64,000 nucleotides of DNA from Clostridium sp. GTDB taxonomy: Bacteria; Bacillota; Clostridia; Clostridiales; Clostridiaceae. A program made the translations under genes and the position numbers. Location: NCBI RefSeq assembly GCF_022482905.1, contig NZ_JAKVOI010000001.1, positions 2,109,958 through 2,173,957 on the forward strand. Reading direction: 5' to 3'. The notes beneath the pieces are model-generated. The model saw only the letters and a program-made list of their open reading frames with translations. It did not search any database and was not told the origin of the DNA. Of this stretch, positions 1-64,000 are shown piece after piece; position 1 is the stretch's first letter; every line of letters starts with the position of its first letter.

Positions 1-1245
1 ATAAAGTACCTGAAGCCTTATTCCGGTTTCTTCAGATAACTTTTTTATATAGATTTCATTTTCTATTGGATCAACATCTTTTAGTACAGTTAAAACACGT
101 TCAGTATATTTTATTTTACTCTCATAATCATCTGGATTTAAACTCTTTCTGATACTTTCAATTCTATAGTCTGTAAGTGGAAGGGATTTTTCAACCAATT
201 TCAAGAATTCCTCTTTCCCATTTTTCCTGATAAATTCATCCGGATCTTTCCCACTTGGTATCATAAGAACTCTTACATCCAGTCCGGCATTTTTCAGTAT
301 GTTCAATCCCCTTAAAGTCGCCATCTGTCCTGCAGTATCTGCATCATAAGCTATTATTACCCTATCCGCATATCTCTTCATGAGCTTTGCCTGACCTGTA
401 GTAAGGGCAGTACCTAAAGATGCCACAGTATTTGTAATACCACCCTGATGAAGTGATATGCAGTCCATATATCCTTCTACCATGATCAAGCTTTTAGATG
501 TATTGTCTTTTATTGCAAAATTCAATCCGTATAGATTAGTACCCTTTTTAAATAGAGCAGTTTCTGGAGAATTCAAATACTTAGGTTTTGAATCATCCAT
601 AACCCTTCCTCCAAATCCTATAATCCTCCCTCTATAATCAAATACCGGAAAAATTATCCTATTCCTAAATCTATCATAATAATTTCCCTGACGATTTTTT
701 ATTATAAGTCCATCCGATAACATATCCAGTTCAGTAAAACCCTTTCTCTTTAAATATCTGAGCATGGCATTCCAGCTGTCAGCAGAATATCCCAGCCCAA
801 ATTTTCTCATGGTATTTACTGTTATTTCCCTATTCAAAAGATAATTCCTTGCTCTTTCATTCCTATTAAGACAGGAAAAAAAATATCTGGCAGCTTCAAC
901 ATTCAATCTATATAATTTTTCAAAACTATTTCCTCTGCTCCCGTTTTTATTCCCATCATACTCCAAATCTATGTTTGCCCTTTCAGCTAATAGCTTAACT
1001 GCCTCCGGAAAGCTCATGTTTTTTGTCTTCATGACAAAGGTTATGACATTTCCCGCTTCCCCACACCCAAAACATTTATATATCTGTTTTTCTTCAGATA
1101 CGCTGAAGGACGGAGTTTTTTCATGGTGAAAAGGGCATAACCCCACATAATTTCTTCCGGTTCTTTTTAACTTTACAGTTTCAGATATTACATCAACTAT
1201 ATTATTTTCATCCTTTACTTTTTGAATGACATCTTCCGATATCAC
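1..1245 (-). CDS. dnaG: DNA primase DnaG, N-terminal 415 codons (cut by window edge)
   Basis: DNA primase makes the RNA primers for chromosome replication at the fork together with DnaB helicase. The reverse strand stays open from a GTG at 1245 to base 1; the C-terminal DnaB-binding part lies outside the window. A CHC2 zinc finger is visible near the N-terminus (CPFHHEKTPSF followed by YKCFGCGEAGN). The TOPRIM catalytic core follows (VEGYMD with the Glu, YDADTAGQ with the metal-binding Asp pair, SGKDPDEF). The GTG has an AGGTGG ribosome site 9 bases upstream. In clostridia rpoD usually follows dnaG, which would be beyond base 1. A dGTPase-like gene lies upstream on the same strand. Confidence 0.97.
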   Translation of the reverse strand, partial: MISEDVIQKVKDENNIVDVISETVKLKRTGRNYVGLCPFHHEKTPSFSVSEEKQIYKCFGCGEAGNVITFVMKTKNMSFPEAVKLLAERANIDLEYDGNKNGSRGNSFEKLYRLNVEAARYFFSCLNRNERARNYLLNREITVNTMRKFGLGYSADSWNAMLRYLKRKGFTELDMLSDGLIIKNRQGNYYDRFRNRIIFPVFDYRGRIIGFGGRVMDDSKPKYLNSPETALFKKGTNLYGLNFAIKDNTSKSLIMVEGYMDCISLHQGGITNTVASLGTALTTGQAKLMKRYADRVIIAYDADTAGQMATLRGLNILKNAGLDVRVLMIPSGKDPDEFIRKNGKEEFLKLVEKSLPLTDYRIESIRKSLNPDDYESKIKYTERVLTVLKDVDPIENEIYIKKLSEETGIRLQVLY

Positions 1246-1271
1246 AAAGCAACTACCACCTATCTGAAATT

Positions 1272-1277
1272 ATTGTA
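1272..1277 (-). promoter_or_regulatory. Possible extended -10 promoter of dnaG
   Basis: On the minus strand TACAAT is preceded by TGG, an extended -10 arrangement, about 27 bases before the dnaG start codon. The -35 position at 17-bp spacing (CTGTCG) matches only three of six consensus bases. A plausible but unproven start for dnaG transcription. Confidence 0.35.
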
Positions 1278-1453
1278 CCAAGTTTTAATATATTCGACAG
1301 AAAATATTATATTCCTGCTTTATATTGTATTTTTTATTTTTTTAACTTGTTAATCTACTATATATATTCTTTACAAATACTAAATATCCTTCAACAAATA
1401 AAATATTTAATACGAACATTTCTATTTTACCCATATGCTATTAAAAAATATTC

Positions 1454-2482
1454 CTAATATACCATATTTTTAGGTATGTATATGTCATTGAACAACATCA
1501 AACAATAATCATCACTCATCCCTGATATATAATCAGTTACCCCCCTTAAAAGTCCTTCCATTTCGACTATCTTTCTATAAAACCCGGGCATTTTATCGGG
1601 ATATTTATAAAAGTGATTGAATACCTGCCTTAATACAAACTTTGCCTTTTGTCTTTCCTCCTTGAGGAAATTGCCATGATATATTTCTTCAAACATGAAA
1701 TTTCTAAGTTCATCCAAAGCCTTAAATACCTCGCTGCTCAACGAAACTTTCATTATTCCCTTTTTAATATTCTCTATAGTTGTATATATGCAGTCGGTAA
1801 CCAATGTATTAATTCTCTCGCTGTTTGTTTTTCCAAGAATGCATCTGGGATTTTGCGGCAGATCGTCTGACTTCAAAATACCTGCCCTTATTGAATCGTC
1901 TATATCATGATTTATGTAAGCTATTTTATCACTGTACTTAACTACCTGTCCTTCAAGGGTAAATGCCGCTATTTCAGGATTTGAAAATCCACTGTGTTTT
2001 AAGACACCGTCCAGCACTTCCCTGGTCAAATTAAGTCCTTTTCCGTCTTTTTCTATTCTCGTCAATACTCTTATACTGTTTTCAGTATGTTTAAAACCTC
2101 CGGGGACTAATTCATTCAGCACCTCTTCGCCGCTGTGTGCAAAAGGTACATGTCCTATATCATGCGCCATGGCTATAGCTTCTATCAAATCTTCATTCAA
2201 GCCAATTCCCTTGCCTATAGTTTTACCGATCTGATTTACTTCCAGCGTGTGGGTAAGCCTTGTTCTATAATGATCCCCATATACTCTTATATATACCTGT
2301 GTCTTATGCTTGAGCCGTCTAAATGATTTACTGTGGATGATCCTGTCCCTGTCAACCATAAACGCAGTTCTTATGTTGTCACTTTCTTCATATTCATATC
2401 TTCCTTTCGTCCTGCAGGAAAATGCTGCCTGAGGTATCAATATCAATTTTTCCTTTTGTTCTATCTGCTCTCTTATTAGCAT
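1454..2482 (-). CDS. dgt: Deoxyguanosinetriphosphate triphosphohydrolase-like HD protein
   Basis: HD-superfamily phosphohydrolase of the dGTPase-like family, which removes triphosphate from deoxynucleotides; the true substrate in this subgroup is uncertain. The metal site is visible: [10 protein letters not shown] supplies the first His, then [16 protein letters not shown] supplies the HD pair and the conserved region after it. Length, about 342 residues, fits the short bacterial type. An in-frame GTG at 2491 overlaps the AGGGTG ribosome site, so the ATG at 2482 is the better start. The gene sits alone between dnaG (same strand) and a divergent CotS-type gene; dgt next to dnaG is common in clostridia. 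Confidence 0.9.
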
Positions 2483-2603
2483 ATAAATCACCCTAGATTA
2501 TTAATTCTACTTTTACTTTCAAAATTCCTTTTTAATGATAATGTATAATGTAAAAAAATATTTAATATTATTATAGAGAAGTATTTTTTAAGGGGTCTGG
2601 TAA

Positions 2604-3650
2604 ATGGATATAAATTTATTATCTGAAGAAAATGTAAAAAAATACGTACTTCCCTATTATGATCTTCAGAATGCTGATATAAATAGAATAAAATTCAAGA
2701 ATACAGAAAAACAGAGAGCCGTATATAAAGTGGATCATTCAGGTAAGAGCTATTGTTTAAAAAAAGTATATTTTGATGAAGCTGAACTTCTATTTGTATA
2801 TTCTGCAGTAGAATGGCTTTACAGAAATAATATAAATGTTCCCAGAATTCTAGCTACAAATAACCATGGCAGATTTGTAAAATATGAAAATATGCTTTTT
2901 ATACTCACTCCATGGATATTAGGTGAAAAATGCAATTATGACAGTATAAATGATGTAATCGCTGCAATTTCAAATTTGTCCCATATGCATAATGCGAGCA
3001 GAAATTTCAGTCCCATTTCTGGAAGCAGTATAAGAAAAAATTTTGAACACATAAGTCTATCTTTCCAAAAACACCTTAATCAACTTTTAAATTGTTCAAA
3101 TTTAGCTTTCCATCATGATGACAATTTTTCAGAGCTGTTTATGGAAAATTTCGACGAAAATTACATTCTGGCTGAAATATCTTCCAAGATATCACAGACT
3201 ATAGATTATGACAAATTACATTCGTCACTGTGTCATCTTGATTATGTAAATAAAAATATAATATTTGATAGCAGCAGAAATATCTGGATAATAGATTTTG
3301 ACAAATGTACTACGGCACACTGCTCTCATGATATATCCTATTTTTTGAGAAGATTTTTAAAAAGGACAAATACAAACTGGAACCTGGATTATGCAGAAGC
3401 CTGTCTGGAAGCCTATGAGGAAAATTCCCCCCTGAATTTGGACGATTACAAGTATATAATTTCATATTTGTCTTTTCCTCAAAAATTTTGGAAAATATCA
3501 CGGGATTATTACAATAATATAACCAAGTGCAATCACAATTCTTTTTTTTATATACTTAAAAAAACATCAGATAATACAGCTGCGCAGTTAGAATTCATAA
3601 TTCAATTTGGAAAATATGTTGAAAAAAAATTTAATACAATGCTGAAGTAA
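2604..3650 (+). CDS. CotS-family spore-coat kinase-like protein
   Basis: Protein of the aminoglycoside-phosphotransferase/choline-kinase fold, most like the CotS/YsxE/YutH family associated with spore coats. The catalytic loop is readable: HLDYVNKNIIFD at about residues 211-222 (H211, D213, N218), then IIDFDKC with the second metal-binding Asp at 231. The N-terminal lobe contains YCLKKV, a plausible ATP-lysine strand. The 348-residue length is normal for the family. An AAGGGG ribosome site precedes the ATG. It is a single plus-strand gene that ends against the convergent ppdK, with a shared terminator hairpin. A spore-coat role is inferred from family; the substrate is unknown. Confidence 0.75.
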   Translation: MDINLLSEENVKKYVLPYYDLQNADINRIKFKNTEKQRAVYKVDHSGKSYCLKKVYFDEAELLFVYSAVEWLYRNNINVPRILATNNHGRFVKYENMLFILTPWILGEKCNYDSINDVIAAISNLSHMHNASRNFSPISGSSIRKNFEHISLSFQKHLNQLLNCSNLAFHHDDNFSELFMENFDENYILAEISSKISQTIDYDKLHSSLCHLDYVNKNIIFDSSRNIWIIDFDKCTTAHCSHDISYFLRRFLKRTNTNWNLDYAEACLEAYEENSPLNLDDYKYIISYLSFPQKFWKISRDYYNNITKCNHNSFFYILKKTSDNTAAQLEFIIQFGKYVEKKFNTMLK

Positions 3651-3655
3651 ACTTG

Positions 3656-3690
3656 AAAAACGCCATAAAATAAATTTTACGGCGTTTTAA
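3656..3690. terminator. Bidirectional intrinsic terminator between the CotS-like gene and ppdK
   Basis: Arms AAAACGCC (3657-3664) and GGCGTTTT (3681-3688) pair perfectly, and the stem continues inward with one mismatch. The A-run and T-run on the two sides give a U-tail in either direction, which suits two convergent genes. Confidence 0.85.
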
Positions 3691-3708
3691 TATATAACTT
3701 TTTAATAT

Positions 3709-6339
3709 TTATCTAGGATTTTTCACCTGTGCCTGAGCTGCTGCAAGTCTTGCCAGAGGAACTCTAAACGGTGAACACGAAACATAATCAAGTCCTATAT
3801 TGTGACAGAACTCTACAGATGATGGATCTCCTCCATGTTCTCCACATATTCCAAGATGTATGTCAGGTCTTGTCTTTCTTCCCAGCTTGACTGCTATATC
3901 CACCAGCTTTCCTACACCCTTCTGGTCCAGTCTCTGGAATGGATCGAATTCATATATCTTATTATCATAATAATAATTCAGGAATTTTCCAGCATCATCC
4001 CTTGAAAAACCGAATGTCATCTGAGTCAGGTCATTTGTTCCAAAAGAGAAAAATTCAGCTTCCTCCGCTATTTCATCTGCTGTAATAGCAGCTCTAGGTA
4101 TTTCTATCATAGTACCAACCTTGTACTTTAAATCAATTCCAGATTTCTCTATTATTTCATCTGCAACTCTTACAATTATATCCTTAACATACTTCAATTC
4201 CTTGAGTTCTCCCACAAGAGGTATCATTATCTCAGGAACAATATCATATCCTTTTCTCTTCTTAACATCTATTGCGGCCTCGATTATAGCCCTGGTCTGC
4301 ATTTCCCCTATTTCAGGATATGAAACTGTAAGTCTGCATCCCCTGTGTCCCATCATAGGATTGAATTCATGAAGTGATTCTATTGTTGACTTTAATTCCT
4401 CAAAACTTATATTCATTTCCTTTGCCAGACCTTGTATATCTTCATCCTCTGTCGGCAGGAATTCATGAAGAGGAGGATCCAGAAATCTAATTGTAACGGG
4501 TCTTCCTTCCATTGCCTCATATATACCTATAAAATCCTCTTTCTGCATAGGAAGTATACTGTTCAGTGCCGCCCTTCTCTGTTCTTCATTATTTGATACT
4601 ATCATCCTTCTAACAGCTGGTATTCTATCTTCATCAAAGAACATATGCTCTGTTCTGCAGAGTCCTACACCTTCCGCACCAAATTTAACTGCCTGTGCTG
4701 CATCTCTTGGAGTATCCGCATTTGTTCTTACCTTTAATTTTCTAATACTATCAGCCCATCCCATGAATATTCCAAAATATCCCGTTATTTCCGGTGCAGT
4801 TGTCTTTATTGCTTCTCCATATACATTTCCAGTGCTTCCATCCAGTGATATGTAATCACCCTCTTTATAAGTTTTGCCAAGCACTTCAAGTATCTTTTCA
4901 GTTTCATTTACATTTATATCTCCACATCCTGCCACGCAGCATCTACCCATGCCTCTTGCTACAACCGCTGCATGGGATGTCATTCCACCCCTTACTGTAA
5001 GTATTCCTTCTGCTGCCACCATCCCTTCTATATCTTCAGGAGATGTTTCAAGTCTTACAAGTATTACCTTTTCACCCTGATCATGATGCTTTTTTGCGGA
5101 ATCCGCTGTAAAATAAATCTTTCCGCAGGCAGCTCCTGGTGATGCAGGAAGTCCAGTTGCAATTACAGCAGCTTTTCCCAGTTTATTTTTATCAAAATTA
5201 GGATGCAGAAGAGTATCAAGCTGTTTAGGTTCAACTTTCAAGAGAGCTTCCTCTTTAGTTATAAGGCCTTCATTTACCATATCAACTGCTACCTTAAGTG
5301 CAGCCTGTGCAGTTCTTTTTCCATTTCTAGTCTGTAGAAAATACAATTTTCCCTGCTCTATGGTAAACTCCATATCCTGCATATCCTTATAGTGCTTTTC
5401 AAGATTATGTGCAATCTTGACAAACTGATCATAACATTCAGGAAGATCCTCTTCCAATTTGGCTATTGGCTGGGGAGTTCTTACACCTGATACAACATCT
5501 TCACCCTGGGCGTTTATAAGATATTCACCAAATATATTTTTTTCTCCCGTCGCCGGATTTCTTGTAAAAGCAACTCCGGTACCTGAAGTATTTCCCATAT
5601 TTCCAAACACCATGCATTGAACGTTTACAGCAGTCCCCCAGTCCCCAGGAATATCATTCAGCCTTCTATATACTACTGCCCTTGGGTTCTCCCATGATCT
5701 GAATACCGCCGTAATGGCTTCAATAAGCTGTTCTCTTGGATCCTGCGGGAAGTCACTTCCTATATCATCCTTGTATATTTTTTTAAATCTTGCAATTGCA
5801 TTTTTCAAATCTTCCGCAGTTAATTCTGTATCGTACTTTATTCCCTTGGAATCTTTTATTTCATCAAGCACATCTTCAAATTTTCTCTTTTCAATTCCCC
5901 TGACAACATCTGAAAACATCTGGATGAACCTTCTATAAGAATCATATGCAAATCTCTCATTATTTGTAAGCTTGGCTACTGCCTTTACCGAATCATCGTT
6001 TAATCCCAGATTCAATATTGTATCCATCATTCCAGGCATTGAGACTCTTGCTCCTGATCTTACTGAAACAAGCAAAGGATTGTCCAAACTTCCAAACTTC
6101 TTTCCTGTAGTCTCTTCAAGCTTTTTCAGGCTTGAGTAGATTTGATCTGTAATTTCATCATTTATTTTTTTCTTGTCTTCATGGTATTTGGTACATGCCT
6201 CTGTAGTTACAGTAAACCCATGTGGAACAGGTATTCCCAAATTAGTCATTTCTGCCAGATTGGCACCTTTCCCTCCAAGCAGATTCCTCATACCAGCATT
6301 TCCTTCACTGAAAAGATAAACATATTTTTTTCCTTCCAT
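3709..6339 (-). CDS. ppdK: Pyruvate, phosphate dikinase
   Basis: Interconverts pyruvate, ATP and Pi with phosphoenolpyruvate, AMP and PPi in the cytoplasm; in anaerobes it links glycolysis and gluconeogenesis. The 876 residues equal the usual length. An N-terminal ATP-grasp nucleotide domain starts with VYLFSEGNAGMRNLLGGKGA. The phosphohistidine swivel domain carries GGMTSHAAVVARGMG with the catalytic His near residue 455. The C-terminal PEP/pyruvate barrel ends with FGTNDLTQMTFGFSRDD and LGICGEHGG with the catalytic Cys. The gene lies just downstream of a CcpN-type repressor in the same orientation. No gene for the PPDK regulatory kinase/phosphorylase (YqfL/PDRP type) is seen nearby. Confidence 0.98.
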   Translation of the reverse strand: MEGKKYVYLFSEGNAGMRNLLGGKGANLAEMTNLGIPVPHGFTVTTEACTKYHEDKKKINDEITDQIYSSLKKLEETTGKKFGSLDNPLLVSVRSGARVSMPGMMDTILNLGLNDDSVKAVAKLTNNERFAYDSYRRFIQMFSDVVRGIEKRKFEDVLDEIKDSKGIKYDTELTAEDLKNAIARFKKIYKDDIGSDFPQDPREQLIEAITAVFRSWENPRAVVYRRLNDIPGDWGTAVNVQCMVFGNMGNTSGTGVAFTRNPATGEKNIFGEYLINAQGEDVVSGVRTPQPIAKLEEDLPECYDQFVKIAHNLEKHYKDMQDMEFTIEQGKLYFLQTRNGKRTAQAALKVAVDMVNEGLITKEEALLKVEPKQLDTLLHPNFDKNKLGKAAVIATGLPASPGAACGKIYFTADSAKKHHDQGEKVILVRLETSPEDIEGMVAAEGILTVRGGMTSHAAVVARGMGRCCVAGCGDINVNETEKILEVLGKTYKEGDYISLDGSTGNVYGEAIKTTAPEITGYFGIFMGWADSIRKLKVRTNADTPRDAAQAVKFGAEGVGLCRTEHMFFDEDRIPAVRRMIVSNNEEQRRAALNSILPMQKEDFIGIYEAMEGRPVTIRFLDPPLHEFLPTEDEDIQGLAKEMNISFEELKSTIESLHEFNPMMGHRGCRLTVSYPEIGEMQTRAIIEAAIDVKKRKGYDIVPEIMIPLVGELKELKYVKDIIVRVADEIIEKSGIDLKYKVGTMIEIPRAAITADEIAEEAEFFSFGTNDLTQMTFGFSRDDAGKFLNYYYDNKIYEFDPFQRLDQKGVGKLVDIAVKLGRKTRPDIHLGICGEHGGDPSSVEFCHNIGLDYVSCSPFRVPLARLAAAQAQVKNPR

Positions 6340-6423
6340 GAAATGTACATCCCCTTCTCTATAATATTTGCATTCAACTATATTGATTATATATAAACGG
6401 AATAACCCGTTTACTTGCCTTAA

Positions 6424-7065
6424 TTATTTGTTTTTTCCCATTTTTACAAAGAGTCTTGTTATATTTGTTTTTGAAATCTTTCCCACTATCTTGAGTTTAT
6501 CTTTAGAATCATTTTTAAACTTTTCAACTACTGGAAGGCTATCTACTTCATGTTCGATAATCTTCCGGGCTGCCAGATAAGCAGAATCCTTTCTCTCTAC
6601 AAATATTATGTTAGGCATTCTGGTCATTATTATTCCAACAGGTACTTTGCGCATGTCAGTACCCCCTATAGCTATTTTCAAGAAATCCTTACGTGAAACA
6701 GCTCCGGTCAGGATACCTTCATTCTCTATAAAAAGAGTCCCAACATCATTTAAAAATAAATTGACTACTGCATCATATATATTAGTATTCTCATCAACCA
6801 CAATTGGTTTTGACATTATGTTCTCAACACTTATATTCCTTATATAATCATATAAAAGACTATATGAAGGTTTTTTTGAATATATATAACCAACCTTTGG
6901 CTTAGCTTCCAATATTCCTGTCATAGTTAATACTGATAGATCCGATCTAAGTGCCGCTCTCGTAACTCCAACTCTGTCTGCTAGCTGCTCACTTGTTATA
7001 GGTGCATTTTCCTTGACTAATTCTATTATTTTATTTTGTCTGTTTGAAAATTTAATACCATCCAC
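6424..7065 (-). CDS. ccpN: CcpN-type transcriptional regulator (HTH plus CBS pair)
   Basis: An N-terminal winged helix-turn-helix at roughly residues 5-65 (RQNKIIELVKENAPITSEQL, then GVTRAALRSDL) is followed by two CBS domains to the C-terminus. This is the architecture of CcpN/YqzB, which in Bacillus represses gluconeogenic genes. Its place directly upstream of ppdK suggests it controls that gene; this is inference. The start is awkward: the GTG at 7065 lies inside the GGTGG that would be the ribosome site, and no other standard in-frame start is near. Either the GTG is used with GGAAAG upstream, or a rare ATT at 7056 is used. Confidence 0.82.
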   Translation of the reverse strand: MDGIKFSNRQNKIIELVKENAPITSEQLADRVGVTRAALRSDLSVLTMTGILEAKPKVGYIYSKKPSYSLLYDYIRNISVENIMSKPIVVDENTNIYDAVVNLFLNDVGTLFIENEGILTGAVSRKDFLKIAIGGTDMRKVPVGIIMTRMPNIIFVERKDSAYLAARKIIEHEVDSLPVVEKFKNDSKDKLKIVGKISKTNITRLFVKMGKNK

Positions 7066-7283
7066 CTTCTTTCCACATAGTAAGCCATTGTTGAAAATCT
7101 ACAGATTCAAATTTGCTTTTAAAGTTATTATACCACATATATATAATAAATAGTATAGCATTTTTATTTTTGTTCATACATTAATACATCTAGCCTAACA
7201 ATATACTTTGCACTGTTCTGTTATAACTATATGCAATATGTGTTACACTAATTAAAATCCATATTATAGAAATAATTCCCCAA

Positions 7284-7314
7284 TATTGTCCCGCCATAAA
7301 TTGGCGGGACAATA
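7284..7314. terminator. Perfect 12-bp inverted repeat downstream of the UBA/DUF4342 gene
   Basis: TATTGTCCCGCC (7284-7295) and GGCGGGACAATA (7303-7314) are exact complements around a 7-base loop. The hairpin starts 8 bases beyond the stop codon of the minus-strand gene ending at 7323, so a role as a transcript end is likely. It lacks a strong U-tract on the minus strand (TTGGGGAATTATTTC follows), so it may act as a stabilising 3' end or a weak terminator. Confidence 0.6.
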
Positions 7315-7322
7315 CCTAGCTC

Positions 7323-7928
7323 CTAATTTTCATTTTTATCTTCATTATCATCTTTTTTATCCTTACTATCATTATCATCTGTATCTATATCATCAAACTT
7401 TACAGTATACCTATAGGTAGTTTCATCACTGTGCTTTTTTGCAAATTTGTCTTTTACTGATGCAGCTGTATCGAAAACTTTGTCTTTAACATCATTTACA
7501 GTAGTTTTGACTCCATTTTTGATTATCTTGTTGACTACTTCCACGGTTCCGTCATCTTTAGTTATTTCTATAGTCACCTTTGTAAATACGGCTGTAAGTA
7601 TTCCAATGGCAATCAGCGGCGGCCATACAAGTGCCGTAAGAGTAGCTACAATACCTGCGTTTACAGGAATATCTACAACAACTTTATCATCCCGCTTTAT
7701 TTTTATTCTGTTTACATTGCCTTTTTTTACTGTATCTTTAAGCCATTCCATGAATTCATCCCTGGTAGTATAAATACTGTCCTTTGCAGTTTTCTTATTG
7801 TTTTCAATGTATATAAGAGCATCCACCACATTTCCATCACATGCTTCAAGTGCTTCCTTTGCATCGGCATAGCTTACACCAGTTCTTTCCCTTATAATAT
7901 CGATTTTCTCCAATGTTATTTCACTCAT
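7323..7928 (-). CDS. UBA/TS-N-like and DUF4342 domain protein
   Basis: Protein of unknown function, 201 residues. Residues about 4-45 (ITLEKIDIIRERTGVSYADAKEALEA and onward) resemble a UBA/TS-N three-helix domain of the EF-Ts type. Residues about 50-130 match the DUF4342 pattern and include a hydrophobic stretch around residues 90-112 (IVATLTALVWPPLIAIGIL) that may insert in a membrane or pack in a core. The last 30 residues are almost all Asp, Glu, Lys and Asn. It follows recO by about 20 bases in the same orientation and probably ends the era-recO transcript. Assignment rests on family resemblance; the biochemical role is unknown. Confidence 0.7.
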   Translation of the reverse strand: MSEITLEKIDIIRERTGVSYADAKEALEACDGNVVDALIYIENNKKTAKDSIYTTRDEFMEWLKDTVKKGNVNRIKIKRDDKVVVDIPVNAGIVATLTALVWPPLIAIGILTAVFTKVTIEITKDDGTVEVVNKIIKNGVKTTVNDVKDKVFDTAASVKDKFAKKHSDETTYRYTVKFDDIDTDDNDSKDKKDDNEDKNEN

Positions 7929-7950
7929 TTTATCCTCTCCTCTTAATAAT

Positions 7951-8715
7951 TTATTCTTTTATACTAGAGATGTAATTTAAAGTTTCAAGACTTTTGGGTT
8001 TTCTAAAGTAATTCTGAGATATAATAAGTTTAAGAATTCCATATATCTCACCTTTTATTTCCCTTGACAAATTTATCCTATATACTTTTTCAAGTGGTAT
8101 TTTTGAAATATATTTGAGAGCATTAAAAGAAGCGTTCTTTACTGGCAGGCCGCCTGTTTTCTCGCATTCATCACATATACCTCCCAGATACTGCATGCTC
8201 AAATAATTGGAAGTATTTATCTTCTTTCTGCATATTGCACAATTTTCAAAATTTATTCCATAACCTGTAGCTTCCAGAATCTTTAGTTCAAAAGCTCTTG
8301 CAAGGGTTTCCATATCAACAGCATTATTTTTCATAAGATAAAGTGCAGTGACTAAATTTACAAACAAAAATCTGCTGCTTTCATGATCCTCCATTGCTAT
8401 GTCAATTAATTCGCAAAAGTAAGATGCATAAGTTAAAGTATCCAAATCTCCAAGGAGATTCTGGAAGGAGTCTATTATACTGCCTTCATCTATAATATAA
8501 AACTTTTTTCCCCTGTAAAGTATATAATCACCATAACAGAACTGAAGTGTTGCAGAAAAAAGTTTATTTCTAGTTTTCTTTGCTCCTCTAACTATTGTAG
8601 ATATTTTCCCCAATTCCTCAGTAAATAACCAGACAATTTTGTCATTTTCCCTTATATCCTGAGTCTTGATTATAACTGCACGTGTTTTTAATATAGTCAG
8701 AAAACCATCTCCCAA
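7951..8715 (-). CDS. recO: DNA repair protein RecO
   Basis: RecO helps load RecA on SSB-coated single-stranded DNA in the RecFOR gap-repair pathway. The N-terminal OB fold is recognisable ([22 protein letters not shown]), and a zinc site is visible in the C-terminal half (CAIC about residue 160, CDEC about residue 178). The length of about 250 is typical. Only 3 bases separate it from era. The TTG at 8715 has no ribosome site; GGGAG at 8708-8712 would better serve a CTG at 8700, so the true start may be five codons later. Both start codons would be non-ATG, implying modest expression or coupling to era. Confidence 0.93.
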
Positions 8716-8718
8716 TTT

Positions 8719-9606
8719 TTATTGTTTGTACCCAAGTTCTCTCAAAAGTCCACTGCTGTCTCTCCATTCCTTTTTAACTTTTACCCATATATTCAAGTAC
8801 ACTTTTGAATCTAGAAATTTCTCCATATCCTGCCTTGCATATGTGGATATCTTTTTTAGCATAAGCCCGCCCCTGCCTATTATTATTCCCTTGTGGGACA
8901 TTTTCTCACATAGTATGGTGGCCTCTATATTGTAAATACCCTTTTTATTTTTTTTCATCGACATTATTTCAACAGCTATACCATGAGGTACCTCTTCAGA
9001 CAATAATTTAAGAGCCTTTTCTCTTATAATTTCAGATATTATAAATCTTTCCTGTTTATCTATTATCATATCGTCAGGATAATATTTAGGTCCTTCTTTC
9101 ATGTACTTTACTATGAGACTTTTAAGTTCCTCTATATTATTGCCTTTAAGTGCAGAAATAGGTATGTATTCTTTAAAATCAAATTCTTCCGAATACACTT
9201 TGAGAGTTTGGGCCACTTTATCCTGGGAATTCTCATCCACCTTGTTTAATACGAAAAATACCGGCACTTTGAATCCCTTCAAATCCTGCAATATACGTCT
9301 GTCTCCATTTTTCACCTTTCCTTCAGGCGTGGTCAGGAACAACACAAGATCCACATCTTTTAGTGATTCCATGGCAGATTTCACCATGTACTCTCCCAAT
9401 TTGTGCTTTGGATTATGAATTCCCGGTGTATCCACAAATACAAGCTGGAAATCCTTCTCCGTAAGTATTGCCTGTATATTGTTTCTGGTAGTCTGCGGTC
9501 TGCAGGATACTATTGAAAGTTTTTCTCCGATTAACTTGTTCAGCAATGTTGATTTCCCTACATTAGGCATACCAACTATGGTTATAAATCCTGATTTAAA
9601 CATCAC
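8719..9606 (-). CDS. era: GTPase Era
   Basis: Essential ribosome-assembly GTPase that binds the 3' end of 16S rRNA and helps mature the 30S subunit. All signatures are readable: G1 [10 protein letters not shown] at residue 12, G3 DTPG near 59, G4 NKVD near 122, and a C-terminal KH domain with [10 protein letters not shown] near residue 245. Length 295 is normal. It follows ybeY and the DgkA-PAP2 fusion in one minus-strand cluster, an order common in Firmicutes that groups 16S rRNA maturation (YbeY, Era). Confidence 0.98.
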
Positions 9607-9636
9607 ACAATTCTCCTCATAAATAAATTATATCAT

Positions 9637-10335
9637 TTATCCAAACACTCTAAAAAGCAAAACCGTTATGAGCACTCCAAAAACACCTCCTAAAAAAACC
9701 TCCAGTATGGAGTGCACTTCTGAGTCAACTCTGCTCTGTGCAACTATAAATGCCAGCAGATAACTCAATATTACTATTTCAAGTTCTTCTGCCATAAGCG
9801 CAATTATGGTAGCTATTGAAAAGGCAATTGCACTGTGTCCGCTTGGCATTCCTCCTTTTAGAGGAGTACCTTCTCCGAATATGGCCTTTACAACTATAGT
9901 TGCTATACACACTATGACAAGCATTATAAATATATTATATGGACTTGTAGTCCTTATTTTTCTCATAAGTATAAAATTGATGTAATTCAATTTATCCCAA
10001 AATATTATATAACCAACAAGGATAGCATTGATTGCAGTTATGAGAACACCTCCTGCGGCCACATTCTTTGCTATTTTAGCAAGAGGATGATAGTAATTCG
10101 TAGTGGCATCTATGGCAAATTCTACAGCCGTATTAAAGAGTTCCGCCATTATAACCATGGTTATGGTTATAGTTATGGCCAGCAGCTCAATTTTACTTAA
10201 ATCATAGAAAAAACACAATACAAGAACCAGGAGTGCCGCTATCATATGTATCTTCATATTTCTCTGGGTTCTAACTGAATATATTATTCCCTGTATGGCA
10301 TAATTGAAACTGTCCAAAAGCTTTTTAACCTTCAT
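9637..10335 (-). CDS. Fused undecaprenol/diacylglycerol kinase (DgkA-like) and PAP2-type phosphatase
   Basis: A two-domain integral membrane protein of 232 residues. Residues 1-115 match the DgkA family ([14 protein letters not shown], then [13 protein letters not shown] with the conserved catalytic Glu region, then [10 protein letters not shown]). In Gram-positives DgkA-like kinases phosphorylate undecaprenol. Residues about 125-232 match PAP2/PgpB-type phosphatases ([14 protein letters not shown], then [13 protein letters not shown] with the second His). About seven to nine membrane segments are predicted by eye. The kinase and phosphatase act in opposite directions on lipid carriers, so the fusion may balance undecaprenol and its phosphate (inference). 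It overlaps ybeY by 4 bases, implying translational coupling. Confidence 0.85.
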
Positions 10336-10844
10336 AGTGAATTCCTCTTTGCAAATTGAAATTTTGCCAGAATTTCTTCTTCCCTTTCTCTCATCTTCCT
10401 TTTCTCATCTTCCTGCATATGGTCATATCCTAAAAGGTGAAGCACGGAATGAACAGTCAAATAACATGCTTCCCTGAGAAAAGAATGTCCGAACTCCACT
10501 CTCTGTTCTTCTACCTTTTCCAGAGAGAGTGCAATGTCACCCAGTACCAAATTCCCGCTGTCCATGTCACTTTCCTCAAATTCATCTCCCCGATAAGTTT
10601 CTTTAAATACCTTCCCTTCAGGATATTCCAGCATTGGAAATGAAAGCACATCAGTAGCACTATCTATTCCCCTGTTTTCTCTATTTATATTTCTTATACC
10701 TTCATTGTCTACAAATATGACACTTACTTCACAGGGTACATCCACTTTTTCCTCTTTCAATGCATATTCTATAACTTCTGTTATAGTATTCTCAAGTCCG
10801 CCTGCAATATCTATTTTTTTCTGTCTATTGTCTATAAAAATCAT
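10332..10844 (-). CDS. ybeY: Endoribonuclease YbeY (16S rRNA maturation)
   Basis: Metal-dependent endoribonuclease needed for 16S rRNA 3' processing and ribosome quality control. The UPF0054 zinc signature is clear: [16 protein letters not shown] near residue 131 gives the three His ligands (H-x3-H-x5-H). Length 170 is usual. It sits immediately downstream of the pgpH-type gene (1-base gap) and overlaps the next gene by 4 bases, in the conserved pgpH-ybeY-dgkA-era block. Confidence 0.97.
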
Positions 10845-10845
10845 G

Positions 10846-12990
10846 TTAGTCCTCCGTATGTTTGTGCATTTCTTCTATTCTCTCTAAAATTTTATCATCA
10901 ATGATTTCATCGCTTTTTTCTTCATATTTATCCTTGGGATATTCTATTCTATGATGATATATACCGAGAAGTACTTTTAAAAAAGCCTCCTTTATTTTTC
11001 CTATATCCTTTAGTGTCAAATCACAGTTGTCAAGCTGTCCCTCCTCAAGTCTGTCTCTGATTATACTGTTGACCATATTTTCTATATTCTCTTTGTTGGG
11101 CTCATTAATGGATCTAACTGACGCCTCCACACCATCTGCCAGCATTATTATACCAGATTCCTTAGTTTCGGGTATAGGTCCCGGATATCTAAAATCTTCC
11201 TTCTTTATTTTCTCTGGATCATCACTTGAATTTTTCATTGTAACATAAAAATATTTAACGAGAGATGTTCCATGGTGCTGTTCTATAACATCCTTTATAA
11301 CCTTTGGGAGCTTATATTCTCTGGCCATCTCCATTCCATCTTTTACATGAGATATTATTATAAGGGCACTTAATGCCGGTGTTATTTTATCATGCGGGTT
11401 ATCATTTCCAAGTTGATTCTCCTTGAAAAAATATGGTCTTTTAATCTTTCCTATATCATGATAATAGGCAGCAACCCTTGAAAAAAGTGAATTTCCGCCT
11501 ACTTCTTCGGTAGCCATTTCAGCAAGGTTTCCTACCAGTATGCTGTGATGATAAGTTCCTGGAGCCTCGATAAGCAGTCTCTTTAGAAGCGGATTATTTG
11601 GATTGGACAGTTCTAGAAGTTTTATAGTGGTTACTATATTGAATGTGCTTTCGAAAAGTGGTAAAAATCCTATTACAAGTATTCCCGAAATTATACTTGC
11701 TGCTCCTGTAAACAATGTTTTCCTTGCTACATCCACTATATTGTTGCTCAGTAAAAATCCCATGGATGACGTAAGTATTATATTTATGACAGCAATATAC
11801 AGAGATGCAATCAATATGTCATTCCTCTGCTGCAATTTTCTAAGAATTATAGAACCTACAACTGCATTTATTATGGCAAGCACAGTTATCTCTATGTTGA
11901 ATTCCACTGCAGTACTTATCAATACGCAGGCAATAGTATTCAATACGAGTGATACCTTTCCATTTACAAGTATTGAGAACATCAATGGTATAAACGCAAG
12001 GGGTATGAAAAACGGCGATGCAAGCCCGAGTACCCTTGCAAAAAGCACAGCCATACAGTTCAATATATTTATCATGGTAAGCATGTTCACATTGTCATAC
12101 AATTTCCTATTGTATATACTTAAATATGCCCACTGTAGAAACAGTATTACACCTACAAGTACACCCAGTGACAAGTATATATACCACCTGAAATAAGATC
12201 CGTCATTTAGAAGTCCCAGATCCTTTAAAACTCCTATCTGATATTTAGTTACCGGTTCTCCTTCTTTTACTATTATCTGATCCTTTTTAACCATTACAGG
12301 TGGAACTTTTTTTGCAGTCTCCTCTTTTAGTTCTTCAGTTTTATCCTTGTCATAGAAAAAGTTTGGAGATATCTGTGTATAAGCTATATTTGCAGCCAGA
12401 TCCCTGGTTGACTTTGTAAAATTCGAATCTCCTATCTTGATCATTATGTTTTCCTGCGCCTTTTTAATGTCCTCCTTGTTGTCCTTCTGGCTGTTGTCAC
12501 TTATATTGTCATTATCATATAAATCGGACATTATATTAACTAGAAAACTCTGAAGCGTTCTTATATCATTTTTATCCATCTTTACAATTGAAAGATAATC
12601 ATTGTCAGATAATTTTATTGCTGAATTACTCTTGAGTTTTTGCTGTTTCTGGGTTTGATTCAGCTGGTTGTCTGCCGATATCTGCTGAACCATGGTGAAA
12701 AATTTATTCAGCCTATCCACAGTCTGTGTTTTTATCTCAGGATTTTTATTATACTGAATTGGAACAGAATCCAATACCTGATTTATTCTGTCCTGAGTAG
12801 AAAGTTCATCCTTTACTTCCCTTGGAGCTTTGATGTCAACCTTTGCTATCTCCCCAACCTTCAGATTATATCTTTTAATAGTGAGTCCCGTCAAAAGTAC
12901 AACATATATAAATATAAAGCTGATTACGAATATAATAATCTTGTTCTGTCTTCCTTTTACAAGGAATTTGTCCAATCTTAGTTTTTTCAT
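10846..12990 (-). CDS. pgpH: 7TM-HD family membrane phosphohydrolase, PgpH-type (c-di-AMP phosphodiesterase)
   Basis: A 714-residue membrane receptor. One N-terminal membrane helix (about 18-38) is followed by a large extracytoplasmic 7TMR-HDED domain to about residue 265, seven membrane helices between about 268 and 450, and a cytoplasmic HD domain. Catalytic residues are present: [10 protein letters not shown] (H481/H482) and YYHDIGK (H511, D512). In Listeria, PgpH of this architecture degrades cyclic di-AMP, which controls potassium and turgor; that activity is inferred here from family. Downstream comes ybeY, upstream yqfD, all one orientation. The AAGGATGATTTCTA leader places a ribosome site before the ATG. 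Confidence 0.93.
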
Positions 12991-13010
12991 TAGAAATCAT
13001 CCTTTGTACA

Positions 13011-14204
13011 CTAGTTACCGTTATTTCCAATATTGTCCTTTTCCTGCATATCTTCTTTATGCTCCACCTGTGACACTATATTTTCTTCTGCTACAACCAG
13101 CACTCTCACCTTAAGAAATTTATCCTGTTTTTTATCCACTATCTTATTCATTATCTTAACAGACTTATCTAGATTTGAACATATTTTCCTGTAAAGTTCT
13201 CCGGATATTTCAGCAGTTATCCTTTCTATATTGCCTTTAACTGGAACTTCTTTTACTTCATAGAAAGTTTCTTTTTTTAAAAATATTTTACTTTCCTCTA
13301 TTTTATCATATTTACTAAAATTATTTGCATGTTTTTTTAAATATAACTTCCTTCCATTTATATTTATATAGTAATTTTCTATTTTCTTTCCCGTTCTAAC
13401 TCTCTTTATAGTATCCACCTTTACACTTTTACTGGCTTCATAAAAGGTTCTGCATATAACCTCTCCTGCAGCATGTACAGGATACGTTGCCCCCTCCTTT
13501 CCCTGTATTCCTCTTACAAGAATCTGTCCTTTTTTAACCATATCTCCTATATTTACAACAGCCGTACCTGCCGTAGTATAAAGTCTGACCACTTCTCCAT
13601 CTTTTGATGCTGCAAGGTCACATGGTGAATTGTCCGAGATTATATTGGGAGGTGATTTTCTTTCTTCTACACTTATTATAAGTCTTGAACCATCAATCCT
13701 TGCTTTTACCCACATTATATTGTCATCACTTTTTATGAGAAATTCTTCTATCTTGTACACATCCAAATGTTTTTTATTGATTCCAGGGACTATTCCAGAC
13801 TTTTTTAATTTCTGTCTTATTTCATAAGGCGGCAGATTTGAATCAGAATTTATCTGTATCTCCCATATGAACGTTGACATATAATATATTATTCCTATAA
13901 ATAATAATACTCCTATAACCATCATTCTATTTTTCTTAAGTCTCAATATAAAAAAAGAAAGGCCCCATCTTTTCACTATCTTTATTCTAGCACTGCTTCT
14001 CTTTGCAAATTCCTCTATTTTATAATAATCTTTCAATTTTATATCCATCATCACGGTGGTTACACTTTTTTTTCTTATGTTTTTTATATAGACATTGTTC
14101 TTCCATATAAGATTTATAAATCTTTCAGGTATAATGGATTGTATCTCAATTGTTATATAGGCATTTTTATATTTTCCAAAATTGAATCTGCTAGTTTCCT
14201 TCAT
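13011..14204 (-). CDS. yqfD: Sporulation protein YqfD
   Basis: Sporulation protein YqfD, 397 residues, conserved in spore formers and expressed in the mother cell in Bacillus. One membrane helix is visible at about residues 95-113 (MMVIGVLLFIGIIYYMSTF). A large extracytoplasmic part follows with the family stretch DGEVVRLYTTAGTAVVNIGD and GQILVRG. The start codon overlaps the end of yqfC by 14 bases, indicating coupling; the ATG has no strong ribosome site of its own. The C-terminus is rich in charged residues. Exact molecular role is not established. Confidence 0.92.
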   Translation of the reverse strand: MKETSRFNFGKYKNAYITIEIQSIIPERFINLIWKNNVYIKNIRKKSVTTVMMDIKLKDYYKIEEFAKRSSARIKIVKRWGLSFFILRLKKNRMMVIGVLLFIGIIYYMSTFIWEIQINSDSNLPPYEIRQKLKKSGIVPGINKKHLDVYKIEEFLIKSDDNIMWVKARIDGSRLIISVEERKSPPNIISDNSPCDLAASKDGEVVRLYTTAGTAVVNIGDMVKKGQILVRGIQGKEGATYPVHAAGEVICRTFYEASKSVKVDTIKRVRTGKKIENYYININGRKLYLKKHANNFSKYDKIEESKIFLKKETFYEVKEVPVKGNIERITAEISGELYRKICSNLDKSVKIMNKIVDKKQDKFLKVRVLVVAEENIVSQVEHKEDMQEKDNIGNNGN

Positions 14205-14472
14205 AGGTTATTGACTTAAATTTTCCTCCTACTGTTATTGTACTTCCGCCCATAAAAAGTACTTCAAAGTTTTCTCCATATATTGAGATCAATCCTACAC
14301 CTGAATTAATTTTTATCTGATCCTTTTCAAATAGCACTATACCCCTATGATTTTCTATTACTATTTCTTTGTCTCCCGTTACCAGAATCCTTGGCATGTT
14401 CAAAATTATATCCCTTGGAAGATCTAACTTATCTGCAATATTCTGTTTTGTATTGTATAATTTATCTCCCAC
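14191..14472 (-). CDS. yqfC: Sporulation protein YqfC (YabP/YqfC family)
   Basis: Small 93-residue protein of the YabP/YqfC family, with the characteristic start KLYNTKQNIADKLDLPRDI and the motif ITVGGKFKSITYEG at the end. Related proteins are sporulation specific. The GTG start at 14472 follows AGAGGTGATATT, a good ribosome site. It is followed by yqfD with a 14-base overlap. A weak sigma-E-like promoter is proposed upstream. Confidence 0.92.
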   Translation of the reverse strand: MGDKLYNTKQNIADKLDLPRDIILNMPRILVTGDKEIVIENHRGIVLFEKDQIKINSGVGLISIYGENFEVLFMGGSTITVGGKFKSITYEGN

Positions 14473-14489
14473 AATATCACCTCTAAAAA

Positions 14490-14522
14490 TTTATATGGCT
14501 TTTCTTCTTTATTAATTTATGA
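14490..14522 (-). promoter_or_regulatory. Possible sigma-E-type promoter ahead of yqfC-yqfD
   Basis: On the minus strand CATATAAA (14490-14497) resembles the sigma-E -10 element CATACA-T, and TCATAAATT (14514-14522) resembles the -35 element, with 16 bases between them, slightly longer than usual. It fits the mother-cell expression known for yqfD, but the match is only approximate. Confidence 0.28.
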
Positions 14523-14600
14523 ATTATAAATCTAATAAATTACTTAAAGGCAATACTCAAAATAAATAAAAAAATAAAACCTTCTGAAATACAAAGGTTT

Positions 14601-14634
14601 AGAAAAACAAGAAAGGCTGAGAAAACCCAACCTT
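14601..14634 (-). terminator. Intrinsic terminator after rpsU-yqeY
   Basis: On the minus strand AAGGTTG and CAGCCTT pair (one G-U) around an 8-base loop, followed by TCTTGTTTTT. The hairpin begins right at the stop codon of the YqeY gene and separates it from yqfC. Confidence 0.75.
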
Positions 14635-15081
14635 TTATTTATTCAAATATTGTTTTACAATTTGACCAACAAGCCTGCCGTCTGCCCTGCCTTTTGTCTT
14701 AGGCACAACATATGCCATAACTTTTTTCATATCCTTTATACTATTTGCCCCGACTTCATTAACTGCTTGATCAACAATCTCGGTAATCTCTTCTTTACTC
14801 AACTGCTGAGGAAGGTAATCCAACAAGATTTTTATTTCCTTTTCTGTATCGTCAACCAAATCCTGCCTATTCCCTTTTTTAAATTCCAGTATGGCTTCAC
14901 GCCTTTGCTTGACTTCCTTTGCCAGTATATCTGTAACCTGTTCATCGTCAAGTTGCTTGCCATCGGTCTTTTCGACCAACAGTACAGCGGCTCTTGCCAT
15001 ACTTATTGTATTAGCCTTAAATTTGTCCTTGGACTTTAAAGCCTGTTTCCAATCCTCTTGTAATCTTTTTTTAAGAGACAT
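14635..15081 (-). CDS. yqeY: GatB/YqeY domain protein
   Basis: About 148 residues, YqeY family, related to the tail domain of the GatB amidotransferase subunit; exact function not established, possibly tRNA linked. Family features are visible: SLKKRLQEDWKQALKSKDK at the N-terminus, TISMARAAV, and the C-terminal KKVMAYVVPKTKGRADG then GQIVKQYL. A TTG at 15102 would add seven residues, but AGAGGG is correctly spaced before the ATG at 15081, so that start is preferred. It follows rpsU by about 28 bases; the rpsU-yqeY pair is the usual Firmicute order. Confidence 0.93.
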   Translation of the reverse strand: MSLKKRLQEDWKQALKSKDKFKANTISMARAAVLLVEKTDGKQLDDEQVTDILAKEVKQRREAILEFKKGNRQDLVDDTEKEIKILLDYLPQQLSKEEITEIVDQAVNEVGANSIKDMKKVMAYVVPKTKGRADGRLVGQIVKQYLNK

Positions 15082-15109
15082 TGATTTGAACCCTCTTTCC
15101 AAAAGAACC

Positions 15110-15286
15110 CTACTTAAACTTTCTCTTTCTAGCAGCTTCTGATTTCTTTTTTCTCTTTACACTTGGCTTTTCATAATGCTCTCTCTTTCTGACTTCTGAA
15201 AGAACACCGGCTCTAGCGCATTTCCTTTTAAATCTTCTTAATGCACTTTCTATAGTTTCATTTTCTCCAACTTTTATTTCTGACAT
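15110..15286 (-). CDS. rpsU: 30S ribosomal protein S21
   Basis: A 58-residue basic protein. It begins [19 protein letters not shown] and continues with [20 protein letters not shown], ending in a Lys/Arg-rich tail: the S21 pattern throughout. S21 binds near the anti-Shine-Dalgarno end of 16S rRNA and helps initiation. GGAGGG precedes the ATG by a suitable distance. It has its own near-perfect promoter and is followed by yqeY. Confidence 0.97.
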
Positions 15287-15365
15287 ATTATATCCCTCCC
15301 TCCGCTAGCCCAATTTAATTTTAAAAATTAAATACAGTTAACATAGGTCAAATAGCACATAGATT

Positions 15366-15395
15366 ATTATACAACAAATGTTTTTGTACTGTCAA
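15366..15395 (-). promoter_or_regulatory. Sigma-A promoter of rpsU
   Basis: On the minus strand TTGACA (15390-15395) and TATAAT (15366-15371) are both full consensus hexamers, separated by 18 bases. Transcription would start near 15359, giving a leader of about 70 bases before rpsU. Confidence 0.88.
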
Positions 15396-15405
15396 CATAT
15401 TGAAT

Positions 15406-15750
15406 TTAACCTGGAGGCCAATTGAGCGACCTTCCACCCAGCAGATGAAAATGTACATGAGGTACGGTCTGTCCTCCATATCTTCCAGTATTTGAAACAA
15501 TTCTGTACCCATCTTCTGCTATGTTTAGATCACCGGCAATTTTTTTTGCTGCCATAAATATGTGTGCTATAATATTTGAATCCTCTTTATCAAGGTCATT
15601 AATACTTTCTATGTGCTTTTTGGGAACAATAAGCACATGAACCGGAGCACCGGGATTTATATCCTTAAAACTCAATACCAGATCATCCTCATACACTTTT
15701 TCTGAAGGTATCTCACCCTTTACTATTTTACAAAAAATACATTCTTCCAC
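15406..15750 (-). CDS. HIT family protein (histidine triad, HinT-like)
   Basis: A 114-residue histidine-triad nucleotide-binding protein of the HinT branch, which hydrolyses AMP-linked substrates such as nucleoside phosphoramidates. The signature HVHFHLLGG near residue 98 supplies the triad, and the N-terminal CIFCKIVKGEIPSEKVYED is typical. GGGGGTG precedes the ATG. It lies between mtaB (upstream) and the rpsU promoter; substrate in this organism is unknown. Confidence 0.95.
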   Translation of the reverse strand: MEECIFCKIVKGEIPSEKVYEDDLVLSFKDINPGAPVHVLIVPKKHIESINDLDKEDSNIIAHIFMAAKKIAGDLNIAEDGYRIVSNTGRYGGQTVPHVHFHLLGGRSLNWPPG

Positions 15751-15859
15751 ATGTTCACCCCCTTTACTGAAATGGGATACTTGTTAGTCTATCTTACTTA
15801 TAGTATTCAATATCAATAATAAATATCCTTCTGAATTCAATAAAAAATTTACAGGATTG

Positions 15860-17194
15860 TCAGCTCACCTTTCCATTCATGTATCCTTTTTCAGTTGAAA
15901 CCAATCTTGTTTTAATTATACTGTCTTCCAGGTTTTCAGCTGATTTTGCAATAACTTTTATGTAATTGGGTGTATAGCCTTCATAGAAATCCTCTCTGCC
16001 TGGAAGCTGCCTCTCATACAATACATCCATATCCCTCCCAAGAAATTCATCCATGAATTTCTTTTCCAGAATTCCATCCAATTCTATAAGCCTTGAACTT
16101 CTTTCTTCCTTTATATTTCCATCAACTTGATTGTCCATCACCGCTGCTTTGGTTCCCTCCCTGGGGCTGTATTTGAATACATGCATTTTTGAAAGCTCTA
16201 TTCTTTTCAAAAATTTATATGTATTATCAAATTCCTCCTGTGTTTCTCCAGGGAAACCGACTATAACATCAGTAGTTATAGACAATCCTGAAATATTTTT
16301 TCTCAAATTATTCAAAACATCTTCATATTCGGAGGTTGTATATCTCCTGTTCATTCTTTCAAGTGTTGTGTCACAGCCGCTCTGAAGTGAAATATGGAAA
16401 TGGGGACATAGTTTTTGGAGAGAACCTATTCTGTCTATAACCTCATGTGTAAAAAATTTAGGATCAATAGATCCTATTCTCACCCTCTCCACTCCATCTA
16501 TTTTGTCTACTTCCTGCAAAATACGCATAAGATTCCAGTTTCCCTGCAAATCACTACCATAGGAGGCTATATGTATACCGGACAATATTATTTCCTTGAA
16601 ATTATTCTCTGCCAGTTTTTTAACTTCAGTTAAAACTGCCCCAGGCTCTTTACTGCACACTGCCCCTCTTGCAAATGGAATCAAACAGTATGAACAAAAC
16701 CTATTGCAGCCATCCTGTATTTTTAAAAAGGCTCTGGTTCTATGCTGGTACTTTTCAATATTCAAGTTTTCAAATGTATTGTTCTTCAAAACCCCGTCTA
16801 TCTCAATAAAGCTTTTATTCTCTTTTTCTGCACGATTTACCCAGTATAAAATATCGCCCTTGTTCCTCGTACCTAAAACTATGTCTACACCTTCTATTTT
16901 AGAAACTTCCTGAGGTGAGACCTGTGAATAACATCCTACAACAGCTATTATGGCATTTGGATTTTTTCTTCTTGCCCTGTGAATCATCTGTCTTGATTTC
17001 TTATCTCCCATATTGGTCACTGTACATGTGTTTATTACATATACATCCGCACATCTGTCGAAATTTACAACTTCATAACCCTCTTTTATAAATTTCTCTG
17101 TCATTGCCTCTGTTTCATACTGGTTTACCCTGCATCCCAGAGTCATCATACCTACTGTTCTCTTTCCACTGCATGCACAAGAAAACTTATCCAA
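15860..17194 (-). CDS. mtaB: tRNA t6A37 methylthiotransferase MtaB
   Basis: Radical-SAM methylthiotransferase converting N6-threonylcarbamoyladenosine at tRNA position 37 to its 2-methylthio form. The 444 residues contain an N-terminal UPF0004 domain with cluster cysteines (TLGCRVNQYE; INTCTVTNMG; VVGCYSQ), the radical-SAM motif CNRFCSYC near residue 160, and a C-terminal TRAM-like region. CRVNQYE and CNRFCSYC point to MtaB rather than MiaB or RimO. The start is TTG at 17194, one base after the rsmE stop, with AGGAGG about 10 bases upstream inside the end of rsmE, so translation is coupled. Confidence 0.95.
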   Translation of the reverse strand: MDKFSCACSGKRTVGMMTLGCRVNQYETEAMTEKFIKEGYEVVNFDRCADVYVINTCTVTNMGDKKSRQMIHRARRKNPNAIIAVVGCYSQVSPQEVSKIEGVDIVLGTRNKGDILYWVNRAEKENKSFIEIDGVLKNNTFENLNIEKYQHRTRAFLKIQDGCNRFCSYCLIPFARGAVCSKEPGAVLTEVKKLAENNFKEIILSGIHIASYGSDLQGNWNLMRILQEVDKIDGVERVRIGSIDPKFFTHEVIDRIGSLQKLCPHFHISLQSGCDTTLERMNRRYTTSEYEDVLNNLRKNISGLSITTDVIVGFPGETQEEFDNTYKFLKRIELSKMHVFKYSPREGTKAAVMDNQVDGNIKEERSSRLIELDGILEKKFMDEFLGRDMDVLYERQLPGREDFYEGYTPNYIKVIAKSAENLEDSIIKTRLVSTEKGYMNGKVS

Positions 17195-17947
17195 CTAATT
17201 CAGTCCTCCTAAATCACCTAATTCATACATGAGCAGCGATATGCACACAAAGCCTGCTGTTTCAGTCCTGAGTATTCTTGGACCGAGAGTGACTATATTT
17301 GAATGAACTTCCCCCAAAGCATCTATCTCGGATTCTGAAAAACCACCTTCGGCGCCGACAATTACTGCTACACTTTTTATACTGTATCTATCTATTTTCC
17401 CCATCATACTTTTTATGCCGAGCTTTTTCTCATTTTCATATGGAACTACGACAAGATCCATGGATTTCAATTTTTCTATTGTTTCGTCGAAATTAATCGG
17501 TTGATCGACTTTTGGAATTATCCTTCTCCTGCACTGCTTGCACGCCTCTTCAGCTATTTTGTTCCATCTCTCCACTTTTTTAAATTCCCCATTTTTGTTT
17601 TTTATAACCACTCTTTCTGTAAATATGGGTGTTATTTGCTTTACTCCGAGCTCTGTAGCCTTCTGTACAATCAAATCCATCTTGCTTGACTTGGGAAAGC
17701 CCTGAAACAGATAGATATCTATATTGCTTTCATTATCAGAATCAATTTCGCCCACTATATTTATCTGAACCTGATCCCTGTCTATTTTATATATTATTCC
17801 ATAAAACTCCTGACCGCTGCAATTGTTTATGACCACCTCATCGTCTTTTTTCAGTCGAAGTACCTTGTTTATATGTTTGACATCACTATCTGAAATATAG
17901 GCAATCCCGTCTGTTATATTTTTTTCAGGCACAAAAAATTTATGCAT
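17195..17947 (-). CDS. rsmE: 16S rRNA m3U1498 methyltransferase RsmE
   Basis: SPOUT-class methyltransferase that methylates U1498 of 16S rRNA. The N-terminal PUA-like part begins MHKFFVPEKNI and includes DVKHINKVLRLKKDDEVVI. The C-terminal SAM knot is visible in AVIVGAEGGFSESEID and TLGPRILRTETA. Length 250 is standard. It sits between prmA and mtaB, in the usual dnaJ-prmA-rsmE-mtaB order. Confidence 0.97.
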   Translation of the reverse strand: MHKFFVPEKNITDGIAYISDSDVKHINKVLRLKKDDEVVINNCSGQEFYGIIYKIDRDQVQINIVGEIDSDNESNIDIYLFQGFPKSSKMDLIVQKATELGVKQITPIFTERVVIKNKNGEFKKVERWNKIAEEACKQCRRRIIPKVDQPINFDETIEKLKSMDLVVVPYENEKKLGIKSMMGKIDRYSIKSVAVIVGAEGGFSESEIDALGEVHSNIVTLGPRILRTETAGFVCISLLMYELGDLGGLN

Positions 17948-17976
17948 TTAAACAACCTCTTCTATCCATTTATATA

Positions 17977-18918
17977 TCATGTCAATCTTGCAGTGATACA
18001 GAACCATTCACCATCTCTGTCTATGTTCTCTATGTTGAAATAATCACACTTCTTCAATTTGTCTATCACTTCATCCTGTCTTCCTTCGATTATTCCAGAA
18101 GATATAAAAATTCCATCTTTATTCAGAAAAGATTTAACTTCATCACTCAATGGTATTATAATATCTGCAATTATATTTGCAACTATGATATCTGCCTTGC
18201 CATGGACTACATCCATAAGATTTCCATGGAGTATTTCTATATTTGAAATATCATTGTAATTTATATTTTCCTCTGCAGATTTCACAGCCACTTCATCAAA
18301 ATCCACACCCACAACATGCCCTGCTCCAAGCCTGGCAGCAGTTATTGAGAGAATGCCCGAACCTGTACCTATATCAAACACGGTACAGTTCCCATCAACA
18401 TACCTTTCAAGCTGTTTAATACACATTCTTGTAGTTTCATGAGTTCCGGTTCCAAATGCCATTCCTGGATCCAGCTTTACTGTTATATCACCTTTTTGCT
18501 CCTCATAATTCTCCCATATTGGAACAATTACTATGTTTTTTCCTGCCCTTGTGGGCCTATAATATCTTTTCCAATTGTTTTCCCAGTCTTCTTCATTTAC
18601 CTTACATGCCTTAACTGTTCCCCTGCCTTTGTCTATACCAAACTCAGACAAATTGTCTATTGAACGTCTTATATAGCTTAATTTTTCTTCAAAATCCCCA
18701 TCTTCCTTAAGATAAGCCTTTATTAACGAATAATCTTTTATTTTCAAGAGACTATTATCAAAATAATCCCAATCTTCAGGGTGTTTTCTTTTAAATTCAA
18801 TGTCCTCGGGATCTTCTATAGACACTCCGGAAACACCTGTATTATACAATATCCCTGAAACTGCTTCCACTGCCTCACTAGTAGTTGCAATGGAAACTTC
18901 CATCCAATCCTTATTCAT
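17977..18918 (-). CDS. prmA: Ribosomal protein L11 methyltransferase PrmA
   Basis: SAM-dependent enzyme that methylates ribosomal protein L11. The 313 residues show the substrate-recognition N-terminus ([21 protein letters not shown]), the connecting [13 protein letters not shown] and the Rossmann SAM motif [20 protein letters not shown], then VANIIADI near the active site. It follows dnaJ by about 35 bases, a conserved arrangement. Confidence 0.97.
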
Positions 18919-18952
18919 AATACACCACTTTTCAATAAATTTATACAGCCAG

Positions 18953-20095
18953 TTAGAGCTTACGTTTTATCTTATTTATAAATGTTTCCTTTCCACTTCC
19001 CCTGTCTATAGTTTCACCGCCGGCTTTCATAAAATCAACCAGCAGTTCTCTCTGCTTCTGGTTGATATTTTTAGGAACATCAACTATTACATTGACATAT
19101 TGATCTCCCCTGCCATGTCCATTTACTCTCGTTATACCCTTGCCTCTCAGTCTGAATACAGTTCCTGACTGAGTTCCTGGCGGAACATCGTACTTTACTT
19201 CCCCATCTATAGTAGGAACCTTTAATGTAGTTCCAAGGACTGCCTTTCCAAAGCTTATATGCCTATCTAAATATACATCAAATCCTTCTCTTCTAAACGT
19301 AGAACTTGGACTTACCCTTATGTTTATATACAGATCTCCGGATGGTCCTCCGTTGGAACCTGCTTCTCCCTGTCCTCTTATAGGTATTATATTGCCGTTG
19401 TCAACCCCAGCTGGAACATCTACATTTATTTTTTTACGCTTTCTCACCTTTCCCTTGCCCTTGCAATGAGGACACGGATCACTTATTATAGTTCCTGTTC
19501 CACCACACTTGTCACAAGTACTCATAGTCACAAAACTTCCAAGGGGAGTGTTCCTCTGTGTTCTCATCTGACCTGTTCCACCGCACTTGTCACAGGTACG
19601 CGGCTTGCTTCCAGGCCTGGCACCTGTACCATGGCAGTACTCACAGGTCTCATTTCTATTTATGCTTATTTCCTTCTTTATCCCAAAAGCTGCTTCTTCA
19701 AAAGTCAGATTCAGAGCATACTCAATGTCCGCTCCTTTTTGCGGAGCATTTTTTCTTCTGCTGCTCCCGTGAGAAAATCCACCTCCAAAAAATGAGTCGA
19801 ATATATCTCCAAAACCACCCAGATCTGAAAAGTCAAATCCTCCGAAACCTGATCCCTGTGCTCCTGCACCGCCAAAATCAGTTGTGCCAAACTGGTCATA
19901 TTGTGCCTTTTTCTGTGGATCTGACAAAACCTGATAGGCTTCATTTATCTCTTTAAATTTTGCTTCAGCTTCCTTGTTATTTTGATTCCTATCCGGGTGG
20001 TATTTTAAAGCCATTTTTCTAAACGCTTTTTTTATTTCATCATCACTTGCACCTTTATGAAGCCCCAATACCTCATAATAATCCTTACTTGCCAT
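18953..20095 (-). CDS. dnaJ: Chaperone protein DnaJ
   Basis: Hsp40 co-chaperone that delivers substrates to DnaK and stimulates its ATPase. Domains in order: J domain residues 1-70 with the HPD motif (KYHPDRNQ), Gly/Phe-rich linker about 72-110, zinc domain about 135-215 with four CxxCxGxG repeats ([32 protein letters not shown]), then the C-terminal substrate domains. Length 380 is normal. It follows dnaK after 146 bases that contain a hairpin, so its level may be lowered relative to dnaK. Confidence 0.98.
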
Positions 20096-20165
20096 TTTTA
20101 TACTTCACCACCTAAGAAAATGTACTAATTTCATCAGTACAACTAAAATTAAATTATTACTTAAA

Positions 20166-20195
20166 TTAAGGGAAGAGCAGTAACTCATCCCTTAA
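20166..20195 (-). terminator. Intercistronic hairpin between dnaK and dnaJ
   Basis: On the minus strand TTAAGGGA and TCCCTTAA form an 8-bp stem that extends past one mismatch to GAG/CTC with a 6-base loop. A moderately T-rich stretch follows. It could be a partial terminator or an mRNA stability/processing element lowering dnaJ expression. Confidence 0.55.
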
Positions 20196-20241
20196 CTATT
20201 ACCATTATACACATCTATTATAAAATCGTGAAGAGAAAATA

Positions 20242-22122
20242 CTATTTATCATCATCCACCTTGTAATCTGCATCAACTACATTGTCGCCATTTTTACCTG
20301 AATTCCCCGATCCGGCATTTGGATCTGCTCCCGGATTCGGACCTGCCTGAGCATTTGGACCTGCCTGAGCATTTGGACCTGCCTGGGCATTCTGACTATA
20401 TATCTTGGATGAAATTCCATAGAAAGTCTGTGTCAGATCTTCGGTAGCTTTCTTTATAGCATCCAGATCCTCTCCGTCCTTGACCTTTTTCAAAGCATCT
20501 ATCTTTTCTTCTATAGCTTTCTTATCCTCTGCAGACACTTTGTCACCCAGATCCTTTAATGTCTTCTCAGTCTGGTACAGGGTCTGATCTGCATTGTTCT
20601 TGATTTCTATAGATTCTTTTCTCTTCTTGTCCTGATCACTGAATTTTTCTGCATCCTTAACAGCCTTATCTATCTCATCATCTGTCAGGTTAGTGGAAGC
20701 TGTAATTGTTATATTTGCCTCCTTGCCAGTTCCCTTGTCTTTGGCTGATACATTTACAATACCATTTGCATCTATGTCAAATGTAACTTCAATCTGAGGA
20801 ACTCCTCTTGGAGCTGGTGCTATACCTGAAAGCGTAAATCTTCCAAGAGTTTTATTGTCGGCCGCCATCTGTCTTTCACCCTGAACTACGTGAATTTCAA
20901 CGGAAGTCTGTCCGTCTGCTGCTGTGGAAAATACCTGACTCTTCTTGGTTGGTATCGTAGTATTTCTTTCAATAAGAGGTGTAGCTACTCCACCTAATGT
21001 TTCAATACCAAGAGTGAGAGGCGTAACATCAAGCAGCAGCACATCTTTTACATCTCCTGTAAGAACTCCTGCCTGAATAGCTGCTCCTACAGCTACACAT
21101 TCATCCGGGTTTACTCCCTTTGACGGGTCTTTACCGGTAAACTCCTTGACAGCCTCCTGAACTGCAGGAATTCTCGTGGAACCACCGACTAATATAACCT
21201 TGTTTACATCATTTATTGTAAGTCCGGCATCACTTAATGCCTTCTTCATGGGTTCTATTGTCCTCTGGACCAGATCCTGGGTCAGTTCATTGAATTTTGC
21301 CCTTGTAAGGTTCATATCTATGTGCTTCGGCCCTGTAGCATCTGCCGTAATAAATGGAAGATTTATATTTGTCTGCATAGATGATGACAGCTCAATTTTA
21401 GCCTTTTCAGCTGCTTCTTTCAATCTTTGAAGTGACATCTTGTCATTTCTCAAATCTATTCCATTTTCAGCCTTGAAGGTATCTGCTATATAGTCTATTA
21501 CCTTTTGGTCAAAGTCATCTCCACCTAGATGTGTATCTCCATTTGTAGCCTTGACCTCAAACACTCCGTCTCCAAGTTCAAGTATGGATACATCAAAAGT
21601 ACCACCACCCAGATCATATACAAATATTTTCTGACTTGTTTCGGTTTTGTCAAGCCCATAAGCTAAAGATGCCGCTGTAGGTTCATTTATTATTCTTCTT
21701 ACATTGAGACCTGCAATCTTGCCCGCATCCTTAGTTGCCTGTCTCTGGCTGTCATTGAAGTATGCCGGTACTGTTATAACTGCTTCAGTAACAGTCTCTC
21801 CCAAATATGCCTCTGCATCAGATTTTATCTTTTGAAGCACCATTGCAGATATCTCCTGCGGTGTATACTGTTTTCCATCTATATTTACCTTATAATCTGT
21901 TCCCATGTGTCTTTTTATTGACATTATTGTCTTGTCAGGATTTGTTATTGCCTGTCTTTTTGCTACCTGGCCTACAAGTCTTTCTCCGTTTGCCTGAAAT
22001 GAAACAACCGATGGAGTCGTTCTTGCACCTTCGGAATTCGCTATAACTACTGGATCTCCGCCTTCCATAACGGCAACACAAGAATTTGTTGTACCTAAAT
22101 CAATACCTATTATTTTTGACAT
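20242..22122 (-). CDS. dnaK: Chaperone protein DnaK (Hsp70)
   Basis: ATP-driven chaperone. It starts [36 protein letters not shown] puts the ribosome site before the ATG at 22122, so an upstream 11-residue extension to 22155 is rejected. The nucleotide domain shows [14 protein letters not shown] and [13 protein letters not shown]; the linker [10 protein letters not shown] leads to the substrate-binding domain. The C-terminal tail contains three copies of a PNAQAG-type hexapeptide followed by a Gly/Asn-rich stretch and an acidic end ([12 protein letters not shown]). The repeats make this tail unusual. Same operon as hrcA and grpE. Confidence 0.98.
20341..20394 (-). repeat. Three tandem 18-bp repeats in the dnaK 3' end
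   Basis: Units at 20341-20358 and 20359-20376 are identical, and 20377-20394 differs at three positions. Being a multiple of three, the array encodes PNAQAG repeats in the flexible DnaK tail without breaking the frame, and copy number could vary by slippage. Confidence 0.9.
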
Positions 22123-22188
22123 GTTTAACCTACCTCCTAAATTGACTAACTTCAAAGTTCTCTTGATTAAATAATTTATTGTTTTGAA

Positions 22189-22875
22189 TTAATTTGCTAC
22201 CTTGACCATGCTGTACCTTATTACCTTATCTCCTTTTTTATATCCTTTCTGAAATACTTCCACAACTGAATTTTTGGCATAACTTTCATCCTCAACATGC
22301 ATTACTGCATTATGTAGATGAGGATCAAATCCACCATCTACCGGAATCTCCTCTACATCCAACTTTTTCAGTGCATCATTGAACTGTTTCATTGTCATCT
22401 CCACACCTTTTTTGAGGTCATCCGCACTTCCATCTATTGAAACAGCCCTTTCCAGATTATCAAGTACGGGGAGTACTTCCTTGAGTACATCTTCACAAAC
22501 GTCGGTATATATCTGTTCCTTTTCCTTCGCTGTCCTCTTCCTGAAATTGTCATACTCTGCAACTGTCCTTGCCAATCTGTCCTTCAGAGTTGCAAGCTCA
22601 TTTTTGATTCTACTGTTTTCCTCGTTCAAGTTTTTGTTTTCATCTTTCAGAGCTTTTATCACTTTCTGGTCTTTCATGCTCTGGACATTATCGGATTCAC
22701 TTTCCTTCTCACAGCTGTCCTCATCACCTTGCTTTTCATTATATTCCTCATATTCTTCGGAAACCTCTGCTTTCTCATCAACCTCAGACTTATCTGTGTC
22801 TTTGTCCGAATCCTTTTCCAGCTTTTCATCTTCTTCAATATTATTGGCTTTAATATCTTCCTTCTTTTTAAACAT
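22189..22875 (-). CDS. grpE: Nucleotide exchange factor GrpE
   Basis: Releases ADP from DnaK. Residues 1-70 are an acidic, low-complexity extension, residues about 70-125 form the long coiled coil (KALKDENKNLNEENSRIKNE and DRLARTVAEYDNFRKRT), and the C-terminal beta domain carries GFDPHLHNAVMHVED and VIRYSMVKV. Length 228 is slightly long because of the acidic N-terminus. It lies between hrcA and dnaK. Confidence 0.97.
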   Translation of the reverse strand: MFKKKEDIKANNIEEDEKLEKDSDKDTDKSEVDEKAEVSEEYEEYNEKQGDEDSCEKESESDNVQSMKDQKVIKALKDENKNLNEENSRIKNELATLKDRLARTVAEYDNFRKRTAKEKEQIYTDVCEDVLKEVLPVLDNLERAVSIDGSADDLKKGVEMTMKQFNDALKKLDVEEIPVDGGFDPHLHNAVMHVEDESYAKNSVVEVFQKGYKKGDKVIRYSMVKVAN

Positions 22876-22940
22876 CTGATTGTTTCCTCCAATCTCAAAC
22901 TAGTATTCATAATTTTATTAAAGACAGGGTTCAGCAGAAC

Positions 22941-23981
22941 TCAATCATCATCAAAATAAGTATCAGTAATAATATAATTCAATTCTCTGACCACATTTGA
23001 CAATACAGATATGACTTTTGAATAAGGCATTCTCGTAGGGCCTATCAGCCCTATCTTTCCTATTGGTTTGCTGCCCAAATTATAGACTGCTGACACAACA
23101 CTGCAGTTCTCTGCTCCCTCTATATAGTTTTCATTTCCAATTTTCACTGAAATATTCGATGAATCATTTAAAAGTTCATTGACTTTATCTTTATTATCCA
23201 GCATGGATAAAAACTCTCTTGCTTTTTCAACATCTTTATATTCCGGATAGTTGAATATATTTACAGTGCCTTGCATGTATATATCGGAATTGTCTGCACT
23301 TCTAAGATTTTCATATAATACAGGGATTATTGCATTAAATATATCTTCATATTCCCTTAAATCATTTTTTATATTGTTTATTACCTCTAAATTTATTTGT
23401 TCACTATTTAACCCTCTTAATCTTTGATTGAGAAGATTGCTGAGCTTTGTGAGGATTTTGTCGGAAACACTTTTTTTCACCTTTATTACATTGTTTTTTA
23501 CAACACCATTGTCTGTAACCAAAATCAACAGTATATTATTGTTGAATTCCATATTTACAAGCTGCAAATGTCTTATATAGCTTTTACTCACAGATGGCGT
23601 CCTCACTATACATGTAAGTTTGGTCAATTCAGCCAGTAGAAAAGTTGCCTGCCTTATAGCCCTATCCATTTCAAAAATTGCACTGTCCAAAATTTTCTTT
23701 CTTATTGCATACATTTCCTCTTCAGTTAAGTTTGGCACCTGCATTAGTTTATCAACATAAAGCCTGTAGCCCTTATTTGACGGTTTCCTTCCAGAGGAAC
23801 TGTGTGGTTGCTCCAAATATCCCATATCTTCAAGATCTGCCATCTCATTTCGTATAGTAGCCGAACTTATCCCGAGATTATACTTTTTTGCTATGGTCCT
23901 GGATCCAACAGGCTCTGCAGTTTGTATATAATCATTTATTATTGCCTGAAGTATTCTTATCTTTCTTTCATCCATTTCCAC
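22941..23981 (-). CDS. hrcA: Heat-inducible transcription repressor HrcA
   Basis: Repressor of class I heat-shock genes; it binds CIRCE and depends on GroEL for activity. The winged-helix N-terminus is readable (RKIRILQAIINDYIQTAEPV; SSATIRNEMADLEDMGYLEQP; HSSSGRKPS), and the C-terminus has GPTRMPYSKVI. Length 346 is standard. It is the first gene of the dnaK operon, 15 bases downstream of a perfect CIRCE element, so it is autoregulated. The ATG at 23975 (MDERKIRILQ) is an equally good start to 23981. Confidence 0.98.
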   Translation of the reverse strand: MEMDERKIRILQAIINDYIQTAEPVGSRTIAKKYNLGISSATIRNEMADLEDMGYLEQPHSSSGRKPSNKGYRLYVDKLMQVPNLTEEEMYAIRKKILDSAIFEMDRAIRQATFLLAELTKLTCIVRTPSVSKSYIRHLQLVNMEFNNNILLILVTDNGVVKNNVIKVKKSVSDKILTKLSNLLNQRLRGLNSEQINLEVINNIKNDLREYEDIFNAIIPVLYENLRSADNSDIYMQGTVNIFNYPEYKDVEKAREFLSMLDNKDKVNELLNDSSNISVKIGNENYIEGAENCSVVSAVYNLGSKPIGKIGLIGPTRMPYSKVISVLSNVVRELNYIITDTYFDDD

Positions 23982-23996
23982 ATAATCACCTCTTTA

Positions 23997-24023
23997 TTAG
24001 CACTCGCTATCATTGAGTGCTAA
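23997..24023. promoter_or_regulatory. CIRCE operator (HrcA binding site)
   Basis: TTAGCACTC, nine bases, GAGTGCTAA: an exact match to the CIRCE consensus. It lies just downstream of the predicted transcription start of hrcA-grpE-dnaK-dnaJ, where HrcA would block RNA polymerase. Confidence 0.98.
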
Positions 24024-24036
24024 CTGTTATGATTAA

Positions 24037-24065
24037 AAAATATCACTGATATTTTTTTTTGTCAA
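24037..24065 (-). promoter_or_regulatory. Sigma-A promoter of the hrcA-grpE-dnaK-dnaJ operon
   Basis: On the minus strand TTGACA (24060-24065) and TATTTT (24037-24042) are separated by exactly 17 bases. The start site would be near 24030, immediately before the CIRCE box. Confidence 0.87.
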
Positions 24066-24171
24066 CTACACTCTATGTATATTATATATTCAAATTTTAT
24101 AATACATCAATTTAAATGTATATTGTTGGAGAATACTCTGATTTTCTTTTAATATCTATATTACCTATTTA

Positions 24172-25329
24172 TCATGTCAGAATAAATTCACACATCACGC
24201 TGTTTGATACCTGAATGCCCCTTCTGCTCAAATATAAGCTGTCTCCGTTTCTAATCAAGGTCCCGTATTTTATATGTTTATCAATAATATTTTTATATAC
24301 GGAATTAATATCCATCTTGAATCTGGATTCAAATTCAGATATGGATATTCCCCTGATTTTTCTAAGTCCCATAAACATAAATTCTTCTATGCTGTCTTCT
24401 ATGGAATTTTTATGAATGTCATATCTGACAAATTTGTTCTCCCCTGCCTCTTTTATATATTGTTCTATATCTCCGGATTTTCTATACCTGTATCCATTCA
24501 GATAGGAATGGGCACTTACGCCGCATCCAATATATTCCTGAAGATTCCAGTACGTTAAATTGTGGATGCAGTTAAAACCCTTTCTTGAAAAATTTGATAT
24601 TTCATATTGTTCGTAACCCTTTGACTCTAAAAAGTCTATGGCAAAATCATACATTTCTCTTTCTTCGTCTTCACCCGGAAGCCCTATATATCCCCTTCTA
24701 TACATATTGTAGAAAGGGGTGTTTTGTTCAATTATAAGGCTGTAACACGATATGTGCTCAGGCTGCAGTTCCACTACATTCTTCAGAGTCTCTCTCCACT
24801 CCTGAATATCCTGGTTTGGAAGTCCAAACATCAAGTCCACATTTATATTTGTAAATTCAAATCTTCTTGCTAAATTATATGCCTGGAGAAACTCTTCTAC
24901 AGTGTGTATTCTACCAAGATTTTTAAGTATATAATTCTGCCACGCCTGAAGTCCAATACTCAATCTGTTGACACCCATTTTTTTTAAAATCTTGAATTTT
25001 TCTTTCGTAAAGCTTCCGGGATTTCCCTCAACGGTGAATTCCATATTTTCAACAGTATCGAGATCTACAATAGAATCATATATATTTTCCCATGCTTCCA
25101 TGTTCATATAGGTAGGTGTACCACCGCCTATGAATATACTTTTTATCTTGATTTTTGATAAATTATCTATCTCTCTGGCAAGTGCCCTGGAATATTCGTT
25201 CATTAATTTTTCTCTATTGCTGAAAGATGGGAAATCACAATACAGACACTTTTTACGACAGAAGGGTATGTGTATATATAATGATATCCCCTCTGCTGAA
25301 TTAGTCTCATGTTTACACAGTTCCATCAA
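24172..25329 (-). CDS. hemW: Radical SAM family heme chaperone HemW
   Basis: HemW-type radical-SAM protein (formerly annotated as oxygen-independent coproporphyrinogen oxidase). Residues 18-33 show YIHIPFCRKKCLYCDF with cluster Cys 24, 28 and 31; the CDF ending is characteristic of HemW rather than HemN. FIGGGTPTYM and GLQAWQNYILKNLGRIHT follow, and a HemN C-terminal domain completes the 385 residues. HemW carries heme to respiratory proteins in other bacteria; the heme partner here is unknown. It starts a few bases after lepA (TTG 25329 or ATG 25326), an order conserved in Firmicutes. Confidence 0.93.
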   Translation of the reverse strand: MMELCKHETNSAEGISLYIHIPFCRKKCLYCDFPSFSNREKLMNEYSRALAREIDNLSKIKIKSIFIGGGTPTYMNMEAWENIYDSIVDLDTVENMEFTVEGNPGSFTKEKFKILKKMGVNRLSIGLQAWQNYILKNLGRIHTVEEFLQAYNLARRFEFTNINVDLMFGLPNQDIQEWRETLKNVVELQPEHISCYSLIIEQNTPFYNMYRRGYIGLPGEDEEREMYDFAIDFLESKGYEQYEISNFSRKGFNCIHNLTYWNLQEYIGCGVSAHSYLNGYRYRKSGDIEQYIKEAGENKFVRYDIHKNSIEDSIEEFMFMGLRKIRGISISEFESRFKMDINSVYKNIIDKHIKYGTLIRNGDSLYLSRRGIQVSNSVMCEFILT

Positions 25330-25336
25330 ATCATCA

Positions 25337-27145
25337 CTAATCCTCCGTCTTTAAAATAGCCATAAAAGCTTCCTGTGGTATTTCAACAGAGCCTACCTGC
25401 CTCATTCGTTTTTTACCTTCTTTTTGTTTTTCCAAGAGTTTCTTCTTTCTTGATATATCTCCTCCATAACACTTTGCAAGGACATCTTTTCTCATGGCTT
25501 TGACTGTCTCTCTAGCTATAACCTTTCCGCCCACTGCAGCCTGAATAGGTATTTCAAACAGCTGTCTTGGAATTATTTCCTTCAATTTTCCAGCAGTATA
25601 TCTTCCTCTTTCATAGGCTCTTTCTTCAGGAACAATCATAGACAGTGCATCTACTATATCTCCATTCAACAGTATATCCAATTTTACAAGCTTTGCTTCA
25701 CTATATCCCTTTAATTCATAGTCAAAGGATGCATAGCCCCTTGTTCTCGACTTGAGGGCATCGAAAAAATCATATATTATTTCATTGAGAGGTATATCAT
25801 AATTCAAACATACCCTTGTGGTCTCAATATATTGCATATCCCTGAAGGTGCCTCTTCTATCCTGAGCAAGTTTCATAACAGCTCCAACATAATCTGAAGG
25901 AGTTATTATAGAGGCCTTTACTATTGGTTCCTCCATATATTTTATGTCTGACAGTTCCGGCATATTTGTAGGGTTGGTAAGCTCAATTACATTCCCGTCG
26001 GTCCTGGTTATCTTGTATATAACAGAAGGTGCCGTCGTTATAATATCTAAGTTGAATTCCCTCTCTATTCTTTCCTGGATGACATCCATATGCAGAAGTC
26101 CCAGAAATCCGCATCTGAATCCAAATCCCAATGCTATGGAAGTTTCAGGTTCAAAGGAAAGTGCTGCATCGTTGACCTGAAGTTTTTCAAGTGCATCTTT
26201 CAATTCTCCATACTTTGCTCCGTCTACAGGATATATGCCGCTGAACACCATCGGTACGGCAGGCCTGTATCCTTCAAGCGGTTCTGCTGCAGATACTTCC
26301 GCACCAGTTACAGTATCTCCTACTCTGGCATCCCTCACATTTTTTATTGAAGCAGTAAAGTATCCTACATCTCCTGCCTTCAACCCGTTATTTGGCATAA
26401 ATGCCGGTACAAATACACCTGTTTCAATTACTTCATATATTTTATCCGTAGCCATCAGTTTTATCCTCATTCCAGGCTCTATGCTTCCCTCTTTTACCCT
26501 TATGTGACAAACTACTCCCCTGTAGCTGTCATAGTTTGAGTCAAATATGAGTGCCCTGAGAGGTGCAGATTCGTCACCTTCAGGAGGTGGAACCCTTTTA
26601 ACTATGGCATCAAGTACATCTTCTATGTTAAGCCCTGTTTTTGCTGAAACCAGAGGAGCATCCTGTGCCTCTATTCCAATGACTTCTTCTATTTCATTCT
26701 TTATTTCATCCGGTCTGGCACTTGGAAGATCTATTTTATTTATTACAGGAACTATTTCCAGGTCATGATCCAGTGCAAGATAACAATTGGCCAGTGTCTG
26801 AGCCTGTATACCCTGGGTGGCATCCACTACGAGCACAGCTCCTTCGCATGCCGCCAGGCTTCTGGATACCTCATAATTAAAATCCACATGTCCCGGCGTA
26901 TCTATAAGATTCAATATATATTCCTCTTTTTCAGACTTCTTGTATATCAATCTCACCGCCTGTGATTTTATAGTTATTCCCCTTTCTCTTTCAAGCTCCA
27001 TATTATCAAGTACCTGTGATTCCATCTCTCTTTTTGTAAGAGTACCTGTCTTTTCAATAAGCCTGTCTGCAAGTGTCGACTTACCGTGATCTATATGCGC
27101 AACTATGGAAAAATTTCTAATGTACTTCTGTCTTTCACTCTGCAT
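25337..27145 (-). CDS. lepA: Elongation factor 4 (LepA)
   Basis: Translational GTPase that acts on ribosomes during assembly or stalled elongation. The GTPase domain is clear: G1 [10 protein letters not shown]3 DTPGHVDF, G4 [10 protein letters not shown]4-specific C-terminal residues include [19 protein letters not shown] near residue 550. The 602-residue length is standard. GGAGG before the ATG at 27145 favours [11 protein letters not shown] over the ATG at 27160. Transcription probably starts near 27232 from its own extended -10 promoter. hemW follows on the same transcript. Confidence 0.98.
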
Positions 27146-27183
27146 ATCAATAACCTCCATTACTGGCCACTACACGAATTAAA

Positions 27184-27206
27184 AGATTTGCATATTTTGC
27201 AAATCT
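27184..27206 (-). terminator. Hairpin with T-rich tail in the lepA leader
   Basis: AGATTTGCA (27184-27192) and TGCAAATCT (27198-27206) pair perfectly over 9 bases, and on the minus strand TTTTAATT follows. It lies between the predicted lepA promoter and lepA. It may end the upstream 107-aa gene's transcript or attenuate lepA. Confidence 0.6.
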
Positions 27207-27226
27207 TTATATATAGAATCTATTAT

Positions 27227-27246
27227 TGCTATAGTAAATTATAGCA
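27227..27246. promoter_or_regulatory. Palindrome over the lepA -10 box
   Basis: TGCTATA, six bases, TATAGCA: 7-base inverted arms covering the predicted -10 element. The size and position would suit an operator, but an AT-rich chance palindrome cannot be excluded. Confidence 0.4.
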
Positions 27247-27266
27247 TAAGACCTATTTACTGAAAA
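27238..27266 (-). promoter_or_regulatory. Extended -10 promoter of lepA
   Basis: On the minus strand TTTTCA (27261-27266), 17 bases, and TATAAT (27238-27243) preceded by TGC. Consensus -10, extended TGn and a 4/6 -35 make this a convincing sigma-A promoter, about 90 bases before lepA. Confidence 0.8.
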
Positions 27267-27307
27267 GACTATTATCCCACGAAATTTTCAACATTACGCC
27301 GTAATGA

Positions 27308-27631
27308 TCAATGAACTATGTTGGATTTAATCCCATTTAAAATTTCCCCTGCACCTTCAGCTGCTTCATTTATTTTACTGCCTATACTTTCTCCAATATC
27401 CACTAGAATCCTTCCTGAACTGTGCTTAAAGTCATAAACTGATTTTCCATCCATATTAATAGAATAGTTTTGAGTTTGAATTTTCAAATCAATAGGGGAA
27501 AAGCTGCAGTTTATACTGAAGTTCGATCTATCTTTGATAAATTGCGGCATACTATTGCTCACTATGACTATACCTGTTAAAATCAATATAAAACAACCTG
27601 TTACAATTAATTTAAACAACCTTTTGCTCAT
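27308..27631 (-). CDS. Unrecognised 107-aa protein with one N-terminal membrane segment
   Basis: Not recognised. Residues about 7-29 (KLIVTGCFILILTGIVIVSN) form a membrane helix or uncleaved signal. The following 75 residues would be extracytoplasmic: a beta-prone stretch (SINCSFSPIDLKIQTQNYSI) and an amphipathic, Gly/Ile-rich end (ILVDIGESIGSKINEAAEGA). A GAGGATGATTTT ribosome site precedes the ATG. It lies between gpr (57 bases upstream) and lepA. In many clostridia spoIIP occupies this gap, but none of the SpoIIP amidase domain is visible here. Its position next to gpr hints at a sporulation link, which is only inference. Confidence 0.65.
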   Translation of the reverse strand: MSKRLFKLIVTGCFILILTGIVIVSNSMPQFIKDRSNFSINCSFSPIDLKIQTQNYSINMDGKSVYDFKHSSGRILVDIGESIGSKINEAAEGAGEILNGIKSNIVH

Positions 27632-27688
27632 AAAATCATCCTCATATAATAAAATTTCTATTATTAAGGATAAACAGTTTTATACATT

Positions 27689-28681
27689 TTATTCAATAAA
27701 TGAGTTTATTTCCTCAAGCGTAAGTTCAGGCTGCAATGCCATATTTATTGCACTTGAAAGCATTTTTGATATGGCTTCTATAACCATATCCACATCTTTT
27801 GGAGTAACCATTATATTTTCAGAGTATGGATTCAATACTTCAAGTATTAATTTCCTCTTTTCTTCCCTGTCTATGGATTTAAGCATCTCGTAAAATTTTC
27901 CACCGATTTCCGATTTGGATATCATCTCATTTAGAACCAGATCAATGGTATCATTTGCCATGGTGGCGGCATCCACTACAGTGGGAACTCCTATAGCTAT
28001 TACAGGAATACCAAGTGTCTTCTCGCTTAACTCCATTCTCCTGTTTGCAACTCCTGATCCGGGTGATATTCCTGTATTGCTTATTTGAATGGTAGCATTT
28101 ACTCTTTCAACTTTTCTGGAAGCCAGTGCATCTATACATATTATAAGATTCGGCTTTATCTTATCCACAATCCCTCTTATAATTTCGCTGCTTTCCATTC
28201 CCGTAATTCCCAGTACTCCCGGAGACACCGCACACACGGGTCTTATCCTCTCATCTATTTTATCCGGAATCAACTGCCTCAAGTGTCTCGTAATCATCAA
28301 CTTCGAAACAACTTTCGGTCCCAGCGAATCCGGGGTTATATTCCAGTTTCCAAGCCCTACTACCAAAACCGTCATGTTTTTATCTATCTCAGGTTCAATT
28401 GAATCTATTACACATTTTAATTCTTCTGACACAACCTTCCCCAGCTTATCTCTTGTTTCACCGTCATAGTGAGCATATTTCGGTATATCCACAGTAATAT
28501 ATGACCCTCTTGGTTTGCCGATTTTTTTCTCGCCAACATCTCCCGTTATCTTGACATCGGTTATTTTAATATCATCTCGCAGTCTTTCATTTATTCTAAC
28601 TCCATCAATCTCCTCTCCGGCTTCATTTTCATATATTTCTTTAGCCTCTAGAGCCAGATCTGTCCTGATATTCATCATCAT
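27689..28681 (-). CDS. gpr: GPR endopeptidase (germination protease)
   Basis: Spore-specific aspartic-type protease (family A25) that degrades the small acid-soluble spore proteins during germination after removal of a short propeptide. The N-terminus NIRTDLALEAKEIYENE is the propeptide and processing region. Family motifs include VVGLGNWNITPDSLGPKVV, AVSPGVLGITGMES, CIDALASRK and GSGVANRR. Length 330 is usual. Three consecutive ATGs give an uncertain exact start. A sigma-G-like promoter is visible upstream, matching forespore expression. Confidence 0.96.
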   Translation of the reverse strand: MMMNIRTDLALEAKEIYENEAGEEIDGVRINERLRDDIKITDVKITGDVGEKKIGKPRGSYITVDIPKYAHYDGETRDKLGKVVSEELKCVIDSIEPEIDKNMTVLVVGLGNWNITPDSLGPKVVSKLMITRHLRQLIPDKIDERIRPVCAVSPGVLGITGMESSEIIRGIVDKIKPNLIICIDALASRKVERVNATIQISNTGISPGSGVANRRMELSEKTLGIPVIAIGVPTVVDAATMANDTIDLVLNEMISKSEIGGKFYEMLKSIDREEKRKLILEVLNPYSENIMVTPKDVDMVIEAISKMLSSAINMALQPELTLEEINSFIE

Positions 28682-28717
28682 TCATCACTCCAAAATAATT
28701 TTTTAATTTTTCAGGCT

Positions 28718-28746
28718 TATTATTTGTGTTTTTACTTTATCTATTC
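28718..28746 (-). promoter_or_regulatory. Sigma-G/F-like promoter of gpr
   Basis: On the minus strand GAATA (28742-28746) resembles the forespore -35 element and AATAATA (28718-28724) resembles CATnnTA (one mismatch), with 17 bases between. gpr is a known forespore gene in Bacillus, so context supports the call. Confidence 0.5.
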
Positions 28747-28791
28747 ATCTCCAAGCTCAGACGAAAATACAAAATTTGTGTGAATTTAATC

Positions 28792-28820
28792 TTGAAGAAA
28801 CCTTATTTTAATGTTATAAT
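28792..28820 (+). promoter_or_regulatory. Sigma-A promoter of rpsT
   Basis: TTGAAG (28792-28797), 17 bases, TATAAT (28815-28820). The start would be near 28827, giving a structured leader of about 74 bases. Confidence 0.86.
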
Positions 28821-28840
28821 AGCCTTTGTTGAATATTAGA

Positions 28841-28892
28841 GACTCATTGGCATTCCCCAAAGCTGCTGAGACTTTATAAAATTATAAGGGGG
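28841..28892 (+). promoter_or_regulatory. Structured rpsT leader that may mask its ribosome site
   Basis: TTGG/CCAA (28847-28850 with 28857-28860) closes a hairpin inside CTCA/TGAG (28843-28846 with 28867-28870). CCCC at 28855-28858 could alternatively pair with the GGGGG ribosome site at 28888-28892. Such mutually exclusive pairings would allow autoregulation by S20, but no named leader family is claimed. Confidence 0.4.
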
Positions 28893-28900
28893 TGAAACAC

Positions 28901-29167
28901 ATGGCAAACATTAAATCAGCAAAGAAAAGGATAAAAGTTATCCAGACTAAAACTTTAAGGAACAAAATAATAAAGTCTTCATTAAAGACTACTATAAAAA
29001 AATTTTTAGCTGCTGTTGAAAGCAAAAATATCGATGATGCAAAAGTTACTTTTGCGGCTTCAACAAAAGCTTTAGATAAAGCTGCATCAAAAGGTATAAT
29101 ACATAAAAACAATGCAGCAAGAAAAAAGTCCAGACTGGCAGCAAAATTAAACAGTTTGTCTGCTTAA
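28901..29167 (+). CDS. rpsT: 30S ribosomal protein S20
   Basis: Primary 16S rRNA-binding protein. It begins [21 protein letters not shown] and is Lys/Ala rich with helical pattern throughout ([35 protein letters not shown]); 88 residues, as expected. AAGGGGGTG precedes the ATG at 28901; the GTG at 28892 overlaps that ribosome site and is rejected. Monocistronic, divergent from gpr. Confidence 0.98.
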
Positions 29168-29192
29168 TTTTTAATAAGGGTATAATTTAAAA

Positions 29193-29230
29193 CGTACCTG
29201 GATTTTTCTAAATCAAGGTACGCTATTTTT
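29193..29230. terminator. Intrinsic terminator after rpsT
   Basis: CGTACCT (29193-29199) pairs with AGGTACG (29216-29222), and the stem extends through one mismatch with GATTT/AAATC; CTATTTTT follows. A-richness on the other side lets it also serve the convergent exporter operon. Confidence 0.88.
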
Positions 29231-29235
29231 GACCT

Positions 29236-30381
29236 CTAATTCAAGGGTATTTGAACATCCGCCTGCATTCCGGATTTAAGTATTCCACTCCTGTCCTTTA
29301 TGGCAATTTTTATTTTTGTAGATATATGGTCTTTATCTGAGGCCGACTGCTTATCTTTAGGAGTATATTCTTTCTTTAAATCTATATAATTTATCCTGCC
29401 CTGCTGCTTTCCTCTTGATGTACTGACAACTATGGACTGATTATAGTATACTTTATCCAAATATTTATCCGGTAAATAACAGACAACATATAGGTCATTC
29501 TTTACAGCTATATCTGCAATATTGCTCCCGGCTGCCACAATATCTCCCAATTCAAAATTTTTACTTATTATAATTCCGTCACAAAGTGCGGTTATATTGA
29601 ATTCATCAAGTTGATTCCTGGCCTGGTTCAACTGTGCTATAGATTGGTTCACATCTTCCCGTGCTGCTTCGATTTCATCTGCGGCAGGTCCATTTTCAAG
29701 AAGCTTCAGCTGTTCAGAAGCAGCTTCATAATTTGCAGCTGCAGTCTCAACGGCCTGTGAAGTAGATCCTTCCTCCATCAGGCTCAACTGTTGTTTTGCA
29801 TTGTCAAGCTTTGATACTGCAGATGCAAGGGAATAATTTGAAGTATCCATTTTCAACTTTACATCTTCCAATTCTTTTTGTGACACAGCTTCTGATTTAT
29901 TTAGAAGAAGATATTTCTCATAATCAGACTTTGAATCTTCATAGGTGGCCTTGGCCGCATCTAATTCATACTGTGCAATTGACACATTGTTTTTTGACTG
30001 ATTTATTTGTTCCTGTTTGTTACCTGACTTCAACAGCTCTACCTGTGCCCCGGCAGCCTTGACCTGTGCCTTAGCTTGTCCAATTTGTTCAGGACGGGTA
30101 CCTGCCTCCAGTAAAGCCAGTTTGGCTTTCTTCATATTAACCGCTGCCTGCAACTGGGCTACCTGATATTTTTGATTGGAATTATCTATAACAGCAATCA
30201 AATCGCCTTTTTTTACTTCTTCTCCCTGACTTTTCTTCATAACTGTAATTTTGCCGCCAACAGTACTGCTGGCAGAAACAACATCATTTTGAATATCTCC
30301 CTTTAAAGTTACGGAGGACTTTTTTCCACAGCCTGCAAGTAAAAGCATTGCAAGTAAAATCCATATAAATATCCGTTTCAT
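29236..30381 (-). CDS. HlyD-type periplasmic-adaptor-like lipoprotein of an ABC exporter
   Basis: Membrane-fusion family protein, 381 residues. A lipoprotein signal ends LLLAGC at about residue 18. A biotinyl-lipoyl half-motif (SSTVGGKITVMKKSQGEEVKKGD) is followed by a long coiled-coil hairpin (about residues 75-245, rich in Ala, Gln and Glu), then the second lipoyl half (ALCDGIIISKNFELGDIVAAGS) and a beta-barrel domain. It is the last gene of a three-gene exporter operon (ATPase, permease, HlyD), similar to YbhGFSR-type multidrug systems. Substrate unknown. Confidence 0.88.
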   Translation of the reverse strand: MKRIFIWILLAMLLLAGCGKKSSVTLKGDIQNDVVSASSTVGGKITVMKKSQGEEVKKGDLIAVIDNSNQKYQVAQLQAAVNMKKAKLALLEAGTRPEQIGQAKAQVKAAGAQVELLKSGNKQEQINQSKNNVSIAQYELDAAKATYEDSKSDYEKYLLLNKSEAVSQKELEDVKLKMDTSNYSLASAVSKLDNAKQQLSLMEEGSTSQAVETAAANYEAASEQLKLLENGPAADEIEAAREDVNQSIAQLNQARNQLDEFNITALCDGIIISKNFELGDIVAAGSNIADIAVKNDLYVVCYLPDKYLDKVYYNQSIVVSTSRGKQQGRINYIDLKKEYTPKDKQSASDKDHISTKIKIAIKDRSGILKSGMQADVQIPLN

Positions 30382-30415
30382 AACCTCATCACCCTTCTAC
30401 CCTCAAATAATTTTT

Positions 30416-31432
30416 CTAAATTCTTCGGTATTTTCTTAACGCCAATATATTCAATAAGATAAATCCAGCACATATTGCCAGCAGCACAAAGATATCTGTG
30501 TAAATTGAATGCAAACCTTTTCCCCGTATCATAATCTTCTTAAGCGCATCTGCGGAATAATATAAGGGCATGAATTTTCCTATCATCTGCAGCCAGGTTT
30601 CCATGGTACTCATGTCAAATATCCCAGAGAAAAACACCTGTGGAACTACAATAAGCGGTATGAACTGTATCATCTGAAGCTCATTATCTGCAAATGCAGA
30701 TAATGCAGTTCCCATAGTCAGAGCAGTCATTGAAGTCAAAAATGTAATTATAAGTACTAGAAAAAAAGATCCAACCATCATCATATTAATAACATGAACT
30801 GAAAACCAGGCTATAAGTGCTGCCTGTATTATAGTAAATGCACCAAAACCCAAAATATACCCCATTACAATTTCCCATCTTTGTACCGGAGTTGCAAGCA
30901 GTCTTTCCAGTGTTCCCTGTGTACGCTCTCTTAAAAATGAAACTCCTGATATCAAAAATACAAAGAAAAACACGAAAAATCCAATAAGTATTGGTCCAAA
31001 GCTGTCAAAGGAGGACATATCCCTGTAACCATATAAATAGGTTATATCCGGTTCAATATTAAGGTTCAGTCCATTGAGGCTGTTTTGAACCAGTACAATA
31101 ACAGCCCTGCTTTTTTCAGGATCACTTCCCTCAAGAGTAATATAGGGAAGGCCTCTTTTATAATTTATGACTGCATCCAATTTGGATTCATTCAAGAGAG
31201 TATCCGCCTCACTTTCACTATACCTCCTGACAACTGCATTTTTATCTTCCAGTTCATTTATAAAACCCTGTGGTGAATTTATAACTCCTATGCTGGGATT
31301 ATACTGCCTTCCATTGAATATATAGGACATCAGTGTAAGTACAAAGACAGGGGCCAGTATCATAAGTGCCACCGTTCTTTTGTCATTTTTAAGCTGACGT
31401 AAGATACGCAGGGCAATTGCAGCAATTTTCAT
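30416..31432 (-). CDS. ABC-2 type transporter permease
   Basis: Membrane permease of the ABC-2 family, 338 residues. One N-terminal helix (VALMILAPVFVLTLMSYIF) is followed by a large external domain (about 45-165) and five or six C-terminal helices, with the ABC-2 signature stretch SGVSFLRERTQGTLERLLATPVQRWEIVMGY around residue 160-190. It overlaps the ATPase gene by 4 bases, so the two are translationally coupled. Architecture fits drug or lipid exporters such as YbhS/YbhR; substrate unknown. Confidence 0.9.
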   Translation of the reverse strand: MKIAAIALRILRQLKNDKRTVALMILAPVFVLTLMSYIFNGRQYNPSIGVINSPQGFINELEDKNAVVRRYSESEADTLLNESKLDAVINYKRGLPYITLEGSDPEKSRAVIVLVQNSLNGLNLNIEPDITYLYGYRDMSSFDSFGPILIGFFVFFFVFLISGVSFLRERTQGTLERLLATPVQRWEIVMGYILGFGAFTIIQAALIAWFSVHVINMMMVGSFFLVLIITFLTSMTALTMGTALSAFADNELQMIQFIPLIVVPQVFFSGIFDMSTMETWLQMIGKFMPLYYSADALKKIMIRGKGLHSIYTDIFVLLAICAGFILLNILALRKYRRI

Positions 31433-32160
31433 TCCACAGCACCTCCATAATACAAAAAAGCTTCCTCTATAGTAGCTGAATTTGTGCTTTTTTTAAGATT
31501 TTCGGGAGTATCCATGGCCGTTATCCTTCCACCTCGTATCATACAGAGATCATCACATTTATCCGCTTCATCCATTACATGTGTCGTAATTATAATAGTT
31601 GTCCCTTTTTTGCACAAGTTCTCAAGTTCATCCCATATTGATCTGCGGAGCAGCGGGTCAATTCCCACAGTAGGCTCATCCAGGATAAGTAACGGAGGTC
31701 GATTCAGCATTGCTATGGCCAATGACAATCTCCGTTTCATACCTCCAGAATAATGACTGGCCTTCTTCTTTAAATGTCCGGATAAATTCACAAGTTCCAT
31801 GACCTCACCAATGCGTTTTATACAGTCTTTTCTGGATATATTGTACATGGAAGCAAAAAACTTCAAATTTTCTTCCGCAGTAATATCTCCATATAGAGCA
31901 TCAGATTGTGCCATGTATCCAATTTTACCCATGATTGAAAGTTCAGGCATTCTTCTTCCAAGTACATAAACCTCTCCATGTGTTGGTGCATCAATACCCG
32001 AAATCATTTTCACAAGGGTTGTCTTGCCTGAACCTGACGGCCCCAGCAGTCCAAATATTTGAGGTGAAGATATTTCAAAATTTATATTGGAAAGTATTTT
32101 CTGCTTTCCAAAATATCTGTCTACATCTTTTACCTTTATAACACAAGAATTGTACTCCAT
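31429..32160 (-). CDS. ABC transporter ATP-binding protein (drug-export type)
   Basis: Cytoplasmic ATPase of the exporter. Walker A GLLGPSGSGKTTL, signature HYSGGMKRRLSLA, Walker B LLILDEPTVGIDP and the switch His in ITTHVMDEAD are all intact. GGAGGAGTATT is correctly placed for the ATG at 32160, so an upstream extension to 32199 is not favoured; the protein has 243 residues. First gene of the operon, divergent from a TetR-type regulator that probably controls it. Confidence 0.94.
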   Translation of the reverse strand: MEYNSCVIKVKDVDRYFGKQKILSNINFEISSPQIFGLLGPSGSGKTTLVKMISGIDAPTHGEVYVLGRRMPELSIMGKIGYMAQSDALYGDITAEENLKFFASMYNISRKDCIKRIGEVMELVNLSGHLKKKASHYSGGMKRRLSLAIAMLNRPPLLILDEPTVGIDPLLRRSIWDELENLCKKGTTIIITTHVMDEADKCDDLCMIRGGRITAMDTPENLKKSTNSATIEEAFLYYGGAVE

Positions 32161-32267
32161 AATACTCCTCCAATTCTGTCCTTCACTCAACTTATGCATA
32201 AATTATACTACACATATGGATTTATATGATGAACACTTTTTTGAATTGTGTAAATCAGATAAAAAAA

Positions 32268-32296
32268 TTGAAATAATTTATCTATTCATATAGAAT
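32268..32296 (+). promoter_or_regulatory. Sigma-A promoter of the TetR-type gene
   Basis: TTGAAA (32268-32273), 17 bases, TAGAAT (32291-32296), 38 bases before the start codon. The divergent exporter has only a lone TATAAT at 32202-32207 on the minus strand without a good -35. A shared operator in this 134-base gap is likely, but no strong palindrome is seen. Confidence 0.7.
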
Positions 32297-32333
32297 ATTA
32301 CATGAGTTGAATTTAATATGAGGTGATTACATA

Positions 32334-32921
32334 TTGAAGAATAGAAATAACGCCGGAAAAGCTTCAGGAACAACAGACCAGCTGCTCAAGGATACATTTA
32401 TTCAAATATACAAAAATAAACCGCTCAACAAAATAAGCGTGAAAGAAATATGCAGTACAGCCGGTTTGAATAGAGGAACCTTTTATATTCATTATGAAAA
32501 TATTTATACCCTGCTTGAGGAAATTGAAGAAGATTTGCTTACAGATTTAAAAAGTCTTGTAAAAATAGATAAGCTTATTGTTTACACGGAAAAGGATATT
32601 CCCGTCTTCATAAAAACTATTGAAAATCTGATAGAATATATAAAACTTCACGATACTTATTTTAAAGTACTTCTAGGTAAAAACGGAGATGCTCTATTTA
32701 TATATAAAATTAAACGTATCATAAAAAACAATCTTCTTATAAAATTCAGAGCCGAAAACAGGCATTTTGGAAATCTTGACGAATATCTTCTGGAATACAT
32801 TGCTTCAGGAAATATGGGAATTATGATATACTGGCTGGAAACCGGCATGAAGATAAGTCCCGGAGAATTAATTGGTTTAGTAACTAAAATACTGTTCAGG
32901 GGTCCTTTCAATATAAGATAA
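32334..32921 (+). CDS. TetR/AcrR family transcriptional regulator
   Basis: A 195-residue one-component regulator. The N-terminal helix-turn-helix is clear: LLKDTFIQIYKNKPLNKISV, then EICSTAGLNRGTFYIHY (residues about 37-53). The C-terminal ligand domain resembles the TetR_C_7 type common in Firmicutes. The TTG start is supported by GAGGTG 8 bases upstream. Divergent from the ABC exporter, it is probably its ligand-responsive repressor (inference from layout). Confidence 0.9.
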   Translation: MKNRNNAGKASGTTDQLLKDTFIQIYKNKPLNKISVKEICSTAGLNRGTFYIHYENIYTLLEEIEEDLLTDLKSLVKIDKLIVYTEKDIPVFIKTIENLIEYIKLHDTYFKVLLGKNGDALFIYKIKRIIKNNLLIKFRAENRHFGNLDEYLLEYIASGNMGIMIYWLETGMKISPGELIGLVTKILFRGPFNIR

Positions 32922-32928
32922 AACCTGC

Positions 32929-33981
32929 TTATGCCGCAGTAGTATTTATTATCAAAAGTTCCATTTCAACTTTCTGGTTTACAGGCAGATTTTTCATCTT
33001 GTATTCCGTATTCATACAGAGCTCAACAGCACGCTTAAGCTGTTTAAAAGTAAACTTCTTGTTCTGATTTACCATTATGCCATAGGCATAATCGGACCTA
33101 ATTCCAAGCATGTTCATTATATCCTTTTTCTGCATTTTGTTATTAAGTGCGATTTTCATCTTGAGAAGTATACCAAACTGTCTCTCTACCATGGTCAAAA
33201 TATAACTTATCTTGATTCCCTTATATATAAGTTCATCCAGAACGGAAAGTGCCTCCCTAACTTTTTTGTCTGCCATGGGATTTACCAAATCAAATATGTC
33301 TTCATCACTACTCCTTACAAACAGTTCTCTTATGTCGTCTCTGGTTATATCCCTTCCACAGGTATAGCTGCAAAGTTTTTCCACCTCATTCTCTATTATG
33401 TTCAAATCTCTATCCTGCATGAGGCTGCAGAATATTCTGAGCTCAACTTTTTTTATATTTGCTTCCCTCTCCTTAAAAAGCTCTGCAACTTTGATTTCCA
33501 TCTGTCTGCCTTTTAATTTATCCACTTTGACAGTACATATCTCTTTATCCTGTTTATCAATTCTATATATCTTCCTGCCGATTTTATCTCTTTTACTCTT
33601 AAAAACGTCATAGAGAATAAGTATACAGTGTTCTGGAATTTTTTTCAAATACCCGCATATATTTTTAAATTCCTTTTCTCCTGACAATTTACCCTTATTG
33701 TCGGAATTGTCATTTATAAAATATGCTCTATAGACAAGAACCACCTTCTTGCTGCTCATAAAAGGGAGCGTCTGGCAGGCATTGACTACAGGTGCAAAAC
33801 TTTCAAGTGAATTCCCGTCAAATTTTATATAGTTCAACTCCAAAAAATTTGAGTCAATAACTCTGTGAACTATCTTTTTTACACATTCATCTATAATTTT
33901 CTCATCAAGCCCGCAGAATACATAACACCTTTTTAAGTTCCCCTTTTTTATATTTTCCTCAAAAGTAACTGTATCTATCAT
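32929..33981 (-). CDS. holA: DNA polymerase III subunit delta
   Basis: Clamp-loader subunit that opens the beta clamp. The 350 residues show the HolA pattern: the N-terminal LKRCYVFCGLDEKIIDECVK (AAA-like without a working Walker A), DLNIIENEVEKLCSYT, DDIRELFVRSSDEDIFDLVNPM, and a C-terminal helical collar. It lies immediately downstream of comEC, the usual order in Firmicutes (comEC-holA-rpsT). Confidence 0.94.
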   Translation of the reverse strand: MIDTVTFEENIKKGNLKRCYVFCGLDEKIIDECVKKIVHRVIDSNFLELNYIKFDGNSLESFAPVVNACQTLPFMSSKKVVLVYRAYFINDNSDNKGKLSGEKEFKNICGYLKKIPEHCILILYDVFKSKRDKIGRKIYRIDKQDKEICTVKVDKLKGRQMEIKVAELFKEREANIKKVELRIFCSLMQDRDLNIIENEVEKLCSYTCGRDITRDDIRELFVRSSDEDIFDLVNPMADKKVREALSVLDELIYKGIKISYILTMVERQFGILLKMKIALNNKMQKKDIMNMLGIRSDYAYGIMVNQNKKFTFKQLKRAVELCMNTEYKMKNLPVNQKVEMELLIINTTAA

Positions 33982-34002
33982 AATATCCTCTCCAATTAAA
34001 AA

Positions 34003-35775
34003 TCATCTAATTCTAATTGCCCTGTTAAATATTATAACATAGGTTATACTTTTATCGAGGGGATTTTCATACCGATATGAGGATTTATTGCTTGTATACT
34101 TTGGTATATAAATTGATTTTCTGCTCTTGAAAGCTTCAATTTCATCCAATTTTCCGGTACCAAGAACGAAATTCAATTGTCTTCCATCATTATATAAATT
34201 TACATTCATGGAGTTGTTATTCTGAAGACTTATATTTGCAAAACTGCTTTTATCCATGAAATAATTATATTTTGCCCTGGGATTGGTTACAAGTCTGTTT
34301 ATTTCCATGGAATCCCTTATGTCAGTTACCCAGCTGGAATAAGTCGTATCATAATTGCATACCATCAATTTATCGAATCCGCTGTTTAAAATCACCGCCT
34401 CTCCTCTAGTGGAATTCAGAAAGGTTATTTCCGTCAGAAAACTATAGCTCTCTAAAAATACACCCAAAAGCATCAACGCGGGAAGATATTTGATTTTCCT
34501 GCAGCCTGCCCTGTAAAGAATATATGCCATGTGGGAAAACAATATAACGATACCCTCCATGTAGCTTAAGCAAGCTACATCCGAACACAGCTTCAGCATC
34601 AAAGAAGCTGCACCTTCCGATGCTGTCAGCACCATATTGACACAAAAAGAAAGTAAATTGAAAAGTGGTTTTACAAATGAGACCAAAAGAGCTGCATTCC
34701 CCAATACAACAATTACCGAATAGAGGGGAAGAAGAATCAGATTCCCGATTATGGATATATAACTGAAGCTTTGAATTGTAAAAGCAATATATGGCATGGA
34801 ATATATCTGTGCAGACAGGTCAAGTCCTATACAGGAACTTAATTTTTCAGGAAGCATATACAGCATTTTTGAAATACTTCTATAATATAAAATTATACCG
34901 AGAGTAGATAAAAATGATAATCCAAATCCTATATCAACTATATAATAGGGTTTTACCATCATCAATACTACAGCTGAAAGACTAAGTGATGAAATACTGT
35001 CATATTCTCTAAAAATCGCTCCAGACATCTTGAATACAAGTATCATTATAAATGATCTCATTGTCGCTGCAGACATCCCTGTAAAAAAGGCATATACTGC
35101 TGAAAAAAGTACTGCTCCCTTGAATCCAAGCATGACCTCAACGGCCTTGTATATTATGGCCATATGAAAACCTGAAACACTCACAGCATGAACTACACCT
35201 AATTTTTGAAATTCCATGTTTTTATCAGAATCAATATACTTGGTATCTCCGTAGCATACAGCCATGACTACAGAGGTTCTGTCCTTTCCAAGCATATCTT
35301 TGAACTTATTGTAGATGTATCTTTTATATTCATAGGAATAATATACAAAGTCTTTTTTCAACAATTTGTAGTTTTTTATATTGTACCTTCCACATATTCC
35401 CCTTGAAAAATCCCTGTCCGTTTCAAAGCTGCCGGAAGCATCTATTTTGCATCCTTCCTCCAAAGCCTGTATATTCCCGCTTAATATTACCTTTCTTCCT
35501 TTTACATTTCCTATCATATAATAATCTTTATTTTGAAGTATCCTTATCTCGATATTTTTCCCCGGATACAGGCTGAAATAGTTGAACAGGCTTATTGCTG
35601 CAAGGACAAAAAATAAAGCATTCAAAAGGAAAAACTTTATTTCCAGGGTAGTAACATATATTACAAAAAATAAAACAGCAATGGCTATGCCTATAATGAA
35701 ATTATCGATAAATTCCAGAGCGGCCAGGCAGCCCATTGCTGTAGAAACTGCATAGAATACCAACGGTCTTTTCAT
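34003..35775 (-). CDS. comEC: ComEC/Rec2 family competence channel with a reduced C-terminus
   Basis: Integral membrane protein for passage of single-stranded DNA during transformation. The 590 residues contain an external OB-like domain (about 60-150), the competence domain with many membrane helices, and its family motifs VVHAVSVSGFHMAIIY and GMSAATMRSFIM. Most ComEC proteins end with a metallo-beta-lactamase domain of about 250 residues carrying HxHxDH; here only about 135 residues remain and no such motif is seen. AGAGG upstream supports the ATG at 35775 over the GTG at 35784. comEA is encoded separately at 44.8 kb. Confidence 0.9.
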   Translation of the reverse strand: MKRPLVFYAVSTAMGCLAALEFIDNFIIGIAIAVLFFVIYVTTLEIKFFLLNALFFVLAAISLFNYFSLYPGKNIEIRILQNKDYYMIGNVKGRKVILSGNIQALEEGCKIDASGSFETDRDFSRGICGRYNIKNYKLLKKDFVYYSYEYKRYIYNKFKDMLGKDRTSVVMAVCYGDTKYIDSDKNMEFQKLGVVHAVSVSGFHMAIIYKAVEVMLGFKGAVLFSAVYAFFTGMSAATMRSFIMILVFKMSGAIFREYDSISSLSLSAVVLMMVKPYYIVDIGFGLSFLSTLGIILYYRSISKMLYMLPEKLSSCIGLDLSAQIYSMPYIAFTIQSFSYISIIGNLILLPLYSVIVVLGNAALLVSFVKPLFNLLSFCVNMVLTASEGAASLMLKLCSDVACLSYMEGIVILFSHMAYILYRAGCRKIKYLPALMLLGVFLESYSFLTEITFLNSTRGEAVILNSGFDKLMVCNYDTTYSSWVTDIRDSMEINRLVTNPRAKYNYFMDKSSFANISLQNNNSMNVNLYNDGRQLNFVLGTGKLDEIEAFKSRKSIYIPKYTSNKSSYRYENPLDKSITYVIIFNRAIRIR

Positions 35776-35822
35776 AAACGGCACCTCTGCCTACAATTAT
35801 GTCCAGAACAAATGCAGTATAA

Positions 35823-38435
35823 TCAGTCATTATAATAATTTTCTTTATCAAATTTATAGAACAAACCGAATAAAAGCCATATCAAAGCAGCTGCAAAAAC
35901 AATTGCCCAGTAAACAATGTCAAATAAATTATTGAATTTATCAAGTAATACGGCAGCCAACAGCTGAAGCATAAAACTAATTATTATTATAAAATTGGAA
36001 AGTTTATTTTTAAACAGCATACTATTTGAAAAACTATATGTAAAAATTACTGCACATATATTCAGGATTATAAACGGTATATTGCCTGAAAATTTACATC
36101 CCAGAAAATCGGCACATTGAAAGGCAATAAATGCCCATAGGCCCATTAAAAATCCACTAAATACAACAAAGTTTATTCTATCCTTGACAATATTTTTATT
36201 TATACTATAACTGTTGTATTCCGGAGATTCATCATCATATTGACATATAATCGCCATGGATGACAAGAACATAACAACAGTATTGAACCATATTGATCTA
36301 AAGAAAATTCCTTCCTCAATGCCAAATCCACTGCCATACAATGTTCCCATAAGTAAAAATACCAGAAATCCGAAGCTGCAGGTTGTTATATACACTATCA
36401 TCTTTCTTATCGCTTTTACTATTTTTCTCGAAGCTTCTATCAAGTTAAGCAGATTCATAAAGTCTATATTCTTTATCAATATATCGCTTAGTTTTTTCAC
36501 AATATTGCTTCCCGTATTGGCTATACCTATATTTGACATACTAAGTGCAGGCAAATCTGTCAATTTCCATCCAGTTATAGCTGTTATATATCCATATTCT
36601 TTTAAAGCCTTTATAATTTGAATCTTATGGTTTGAATTGATCCGTGAAAAAATGCTTATCCTTTCCCCGATACGCTTGAATTCTTCATCATCCATATTAT
36701 CCATCTCAACACCGGATAATATCTCATTGAGTCTTTTCACAATTCCAAGCTTTCTTCCTACCGCCAGGGCAGTTAATTTACTGTCTTCAGTAATTAGGAC
36801 GGGCTTTATAGAAAGAGCCCTGGATTTTTTTATAGATTCCTGTGCGGTTTCCTTTAACTTGTTGTTAAATCCTATCAATCCTGCAAATACAAGATTACTT
36901 TCTACATTCTCTTTCTGACTCGGTTCATAATTGAAGTTCCTGTAGGCAAATCCGATAACATTCAATGAATCATTTGACATATTTATATCAGCATCACGTA
37001 TGGAATTTATATCATCCTCCGTTATTTGAACCTCAACTCCATTTTTCAAAATATGTGTGCATCTTTCAAGTATGGCATCCACCGCTCCTTTTGAATTGGC
37101 CCTGTATTTTTTATCTACTTCATTTACCGTAGTCATTATACGCCTGTCAGTATCAAAGGAAATCTGGAATAGTTTTTTGTGATTCTGTTGAACTTCCTTT
37201 CTGTAAAGCCCATACTGTTCTGCAAACCTTGAGACAGAAGTTTCAACTAGATCATCTTTTGAATTTTCATTCTCCAGTCCGTCAGATTTTATATCATTGC
37301 ACAACAATCCTATATTCAACATTCTGTATAAGTGTTCGTCCATTCCCTCTCTCAGAGTTTCTTCATCGATATCAATAAATCCCTTGCTGCCATATGCCTT
37401 CACTATGTCCATTCTTTCTTTAGAAAATCCACCCACTTTATCAGTGCATACAGCAGAAACCCTGGAGAATTTCTCAACACTTAGAATATTTTTGAAAATT
37501 ATATCTTTCTTTTTTAGCCTGCTCAATAATATATTGCTCATCAAATACGTTATAATGCAAAAACCTATTGGAAAAGAACTTATCATTATAAGCACAGAAC
37601 GAATAGACATATATGAGCTATCTCTATATATTCCATACCTGAATAAGTTCACAAATAAAATACTGCATATAGAAAATTTAATAAACATGTCCAGTATACT
37701 GTTCAAATTTGACTTGAAAGAAGTATTTTTTTTATTTTCCTCGAGAAGCAGCTTCAATATACCTGCAATTTCAGTCTTCATTCCAACAGATACCACTATT
37801 CCTGTAGCATCTCCTTTGACAACCACCGAGGACTTGAAAAGCATATTTTTCATATCGGACAAATTAATTTCACTATCTTCAATTTTAGGCTCATATTTAT
37901 CTGATAGAAATTTTTCTCCTGTAACAGAACATTCATCCACCTTCAGCTCGCTACTTTCAATAATCCTCATATCAGCAGGTATGGATTCACCTGAACCAAC
38001 AATTACAATATCTCCTACCACCAGTTCTTCCGATTGTATCTTTAATGTCCTGCCATTTCTTATTACTCTTGCATAGCCTGAATTCAATCTCTGTAGTTCC
38101 TTTATATTCTTTTCCTTTTTATGCTGCCCAAGGGCTACACATATGACATTTATCAAAACTATGCTTAGAACTACAGCTGCTGATAAAAACAATTTTAGAT
38201 ATAGCAGTATCCCAAAACCTGCAGCAAAAAACAAAACCCAGATATCCCTGAATTGTATGAATATAAGCCAGATAAAGTTTTTGGTGGCAGGTATAGTTAT
38301 TTTATTGCTTCCATATTTTTTTCTGCTCGGTTCTATCTGTTCATCATCAAGTCCATAGTAACTGCTGCTGTTTAATTCCTTTACAATCTCACTCCATGAT
38401 CTTTTATACCATTTAGTCATATATTTTCCATTCAC
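35823..38435 (-). CDS. P-type ATPase-like protein with degenerate catalytic motifs (probable pseudo-ATPase)
   Basis: An 870-residue protein with the full layout of a P2-type cation pump: cation-ATPase N-terminal domain (1-50), paired membrane helices, actuator (about 110-235), helices 3 and 4, phosphorylation and nucleotide domains (about 315-650), and a C-terminal membrane bundle. Several invariant motifs are altered. DKTGT reads DKVGG at 332-336 (Asp kept); the helix-4 PEGLP reads SFPIGF near 287; TGD reads TED at 549; DPPR reads FNNK; TGDGVND reads TGWKLTD at 621-627, replacing a Mg-binding Asp by Trp. TGE at 172 and KGA at 449 remain. ATP-driven transport is therefore doubtful, though the frame is intact. 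Start may be GTG 38435 or ATG 38420. Directly upstream of comEC. Confidence 0.85.
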   Translation of the reverse strand: MNGKYMTKWYKRSWSEIVKELNSSSYYGLDDEQIEPSRKKYGSNKITIPATKNFIWLIFIQFRDIWVLFFAAGFGILLYLKLFLSAAVVLSIVLINVICVALGQHKKEKNIKELQRLNSGYARVIRNGRTLKIQSEELVVGDIVIVGSGESIPADMRIIESSELKVDECSVTGEKFLSDKYEPKIEDSEINLSDMKNMLFKSSVVVKGDATGIVVSVGMKTEIAGILKLLLEENKKNTSFKSNLNSILDMFIKFSICSILFVNLFRYGIYRDSSYMSIRSVLIMISSFPIGFCIITYLMSNILLSRLKKKDIIFKNILSVEKFSRVSAVCTDKVGGFSKERMDIVKAYGSKGFIDIDEETLREGMDEHLYRMLNIGLLCNDIKSDGLENENSKDDLVETSVSRFAEQYGLYRKEVQQNHKKLFQISFDTDRRIMTTVNEVDKKYRANSKGAVDAILERCTHILKNGVEVQITEDDINSIRDADINMSNDSLNVIGFAYRNFNYEPSQKENVESNLVFAGLIGFNNKLKETAQESIKKSRALSIKPVLITEDSKLTALAVGRKLGIVKRLNEILSGVEMDNMDDEEFKRIGERISIFSRINSNHKIQIIKALKEYGYITAITGWKLTDLPALSMSNIGIANTGSNIVKKLSDILIKNIDFMNLLNLIEASRKIVKAIRKMIVYITTCSFGFLVFLLMGTLYGSGFGIEEGIFFRSIWFNTVVMFLSSMAIICQYDDESPEYNSYSINKNIVKDRINFVVFSGFLMGLWAFIAFQCADFLGCKFSGNIPFIILNICAVIFTYSFSNSMLFKNKLSNFIIIISFMLQLLAAVLLDKFNNLFDIVYWAIVFAAALIWLLFGLFYKFDKENYYND

Positions 38436-38851
38436 CTTCCTCTATAAAAAAGGACAATATACATCTTTAATTATATCGTATTTAAATATAACAAACTTTA
38501 CAAAAATTAATTTATATAGCTATTTTATTAATAAATATCAAAAATGAATTCTTATACATTAATTAAATTTAATCGAAAATTGTCATAATTATATTGGAAA
38601 CATTGGAAAACTTTCATTTTTCAGAGTCTTTTTTATTAAATTTAGATGATAAATATATTATTTGAAGCTTAAAATTAATGAAATTGAGCTGGAAATAGTA
38701 CTAAAACAAATTAATATGCATTTTAACTTGTAATTTATGCATCTCCCCTTTTTTCAGTCTATTCCATAAAAAGTCCTGCAAATGGCTTAATGACCTAATT
38801 ACTTTTTTTACGTTAAATCGGTAAAGCGTTTCATCCAGTAGCTTCAACACA

Positions 38852-38880
38852 TTGACATAATATTAATTCTATGATACTAT
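38852..38880 (+). promoter_or_regulatory. Distal sigma-A promoter of the opp operon
   Basis: TTGACA (38852-38857), 17 bases ending in TGA, TACTAT (38875-38880): consensus -35 and an extended -10. If used, the opp mRNA would have a leader of almost 290 bases. Confidence 0.72.
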
Positions 38881-38972
38881 TACAAAAAATATAGAAACTT
38901 CAGTATGAATTTTATATGCATTTATCAAAATATATTTGAATTTAATATTTTATTTTTTATTTTATTCTCAAT

Positions 38973-38992
38973 ATTATGATAAATTATGATAA
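38973..38992 (+). repeat. Tandem 10-bp duplication in the opp leader
   Basis: ATTATGATAA occurs twice back to back. It is short and lies in AT-rich DNA; it could be a direct-repeat protein site or simple slippage. Confidence 0.5.
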
Positions 38993-39144
38993 ATTTTAAA
39001 ATTGAGCAGATTATTTATATCATTTTCTATTAAAATTTGACGTAAAAGTTAACTTCTTGTGATATCAGGAATCACATTGGTTAATCTTTATTATGCTGTT
39101 CTTAATAATCTACTGCTTTAGCTTAAAACATAAAGAAGTAGACC

Positions 39145-39150
39145 TATAAT
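39145..39150 (+). promoter_or_regulatory. Possible proximal -10 box of opp
   Basis: TATAAT lies 25 bases before oppB; the hexamer 17 bases upstream (CTTAAA) matches the -35 consensus at three positions. A second, short-leader promoter is possible. Confidence 0.35.
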
Positions 39151-39175
39151 AAAATACATAATTGGGGGTTAAAGA

Positions 39176-40099
39176 ATGCCGAAGTATATTTTGAAAAGAT
39201 TAGTTTACAGTGTCATTACAATCTGGATTGTAATATCCATAACCTTTTTGTTGATGCACTTAATCCCAGGCGGTCCCTTTGACGATGAAAAGAAGCTTCC
39301 ACCTCAGATTAAAGCTAACTTGGAACAAAAATTTGGACTGGATAAACCGCTCAGCAAACAATATACAACATATCTGGGCAATGTGGTATTACATGGTGAA
39401 CTCGGTCCATCCATGAGATATGAAGGTAAAACTGTAAACGAAGTTATATCTCAGTCATTTCCAGTGTCTGCCAAAGTAGGTATACTTGCTGTCTGTTTTG
39501 CTCTAATATTCGGCCTGTTTATGGGTATAATTGCAGCCCTGCATCAAGGCAAATGGCAGGACAGTCTTGCAATGCTCATATCAACACTTGGAGTAACTGT
39601 TCCTAACTTTGTAATGGCTACTTTCTTCATTTATTTTTTTGCCGTTAAACTTGGATGGTTTCCTGCAGTTGGACTGGATACTCCTTCAGGTTATGTACTT
39701 CCATCTGTTGCTCTTGGTGCATATTCTATGTCATTTATAGCCAGACTGTCAAGATCAAGTTTGCTTGAAGTAATACGACAGGACTACATAAAAGTGGCAA
39801 AAGCAAAAGGATTGCCCCAAAGCATAATAATATACAAGCATGCCCTGAAAAACTCGCTTATACCTATAGTTACATATATAGGACCATTATTTGCAGGAAT
39901 ACTTACAGGAAGCTTTGTAGTTGAAAATTTATTTGGAATACCAGGTCTTGGAAGAGAATTTGTCCAGAGCATATACAATAGGGATTATACTACCATATTG
40001 GGTGTCACTATATTTTATAGTGCATTTTTAATAATATGCAATCTAGTCGTAGACATATTATATGTAATAATTGATCCAAGAATAAAACTTGAATCCTAG
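39176..40099 (+). CDS. oppB: Oligopeptide ABC transporter permease OppB
   Basis: Inner permease of a peptide importer, 307 residues. The BPD-type N-terminus MPKYILKRLVYSVITIWIV with the first helix is typical, followed by PGGPFDDEKKLP and FGLDKPLSKQY. The EAA-like loop is visible near residue 200 (DYIKVAKAKGLPQSIIIYKHAL), the site that contacts the ATPase, and the C-terminal DIIYVIIDPRI-type end is present. GGGGGT precedes the ATG. First gene of opp B-C-D-F-A. Confidence 0.95.
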   Translation: MPKYILKRLVYSVITIWIVISITFLLMHLIPGGPFDDEKKLPPQIKANLEQKFGLDKPLSKQYTTYLGNVVLHGELGPSMRYEGKTVNEVISQSFPVSAKVGILAVCFALIFGLFMGIIAALHQGKWQDSLAMLISTLGVTVPNFVMATFFIYFFAVKLGWFPAVGLDTPSGYVLPSVALGAYSMSFIARLSRSSLLEVIRQDYIKVAKAKGLPQSIIIYKHALKNSLIPIVTYIGPLFAGILTGSFVVENLFGIPGLGREFVQSIYNRDYTTILGVTIFYSAFLIICNLVVDILYVIIDPRIKLES

Positions 40100-40110
40100 G
40101 AGGTTAGAAC

Positions 40111-41025
40111 ATGGAATTACCAAAGGATGAATTCGAGAAAGTATCAAAAAAAGAAAAAGAATCTGAAGCCATAGTAAGACCAAATATATCCTACTGGCAG
40201 GATGTATGGAGAAGATTGAAACTCAACAAACTGGCCATGGCCGGTTTAATATTTGTAATATTTATAACTTTACTCGCTATATTTGGTCCAATTTTATCAA
40301 AATACAACTACTACAGCCAGGACCTGAATATGGCAAATTTGCCGCCAAGCGCTGCCCACTGGTTTGGTACAGACAAATTCGGAAGAGATATATTTGTAAG
40401 AATATTATATGGTGCGAGAATTTCTCTTACTGTAGGCTATGCAGCAAGCTTATTGAATATAATAATAGGAATAATATATGGAGGGGTAGCCGGTTATTTT
40501 GGCGGAAAAGTGGACAATATAATGATGAGAATAGTGGATATCCTATATTCAATACCAATGACAATCTACGTAATACTCTTCATGGTTGTATTTGGTGCAG
40601 GACTCAAAAGCATTATAATAGCCCTTGCAGTTGCATTCTGGCTTACAATGGCAAGAATTGTAAGAGGAGAAATAATGTCACTTAAACAGCAGGAATTTGT
40701 ACTTGCCGCAAAAACTCTTGGTGCCTCATCCACAAGGATAATTTTTAAGCACCTGATCCCAAACTGTATGGGACCTATAATTGTAACTTTGACTCTTTCA
40801 GTTCCAGATGCCATATTTACAGAATCATTTTTAAGTTTCATAGGACTTGGTGTATCGGCTCCAATGGCCTCATGGGGAACTCTGGCATCTGATGCTCTAG
40901 ATGGTTTTCAATTATATCCACTTCAATTGTTCTTTCCATCTATGGCAATATGTTTGACTATGCTTGCGTTTAATCTGTTAGGTGATGGATTGAGAGATTC
41001 TCTGGATCCTAAAATGAAGAAATGA
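40111..41025 (+). CDS. oppC: Oligopeptide ABC transporter permease OppC
   Basis: Second permease of the importer, 304 residues. A cytoplasmic N-terminal segment (about 1-45) is followed by a first helix LAMAGLIFVIFITLLAIFG, the OppC signature HWFGTDKFGRDIFVRILYGARISL, and the EAA loop QEFVLAAKTLGASSTRIIFKH near residue 195. The end GDGLRDSLDPKMKK is typical. AGGAGG lies before the ATG, 11 bases after oppB. Confidence 0.96.
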   Translation: MELPKDEFEKVSKKEKESEAIVRPNISYWQDVWRRLKLNKLAMAGLIFVIFITLLAIFGPILSKYNYYSQDLNMANLPPSAAHWFGTDKFGRDIFVRILYGARISLTVGYAASLLNIIIGIIYGGVAGYFGGKVDNIMMRIVDILYSIPMTIYVILFMVVFGAGLKSIIIALAVAFWLTMARIVRGEIMSLKQQEFVLAAKTLGASSTRIIFKHLIPNCMGPIIVTLTLSVPDAIFTESFLSFIGLGVSAPMASWGTLASDALDGFQLYPLQLFFPSMAICLTMLAFNLLGDGLRDSLDPKMKK

Positions 41026-41040
41026 TAGGGGGATACATAA

Positions 41041-42060
41041 ATGGATAGATTACTTGACGTAAATAACCTACATACATCTTTCCAGACTTATCTAGGTGAA
41101 GTAAAGGCAGTACGTGGAGTATCCTTTCATCTTGATAAAGGTGAGGCACTCGGAATAGTTGGAGAATCTGGAAGCGGGAAAAGTATAACCATGATGTCAA
41201 TCATGAGACTTCTTCCTGAAAATGGCAAAATAAAAGCAGATAATATAAAATTTTTAGACAAAGATTTGACGGAACTAAGTGACAAACAAATGGAAGAAAT
41301 ACGGGGAAATGACATTGGAATGATATTTCAGGATCCTATGACTTCCTTGAATCCAGTTTTCAAAATAGGCTATCAACTGGCGGAACCACTTATAAAACAC
41401 AGGCATATGAGCAGAGAAGCTGCAAATAAAAAAGTTGTTGAAATGCTGAAATTGGTTGGAATACCCAGTGCTGAAAAGAGAATAAATCAATATCCGCACG
41501 AATTTTCCGGTGGAATGAGGCAAAGGGCCATGATAGCCATGGCCCTCATCTGTGAGCCAAAGCTCTTAATTGCAGATGAACCTACCACAGCCCTAGACGT
41601 AACTATACAGGCACAGATACTTGAACTCATGAAGGATCTAAGAGCCAAGCTTGGCATGTCAATAATATTGATAACGCATGACCTGGGTGTTGTAGCAGAT
41701 CTGTGCAGCAGAATAAATGTCATGTACGGTGGAATGATTATCGAGAGGGGAACAACAAGAGATATATTCTACAGTTCAAAACATCCGTATACCTGGGGAC
41801 TTTTAAGGAGCATACCAAATCCAAAGGAAGATATAAAACAGAGACTGAAGCCCATAGACGGGACTCCGCCGGACCTGCTGAAGCCACCAGTTGGCTGTCC
41901 TTTTGCTCCAAGGTGTGAATATGCAATGAAAATATGTTTGAACAAGATGCCTGAAGCTTTTGAGATAGATACCCAGCATTTTGCTTCCTGCTGGCTCAAC
42001 CATCCAGATGCGCCTAAAATAGACAGGCTAAGTGTAGGGGGTACGGAAGATGAACACTGA
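41041..42060 (+). CDS. oppD: Oligopeptide ABC transporter ATP-binding protein OppD
   Basis: First ATPase of the importer, 339 residues. Walker A GIVGESGSGKS, signature FSGGMRQRAMIAMAL, Walker B LLIADEPTTALD and ITHDLGVVAD are intact. The oligopeptide C-terminal extension contains the Cys pattern GCPFAPRCEYAMKIC and FASCW, which in Opp/Dpp ATPases can bind an iron-sulfur cluster. GGGGG precedes the ATG; the end overlaps oppF by 11 bases. Confidence 0.97.
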   Translation: MDRLLDVNNLHTSFQTYLGEVKAVRGVSFHLDKGEALGIVGESGSGKSITMMSIMRLLPENGKIKADNIKFLDKDLTELSDKQMEEIRGNDIGMIFQDPMTSLNPVFKIGYQLAEPLIKHRHMSREAANKKVVEMLKLVGIPSAEKRINQYPHEFSGGMRQRAMIAMALICEPKLLIADEPTTALDVTIQAQILELMKDLRAKLGMSIILITHDLGVVADLCSRINVMYGGMIIERGTTRDIFYSSKHPYTWGLLRSIPNPKEDIKQRLKPIDGTPPDLLKPPVGCPFAPRCEYAMKICLNKMPEAFEIDTQHFASCWLNHPDAPKIDRLSVGGTEDEH

Positions 42061-43033
42061 TAAACCATTTATTGAAATAAGAAATCTCAAAAAATACTTT
42101 CCCGCAAAGAAATCTTTTTTTGGAAAAGTGACAAGCAATGTCAAGGCAGTAGATGATGTATCTTTTACCATAGAAAAAGGAGAAACCCTTGGATTGGTCG
42201 GAGAATCAGGATGTGGTAAAACCACTACAGGAAGAACCATAATTAAATTATATGAACCAACAGACGGGCAAATAATATACGACGGAGTGGATATATCCAA
42301 ATTCTCTACAAATAAGATGATGCCCTACAGAAGGAAAATGCAGATGATATTCCAGGACCCATATGCTTCTCTGGACTCCAGAATGACTGTAGGCGACATA
42401 ATAGGAGAATCCATAGACATTCACAATCTGATGAAAGGCAAGGAAAGACGGGATAGAATTCAATATCTTTTAAACAAGGTAGGCTTGAACAAGGACCATT
42501 CAAACAGATATCCCCATGAATTTTCAGGAGGCCAGAGACAGAGAATAGGAATAGCAAGAGCTCTTGCTGTGGAACCCGAATTCATAGTATGTGATGAACC
42601 TATATCCGCACTGGACGTGTCAATTCAGGCCCAGGTTGTAAACATGCTTGAAGATCTCCAGGATGATCTGGGACTTACATATCTTTTCATAGCCCATGAT
42701 TTATCCATGGTAAAACATATATCAACCAAAATAGGAGTTATGTATCTTGGAAAAATGGTAGAAATGGCTGAGAGTAATGAATTATACAAAAATCCGCTTC
42801 ATCCATATACCAAGGCACTACTGTCAGCAATACCAATACCTGACCCTGATATGGCTAAAAAGAACAATAGAATAATGCTGGAAGGTGAAACTCCTTCACC
42901 AATAGACCCGCCACCGGGCTGCAGATTCAAGGACAGGTGCAGATATTCAATGAAGAGATGTTCCGAGGAAGAACCTGTTTTAAAGGATATGGGCGGCGGG
43001 CACTGTACAGCCTGTCATCTATATGACAAGTAA
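42050..43033 (+). CDS. oppF: Oligopeptide ABC transporter ATP-binding protein OppF
   Basis: Second ATPase, 327 residues. Walker A GLVGESGCGKTTTGR, signature FSGGQRQRIGIARAL, Walker B FIVCDEPISALD and FIAHDLSMVKH are intact. The C-terminal Cys motif GCRFKDRCRYSMKRC and TACHL is also present. The gene starts inside the last codons of oppD, after GGGGGT, so the two ATPases should be made in equal amounts. Confidence 0.97.
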   Translation: MNTDKPFIEIRNLKKYFPAKKSFFGKVTSNVKAVDDVSFTIEKGETLGLVGESGCGKTTTGRTIIKLYEPTDGQIIYDGVDISKFSTNKMMPYRRKMQMIFQDPYASLDSRMTVGDIIGESIDIHNLMKGKERRDRIQYLLNKVGLNKDHSNRYPHEFSGGQRQRIGIARALAVEPEFIVCDEPISALDVSIQAQVVNMLEDLQDDLGLTYLFIAHDLSMVKHISTKIGVMYLGKMVEMAESNELYKNPLHPYTKALLSAIPIPDPDMAKKNNRIMLEGETPSPIDPPPGCRFKDRCRYSMKRCSEEEPVLKDMGGGHCTACHLYDK

Positions 43034-43097
43034 AACATGCTATATAAGTGTTTACACCATGTAGGCACCTAATATAAAATTTTTAAGGAGGACTATT

Positions 43098-44747
43098 ATG
43101 TTAAAGAACAAATTTAAGATCTTTGCAGTTGCAATGTCACTTACATTTGTAGGTTCACTGTTTGCCGGCTGCGGAGGTTCCAAAAACAGCACTGGTTCAG
43201 ACGGCAAAACCACAATAAAGGTAAACATTGCCGCTGATCCTAGAACAATCGATCCCGGGCTGAACAACTCGGTTGAAGGTGGTCACGTAATTACAAACGC
43301 TTTCGAAGGCTTGACAAATCTGGACAAAGACGAAAAGGTAGTACCTGGTGTTGCAGAGAAATGGGACGTATCAAGCGATGGGCTGACTTATACTTTCCAT
43401 TTGAGGAAAAATGCAAAATGGTCAGATGGAAAAGGTGTTACTGCAAAGGACTTTGAGTATTCCTGGAAGAGAGCCCTTGATCCAAAGACGGCCTCTCAAT
43501 ACGCATATCAGCTTTTCTACCTGAAAAACGGTGAAGCCTATAACCAGGGAAAAGCAACGGCAGATCAGGTAAGTGTTACTGCAAAGGATGACTATACATT
43601 AGTGGCTACACTTCAGAACCCTACTCCTTATTTTCTGTCACTTACATCTTTTCCTACTTATGATCCGGTAAGAAAAGACGTGGTTGAAAAAAATCCAACT
43701 TCATGGGCTACAAAGGCTGACACCTATATATCAAACGGTCCTTACAAAATGGTTGAATACAAGGCAAAGGACAGCTTGAACTTTGAGAAAAACCCCAACT
43801 ACTGGGATAAAAGCAACATAAAGATAGACAGAATTGAATTCAAGACTCTGGAAAATGAAAGCAGCTACTATGCAGCATTCAAAACGGGAGATCTTGATTT
43901 GATCGATAAACCACCTGCTACAGAAGCTCCTAACCTTTTAAAAAGCGGAACAGCAAAGGCTTATCCATATCTTGGTACTTACTACTATGATATAAACGTA
44001 TCTCCTCAAGCCAAGACAATCAATCCTGATGCAGCCAAGGCATTGAGTGATGTAATGGTGAGGAAGGCTTTGAATCTGGCAATAGACAGAACTTCCATAA
44101 CTCAGAAAGTTACAAAATCCGGAGAAGTACCTGCCAGCTCTTTCGTACCCAAAGGTACCAGTGATTCAAATGGAAAAGAGTTTACAGACAAGGAATATCT
44201 TCCAAAAACTGCAGATGTTGCACAGGCTAAAAAACTTCTTGCTGAAGCCGGTTATCCTGGAGGAAAAGGATTCCCTCAGCTGGAAATATTATATAACACA
44301 ATGCAGGGACATCAGAATATAGCCCAAGCAATTCAGGATATGTGGAAAAAGAATCTAGGAATAAATGTAACTCTCAAGAATGTTGAAAGAAAGGTTCATC
44401 TGACCCAGCTTCAGAACCATCAGTTCCTATTGGGAAGAGATGCCTGGATAGCTGACTACAATGATGCAATGACCTTCCTCGATATGTTCACAACTGGTAA
44501 TGGCAACAATATGACAGGTTACTCAAATTCTAAATATGATCAGCTTATAAATCAAGCCAAAGCAGAACCTGACAAAGCCAAGAGAGCTGATTTAATGCAT
44601 CAGGCAGAAGACCAATTGATGATTGATCTACCTATAATTCCAATTTATTACTACACTGAAGTTGTATGTATGAATCCAAAGCTTAAAGATGTCCATATAT
44701 CAAACTTGGGCTTCTTTATCTTCAGAGAGGCACATCTTGACAAATAA
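43098..44747 (+). CDS. oppA: Oligopeptide-binding lipoprotein OppA
   Basis: Extracellular peptide-binding protein of SBP family 5, 549 residues. The signal peptide ends with the lipobox LFAGC, so it is anchored to the membrane by lipid. The family 5 region shows DPRTIDPGLNNSVEGGHVI, AFEGLTNLDKD, AEKWDVSSDGLTYTFHLRKN, AKWSDGKGVTAKDF and ALNLAIDRTSIT. AAGGAGG precedes the ATG. Last gene of the operon, followed by a hairpin terminator. Peptide uptake for nutrition or signalling cannot be told apart here. Confidence 0.96.
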   Translation: MLKNKFKIFAVAMSLTFVGSLFAGCGGSKNSTGSDGKTTIKVNIAADPRTIDPGLNNSVEGGHVITNAFEGLTNLDKDEKVVPGVAEKWDVSSDGLTYTFHLRKNAKWSDGKGVTAKDFEYSWKRALDPKTASQYAYQLFYLKNGEAYNQGKATADQVSVTAKDDYTLVATLQNPTPYFLSLTSFPTYDPVRKDVVEKNPTSWATKADTYISNGPYKMVEYKAKDSLNFEKNPNYWDKSNIKIDRIEFKTLENESSYYAAFKTGDLDLIDKPPATEAPNLLKSGTAKAYPYLGTYYYDINVSPQAKTINPDAAKALSDVMVRKALNLAIDRTSITQKVTKSGEVPASSFVPKGTSDSNGKEFTDKEYLPKTADVAQAKKLLAEAGYPGGKGFPQLEILYNTMQGHQNIAQAIQDMWKKNLGINVTLKNVERKVHLTQLQNHQFLLGRDAWIADYNDAMTFLDMFTTGNGNNMTGYSNSKYDQLINQAKAEPDKAKRADLMHQAEDQLMIDLPIIPIYYYTEVVCMNPKLKDVHISNLGFFIFREAHLDK

Positions 44748-44762
44748 TTTGTAAAAAGCAAG

Positions 44763-44788
44763 GAGCTGTCTTGATTTTAAGGCAGCTC
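44763..44788 (+). terminator. Intrinsic terminator after oppA
   Basis: GAGCTGTCTT (44763-44772) pairs with AAGGCAGCTC (44779-44788), one G-U in ten, loop of six. The following U-run is short (TTCT), so strength is moderate. Confidence 0.75.
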
Positions 44789-44823
44789 TTCTAACTGGAT
44801 ATTGCATATTGATTTATGCAATC

Positions 44824-45489
44824 CTACCTAACATCAATTTTATCCTTGAGCTTCTCAAAAGTCTTATCTCCTATTCTATCAACATTTTTTATATCCTCTT
44901 TGGATGAAAAATCACCGTTCTTTTCCCTGTAGTCTATTATATTCTGGGCAGTTACATCTCCTACACCAGGTATGCTCTTCAGTTCTTCTAGGGATGCGGT
45001 ATTTATATTTATCACTCCATCTTCATCCAATCCTGATTTACCTTCCGCTGATATACTTTTACCCGACTCTTCTTCCCTCTGTATCTTTTCTATATATATG
45101 TAGTCTTCATCTTTCAACTTTTTAGCTAAGTTTATTTTATAGGCGTCTGCATCATCCTTGAATCCTCCTGAAATTTTAATCAGATCTTCCACTCTGCTGT
45201 CACCTTTCAAACTGTATACTCCGGGTTTCTTTACCTCACCATTTATGTAAACCGTTATATTCCCTGAACTGTTTTTCAATTCTTCACCATTGTTCTGAAC
45301 TTCCTTATAATCTTCCTGTTTGAAAATATTTTCACTATCGGTTATCTTTACAGGTTTTGAATTCTTATAACCTATAAACAGGAAAAATGCAAATGCAATC
45401 AGAATAAATATAGATCCCACAATTTTTCTTTTATATTTATTGCCAACACACCTTTCCGTCCACTTTGCAATTTTATCCAATATAGCCAT
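44824..45489 (-). CDS. comEA: ComEA-like helix-hairpin-helix DNA-binding protein
   Basis: Surface DNA receptor for transformation. About 221 residues: an N-terminal membrane anchor (about 25-45, IVGSIFILIAFAFFLFIGYK), an SLBB-type external domain (VYINGEVKKPGVYSLKGDSRVEDLIK), a linker, and a ComEA helix-hairpin-helix repeat at the end (NINTASLEELKSIPGVGD, then AQNIIDYREKNGDF). AGAGGG upstream favours the ATG at 45489 over 45522. It stands alone, about 9 kb from comEC. Confidence 0.93.
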   Translation of the reverse strand: MAILDKIAKWTERCVGNKYKRKIVGSIFILIAFAFFLFIGYKNSKPVKITDSENIFKQEDYKEVQNNGEELKNSSGNITVYINGEVKKPGVYSLKGDSRVEDLIKISGGFKDDADAYKINLAKKLKDEDYIYIEKIQREEESGKSISAEGKSGLDEDGVININTASLEELKSIPGVGDVTAQNIIDYREKNGDFSSKEDIKNVDRIGDKTFEKLKDKIDVR

Positions 45490-45615
45490 AGGCTTTATTC
45501 TCCCTCTACAAAATATTTGCAATCTATAGAATATTCGTTTAAAATATATATTTACACTAGTTATTTATAATTATTGACAATAAAAAGAAATTATGTCGCA
45601 TCTATTATATTTTTT

Positions 45616-45624
45616 TGATATAAT
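45616..45624 (+). promoter_or_regulatory. Extended -10 promoter of the dacF-like gene
   Basis: TGATATAAT gives a consensus -10 with the extended TGn element, about 30 bases before the start codon; no good -35 lies at standard spacing. TTGACA at 45574-45579 is 39 bases away and cannot pair with it. Confidence 0.5.
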
Positions 45625-45653
45625 ATAATAGATTATTGTTTAGGGAGGAAAAA

Positions 45654-46880
45654 ATGAAAAAATTAATCATATTTGCACTATCGTGTCTATTGCTTATCAA
45701 CTACATAAGCCCAATAACTGTCTATGCTAAAGAAAAACCTCCTTCAGTTTCAGCAGACAGTGCAGTACTTTTAGATGCAAATACCGGCAAAATATTATAT
45801 TCGAAAAATCCTGACTCAGCCTATCCTCCAGCTTCCACAACCAAAATAATGACTGCACTTCTGGTACTGGAAAAAGGAAATCTAGACAGCTATGTAACCG
45901 TTGGCAAAAATCCCCCTCGAGTAGATGGAACAAGGCTCGGATTAATTGAAGGTGAAAAATTAAAGGTGAGGGATCTGCTATATGGTTTGTTACTCGCTTC
46001 AGATAATGACTGTGCAGAAGCACTTGCAGAATATACAGGTGGTTCTTTAAATAAATTTGTAGGACAAATGAATAAAAGGGCAAAAGAATTGGGTGCTTCC
46101 CATACCCACTTTGAAAATCCAAGTGGTTTGTTCAATAAAAATCACAAGGTTTCTTCACGGGATCTGGCAATTATTATGAATAAGTTAACGAATAACCCTG
46201 AATATTCTAAAATAGCCACTACACTTTCATATACAATCAAACCTACTAATAAATCAAGCAGTCCGAGAACTGTATGGAATGAGAACAAATTGGTTCAAAA
46301 ACAATCCCGGTATTACTATGAAGGAGCCCTTGGAGGAAAGACAGGTTATACGATACAGTCACTTCACTCCTATGTAGCAGCAGCTACACATGGAGGTCAT
46401 AAATTGATTGTAGCCCTGGTTCATGACAAGAACAAGACTTTCTTCCCCGATGCCATATCACTGTTCAACTATGGTTTTAACAATTTCAAGCTTGAAAAAC
46501 TTTACTCAAAGGGTGATCTGGTAACTACTTATACAAAAGATGATTTGTCAATTCCATTAATGGCCGAATCAGATTTTTATTACACTAGAAGTATCGACGA
46601 CAGATCCACACCGGTATTAAATTTAAAAGACAAGGCATTGAATTTGAAATCATTTAAAGCTGGAGATACTGTAGAAGAAGCCACTATCTCTTTCAATGGC
46701 ACCACTATCGGTAGTCTAAAACTTGTAAGCAATGTAGACCATGCTGCTAAAACCATGTTCAATCAACATCCCATTCAGCTTTTACATATGGATAATACTC
46801 AATATGCCATTATAATTGCATCCTTATTGGCATTGATAGGTATAGCAATTATCGTAATAAAAAAATACATATCTATATAA
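45654..46880 (+). CDS. dacF: D-alanyl-D-alanine carboxypeptidase, DacF type
   Basis: Low-molecular-mass penicillin-binding protein that trims the terminal D-Ala of peptidoglycan stem peptides. A signal peptide covers about residues 1-25. Active-site motifs are in order: PASTTKIMTAL (S-T-T-K near 62), LLASDNDCAEA (SDN near 120) and GGKTGYTIQS (KTG near 225). A C-terminal beta domain and a final membrane helix (about 380-402) fit the family. GGGAGGAAAAA supports the ATG at 45654. DacF acts in forespore cortex synthesis in Bacillus; a vegetative role is equally possible here. Confidence 0.93.
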   Translation: MKKLIIFALSCLLLINYISPITVYAKEKPPSVSADSAVLLDANTGKILYSKNPDSAYPPASTTKIMTALLVLEKGNLDSYVTVGKNPPRVDGTRLGLIEGEKLKVRDLLYGLLLASDNDCAEALAEYTGGSLNKFVGQMNKRAKELGASHTHFENPSGLFNKNHKVSSRDLAIIMNKLTNNPEYSKIATTLSYTIKPTNKSSSPRTVWNENKLVQKQSRYYYEGALGGKTGYTIQSLHSYVAAATHGGHKLIVALVHDKNKTFFPDAISLFNYGFNNFKLEKLYSKGDLVTTYTKDDLSIPLMAESDFYYTRSIDDRSTPVLNLKDKALNLKSFKAGDTVEEATISFNGTTIGSLKLVSNVDHAAKTMFNQHPIQLLHMDNTQYAIIIASLLALIGIAIIVIKKYISI

Positions 46881-46885
46881 AAACA

Positions 46886-46923
46886 AAAGATAAGTTGAGA
46901 AACTGTATTTTCAACTTATCTTT
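46886..46923. terminator. Bidirectional terminator between dacF and the RluA-family gene
   Basis: AAAGATAAGTTGA (46886-46898) and TCAACTTATCTTT (46911-46923) pair over 13 bases, with T-tails on both sides. The stop codon of the convergent minus-strand gene lies inside the right arm. Confidence 0.92.
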
Positions 46924-47813
46924 TTAATTAGATTTTTAATATCATTTGGGATATCCGTTTCCAGTTCAACTACCCTTCCAGTTCTAGGATGTGGAAATTT
47001 TACCTTATAGGCATGAAGCGCCTGCCTGTTTATATAATCACAATCATTGTATTCACTGTAAAGTGTATCTCCAAAAATAGGATAACCTATATTGCTCAAA
47101 TGCACCCTGATTTGATGGGTTCTCCCAGTTTCCAAAATCAATCTTACTATATCTCCAAGTTTCAAACTTTTAACCACATTATATTTTGTTATACTTTTCT
47201 GTCCCTTTTCATCTATTATTCTCTTTATCCCACTTTCCTCAGGTTTGTATATGGGCATATCTATAATTCCCTCTTTGTTTGTCATATTGCCATGTACCAC
47301 TGCAATATAACTCTTCTCAAAATTGCTGCATTTCATGTCTCTTGCCAGCGCCATATGTGCAAATTGATTCTTGGCAACTATTACAAGCCCTGAAGTATCC
47401 ATATCAAGCCTGCTCACCAACCGCACTATGCATTTTTCATTATTTTCTCTAAAATGATAGAGAAGCCCATTTGCCAGAGTACAGCTCTGATAACTCTTTG
47501 TGGGGTGAACGACCATACCCGGTCTCTTGTTCACTACTATCACATCTTCATCTTCATATGCTATATCCAAATCCATTTTCTCTGGTTCTATATACTGACT
47601 TTCCTCCTTGAATGGATTCAACGACACCCTGTCCCTGAATTTCAGTACATAGTTCAGTTTTACCCTTCTATTGTTTACCTTAATTCTTCCATCCAGAGCT
47701 GCACCTTTTATCAGTCTTCCAGACAGCTTCTTGCGTTTTCTAAGATATTCCCTTAATTTTAGTCCCTCTTCACCTTGTTCTACATTGAAAAACAACTCGT
47801 TGAGTCCTGACAT
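46911..47813 (-). CDS. RluA family ribosomal pseudouridine synthase
   Basis: RNA pseudouridine synthase of the RluA/RluD type, 300 residues. An N-terminal S4 domain is visible (LREYLRKRKKLSGRLIKGAA; GRIKVNNRRVKL). The catalytic stretch VSRLDMDTSGLVIVAKN near residue 137 contains the essential Asp. ETGRTHQIRVHLS and PIFGDTLY complete the fold. The exact uridine targets cannot be read from sequence. Followed on the same strand upstream by ridA; ends in the shared terminator. Confidence 0.93.
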   Translation of the reverse strand: MSGLNELFFNVEQGEEGLKLREYLRKRKKLSGRLIKGAALDGRIKVNNRRVKLNYVLKFRDRVSLNPFKEESQYIEPEKMDLDIAYEDEDVIVVNKRPGMVVHPTKSYQSCTLANGLLYHFRENNEKCIVRLVSRLDMDTSGLVIVAKNQFAHMALARDMKCSNFEKSYIAVVHGNMTNKEGIIDMPIYKPEESGIKRIIDEKGQKSITKYNVVKSLKLGDIVRLILETGRTHQIRVHLSNIGYPIFGDTLYSEYNDCDYINRQALHAYKVKFPHPRTGRVVELETDIPNDIKNLIKKIS

Positions 47814-47840
47814 GATCTACCCCTCTTTTTATTTCACAAC

Positions 47841-47858
47841 GGGGGCACAGACGCCCCC
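47841..47858 (-). terminator. GC-rich hairpin after ridA
   Basis: GGGGGC and GCCCCC pair (plus one G-U) around a short loop between ridA and the RluA-type gene. There is no T-tract, so it may slow rather than end transcription. Confidence 0.5.
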
Positions 47859-47871
47859 ATTTAACCTAAAA

Positions 47872-48252
47872 CTAACTTGCCAATGCTATTACTTCTATTT
47901 CCACAAGAGCATCCTTGGGAAGTTTTACTTCTACACATGATCTCGCTGGCATGTCAGTTTTAAAATATTTTGCATAAACCTCATTGACTGCAGCAAAATC
48001 ATTTATATCTTTTATAAATACTGTAGTTTTTACAACATCCTTAAAAGATAACCCTGCTTTTTTTAAAATTGCCCCGATATTTTCAAGTGACCTTTCAGCT
48101 GCTGCTTTTACATCCCCTGTGACCAATTCTCCTGTTTCAGGATCCAATGGTATCTGTCCTGAAACAAACAGCAATTTTCCAGCTTTAACGGCCTGTGAAT
48201 ACGGTCCTACGGCTGCTGGTGCCTTTTTAGTACTTATTATTTCCTTTTTCAT
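47872..48252 (-). CDS. ridA: RidA family reactive-enamine/imine deaminase
   Basis: Removes reactive 2-aminoacrylate and related imines released by PLP enzymes. The 126 residues match the family throughout: [32 protein letters not shown], and [20 protein letters not shown] with the conserved catalytic Arg. It lies downstream of yqeK, where rsfS is frequent in related genomes. Confidence 0.96.
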
Positions 48253-48267
48253 AAAAAGCCCTCCATT

Positions 48268-48849
48268 TCATTTATATTGATATTTGTATTGAGAAATCAA
48301 ATAGTTTCTACCTTTTATAGTATTTAAATGCAGCAGCTGCTTTTTGTCAATAACGTGTTTTATAGTATTATTGAATGAATCAAGCAGTGCCCTATCCAGA
48401 TTATCCACTGCATCTTCCCTTATTTTATCTACTCCCGGGAAATCCCTCATGGGTTCAATATAATCTGCTACATATATTATCTTTTCCATCAGGCTCATAT
48501 CTTCTTTTCCCGTAGTATGATATGCCACGGCATTCAGTATCTCATCATCATGAATTCCCATTTTATCTCTGGCAATTATAGAACCTACAGGTCCATGAAG
48601 CAAATTAGGAGTTTCATCCAAAACCTCATCTATTATAATTCCATTCCTTTCGGCAATATCTATAAGCTCACTGTCGGACATACATTTGGCACAATCGTGA
48701 ATGAGTCCTGCAACTCTGGCTTTTGAAACATTGGCTCCATAAATTTTTGCGAGTCTTACTGCCGTACTGCTGACACCCAAGCTGTGTTCATACCTCGTCA
48801 CTTTCAGGTTTGTCTTTAAATACCTGTCTATCTCTCCCTCATCCCACAT
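48268..48849 (-). CDS. yqeK: YqeK-type HD phosphohydrolase (Ap4A hydrolase)
   Basis: HD-domain enzyme; YqeK homologues symmetrically hydrolyse diadenosine tetraphosphate. Motifs are HSLGVSSTAVRLAKIYG, AGLIHDCAKCMSD (HD pair) and VAYHTTGKEDMSLMEKIIYVADYIEP. Length 193 is standard. It follows nadD by about 37 bases, the conserved nadD-yqeK order. Confidence 0.93.
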   Translation of the reverse strand: MWDEGEIDRYLKTNLKVTRYEHSLGVSSTAVRLAKIYGANVSKARVAGLIHDCAKCMSDSELIDIAERNGIIIDEVLDETPNLLHGPVGSIIARDKMGIHDDEILNAVAYHTTGKEDMSLMEKIIYVADYIEPMRDFPGVDKIREDAVDNLDRALLDSFNNTIKHVIDKKQLLHLNTIKGRNYLISQYKYQYK

Positions 48850-48886
48850 TTTCTTTAATCACTCCAAAACAATAAATTATTTAATT

Positions 48887-49489
48887 TTATCTGTAAAGTC
48901 TGTATTCTCTTATTATATCATAGACACTTTCCGGAATAAGGTAGCTTATATTTCTACCCATTTTTACACTTTCCCTTATTCGAGTAGAAGATATATCCAG
49001 AAGAGGGGCATCCAGAAACATAATATTAGTTGAATACTTTTTTTCAATACTTTCTTTTTGAATCCTCACACTATCCATATCAAATCCAGGTCTATTAAAT
49101 ACTATAAACTTACATAATTTGAATATACCACCTGGATCATTCCAGCTTTCTACATCCATAAGACAATCCACACCTGTAAGGAAATACCATTCTGTATCTT
49201 TTTCAACTTTATTAAAGTGAACCAATGTTCTATAAGTATAGCTTAAATTATTGCTGTTTATCTCATAGTCACTAACTACAAACTTGCGTTCCTTTTCTAC
49301 AGCTTTTGTAACCATTTTATACCTTACAGCAGCATCAGTTATGTCATTTCCCAACTTATGCGGTGGATTCCCGGACGGCATAAATATTACTTCATCCAGG
49401 CTCAATTTATACAATGCCTCATAGGCTATATGTATATGACCATTGTGTATAGGATCGAATGTACCACCAAAAATAGCTTTTTTAATCAT
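48887..49489 (-). CDS. nadD: Nicotinate-nucleotide adenylyltransferase NadD
   Basis: Adenylates nicotinate mononucleotide in NAD synthesis. The nucleotidyltransferase motif [12 protein letters not shown] near the start and [13 protein letters not shown] near residue 168 are diagnostic, along with [10 protein letters not shown]. Length 200 is typical. It follows obgE by about 20 bases and precedes yqeK. Confidence 0.97.
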
Positions 49490-49510
49490 GTATTACCTCT
49501 TTCAATAAAA

Positions 49511-50785
49511 TTATACCATATATTCAAATTCAAAATCATTTAACCTTATCGTATCTCCATCTTTAATTCCCTTTTGAATCAATTCTTCCATTACCCCTTT
49601 GTTCTTCAATACATTATAGAAATATCTAAGCTCATTATAATCATTTACATTTACACTGGCAAGCAATCTGTCTACAAAGCTTCCTTCAACAATAAAAGTA
49701 TTTTCCTCTTTCCTTATGGTATAGGTAAATCGTTTTTGCTCTGGCATGAATTTTTCACTTTCATCTATTTTCATATCATTTACGGGTATTTCGGAAAGCA
49801 TTCTGGCTGCCTCTTTCATAAGTTCTTCAACACCCTGTCTTGTAGCAGCAGATATTTTAAATACTTTGTCGTATCCCAATTGAGATACCTTGTTTTTAAA
49901 ATTTTCAAATATATCATTATCATACATCATATCTGATTTGTTTGCAGCAATTATCTGAGGTCTATCCCATAGTTTTACATCATATTTTTTTAGTTCCTCA
50001 TTTATTTTCATGAAATCATAAAAAGCATCTCTACCTTCTATCTGGGATATATCCACAACATGTATAAGAATCCTCGTTCTCTCAATATGTCTCAAAAATT
50101 CAAGTCCAAGCCCTGTACCTGAAGAGGCTCCTTCTATTATCCCTGGTATATCTGCCATTACAAAGCCATCAATACCCGGCATATCAACTACACCAAGATT
50201 TGGCTTTAGTGTTGTAAAATGATAATTTGCAATCTTGGGGTTTGCCCCGGTTACAACAGACAGCAAAGTTGACTTCCCAACATTCGGGAATCCCACCAGT
50301 CCCACATCCGCCAGAAGCTTGAGTTCAAGTGAAACATACCTCTCCTCTCCCGGCATACCCGGTTCTGCAAATTCAGGCGCCTGCCTCGTAGAAGTTGTAA
50401 ACCTCACATTTCCTCTTCCTCCCCTTCCTCCTTTTGCGACCACATATCTATCGCCTTTATGAGAAAGATCCGCCATTATTTTATTGGTTTCCACATCTCT
50501 TATCACAGTACCTATGGGAACCTTTATATATAAATCAGCTCCCTTTTTTCCAAAACATTTTGAGCCGGAACCATTTTCGCCTTTTTCAGCTTTGTATTTT
50601 TTTCTATAGGTAAAATCCAGAAGAGTTGTGCTGTTTTCGTCAATTATTAAAATAACACTTCCACCGTCACCCCCATCTCCGCCATCAGGCCCACCAAGTG
50701 GAACATATTTTTCTTTTCTAAAGGATATGGCTCCATCGCCGCCATCTCCGGATTTTACAAATATTCTCGCCGTATCTACAAACAT
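49511..50785 (-). CDS. obgE: GTPase ObgE (CgtA)
   Basis: Ribosome-assembly and stress GTPase acting on the 50S subunit. The Gly-rich Obg fold covers residues 1-158 ([20 protein letters not shown]), the G domain shows [22 protein letters not shown] and NKSD, and an OCT domain ends the protein. Length 424 fits the Gram-positive type. It lies downstream of rplU-prp-rpmA, with a terminator hairpin in between. Confidence 0.98.
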
Positions 50786-50810
50786 GTTGTATCACTCCCT
50801 TTTACTCTAG

Positions 50811-50840
50811 ATTTAAAAAGACACCCTCTAAACGGGTGCC
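50811..50840 (-). terminator. Intrinsic terminator between rpmA and obgE
   Basis: On the minus strand GGCACCC and GGGTGTC pair (one G-U) around a 7-base loop, followed by TTTTTAAATC. It ends the rplU-prp-rpmA unit; partial read-through to obgE remains possible. Confidence 0.87.
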
Positions 50841-50849
50841 TCATAAATA

Positions 50850-51152
50850 TTACTCAGCTACTAATTCTTCCTCTGGTAAAGGATATACGCTGGCCTTTTT
50901 TCTGCTTTTGCCTAATCTTTCAAATTTTACTATACCATCTACTTTGGCGAAGAGGGTATCATCAGAACCTTTTCCAACATTATTCCCTGGATGAATCTTT
51001 GTTCCTCTCTGTCTAACCAATATATTACCTGCCAGGACAAACTGTCCGTCTGCAGATTTGGCACCCAATCTCTTGGATTCACTATCCCTACCATTTTTTG
51101 AACTACCCATTCCCTTTTTATGGGCAAACAACTGAAGATCCATAATAATCAT
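50850..51152 (-). CDS. rpmA: 50S ribosomal protein L27 precursor
   Basis: L27 lies at the peptidyl-transferase centre. The protein begins [20 protein letters not shown]. In Firmicutes the extension up to LQLF is removed by the Prp protease to expose the AHKKG end that reaches into the active site; the extension is present and prp is adjacent. Length 100 is normal. GGAGGTGTGATTT places the ribosome site before the ATG at 51152. Confidence 0.97.
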
Positions 51153-51155
51153 AAA

Positions 51156-51482
51156 TCACACCTCCTCCACATATGTACTTATATATTTGCCATAACTTAA
51201 TTCTATTCTCTTTAAACCAAGCAGCATCGTTCTCATGAGCACCTGACATTTTTCTATTTCATCCTCTGACATACTTTCCAGAGAAAAACTCAGGAATCCA
51301 TTTTCTATGGAATAGTCAACTTCAAGCCCCAATACCTCTGTCAACCCAATCAGTATGCTCTGAGATAATACAGAAACCGCACAGCAAACCAAATCATAAC
51401 CGCTGTTTATGGAATCTGCATGTCCTGACAGTTCAACTGAAACCAAATTATCAGATTTGAGCCTAAATTCTGCCCTAATCAT
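51156..51482 (-). CDS. prp: Ribosomal-processing cysteine protease Prp
   Basis: Small cysteine protease (108 residues) that trims the N-terminal extension of L27. The catalytic His and Cys are visible in ELSGHADSI and GYDLVCCAVSVL, the YsxB family signature. It sits between rplU and rpmA with 2- and 3-base gaps, so protease and substrate are made together. Confidence 0.95.
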   Translation of the reverse strand: MIRAEFRLKSDNLVSVELSGHADSINSGYDLVCCAVSVLSQSILIGLTEVLGLEVDYSIENGFLSFSLESMSEDEIEKCQVLMRTMLLGLKRIELSYGKYISTYVEEV

Positions 51483-51484
51483 GA

Positions 51485-51799
51485 TTAAGCATCTATTTTT
51501 TCTATCTGTAACTTGGTATATGGCTGCCTGTGTCCCTGTTTTTTTCTATAATCCAATTTTCTCTTGTATTTAAATACAATTACCTTCTTGTTTTTGCCAT
51601 GAGACAAAACCTTGGCACTTACTTTAGCACCATCTACCTTGGGTTTTCCTACAACTAAGTTTCCATCTTCCTTGCCTACTGCAAGTACATCATCAATTTC
51701 AACTGTCGAGTCAACCTCGGCATTTAGCTTTTCAACATATATAACGTCTCCCTCTGAAACCTTATACTGTTTTCCTCCTGTAACTACAACTGCGTACAT
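51485..51799 (-). CDS. rplU: 50S ribosomal protein L21
   Basis: 23S rRNA-binding protein of 104 residues: [20 protein letters not shown] at the start and [21 protein letters not shown] near the end are characteristic. GAGGAGGTG precedes the ATG. First gene of rplU-prp-rpmA, behind an extended -10 promoter and a leader of about 85 bases. Confidence 0.98.
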
Positions 51800-51883
51800 T
51801 AAAACACCTCCTCAATCCAGTCTCGCCTAAAAGGTATGCAGAAAACAAATTTCTACATTTCAACCTATTTCGCGCGGTCTACA
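51800..51883 (-). promoter_or_regulatory. Probable L21 leader
   Basis: The untranslated region between the predicted start near 51883 and rplU occupies the place of the known Firmicute L21 leader RNA, used for ribosomal-protein autoregulation. I identify it by position and promoter; the secondary structure was not confirmed. Confidence 0.5.
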
Positions 51884-51889
51884 AAGGGT

Positions 51890-51918
51890 ATTTTAGCACA
51901 GATAGCCTTCTTTGTAAA
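51890..51918 (-). promoter_or_regulatory. Sigma-A promoter of rplU-prp-rpmA
   Basis: On the minus strand TTTACA (51913-51918), 17 bases ending in TGC, and TAAAAT (51890-51895). Both boxes match at five of six positions and the -10 is extended. Confidence 0.85.
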
Positions 51919-51933
51919 GTTCTGAGCTCAAAT

Positions 51934-53358
51934 TTACACCTGAAGTTTAAATTTCTCAAGTTCATCTATCTGGCTTGAAAACACAAGCGGTTCTATTTTG
52001 AAGTATTCTCCATGTCCATATGTCAGATATATGTTTTTTTCCTCTCCTCCTATATCTTTTAGAAAGGAACTCACATTTTCTTCAATATCATTCTTATAAT
52101 TATTCCCGATTTGAATATGTATATTCATTTCATTTATTTTATCTATCTCATTTTCAATAAGCATGCTCATATATGATAATTTTATCCTGTGCCCCATTCC
52201 TCTGCAATAAGCGCAATCCTCGTCTATATAATCGCTTATAGGTCTTCCAGATCTCTTTCTTGCTATTTGAACCAAATTCAATTCAGTAAAAGGATATACT
52301 ATGGTTTTGTTGCTGTCATCATCGAACCCCGAATTCAATATATCTATAATCTTTCGCTTGTTTTCAATTTTATCCATGTCAATAAAATCTATCAATATAA
52401 TTCCACTTAAATTCCTAAGCCTTATCTGTCTTACAATTTCTTCTGCAGCCTGAAAATTTGTAGTGAAAACTGTTTTCCCCATGGATCTGTTCTTCACATT
52501 TTTCCCTGAATTCACGTCTATGACATACATTGCTTCAGTTCTATCAATAACTATGTATCCGCCGCATTTCAAATAGACTCTTCTGTTTCTCAGGGCCAGT
52601 ATTTTGCTGTCAATATCGTGGAAGCTGAACAGTTTACCACTCTCATTGTAAAATTCAACATTGTCAACATCATAATTATATTTTTTTAAGAATCGCCTTA
52701 TATTTTCATAGTCAGATCCGTCACTGGCATATATTTTGAAATCATGTCCTTTTAGTTTGTCTCTCAGAATTTTTTCCACAAGTCCTCCGCCATTAAAAAT
52801 CAGCCCCGGCTTCAATGCATACTCGCTTTTTCTAATTATGTTTTTATACGTTTCATATAATTCATTGAATTCATTTTGTATAACATCAACCGATATATTT
52901 TGAGCATCTGTTCTTACTTTAATTCCAATACGTTCAGGCAGTTTCAGATTGTTTATTATTCTATCCTTGAATTCATTATCCAGTATTTTTCTTGAAAATT
53001 CTATTTCCCCACTAAAATTGTTCAGTACACAATATTTACCCGGCATAGAAATAGAGCTAACTACTTTAGGGCCCTTTTTCCCGAGATCTTCTTTTACAAC
53101 TTGAACCAGAAGTTCTTCTCCCTTTTTGAATCCAATATTTTTAAATCTGCTGTCAACATACATATATGCATTTTTATCTTTTCCTATATCTATAAAAGCA
53201 CATTTTATAGCTGGTACTATATTCTTCACAATACCCTTATACATTTCTCCGGGATAGGCCTCATCATTTTTTTCAAAGAAAATTTCTTTCAAGTCACCAT
53301 TTTCCATAATTGCAGTTCTCAAAAACTCCCTATTTCTGTCTATAAAAATATATTTCAA
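51934..53358 (-). CDS. rng: Ribonuclease G/E family protein
   Basis: Endoribonuclease related to RNase G (474 residues), acting in rRNA and mRNA processing. An S1-like domain occupies about residues 36-115 (EMYKGIVKNIVPAIKCAFIDIG). The catalytic region shows MYVIDVNSGKN and GIILIDFIDM with the two metal-binding Asp. The zinc-link is present as CAYCRGMGH near residue 402. The last codons overlap the preceding radical-SAM-associated gene, whose stop is at 53355. Confidence 0.92.
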   Translation of the reverse strand: MKYIFIDRNREFLRTAIMENGDLKEIFFEKNDEAYPGEMYKGIVKNIVPAIKCAFIDIGKDKNAYMYVDSRFKNIGFKKGEELLVQVVKEDLGKKGPKVVSSISMPGKYCVLNNFSGEIEFSRKILDNEFKDRIINNLKLPERIGIKVRTDAQNISVDVIQNEFNELYETYKNIIRKSEYALKPGLIFNGGGLVEKILRDKLKGHDFKIYASDGSDYENIRRFLKKYNYDVDNVEFYNESGKLFSFHDIDSKILALRNRRVYLKCGGYIVIDRTEAMYVIDVNSGKNVKNRSMGKTVFTTNFQAAEEIVRQIRLRNLSGIILIDFIDMDKIENKRKIIDILNSGFDDDSNKTIVYPFTELNLVQIARKRSGRPISDYIDEDCAYCRGMGHRIKLSYMSMLIENEIDKINEMNIHIQIGNNYKNDIEENVSSFLKDIGGEEKNIYLTYGHGEYFKIEPLVFSSQIDELEKFKLQV

Positions 53359-54062
53359 AATTCCACTTCCCTTATAAGAGGTATCAGTTCATCATTATAC
53401 ATTCCGTACATTTCTTTTCTCATTATATCAATAAAAGCATTTCTATCGAATTCCCTTGTATTTTTCAGTATATAATCAGCCAGGAGTCCTGCCGACAGAT
53501 TATCTCTGCTGCCACAGCTTATTACCGTATCCAATATAAGAATACCATCCTCAAGTTTGTAACTCATTTCTTTTACAAACCTCTTTATATTGGTTTCAGC
53601 TGCTCCCCTTTTGGTCTTTTTCATGGCTTTCCATACATCTCTTTCCATAAGTTCGTTCATATCTGACACCAGGTTGGATGTATCCACATATTTAATTTTT
53701 ATTATGTATCTTGCAGCATATACTTCAGCCATTGATTTGAATATCTTTCCGTCAGGATTATCTTTTATCGGCTTTACTTCAAGTATTCTCAATCCTAAAG
53801 GTGCATTTTCATTTAATCTTCCTATTATCTCATCTTCTTCCATTTCCCTTTCAAAAGAAATATCCATATATTCTCCACAGGAATAAACTCCTACAGAAAG
53901 CGGCTGTGCAATAGACATATTTATATGTGGATTGAATCCCCTGGAATACTGAACAGGCAATCCGGATCTTCTTATCATTCTCTGTATAGTTCTCATAACA
54001 TCCAGATGTCCTATAAACTTTACACTGCTCTCTTTTGTAAATTTAATTAAATACCGAATCAC
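53355..54062 (-). CDS. TIGR03936 family radical-SAM-associated protein (DUF2344)
   Basis: Protein of 235 residues of the DUF2344/TIGR03936 family, which occurs beside or fused to TIGR03960 radical-SAM proteins. Recognisable stretches are YLIKFTKESSVKFIGHLDVM, RRSGLPVQYSRGFNPHINMS and PLSVGVYSCGEYMDI. It overlaps the radical-SAM gene upstream by 20 bases and the RNase G gene downstream by 4, so all three are coupled. Function unknown; tRNA or rRNA modification is a reasonable guess from partners. Confidence 0.9.
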   Translation of the reverse strand: MIRYLIKFTKESSVKFIGHLDVMRTIQRMIRRSGLPVQYSRGFNPHINMSIAQPLSVGVYSCGEYMDISFEREMEEDEIIGRLNENAPLGLRILEVKPIKDNPDGKIFKSMAEVYAARYIIKIKYVDTSNLVSDMNELMERDVWKAMKKTKRGAAETNIKRFVKEMSYKLEDGILILDTVISCGSRDNLSAGLLADYILKNTREFDRNAFIDIMRKEMYGMYNDELIPLIREVEF

Positions 54063-55893
54063 TGAAACACTTCACCTCCAGATTTGCATTTATTCCACAA
54101 TTTTTGCACCCTGATCTGCAGTCCGGAGTTACTTCAGCCATTTTTGCCTTTTCATTTTCTTTTATCAAAAATTCCTTATCTACTCCAACATCTATAAAGT
54201 CCCAGGGTAAAATTTCATCATAATTCCTTCTCCTGTAGGCATAGAAATCTCCGTCTATGTTACACTTTCTAAATGCATCCATCCATATGTCAAAATCGAA
54301 ATATTCGGACCATCCGTCAAATTTTGCTCCCATTTTGAAAGCTTCTACCAGGACATCACAGACCCTTCTGTCCCCCCGTGCAAATACAGCTTCCAGATAA
54401 CTTACGGGACTTTCATGCCAGCTGTAATTTATCTGCCTTTTATTTATTGATTTCCTGATCAATTGTATTTCATCTTTTACATCTTCCATTTTTATCTGGG
54501 GTGACCACTGAAAAGGTGTAAAAGGTTTTGGTACAAATATGGAAGTACTTACCGTTACCTTCAGTCCCTTTTTCCTCTTCTCTTTTGGTACGGAAAAATA
54601 TTCATCCACAACCTTGCCGGCTAAATCTGAAATACCTACTATATCCTCTTTTGTTTCATATGGAAGCCCAATCATAAAATACAGCTTTATAGTTGACCAT
54701 CCGGACTCAAATGCACTTCTTACGGAGCTCATCAGATCCTGTTCACTTACCCCTTTGTTTATAACATCCCTCATTCTCTGACTTCCTGCTTCAGGTGCAA
54801 AAGTAAGCCCTGTTTTTCTTACTTTCTGTATTTCATTTATAAGTCCTACAGAAAAAGAATCTATTCTGAGAGATGGGAGGGACAATCCTATCTTATAATC
54901 TTTATATTTTTCTATAAACCCATGCACCAGATTTTTGAGATCAGAATAATCACATATGCTGAGAGAGGTGAGTGAAACTTCGGAATAACCTGTACTTTTT
55001 ATGAGTTTATCCGCCTGTTCCATAAGTTTATCCACTCTCTTTTCCCTTACAGGCCTGTATATTATACCTGCCTGACAAAATCTGCAGCCTCTGGTGCAGC
55101 CTCTGAAAGTCTCAAGCATTATCCTGTCATGCACTATATCGGTGTATGGAACTATGAGATTGTCAGGATAAGGTACAGCATTCAAATCCGGTATTATTCT
55201 CTTCTTAATTTTAGAAGGCACATCTTCATATATTGGCTTGAATTGTCTCAAAGTACCATCTTCATTATATTCCACTGTATAAAGTGAAGGTACATATACT
55301 CCTTCTATGTGAGATACCTCTCTTAGGAATTCGCCTTTTCTGCCTCCTCCTTTATATTTTTTATAAAGCTCAATTATCTCCTGAAGCTGTCCTTCGCCTT
55401 CCCCGATTGCAAATATATCCGCTATATCATGCAGAGGCTCAGGGTTATAGGCACAGGGCCCCCCGCATATTATCAGAGGATCATGCTCTCCCCTTTCAGA
55501 TGCTCTTACAGGCAGTCCTGCCAGATCAATCATATTCAATATATTCGTATAACTCATTTCATACTGGAGAGTAAATCCTATAAAATCAAAATCCCTGATA
55601 GGATCCTTACTTTCCAGAGAATACAATGGGATATTGTTTTCCCTCATAAGTTTTTCAAGATCCGGCCAGGGTGCAAAAACCCTCTCGCAATAAGTGTCTT
55701 CTCTGCTATTCAAAATATAATACAATATCTTCATTCCAAGATGTGACATTCCAACCTCGTATACATCGGGAAAGCAAAACGCAAATCTAACATCTATATT
55801 TTTGCTGTCCTTTATACAGGAATTCATTTCTCCTCCAATATAGCGGGCAGGTTTTTCTACCTTGAATAATATATCATCAGAAATTCTGTTCAT
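54043..55893 (-). CDS. TIGR03960 family B12-binding-domain radical SAM protein
   Basis: Radical-SAM enzyme of unknown substrate, 616 residues. An N-terminal B12-binding-like domain (VRFAFCFPDVYEVGMSHLGM, then FIGFTLQYEMSYTNIL) precedes the radical-SAM core with ETFRGCTRGCRFCQAG, whose Cys bind the cluster. A C-terminal DUF2344-linked region ends with the Cys motif CRSGCKNCG. GAGGAGGATTTTA supports the ATG at 55893 rather than 55932. It overlaps its partner gene by 20 bases. Confidence 0.92.
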   Translation of the reverse strand: MNRISDDILFKVEKPARYIGGEMNSCIKDSKNIDVRFAFCFPDVYEVGMSHLGMKILYYILNSREDTYCERVFAPWPDLEKLMRENNIPLYSLESKDPIRDFDFIGFTLQYEMSYTNILNMIDLAGLPVRASERGEHDPLIICGGPCAYNPEPLHDIADIFAIGEGEGQLQEIIELYKKYKGGGRKGEFLREVSHIEGVYVPSLYTVEYNEDGTLRQFKPIYEDVPSKIKKRIIPDLNAVPYPDNLIVPYTDIVHDRIMLETFRGCTRGCRFCQAGIIYRPVREKRVDKLMEQADKLIKSTGYSEVSLTSLSICDYSDLKNLVHGFIEKYKDYKIGLSLPSLRIDSFSVGLINEIQKVRKTGLTFAPEAGSQRMRDVINKGVSEQDLMSSVRSAFESGWSTIKLYFMIGLPYETKEDIVGISDLAGKVVDEYFSVPKEKRKKGLKVTVSTSIFVPKPFTPFQWSPQIKMEDVKDEIQLIRKSINKRQINYSWHESPVSYLEAVFARGDRRVCDVLVEAFKMGAKFDGWSEYFDFDIWMDAFRKCNIDGDFYAYRRRNYDEILPWDFIDVGVDKEFLIKENEKAKMAEVTPDCRSGCKNCGINANLEVKCFSDSVFN

Positions 55894-55946
55894 TAAAATC
55901 CTCCTCTTAAGTACATTTCTATATTCTAACATAACACTAATTCTTT

Positions 55947-56804
55947 TTAAATGATATGATTGTCACTTGCTTTTAAAAATTCCTCCAAAGTTATGTTTCC
56001 ATATACCTTAAGTGCCTCTATTATCTCTTCTTCGTACACAATATCTACAATTTTCATGTAATCGTCCAGCACAGTAAAGATGTTGTACTTGTTCTTGTCA
56101 AAAAGAGACATTGCAGTAAGCAGGTCCTGTTTATGATGTATGGAAATATTCCTATTTTCCATGTACCCTCTTTTTAAAAATTTATAATTCTTCTTGATAA
56201 TATCACCCATAATTATATATGATGTCCTTTCATTTTCTCTAAGTGAACACACAACTATAAATAATCCTATAATTCCAATATTAAAGATCCTGTATCCTTT
56301 TAGAAAGCTTATTACATAAATAAGCATTAATATAATTCCTATAATAATGCCTATAACAATAGTAATTTTATTTGCTCTTCTGTAATCAATTCTAAAATTC
56401 AACAGGCTTCTCAAAATCCTTCCACCATCCAGTGGAAATGCCGGTATTAAATTAAATAGACCTATAGCAAGATTTATAGAAAAAAGCATATAAAATATCT
56501 GAACTTCAAATTTTTCATGCAATATATAAAATACTATGGAAAACAACAGATTGCCTATAGGTGCTGAAGAAGAAATAATGATGTCCTCTTCTTTGGTAGC
56601 TTCATCCAGGTCCTTTAACTTTATCACGGTTCCCACAATTATAAACTCTATGTCAAATCCGGAAAACTTATAATGCCTGGCAGCCAAATAATGAATTAAC
56701 TCGTGGCAGAAAACTATTATAAAGGTATAAACAATCTGACCTCTATAACCTATGATAATTAAAAATATTACATAAGGAATAAAGTATCTGCTTATTTTTA
56801 TCAC
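55947..56804 (-). CDS. spoIVFB: M50 family intramembrane metalloprotease (SpoIVFB-like)
   Basis: Site-2-type zinc protease within the membrane, about 285 residues. Motifs are FCHELIHYLAARH near residue 38 (HExxH) and NLIPAFPLDGGRILRSL near residue 125 with the third ligand Asp. Several membrane helices surround them. The C-terminal 70 residues look like a CBS domain (SIHHKQDLLTAMSLFDKNKYNIFTVLDD), as in SpoIVFB, which cleaves pro-sigma-K in the mother cell. GAGG is correctly spaced for the GTG at 56804; TTG at 56819 is the alternative. Preceded by a SpoIVFA-like small gene. Confidence 0.88.
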   Translation of the reverse strand: MIKISRYFIPYVIFLIIIGYRGQIVYTFIIVFCHELIHYLAARHYKFSGFDIEFIIVGTVIKLKDLDEATKEEDIIISSSAPIGNLLFSIVFYILHEKFEVQIFYMLFSINLAIGLFNLIPAFPLDGGRILRSLLNFRIDYRRANKITIVIGIIIGIILMLIYVISFLKGYRIFNIGIIGLFIVVCSLRENERTSYIIMGDIIKKNYKFLKRGYMENRNISIHHKQDLLTAMSLFDKNKYNIFTVLDDYMKIVDIVYEEEIIEALKVYGNITLEEFLKASDNHII

Positions 56805-56823
56805 AAAATCAGTCCTCAACTAT

Positions 56824-57183
56824 TTACTGCGGTATGTTGATTTGAAATCTGCCGATTATATTTTTTGCTTTATCCTCTACAGTTTTTAGATCAACCTGAT
56901 TCAGATTTTGCCTTAGCTTAGTATAATCATAGGTTTGATTCACTATTTTTTTAGAATAATTATATACAGCTTTAGTTTGAGGCGTTGATATAATTCTGCA
57001 GCCTACTACAACTACGGATAATACTAAAACTCCAATCAAATCTCTTATAATACGCCTTGTAATATAGGCAACTCTGGTAGGTTTAATATTTTGTCTGACG
57101 ATTTTATTATAATTTGGCGAATATTTTACATTTCCCTTCAATCGATTATAATAATCCTCATACTGTGAATTATAATATCCCAA
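56824..57183 (-). CDS. Short membrane protein in the SpoIVFA position (LytM domain absent)
   Basis: A 119-residue protein with a Tyr/Asn-rich cytoplasmic N-terminus (YYNSQYEDYYNRLKGNVKYS), one membrane helix at about residues 49-66 (LIGVLVLSVVVVGCRII) and a short external tail (VYNYSKKIVNQTYDYTKLR and onward). Its position just ahead of the SpoIVFB-like gene and its N-terminal layout resemble clostridial SpoIVFA, which normally continues into an M23/LytM-like domain. Here the protein stops before any such domain, and the protease gene follows within 20 bases. SpoIVFA identity is inference. Confidence 0.55.
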   Translation of the reverse strand: MGYYNSQYEDYYNRLKGNVKYSPNYNKIVRQNIKPTRVAYITRRIIRDLIGVLVLSVVVVGCRIISTPQTKAVYNYSKKIVNQTYDYTKLRQNLNQVDLKTVEDKAKNIIGRFQINIPQ

Positions 57184-57249
57184 AACTTATCACCCTTCTA
57201 TATGATTGATACATAAACTATATATATTTCAAATTGTACTGAATTATGA

Positions 57250-57300
57250 CCAAAACAATAACCAGTAATTTAGTATTTACAATGCACTAAACTACTGGTT
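57250..57300 (-). terminator. Intrinsic terminator after mgsA
   Basis: AACCAGTA (57260-57267) pairs with TACTGGTT (57293-57300); past one mismatch TTTAGT/ACTAAA extends the stem. ATTGTTTTGG follows on the minus strand. It separates mgsA from the SpoIVFA-like gene. Confidence 0.75.
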
Positions 57301-57315
57301 ACACGTTATTTGTTA

Positions 57316-57693
57316 CTATTTTTGAGAATGCATGCCTATTACCTTTGCAAATATCTCTGCCGCAGCCAGATTAGTGGCAAGTGGTACACTGTGTACGTCA
57401 CATATCCTCAATAATGCGGCTACATCAGGCTCATGAGGCTGTGCAGTAAGCGGATCCCTGAGGAAAAATACCATATCGATATCCCCCTGTGCAACTCTCC
57501 CGCCTATCTGCTGATCCCCGCCAAGTGGTCCTGAAAGAAATCTGTGAACTTTTAATCCTGTAATTTCGTTTATGAGCCTTCCAGTAGTACCCGTTGCAAA
57601 CAGTTCATGTTCTTCAAAAATATCCTTGTATCTTCTTGCAAAATCAATTATGTCATCCTTTTTTTTATCATGGGCGATAAATGCAATTTTCAT
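57316..57693 (-). CDS. mgsA: Methylglyoxal synthase
   Basis: Converts dihydroxyacetone phosphate to methylglyoxal and phosphate, a glycolytic overflow bypass. The 125 residues carry [40 protein letters not shown] and [10 protein letters not shown] with the catalytic Asp. It follows rodA in the usual clostridial order and ends in a terminator. Confidence 0.97.
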
Positions 57694-57721
57694 TATAACC
57701 TCTCCTCCAATAATATATAAT

Positions 57722-58843
57722 TTAGAAGTTGATCTTCTTTCTTCTCATTCCTATGTTGAGAACCATTGCTATATTGATAAATGCCGTCAATATTGAACTT
57801 CCTCCATAACTCATAAATGGAAGGGTTATACCTGTTATTGGAAGCAATCCTATAGTCATTCCTATATTCTGCAGTATTGAAAAAAGCATAGTGGAAACTA
57901 CTCCTATACATACCATTGATCCGAATATGTCTTTTGCCTCTCTTGCTATGCTTATTATTCTGTAAAGCACAATGCCATAAAATAATATGAGAAGTGAAGC
58001 ACCTAAAAATCCCCATTCCTCACCAACTACTGAAAATATGAAATCCGTAGAGGCAAAGGGAACATATCCTCCGGAAATCTGTGTTCCGTTTAAAAATCCC
58101 TTTCCGAGTATACCGCCTGAACCAATTCCTATCTGGGATTGTCTCAATTGAAGTGAATATGACATTTCATATTTTACAGGGTCAAACAAGGATACGATTC
58201 TCTTTTTCTGGTACTCCTCTATCAGAGAAAATTTCCACGCCATAGTTACAGCTGCAGCAACAGCTACTATTCCACCAGCTATTGTCTTAGAGTTCAATCC
58301 AGCTCCAAAATATATTCCGAGCACCGTAAAAAAGCATACCATTGTCATCCCCATGTCAGGCTGCTGTATTATAAGCGCCATAGGTATGACTGCATATAGT
58401 GTGAGCTCACAAAAATTTCTCAGGTTGTTTATGTTTCCCTTCATGTCATCCAGCTTTTTTGCAAGCATGACAATTATCCCTGTTTTGGCAATCTCAGAAG
58501 GTTGAAAAGAAATAAATCCCAGACTTATCCATGATGCAGCCCCGTTAACTGTTGATTTCAATCCTGGAATACAGTTTAAAACAAGCAAAAATACCCCGAA
58601 CCAATATATTATACTTGCATAATTTTTTATTTTTGTATAGTCTATTACCAGTACGATATAGGTAAGTATAATTCCGCCAATTATCCATATAATCTGACTT
58701 TTAAAAGTTGAAAAGCCATGTGTCATACGCGTTGCACTATATATGTTCAGGCTTCCAAATATTGAAATAACTATTATAGTTATTATTATTGTAAAATCAA
58801 GTTCCCTGAGGAACCTTCTGTCTATAGCAAACTTCTCCAGCAT
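57722..58843 (-). CDS. rodA: Rod-shape-determining SEDS glycosyltransferase RodA
   Basis: Polytopic membrane peptidoglycan polymerase of the elongasome, about 373 residues and ten helices. SEDS family stretches are [20 protein letters not shown] near residue 105, [19 protein letters not shown] near 240 and [13 protein letters not shown] near 340. GGAGGG upstream supports the ATG at 58843 over the TTG at 58852. It follows minE; its partner PBP2 is encoded 2.5 kb upstream in the same cluster. Confidence 0.94.
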
Positions 58844-58920
58844 AATATTCAACCCTCCAATATAACTAAATAAATTATATCACATAGATTTAAAAAAGCT
58901 ATGCACAAATTATACATAGC

Positions 58921-59190
58921 TTATTTTTTGTGTTTTACCTTTTTTATGGGTATACTTGCAACCAATGCCGGAGAATCCTTTCCCATATCTTCCGTACTTG
59001 TCATCTTCACATTTATATCTTCACAGTCGATTTCTATATACTTTGAAAGCACCTTTAAAATATCTTCCTTTATATTTTCCAATAAATCAGGAGACATATT
59101 GGATCTATCGTGTATGAGTATGAGTCTCAATCTCTCTTTGGCCACATCCTTCGAAGGCTGCCTGGAAAAGATCCTAAATAAGTCCATCAT
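58921..59190 (-). CDS. minE: Cell division topological specificity factor MinE
   Basis: Drives pole-to-pole behaviour of MinCD by stimulating the MinD ATPase. The 89 residues begin MMDLFRIFSRQPSKDVAKER, with an amphipathic membrane-targeting start, and contain RLRLILIHDRSNMSPDLLENI. It follows minD by 8 bases. Confidence 0.96.
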   Translation of the reverse strand: MMDLFRIFSRQPSKDVAKERLRLILIHDRSNMSPDLLENIKEDILKVLSKYIEIDCEDINVKMTSTEDMGKDSPALVASIPIKKVKHKK

Positions 59191-59198
59191 ATTACCTC

Positions 59199-59996
59199 CT
59201 ATTTAATCCCAAATAATTTTTTTAAGGATGAAAAAAATCCTTCTTGTCCCTGCGTTAGATCCATAAATGGCACTTCTTCTCCCTCTATCCTTCTAGCAAT
59301 ATTCTTAAATGCTTGTCCAGATATGGATTTCGCATTTAAAACTATAGGTTCCCCCCTGTTTGTGGATACAGTTATTTCCCTGTCATCAGGTACCACTCCT
59401 ATAAGCTTTATGGCAAGACTATCCAGTATGTCATCTACATCAAGCATTTCACCTTTTTTTGTCATCTCATAGTTTATTCTGTTTACTATGAGCTGATGAT
59501 TTTCGAGACCCTTAGAATCCAATTTCCCGATAACCCTGTCAGAATCCCTTACAGATGTAACTTCGGGATTAACTACAATCAAAGCCCTGTCTGCACCTAC
59601 AATTGCATTTTCAAATCCCTGTTCAATTCCGGCAGGACAGTCAATCAAAACATAATCGAACTCCTTCTTTAGTTCTGATATCAGCTCAAGCATGTCCTTG
59701 CCATCTATATCTTCCTTGTCTCTGGTTTGAGCCGTAGGCAAAAGATACAAATTTGGAAATTTCTTGTCCTTTATAAGAGCCTGCTTTAATTTACATTTTT
59801 CTTCTATTACATCGATAAGCGTAAATACGATCCTATTTTCCAGCCCCATTAGTACATCCAAATTTCTCAGTCCTGTATCACCATCAACTACAACTACACT
59901 TTTCCCCAATGCAGCCAGTCCCGTCCCTATATTAGCCGTAGTAGTAGTCTTTCCAACTCCTCCTTTGCCTGATGTTACCACGATTGCTTCTCCCAT
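59199..59996 (-). CDS. minD: Septum site-determining ATPase MinD
   Basis: Membrane-binding ATPase that positions MinC. The deviant Walker A TSGKGGVGKTTTTAN, LIDCPAGIEQGFENAI, and the C-terminal amphipathic helix SSLKKLFGIK are all visible. 265 residues. GGAGGATTATTTTTT precedes the ATG at 59996, so the longer frame to 60017 is rejected. Between minC and minE. Confidence 0.98.
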   Translation of the reverse strand: MGEAIVVTSGKGGVGKTTTTANIGTGLAALGKSVVVVDGDTGLRNLDVLMGLENRIVFTLIDVIEEKCKLKQALIKDKKFPNLYLLPTAQTRDKEDIDGKDMLELISELKKEFDYVLIDCPAGIEQGFENAIVGADRALIVVNPEVTSVRDSDRVIGKLDSKGLENHQLIVNRINYEMTKKGEMLDVDDILDSLAIKLIGVVPDDREITVSTNRGEPIVLNAKSISGQAFKNIARRIEGEEVPFMDLTQGQEGFFSSLKKLFGIK

Positions 59997-60013
59997 AAAA
60001 AATAATCCTCCAT

Positions 60014-60643
60014 TCATAAAAATTTATTAGGCAGGTAAGGTTCAACTATTATAGTATTACCTCTCACTCTTGCTACCTCAGGATATTGTGGTTTAATATT
60101 ATCTTCCGGTGATCTTGTAATTACATTGGCAATCTGAAGCACTTCAGGCTCCAGATAAAATGAAGCAACTATTGCTTTTGAATTTCCGCCAACTCCAGCA
60201 TTGGCATACCCTCTGAGTGCACCAAATACAATTATATTACCTCCTGCATATATTTCAGAACCAGAATTTACATCTCCAATCACAACTACATTTCCTGAAT
60301 AATTTATAATTTGTCCACTTCTTACGGTACGTCGGAGAAATTTTGTCCTGCCTTCATAAATTCCAGAAAATATCTTGTTTGGCCTTTCTTTCCTGTCTTC
60401 AAATATACAATCCTTGACTAAAAATTTCTCAAATAATATGTCTTTAAGTTTTCTATACTGTCTTTCATTTATGTATTTCAAATCTGTGGTTATTTTCAAG
60501 GTACATCCCTTATAAAATATTTTTCCGGCTGAAAGCCTGTTATTTAAGGCTTCAACCATATCGTCAAAATCTCTGAATTTATTTATATTTATAATTATGT
60601 TTATTCCGTCCCTATTTCCCTTTACAACTATACCATCATCCAT
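60014..60643 (-). CDS. minC: Septum site-determining protein MinC
   Basis: FtsZ-polymerisation inhibitor, 209 residues. The N-terminal FtsZ-interacting part (about 1-95) is followed by the C-terminal beta-helix ([20 protein letters not shown], then [15 protein letters not shown]) that dimerises and binds MinD. GGAGG placed before the ATG at 60643 rules out the extension to 60664. It starts the minC-minD-minE unit. Confidence 0.95.
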
Positions 60644-60721
60644 AATACCAGACCTCCACCACATGCCACCACATATATTACTTCAACAAATTTTCTCTAA
60701 ATCCTTCTGAATATTTCAATT

Positions 60722-63373
60722 TTATTTTGAATTTTTATCAAGTCCAAAATAAGCTGAATATATATCTCTTGCAACCTGGGCGGAACCGGCTCCCATACCT
60801 CCGTCAAATACTACCACACATACAGCTATCTGAGGATTGTCAAGAGGTGCATATCCTACATACTCTGCATAATCAGTTCTTCCAATCATGGCCATGTGAT
60901 CCTGGCTTCCAATGCTGGCTGTACCTGTCTTACCTGCGGTTTTTATAGGGAAACTTGCAAATGTCTGGGCTGCAGTACCTTTTTCATTAACTGCCTCCAT
61001 TCCGGCTTTTACTGAAGCTATGTTTGAAGCATTCACTCCTGTTTTTTCTGCCACTTCTGGCTTTACATTCTTAACAACCTTGCCATTGGAATCAAGTATT
61101 TTCTCTACCAGATGAACTTTATATCGTGTGCCTCCATTTGCAATTGTAGCAATATAATTCGCCATCTGCAGCGGAGTAAATTGATTAAGTCCCTGCCCTA
61201 TAGATGCATCTTCTATATTGGCCGGCACTGTCAGCTGTACATGGGCGTCCGATACAGTTATATAATATAATATGTCCAGTAAATTGCTCATCTGCTTGTC
61301 GGTAATTTCTTTTTTGTTTGCAGGATCTGTTGATGTAAGTTCTGAAAACAATTTTTTATATTGTGACCTGTCAAAAGACTTGTTCCCGTTTTTAATACAA
61401 TCCTGAATCAAATTTTTGATACTCTTTTTTATATTTTTGACTTCATCGGAATCACTGGCATTATCATATAGGTTGACAGTAACAACTTTATTTCCCCTGT
61501 CATCCTGCCCTTCTTTAAGTATTTCCATTGTCTTCCACAAGTACGTATTGGCAAAAGCATTTTTATTTGAAGTTGTATTATATACCTGGCCGAATTTTTC
61601 AGGTATTTCTATTCCCGTAGTCGGTGTCGCCTTGCTCTTCGGGTCTGCTCCGAGTCCGAACTTCCATGCATACTTGGCCAGCGTGTCATCTCCAAAGTTA
61701 TCCCTTATAAGTTTCCCTACAGTCATAAAGTAAGGGTTGCTGGATCTCTCTATGGCCCTTGCAAGATTTACAGGTCCATTTGATCCATCAAGATCAAAGT
61801 GTACTATATTCCCCCCGCCTTTATCAAAGGTACCTGTATCATTTACAACAAAGTCTGGAGTTATAGCTCCGCTTTCAAGGCCTGCTATAGCAGTCATTGG
61901 TTTGAAGGTAGATCCTGGAGGTATAAGAGACTGCGTAGCATAATTGTAAAATGGTTTCGCATATATATCATATACATCCTGTCTTATAGTTGTATTGCCT
62001 TTTATACTCTTGTCCAGCGGAAACAATATATTGAGGACATCCTCCTCACTGGCTCCCGGATAAAGACTGGTAATTCCCCTTTTGCTTATATATTCCCTGC
62101 CAAATTTATCTAAATCCGGATTAAAGTACTTGCTGTACTGGTCGGAAGTCAGCTTCCCGGGCGATGAAAAGAGATTAGGATCATAACCAGGTCTGCTTGC
62201 AAGTGCAATTACCCCGCCTGTCTTTACATCTATAACCACGGCTGCAGCCCTTGTTGCATTTGTAGTATCGGATCTTTCCTGCCCATAAGGATCGGACTGC
62301 AATTGTTCCATTCTGCTATCAAGTGCTTTTTCTGCCGCTTCCTGAACATTTTTCTGTATCGTAAGCTGTACTGTATTTCCCGGAGAAGCTTTCTCTGTTC
62401 CCATTTCCTCAATTATCTTTCCATTGCTGTTGAGCTTTACCCGTCTGCCTCCCTTTTTACCTTTGAGCTCATCCTCAAGTGCAGCTTCAATACCCGCCTG
62501 TCCTACATAATCAGTATTTGGATCATAGCCCTTTGCCTTGTACTTATTGTAATCCGTACTGCTTATTTTGGATATATAACCCAGAACCGCAGAGGCCAGA
62601 TCCTTGTTGGGATACGATCTCATAGGCTGGGTATTCACATCCACTCCTGGAAGATCATTGAGCATCTGGGAAAATTTCAATGCAGTAGCCTTGCTGATAT
62701 TGGCTATTACAACCGGATCATATCCTGAAAAGCTGTGCATCTTTATAGTGTCCTTGATGATCATGAATCTTCTCTGTTCTTCAAGTGGATATTTATTGCT
62801 TATTTGATACTGCTTCAATAAAAGCTTATATGTTTCTTCAGGTGAAATCTTAAGCAGTCTGTCATTTACCTGTTTTATAAGCTCATCCTCGGATATATTC
62901 TCGTCCTTTTTCTTTATTTCTGATTCTATATCCTCATTCAATCCTCTGTCTCTCTTGAACTTTATCTCCAGATTTCTTCTCGTCTTTGGATCATCACTTC
63001 TGAATTCAAATTTAAAAGGATTTATTTTTAATTCAAAATCATCCTGCTGGTTTTCTCCATTTTTATCCAAAATTTCAAAAACCTTGTGCATCGTCTGAAA
63101 AAAGTGCTTGTCACTTTCATCCGTTTCATTATAAACCAGAGTATAGCTTTGGACACTTGTGGCAAGTACTTCTCCATTTCTATCCAGTATATCTCCCCGT
63201 GGAGCCTGATCAGATATCTCCCTTATAGACCTGTTGGTGGCGGTCTCTTTATATTGAGAACCCTTTACAACTTGAAGTGAAAAAAGCTTACCTATCATAA
63301 TACTGAAAATACTTACCATTATTATAACAAGTACAGTATATCTGGATAACTTCTCCTTTTCTTTCAGCTTCAT
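60722..63373 (-). CDS. mrdA: Penicillin-binding protein 2 (class B transpeptidase, MrdA type)
   Basis: Cross-links peptidoglycan during elongation with RodA. 883 residues, well above the 630 of the E. coli enzyme. One N-terminal helix (about 12-32), a dimerisation region with APRGDILDRNGEVLATS, and a transpeptidase domain with PPGSTFKPM (Ser488, Lys491), RSSN (544-546) and AGKTGTAS (KTG 815-817). About 110 residues (near 600-715) are inserted between SSN and KTG, and a charged insertion lies near 100-210. Lies between mreD and minC, a common clostridial order. Confidence 0.94.
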   Translation of the reverse strand: MKLKEKEKLSRYTVLVIIMVSIFSIMIGKLFSLQVVKGSQYKETATNRSIREISDQAPRGDILDRNGEVLATSVQSYTLVYNETDESDKHFFQTMHKVFEILDKNGENQQDDFELKINPFKFEFRSDDPKTRRNLEIKFKRDRGLNEDIESEIKKKDENISEDELIKQVNDRLLKISPEETYKLLLKQYQISNKYPLEEQRRFMIIKDTIKMHSFSGYDPVVIANISKATALKFSQMLNDLPGVDVNTQPMRSYPNKDLASAVLGYISKISSTDYNKYKAKGYDPNTDYVGQAGIEAALEDELKGKKGGRRVKLNSNGKIIEEMGTEKASPGNTVQLTIQKNVQEAAEKALDSRMEQLQSDPYGQERSDTTNATRAAAVVIDVKTGGVIALASRPGYDPNLFSSPGKLTSDQYSKYFNPDLDKFGREYISKRGITSLYPGASEEDVLNILFPLDKSIKGNTTIRQDVYDIYAKPFYNYATQSLIPPGSTFKPMTAIAGLESGAITPDFVVNDTGTFDKGGGNIVHFDLDGSNGPVNLARAIERSSNPYFMTVGKLIRDNFGDDTLAKYAWKFGLGADPKSKATPTTGIEIPEKFGQVYNTTSNKNAFANTYLWKTMEILKEGQDDRGNKVVTVNLYDNASDSDEVKNIKKSIKNLIQDCIKNGNKSFDRSQYKKLFSELTSTDPANKKEITDKQMSNLLDILYYITVSDAHVQLTVPANIEDASIGQGLNQFTPLQMANYIATIANGGTRYKVHLVEKILDSNGKVVKNVKPEVAEKTGVNASNIASVKAGMEAVNEKGTAAQTFASFPIKTAGKTGTASIGSQDHMAMIGRTDYAEYVGYAPLDNPQIAVCVVVFDGGMGAGSAQVARDIYSAYFGLDKNSK

Positions 63374-63388
63374 AAGATCACCATTCCT

Positions 63389-63880
63389 TTAAAATTTCCA
63401 TTCACTTATCATGTAACTCTTTCTGCAGAGTTTGTATACCATATTATACATAAATATACAAACGACCATATTATAAATACTTGTAAAAAATATATTTACC
63501 ATATTCACTTCGGCACCACTTAACCACAGTATGACAAAAAGCATCATTCCCTTTAATACTGATAAGAAAAAACAGGAAATTACAGGAATAAATTTCTTTT
63601 CTCTGAATATGTTGGATCCTATAAATCCTCCAATAACACATATTATCATGTTTACAAAAGAATTTATCCAGAATCCATCAATAAAATAAATGTCCTGAAG
63701 TATTCCAGTAAATACTCCCAGCCAAAGTCCTTCATAACTTCCGCTTATAATTGAATAAGATATGGCAAATACAAAGATCAGGCTGGGATATATTGTTTTT
63801 ATGGAGAAAAAAGGTACAACTGCATTGTCAAGTATAAAGAGTATTATAGATAGGGAAAATAATATTAATATCTTTTTCAT
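63389..63880 (-). CDS. mreD: Rod-shape-determining protein MreD
   Basis: Small polytopic membrane protein of the elongasome, 163 residues with five or six helices (KKILILFSLSIILFILDNAV at the start; GLWLGVFTGILQDIYFIDGF in the middle). AAGGTG precedes the ATG. It follows mreC by 11 bases and precedes the PBP2 gene. Confidence 0.92.
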   Translation of the reverse strand: MKKILILFSLSIILFILDNAVVPFFSIKTIYPSLIFVFAISYSIISGSYEGLWLGVFTGILQDIYFIDGFWINSFVNMIICVIGGFIGSNIFREKKFIPVISCFFLSVLKGMMLFVILWLSGAEVNMVNIFFTSIYNMVVCIFMYNMVYKLCRKSYMISEWKF

Positions 63881-63891
63881 ATCACATCACC

Positions 63892-64000
63892 TTAGTACTT
63901 CACATCTATTTGATTTTTTGGAACTACTATAAGTACCTCCTGAATTTTGTCAAAATCCACATAAGGTTTTATTACAGCATTTTTCATTACCTTGCCTTTA
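63892..64000 (-). CDS. mreC: Rod-shape-determining protein MreC, last 36 codons (cut by window edge)
   Basis: The reverse strand from 64000 reads KGKVMKNAVIKPYVDFDKIQ and ends LIVVPKNQIDVKY, matching the C-terminal beta domain of MreC, the extracytoplasmic scaffold that links MreB to PBP2. The rest lies beyond the window. Its position just ahead of mreD confirms the call. Confidence 0.88.
   Translation of the reverse strand, partial: KGKVMKNAVIKPYVDFDKIQEVLIVVPKNQIDVKY

Follow-up and report, generated by a model that had tools for sequence, protein, structure and literature searches.

The window, by which we mean the whole stretch of 64,000 nucleotides of a Clostridium sp. contig that was analysed, carries a P-type-ATPase-like gene immediately upstream of comEC and holA, with a comEA-like gene further upstream. 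The features on which the argument rests are the following.

44824..45522, minus strand: comEA-like gene, upstream (TIGR01259, 112 bits, below the curated cut-off of 152)
39176..44747, plus strand: ABC transporter genes, which from their appearance we take to be of oligopeptide type, between comEA and the pseudo-ATPase gene and outside the system
35823..38420, minus strand: pseudo-P2A-ATPase gene with ATG start (open reading frame extending to GTG 38435), ten predicted membrane helices
37914..37922, minus strand: A-domain TGE loop (T172-E174), retained (T in 131, G in 130, E in 93 and D in 29 of 132 relatives)
37560..37574, minus strand: helix-4 ion-site motif, PEGLP changed to FPIGF in the alignment
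37428..37442, minus strand: phosphorylation motif, DKTGT changed to DKVGG (D332-G336)
37101..37103, minus strand: R445, N-domain Arg in the strand leading to KGA (132/132 relatives, 4/18 canonical controls)
36894..36944, minus strand: N-domain signature YRNFNYEPSQKENVESN (498-514), with R499, Y503 and P505 in 132/132 relatives and 0/18 canonical controls
36555..36575, minus strand: Mg-binding and hinge motif, TGDGVND changed to TGWKLTD (621-627), final Asp retained
34003..35784, minus strand: comEC, 38 nt after the pseudo-ATPase gene, with the competence channel domain as the only one recognised
34006..34431, minus strand: remnant at the ComEC C terminus, aligning at its start with the metallo-beta-lactamase domain and lacking HxHxDH
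32929..33981, minus strand: holA (DNA polymerase III delta), 21 nt after comEC

The preliminary description of this DNA had noted an intact P-type-ATPase-like frame with eroded catalytic motifs, which we confirm: the frame at 35823-38435 (minus strand) is uninterrupted from a GTG start through 870 codons plus stop, and the losses are common to the whole family. The in-frame ATG at 38420, invariant in the alignment of 13 genus sequences and preceded by an AAGGTG-like ribosome site read by eye, is the likelier start. Full-length orthologues, 55-64% identical, are present in all 12 other genus genomes searched, and therefore the frame is not a chance one. Pfam domains PF00122, PF13246 and PF00690 score above cut-off in the window protein, indicating that the overall fold and the E1-E2 A domain are present; promoter and terminator scans gave about what is expected from shuffled sequence.

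Direct reading of the motifs bore out the DKVGG, TGWKLTD and TED (for TGD) substitutions, as well as the loss of the helix-4 PEGLP motif, which reads FPIGF. The loss of DPPR also stands, but its proposed replacement by FNNK was one column off, the alignment giving NKLK (GFNNKLKE against GMIDPPRE). In addition, two residues are deleted in the GITGTD region and Met occupies the column of the helix-6 Asp. The KGA motif still has its Lys, and the residues that correspond to K684 and D707 of SERCA, whose numbering is used here for equivalent positions, are also retained. TGWKLTD occurs in 12 of the 13 genus sequences (that of the window among them) and TGYRLTD in the other.

Relatives were recovered from 132 of the 206 Clostridiaceae genomes, that of the window included; this census leaves out a duplicate of the window gene (L011) and three copies found later, namely two further dead ones with motifs read by eye (L257, which also lacks K352, and L271) and a frameshifted one (L252). 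Outside Clostridiaceae none was found: a scan of 391 genomes of the class at E 1e-205, a strict cut-off below which weaker members elsewhere are possible, yielded 16 matches, all from the same family and including the window's genome. Each of the 132 relatives retains at most two of five core residues (D351, T353, G626, D703 and N706), and none has DKTGT. G626 is present in none, T353 and N706 in three each, D703 in 22 and D351 in 85, the remaining 47 having E, K, N or P in its place; K352 is found in all 132 and Asp or Glu at the D707 position in 131. D351 is combined with Asp or Glu at position 703 in 45 relatives, 43 of which also have K684 and an acid at 707, so that the residues of some lineages look less degenerate than those of the window protein. 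The helix-4 Glu is retained in five of the 132, and the helix-6 Asp is absent from the sequences displayed. At E 0.01, the Pfam Hydrolase and Cation_ATPase_C domains match none of the 13 genus members and neither exceeds the cut-off in three distant members (a single Hydrolase match, in L118, lies below it), whereas both are found in all three canonical controls scanned. Judged by sequence, no relative with these changes looks catalytic.

The open frames of the 132 copies span 728-909 aa (two, L222 and L229, run off the contig); 29 stop short of the last helix, and 23 among the profile matches listed run past a stop near the 3' end.

What the family has gained lies in the N domain. Besides the invariant R445, R499, Y503 and P505, E468 and F501 are each present in 131 of the 132 relatives and in none of the 18 canonical controls (L176-L178, L238, five sister-family pumps and nine paralogues). 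The best solved sequence relative is LMCA1, and the pseudo-ATPase shares the fold, the domain order and the ten helices of the LMCA1/SERCA-type P2A Ca2+-ATPases (PDB 6zhf, 9euq, SERCA1a) but differs from them in the loss of core phosphorylation, Mg2+ and ion-site residues, in the new N-domain signature and in its competence locus. The structure model of the window protein (pLDDT 86.9, pTM 0.83) fits SERCA E2 forms best, with an rmsd of 3.1-3.4 A over some 848 residues, compared with 8.3 A over 820 residues to LMCA1 in the E1-Ca form.

In a quick tree, 35 representatives of the 132 relatives formed one clade (SH-aLRT 100) on a stem of 1.45 changes per site. Values of dN/dS are far below 1 in all genus pairs measured (0.07-0.31), with 0.07-0.12 in nine of 11 pairs; in the window's own subclade they are 0.14-0.31 for the pseudo-ATPase, 0.14-0.33 for comEC and 0.10-0.14 for the canonical paralogue. 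By region, six close pairs of pseudo-ATPases gave 0.042 for the A domain, 0.067 for P+N and 0.140 for M3-M4, and four close pairs of the canonical paralogue 0.072 for A, 0.026 for P1, 0.045 for M3-M4 and 0.137 for N. Across the 132 copies, at least 90% conservation is found in none of 286 membrane columns (M3-M4 and M5-M10), which are hard to align across this divergence, but in 30 of the 175 N-domain columns and 21 of the 127 A-domain columns; at a threshold of 70%, two membrane columns qualify. In the 18 canonical controls, which are less diverged, 70 of the 286 membrane columns reach 90%. Conservation has shifted away from the membrane and the phosphorylation region, towards the A and N domains. 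That the catalytic loss was inherited by one clade and has been under purifying selection since, making the protein a conserved pseudoenzyme, is well supported. The earlier argument that the gene is not decaying holds as regards open frames, low dN/dS and one likely origin, which by sequence criteria also favour the view that the protein is kept for a non-pumping role; the frameshifted L252 is an exception to it.

In 130 of the 132 pseudo-ATPase loci, comEC follows in the same orientation at a distance of at most 699 nt, and of at most 60 nt in 66. A comEA gene was located in 36 loci and always precedes the pseudo-ATPase gene on its strand, in 11 of them by no more than 800 nt. Records of C. 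ljungdahlii, C. carboxidivorans and C. tyrobutyricum carry the locus too. The pseudo-ATPase therefore belongs to a late-competence set of Clostridiaceae with the order comEA, pseudo-ATPase, comEC, holA, and the suggested link to the adjacent DNA-uptake channel is upheld as genetic linkage. The operon order in Bacillus subtilis is comEA-comEB-comEC; both loci begin with comEA and end with comEC, but the middle gene is comEB in B. subtilis and the pseudo-ATPase gene in Clostridiaceae. A pump-shaped protein without ATP-handling and ion-binding residues, kept between DNA-uptake genes, suggests a second, non-pumping job. The gene is dispensable and not needed to keep comEC, because comEC is nearly universal (217 of 225 genomes of the order) and the pseudo-ATPase was not found beside it in 28 of 31 further family genomes checked at comEC, out of 74 outside the 132 (for three of these 28 loci, L277, L279 and L270, the upstream sequence available is no longer than about 1.7, 2.8 and 3.2 kb, respectively). 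The presence of comEA does not predict the pseudo-ATPase, given that at E 1e-14 comEA-like genes match in 199 of the 206 genomes. All of these matches stay below the curated cut-off and E. coli matches as well, so that as a predictor this search lacks both specificity and information.

The ComEC proteins themselves are altered: HxHxDH is absent from all 130 that adjoin a pseudo-ATPase (five of these frames being shorter than 400 aa), and a Pfam scan gave no Lactamase_B match in 39 Clostridiaceae ComECs. ComEC without the nuclease motif also occurs where the pseudo-ATPase is absent, so that the two changes are not strictly coupled. ComEC of the sister family keeps the nuclease-type domain that Clostridiaceae ComECs have lost, with HxHxDH in 11 of 11, and a canonical P2A pump lies upstream of comEC in eight of 11 loci (L231-L234, L237 and L264-L266), five of the 11 having been fetched through their pump. 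This pump is likewise encoded upstream of comEC-holA on the same strand, at a distance of 0.4-1.3 kb from comEC, with one or two small ORFs in between in the five loci read; unlike the pseudo-ATPase, it has DKTGT intact in all eight cases and the other catalytic motifs intact in the five read. According to the introduction of PMC12455585, ComEC orthologues without the beta-lactamase-like domain are known, and according to PMC5031224 the beta-lactamase-like domain of Streptococcus pneumoniae ComEC is predicted to be inactive. The stem Clostridi appears in the main text of neither paper, "ATPase" is absent from the main text of PMC5031224 and "P-type" from that of PMC12455585.

Several explanations of the non-pumping role, and of the possibility that there is none, can be weighed against these data. 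The protein might be a nucleotide sensor whose N domain binds ATP or another nucleotide without hydrolysis, the bound state gating ComEC or signalling energy status. The N-domain fold is kept, with Pfam Cation_ATPase in 13 of 13 genus members, and a basic residue (K or R) stands at the K515 equivalent in 115 of the 132 relatives and at the K492 equivalent in 108; however, Arg at the R560 equivalent survives in only three, F or Y at the F487 position in only 78, and V, I, T, S or Y replaces K515 in 17. A sensor that is conserved should have retained its pocket, and this variation therefore weakens a simple ATP-sensor reading; a nucleotide sensor we consider unlikely. Very unlikely, in our view, is that the protein regulates, as its partner, a canonical P2A pump from another locus, for instance in a heterodimer or as a dominant-negative brake: all 18 pseudo-ATPase genomes checked, chosen by hand from the 132, hold a P2A homologue (identified by sequence identity) 45-48% identical to a canonical genus pump, so that we dropped the idea that such a homologue is missing where the pseudo-ATPase occurs, and in G025 and G046 one such gene is located some 9 kb upstream of the pseudo-ATPase gene in the same orientation, but the conserved neighbour of the pseudo-ATPase is comEC-holA, in 130 of 132 loci.

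A slowly decaying relic, functionless and kept by chance or since its frame protects comEC expression, would fit the absence from 28 of 31 checked relatives, the frameshifted L252, the long branches, the higher dN/dS in the window's subclade, the 29 frames that end before the last helix and the 3' stops passed by 23 of the listed matches. We rejected it as the main reading on the open frames in the 132 copies, on dN/dS near 0.1 for six closely related pairs, with the smallest values in the A and P+N regions, and on R499, Y503 and P505, fixed in every relative and absent from every control, since a relic is not expected to gain invariants; as a rival it is still quite unlikely. A channel, scramblase or passive transporter built from the membrane domain of the pump would agree with the confident prediction of ten helices for the window protein, but the membrane region is the least conserved one, the ion-site acids of helices 4 and 6 are nearly or entirely gone from the sequences concerned and the last helix is missing from 29 frames, making this highly improbable. 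Finally, continued pumping via altered residues can draw on D351 in 85 relatives, on the acid at 707 in 131 and on the 43 that keep a partial acid set with K684, but the near-complete loss of T353, G626 and N706, the replacement of D351 in 47, the Trp at the Mg-binding Asp of the window protein and the lack of a Hydrolase match above cut-off in all 16 pseudo-ATPases scanned, against three of three controls, led us to reject an altered but active pump, which is extremely unlikely.

The explanation that we favour, with modest confidence, is that a catalytically dead P2A pump now serves as a non-catalytic, membrane-anchored partner to a ComEC without nuclease domain. The evidence is good for the pseudoenzyme status and for the competence locus; the partner mechanism we infer as follows. 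The protein would no longer cycle but be held in one E2-like shape, its helices serving as a membrane anchor, and its A and N domains, with the new face formed by R445, R499, Y503 and P505, would contact a partner at ComEC's inner mouth. Candidate partners are ComEC itself, another uptake protein or incoming DNA. The pseudo-ATPase would then act within the DNA-uptake complex as one of its subunits, with a structural or a gating task, and might make up for the domain that ComEC has lost. A possible origin, which we put forward tentatively and hold to be somewhat doubtful, is that in an ancestor of Clostridiaceae the nuclease domain of ComEC was lost as a calcium pump encoded next to it underwent duplication, was deprived of catalysis and became a dedicated ComEC subunit.

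Pseudoenzymes are well known among kinases and proteases, and a 2010 survey reportedly listed uncharacterised P-type ATPase families. In the literature searched, which left out most subscription papers, we found no description of a P-type ATPase pseudoenzyme, and here one occurs in a large fraction of a single bacterial family. General domain models still call it a cation-pump ATPase, so that pump counts in these genomes may be inflated. If the favoured reading is true, the P-type ATPase fold would be a non-catalytic part of a DNA-translocation machine, and the place of the gene between comEA and comEC is a testable lead on clostridial DNA uptake. The canonical pump of the sister family and the dead versions in 30 genus groups form a natural series in which to follow a transporter's loss of catalysis and its gain of a new conserved face.

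The gene at 35823-38435 (minus strand) encodes a relative of the P2A (bacterial Ca2+-type) P-type ATPases with eroded catalytic motifs, and its product, the pseudo-ATPase, is a conserved pseudoenzyme under purifying selection in the comE locus. The frame is uninterrupted (870 codons plus stop), as the preliminary description claimed, and translation more likely begins at the ATG at 38420, which does not vary among the 13 aligned genus sequences. The alignment also bore out the motif changes described there, apart from the register at DPPR, the true counterpart of which is NKLK. In the window protein Pfam recognises the actuator and nucleotide domains as well as the N-terminus, with the HAD hydrolase and C-terminal transporter domains unmatched; 0/13 genus pseudo-ATPases match either of these two domains (E 0.01), and both are matched in 3/3 canonical controls. 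In three distant members neither reached the Pfam cut-off; in one of them a Hydrolase match fell below it. In the literature searched, which covers few subscription journals and does not establish absence from print, no paper treats a P-type ATPase as a pseudoenzyme or pseudo-ATPase; within the same coverage, P-type ATPases taken together with comEC and Clostridium yielded one paper, on salinity, and in the related literature nothing in the abstract beginnings of the best 10-20 matches per search points to this gene.

The search for orthologues beside comEC that the preliminary description suggested did recover them. Orthologues are present in 12/12 other genus genomes searched (55-64% identity), set apart from the P2A pumps at ~30% identity. 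Profile searches over 206 family (Clostridiaceae) genomes and then, with a 65-row profile, over 225 order genomes identified 132 copies, one per genome, spread over 30/46 genus groups; in a class-wide sample, 16/391 genomes matched at E 1e-205, every one in the same family. Among the 74 remaining family genomes, 31 were inspected at comEC. The flank fetched showed no similarity to an ATPase in 28; two carried an additional dead copy beside comEC (L257, L271), and in the last the copy adjoining comEC (L252) is frameshifted, its open frame breaking after ~520 codons. In 130/132 loci comEC lies downstream in the same orientation, at most 699 nt away (median 52 nt); of the two exceptions, one is ended by the contig end and the other, L198, has holA with no comEC match there. 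In this 132-locus set comEC and holA share a strand in 126 loci and are at most 300 nt apart in 122. The single Competence-domain match in the window genome is the comEC of this locus, which includes the following features:

34006-34431, minus strand: ComEC C-terminus, apparently an eroded metallo-beta-lactamase-like remnant (profile comparison, no motif)
39176-44747, plus strand: transporter genes, presumably of the oligopeptide type, between comEA and the pseudo-ATPase
44824-45522, minus strand, as the pseudo-ATPase: comEA-like gene, beyond the opposite-strand transporter genes

In some relatives an OppB matching this transporter adjoins the pseudo-ATPase. By tblastn of fetched flanks, comEA was detected in 36 pseudo-ATPase loci, always upstream on the same strand (36/36) and within 800 nt in 11/36; none was found within the 6-7 kb flank of the remaining loci. 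The ancestral order is likely to have been comEA, pseudo-ATPase, comEC, holA. Because comEA-like matches are nearly universal (199/206 family genomes), comEA presence alone is no predictor of the pseudo-ATPase.

The family likely has a single origin. A quick tree of 56 rows, in which 35 of 132 copies are included, places the pseudo-ATPases in a single clade (SH-aLRT 100) on a stem of 1.45 changes per site. The canonical pumps of the same family stand next to it (93) and those of the sister family outside; its precise position is uncertain because of long branches. In two genomes (G025, G046) a P2A homologue is encoded on the same strand ~9 kb upstream of the pseudo-ATPase gene, which may reflect an earlier tandem duplication. 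The window genome has four P-type ATPase matches within ~25 kb at genome positions 2024352-2049143, outside the window.

Catalytic residues were counted at SERCA-equivalent positions. Across the 132 copies, D351 is kept in 85, T353 in three, N706 in three, the helix-4 Glu in five and G626 in none (E or D there in 126), and D703 in 22 (E in 53); at most two of D351, T353, G626, D703 and N706 remain in any one copy, and 25 copies have lost all five. K352 and G516 are present in all 132, the G of the A-domain TGE in 130, K684 in 125 and D707 in 119 (E in 12). An altered pump is one alternative. A uniform 'dead' label is opposed by 45/132 copies in which D351 is combined with an acidic residue at 703; K684 and an acidic residue at 707 are also present in 43 of these. 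Another alternative is a nucleotide sensor. Here the pocket is partly eroded, with R560 in 3/132 copies, F or Y at F487 in 78/132 and K or R at K515 in 115/132; elsewhere in the N domain (window-protein numbering), R445, R499, Y503, P505 and E512 are each present in 132/132 copies and E468, F501, E509 and N510 in 131/132. Among 18 canonical controls, R499, Y503, P505, E468 and F501 occur in none, R445, E509 and N510 in four each, and E512 in all.

A relic, a passive transporter and a regulator of a canonical pump are the further alternatives. Consistent with the preliminary description, in which the gene is kept, dN/dS (Nei-Gojobori, own script) falls at 0.07-0.12 for nine of 11 genus pairs and at 0.30-0.31 for the other two, next to 0.07-0.14 for the canonical paralogue (nine pairs available) and 0.14-0.33 for comEC. 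Both high pairs belong to the window's own subclade (G001, G010, G012), where values, rough since dS is near or above 1, are 0.14-0.17 in pairs with the window and 0.23-0.31 in others; comEC is raised likewise (0.14-0.33) and the canonical pump is not (0.10-0.14). Open frames span 728-909 aa, two being cut by a contig end, and 29/132 stop short of the window protein's last-helix position (e.g., L125, L136, L146, L203), four of them before the ninth helix (one at a contig end); helix number thus differs among members. The C-terminus is variable, since at least 23 of the matches listed in the order-wide search run past a stop near the 3' end. In six close pairs, regional dN/dS is 0.042 for A, 0.067 for P+N, 0.113 for M5 to the C-terminus, 0.140 for M3-M4 and 0.319 for the N-terminus with M1-M2; the canonical pump, for which four close pairs and slightly shifted borders were used, is most constrained in P1 (0.026), M3-M4 (0.045) and P2 (0.051) and least in N (0.137). 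Over the 132 copies, columns of at least 90% identity number 0 in M3-M4 or M5-M10, 21/127 in A and 30/175 in N; the 18 controls, which are fewer and less diverged, show 70/286 in the membrane, 41 in A and 35 in N. The weight of conservation has passed from the transport and phosphorylation regions to the actuator domain and the nucleotide domain.

The HxHxDH (nuclease-type) motif occurs in 0/130 ComECs beside a pseudo-ATPase (five of these <400 aa) and is also missing from those of the 31 further family genomes, and Lactamase_B is matched by 0/39 aligned members. Against sister-family ComECs, the profile alignment enters the first beta-lactamase-like strands and then stops, so that the Clostridiaceae C-terminus looks like an eroded remnant. 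One genome (G058, rated 7% contaminated) has an extra 816-aa ComEC with an intact motif (L275), the contig perhaps being a contaminant. In the sister family 11/11 ComECs have the motif, and in 8/11 loci a canonical pump precedes comEC in the same orientation, 0.4-1.3 kb away; five loci were fetched via the pump and six via comEC, three of the latter with a pump. Two third-family loci carry a motif-bearing ComEC and lack a pump; in one of them the upstream sequence extends only ~1.2 kb. Between pump and comEC, L231-L234 and L237 carry a small ORF (~71-116 aa), and four of these five a second (~156-172 aa) that we take to be ECF-S-like. We infer that in Clostridiaceae the pseudo-ATPase may act as a non-catalytic partner of ComEC.
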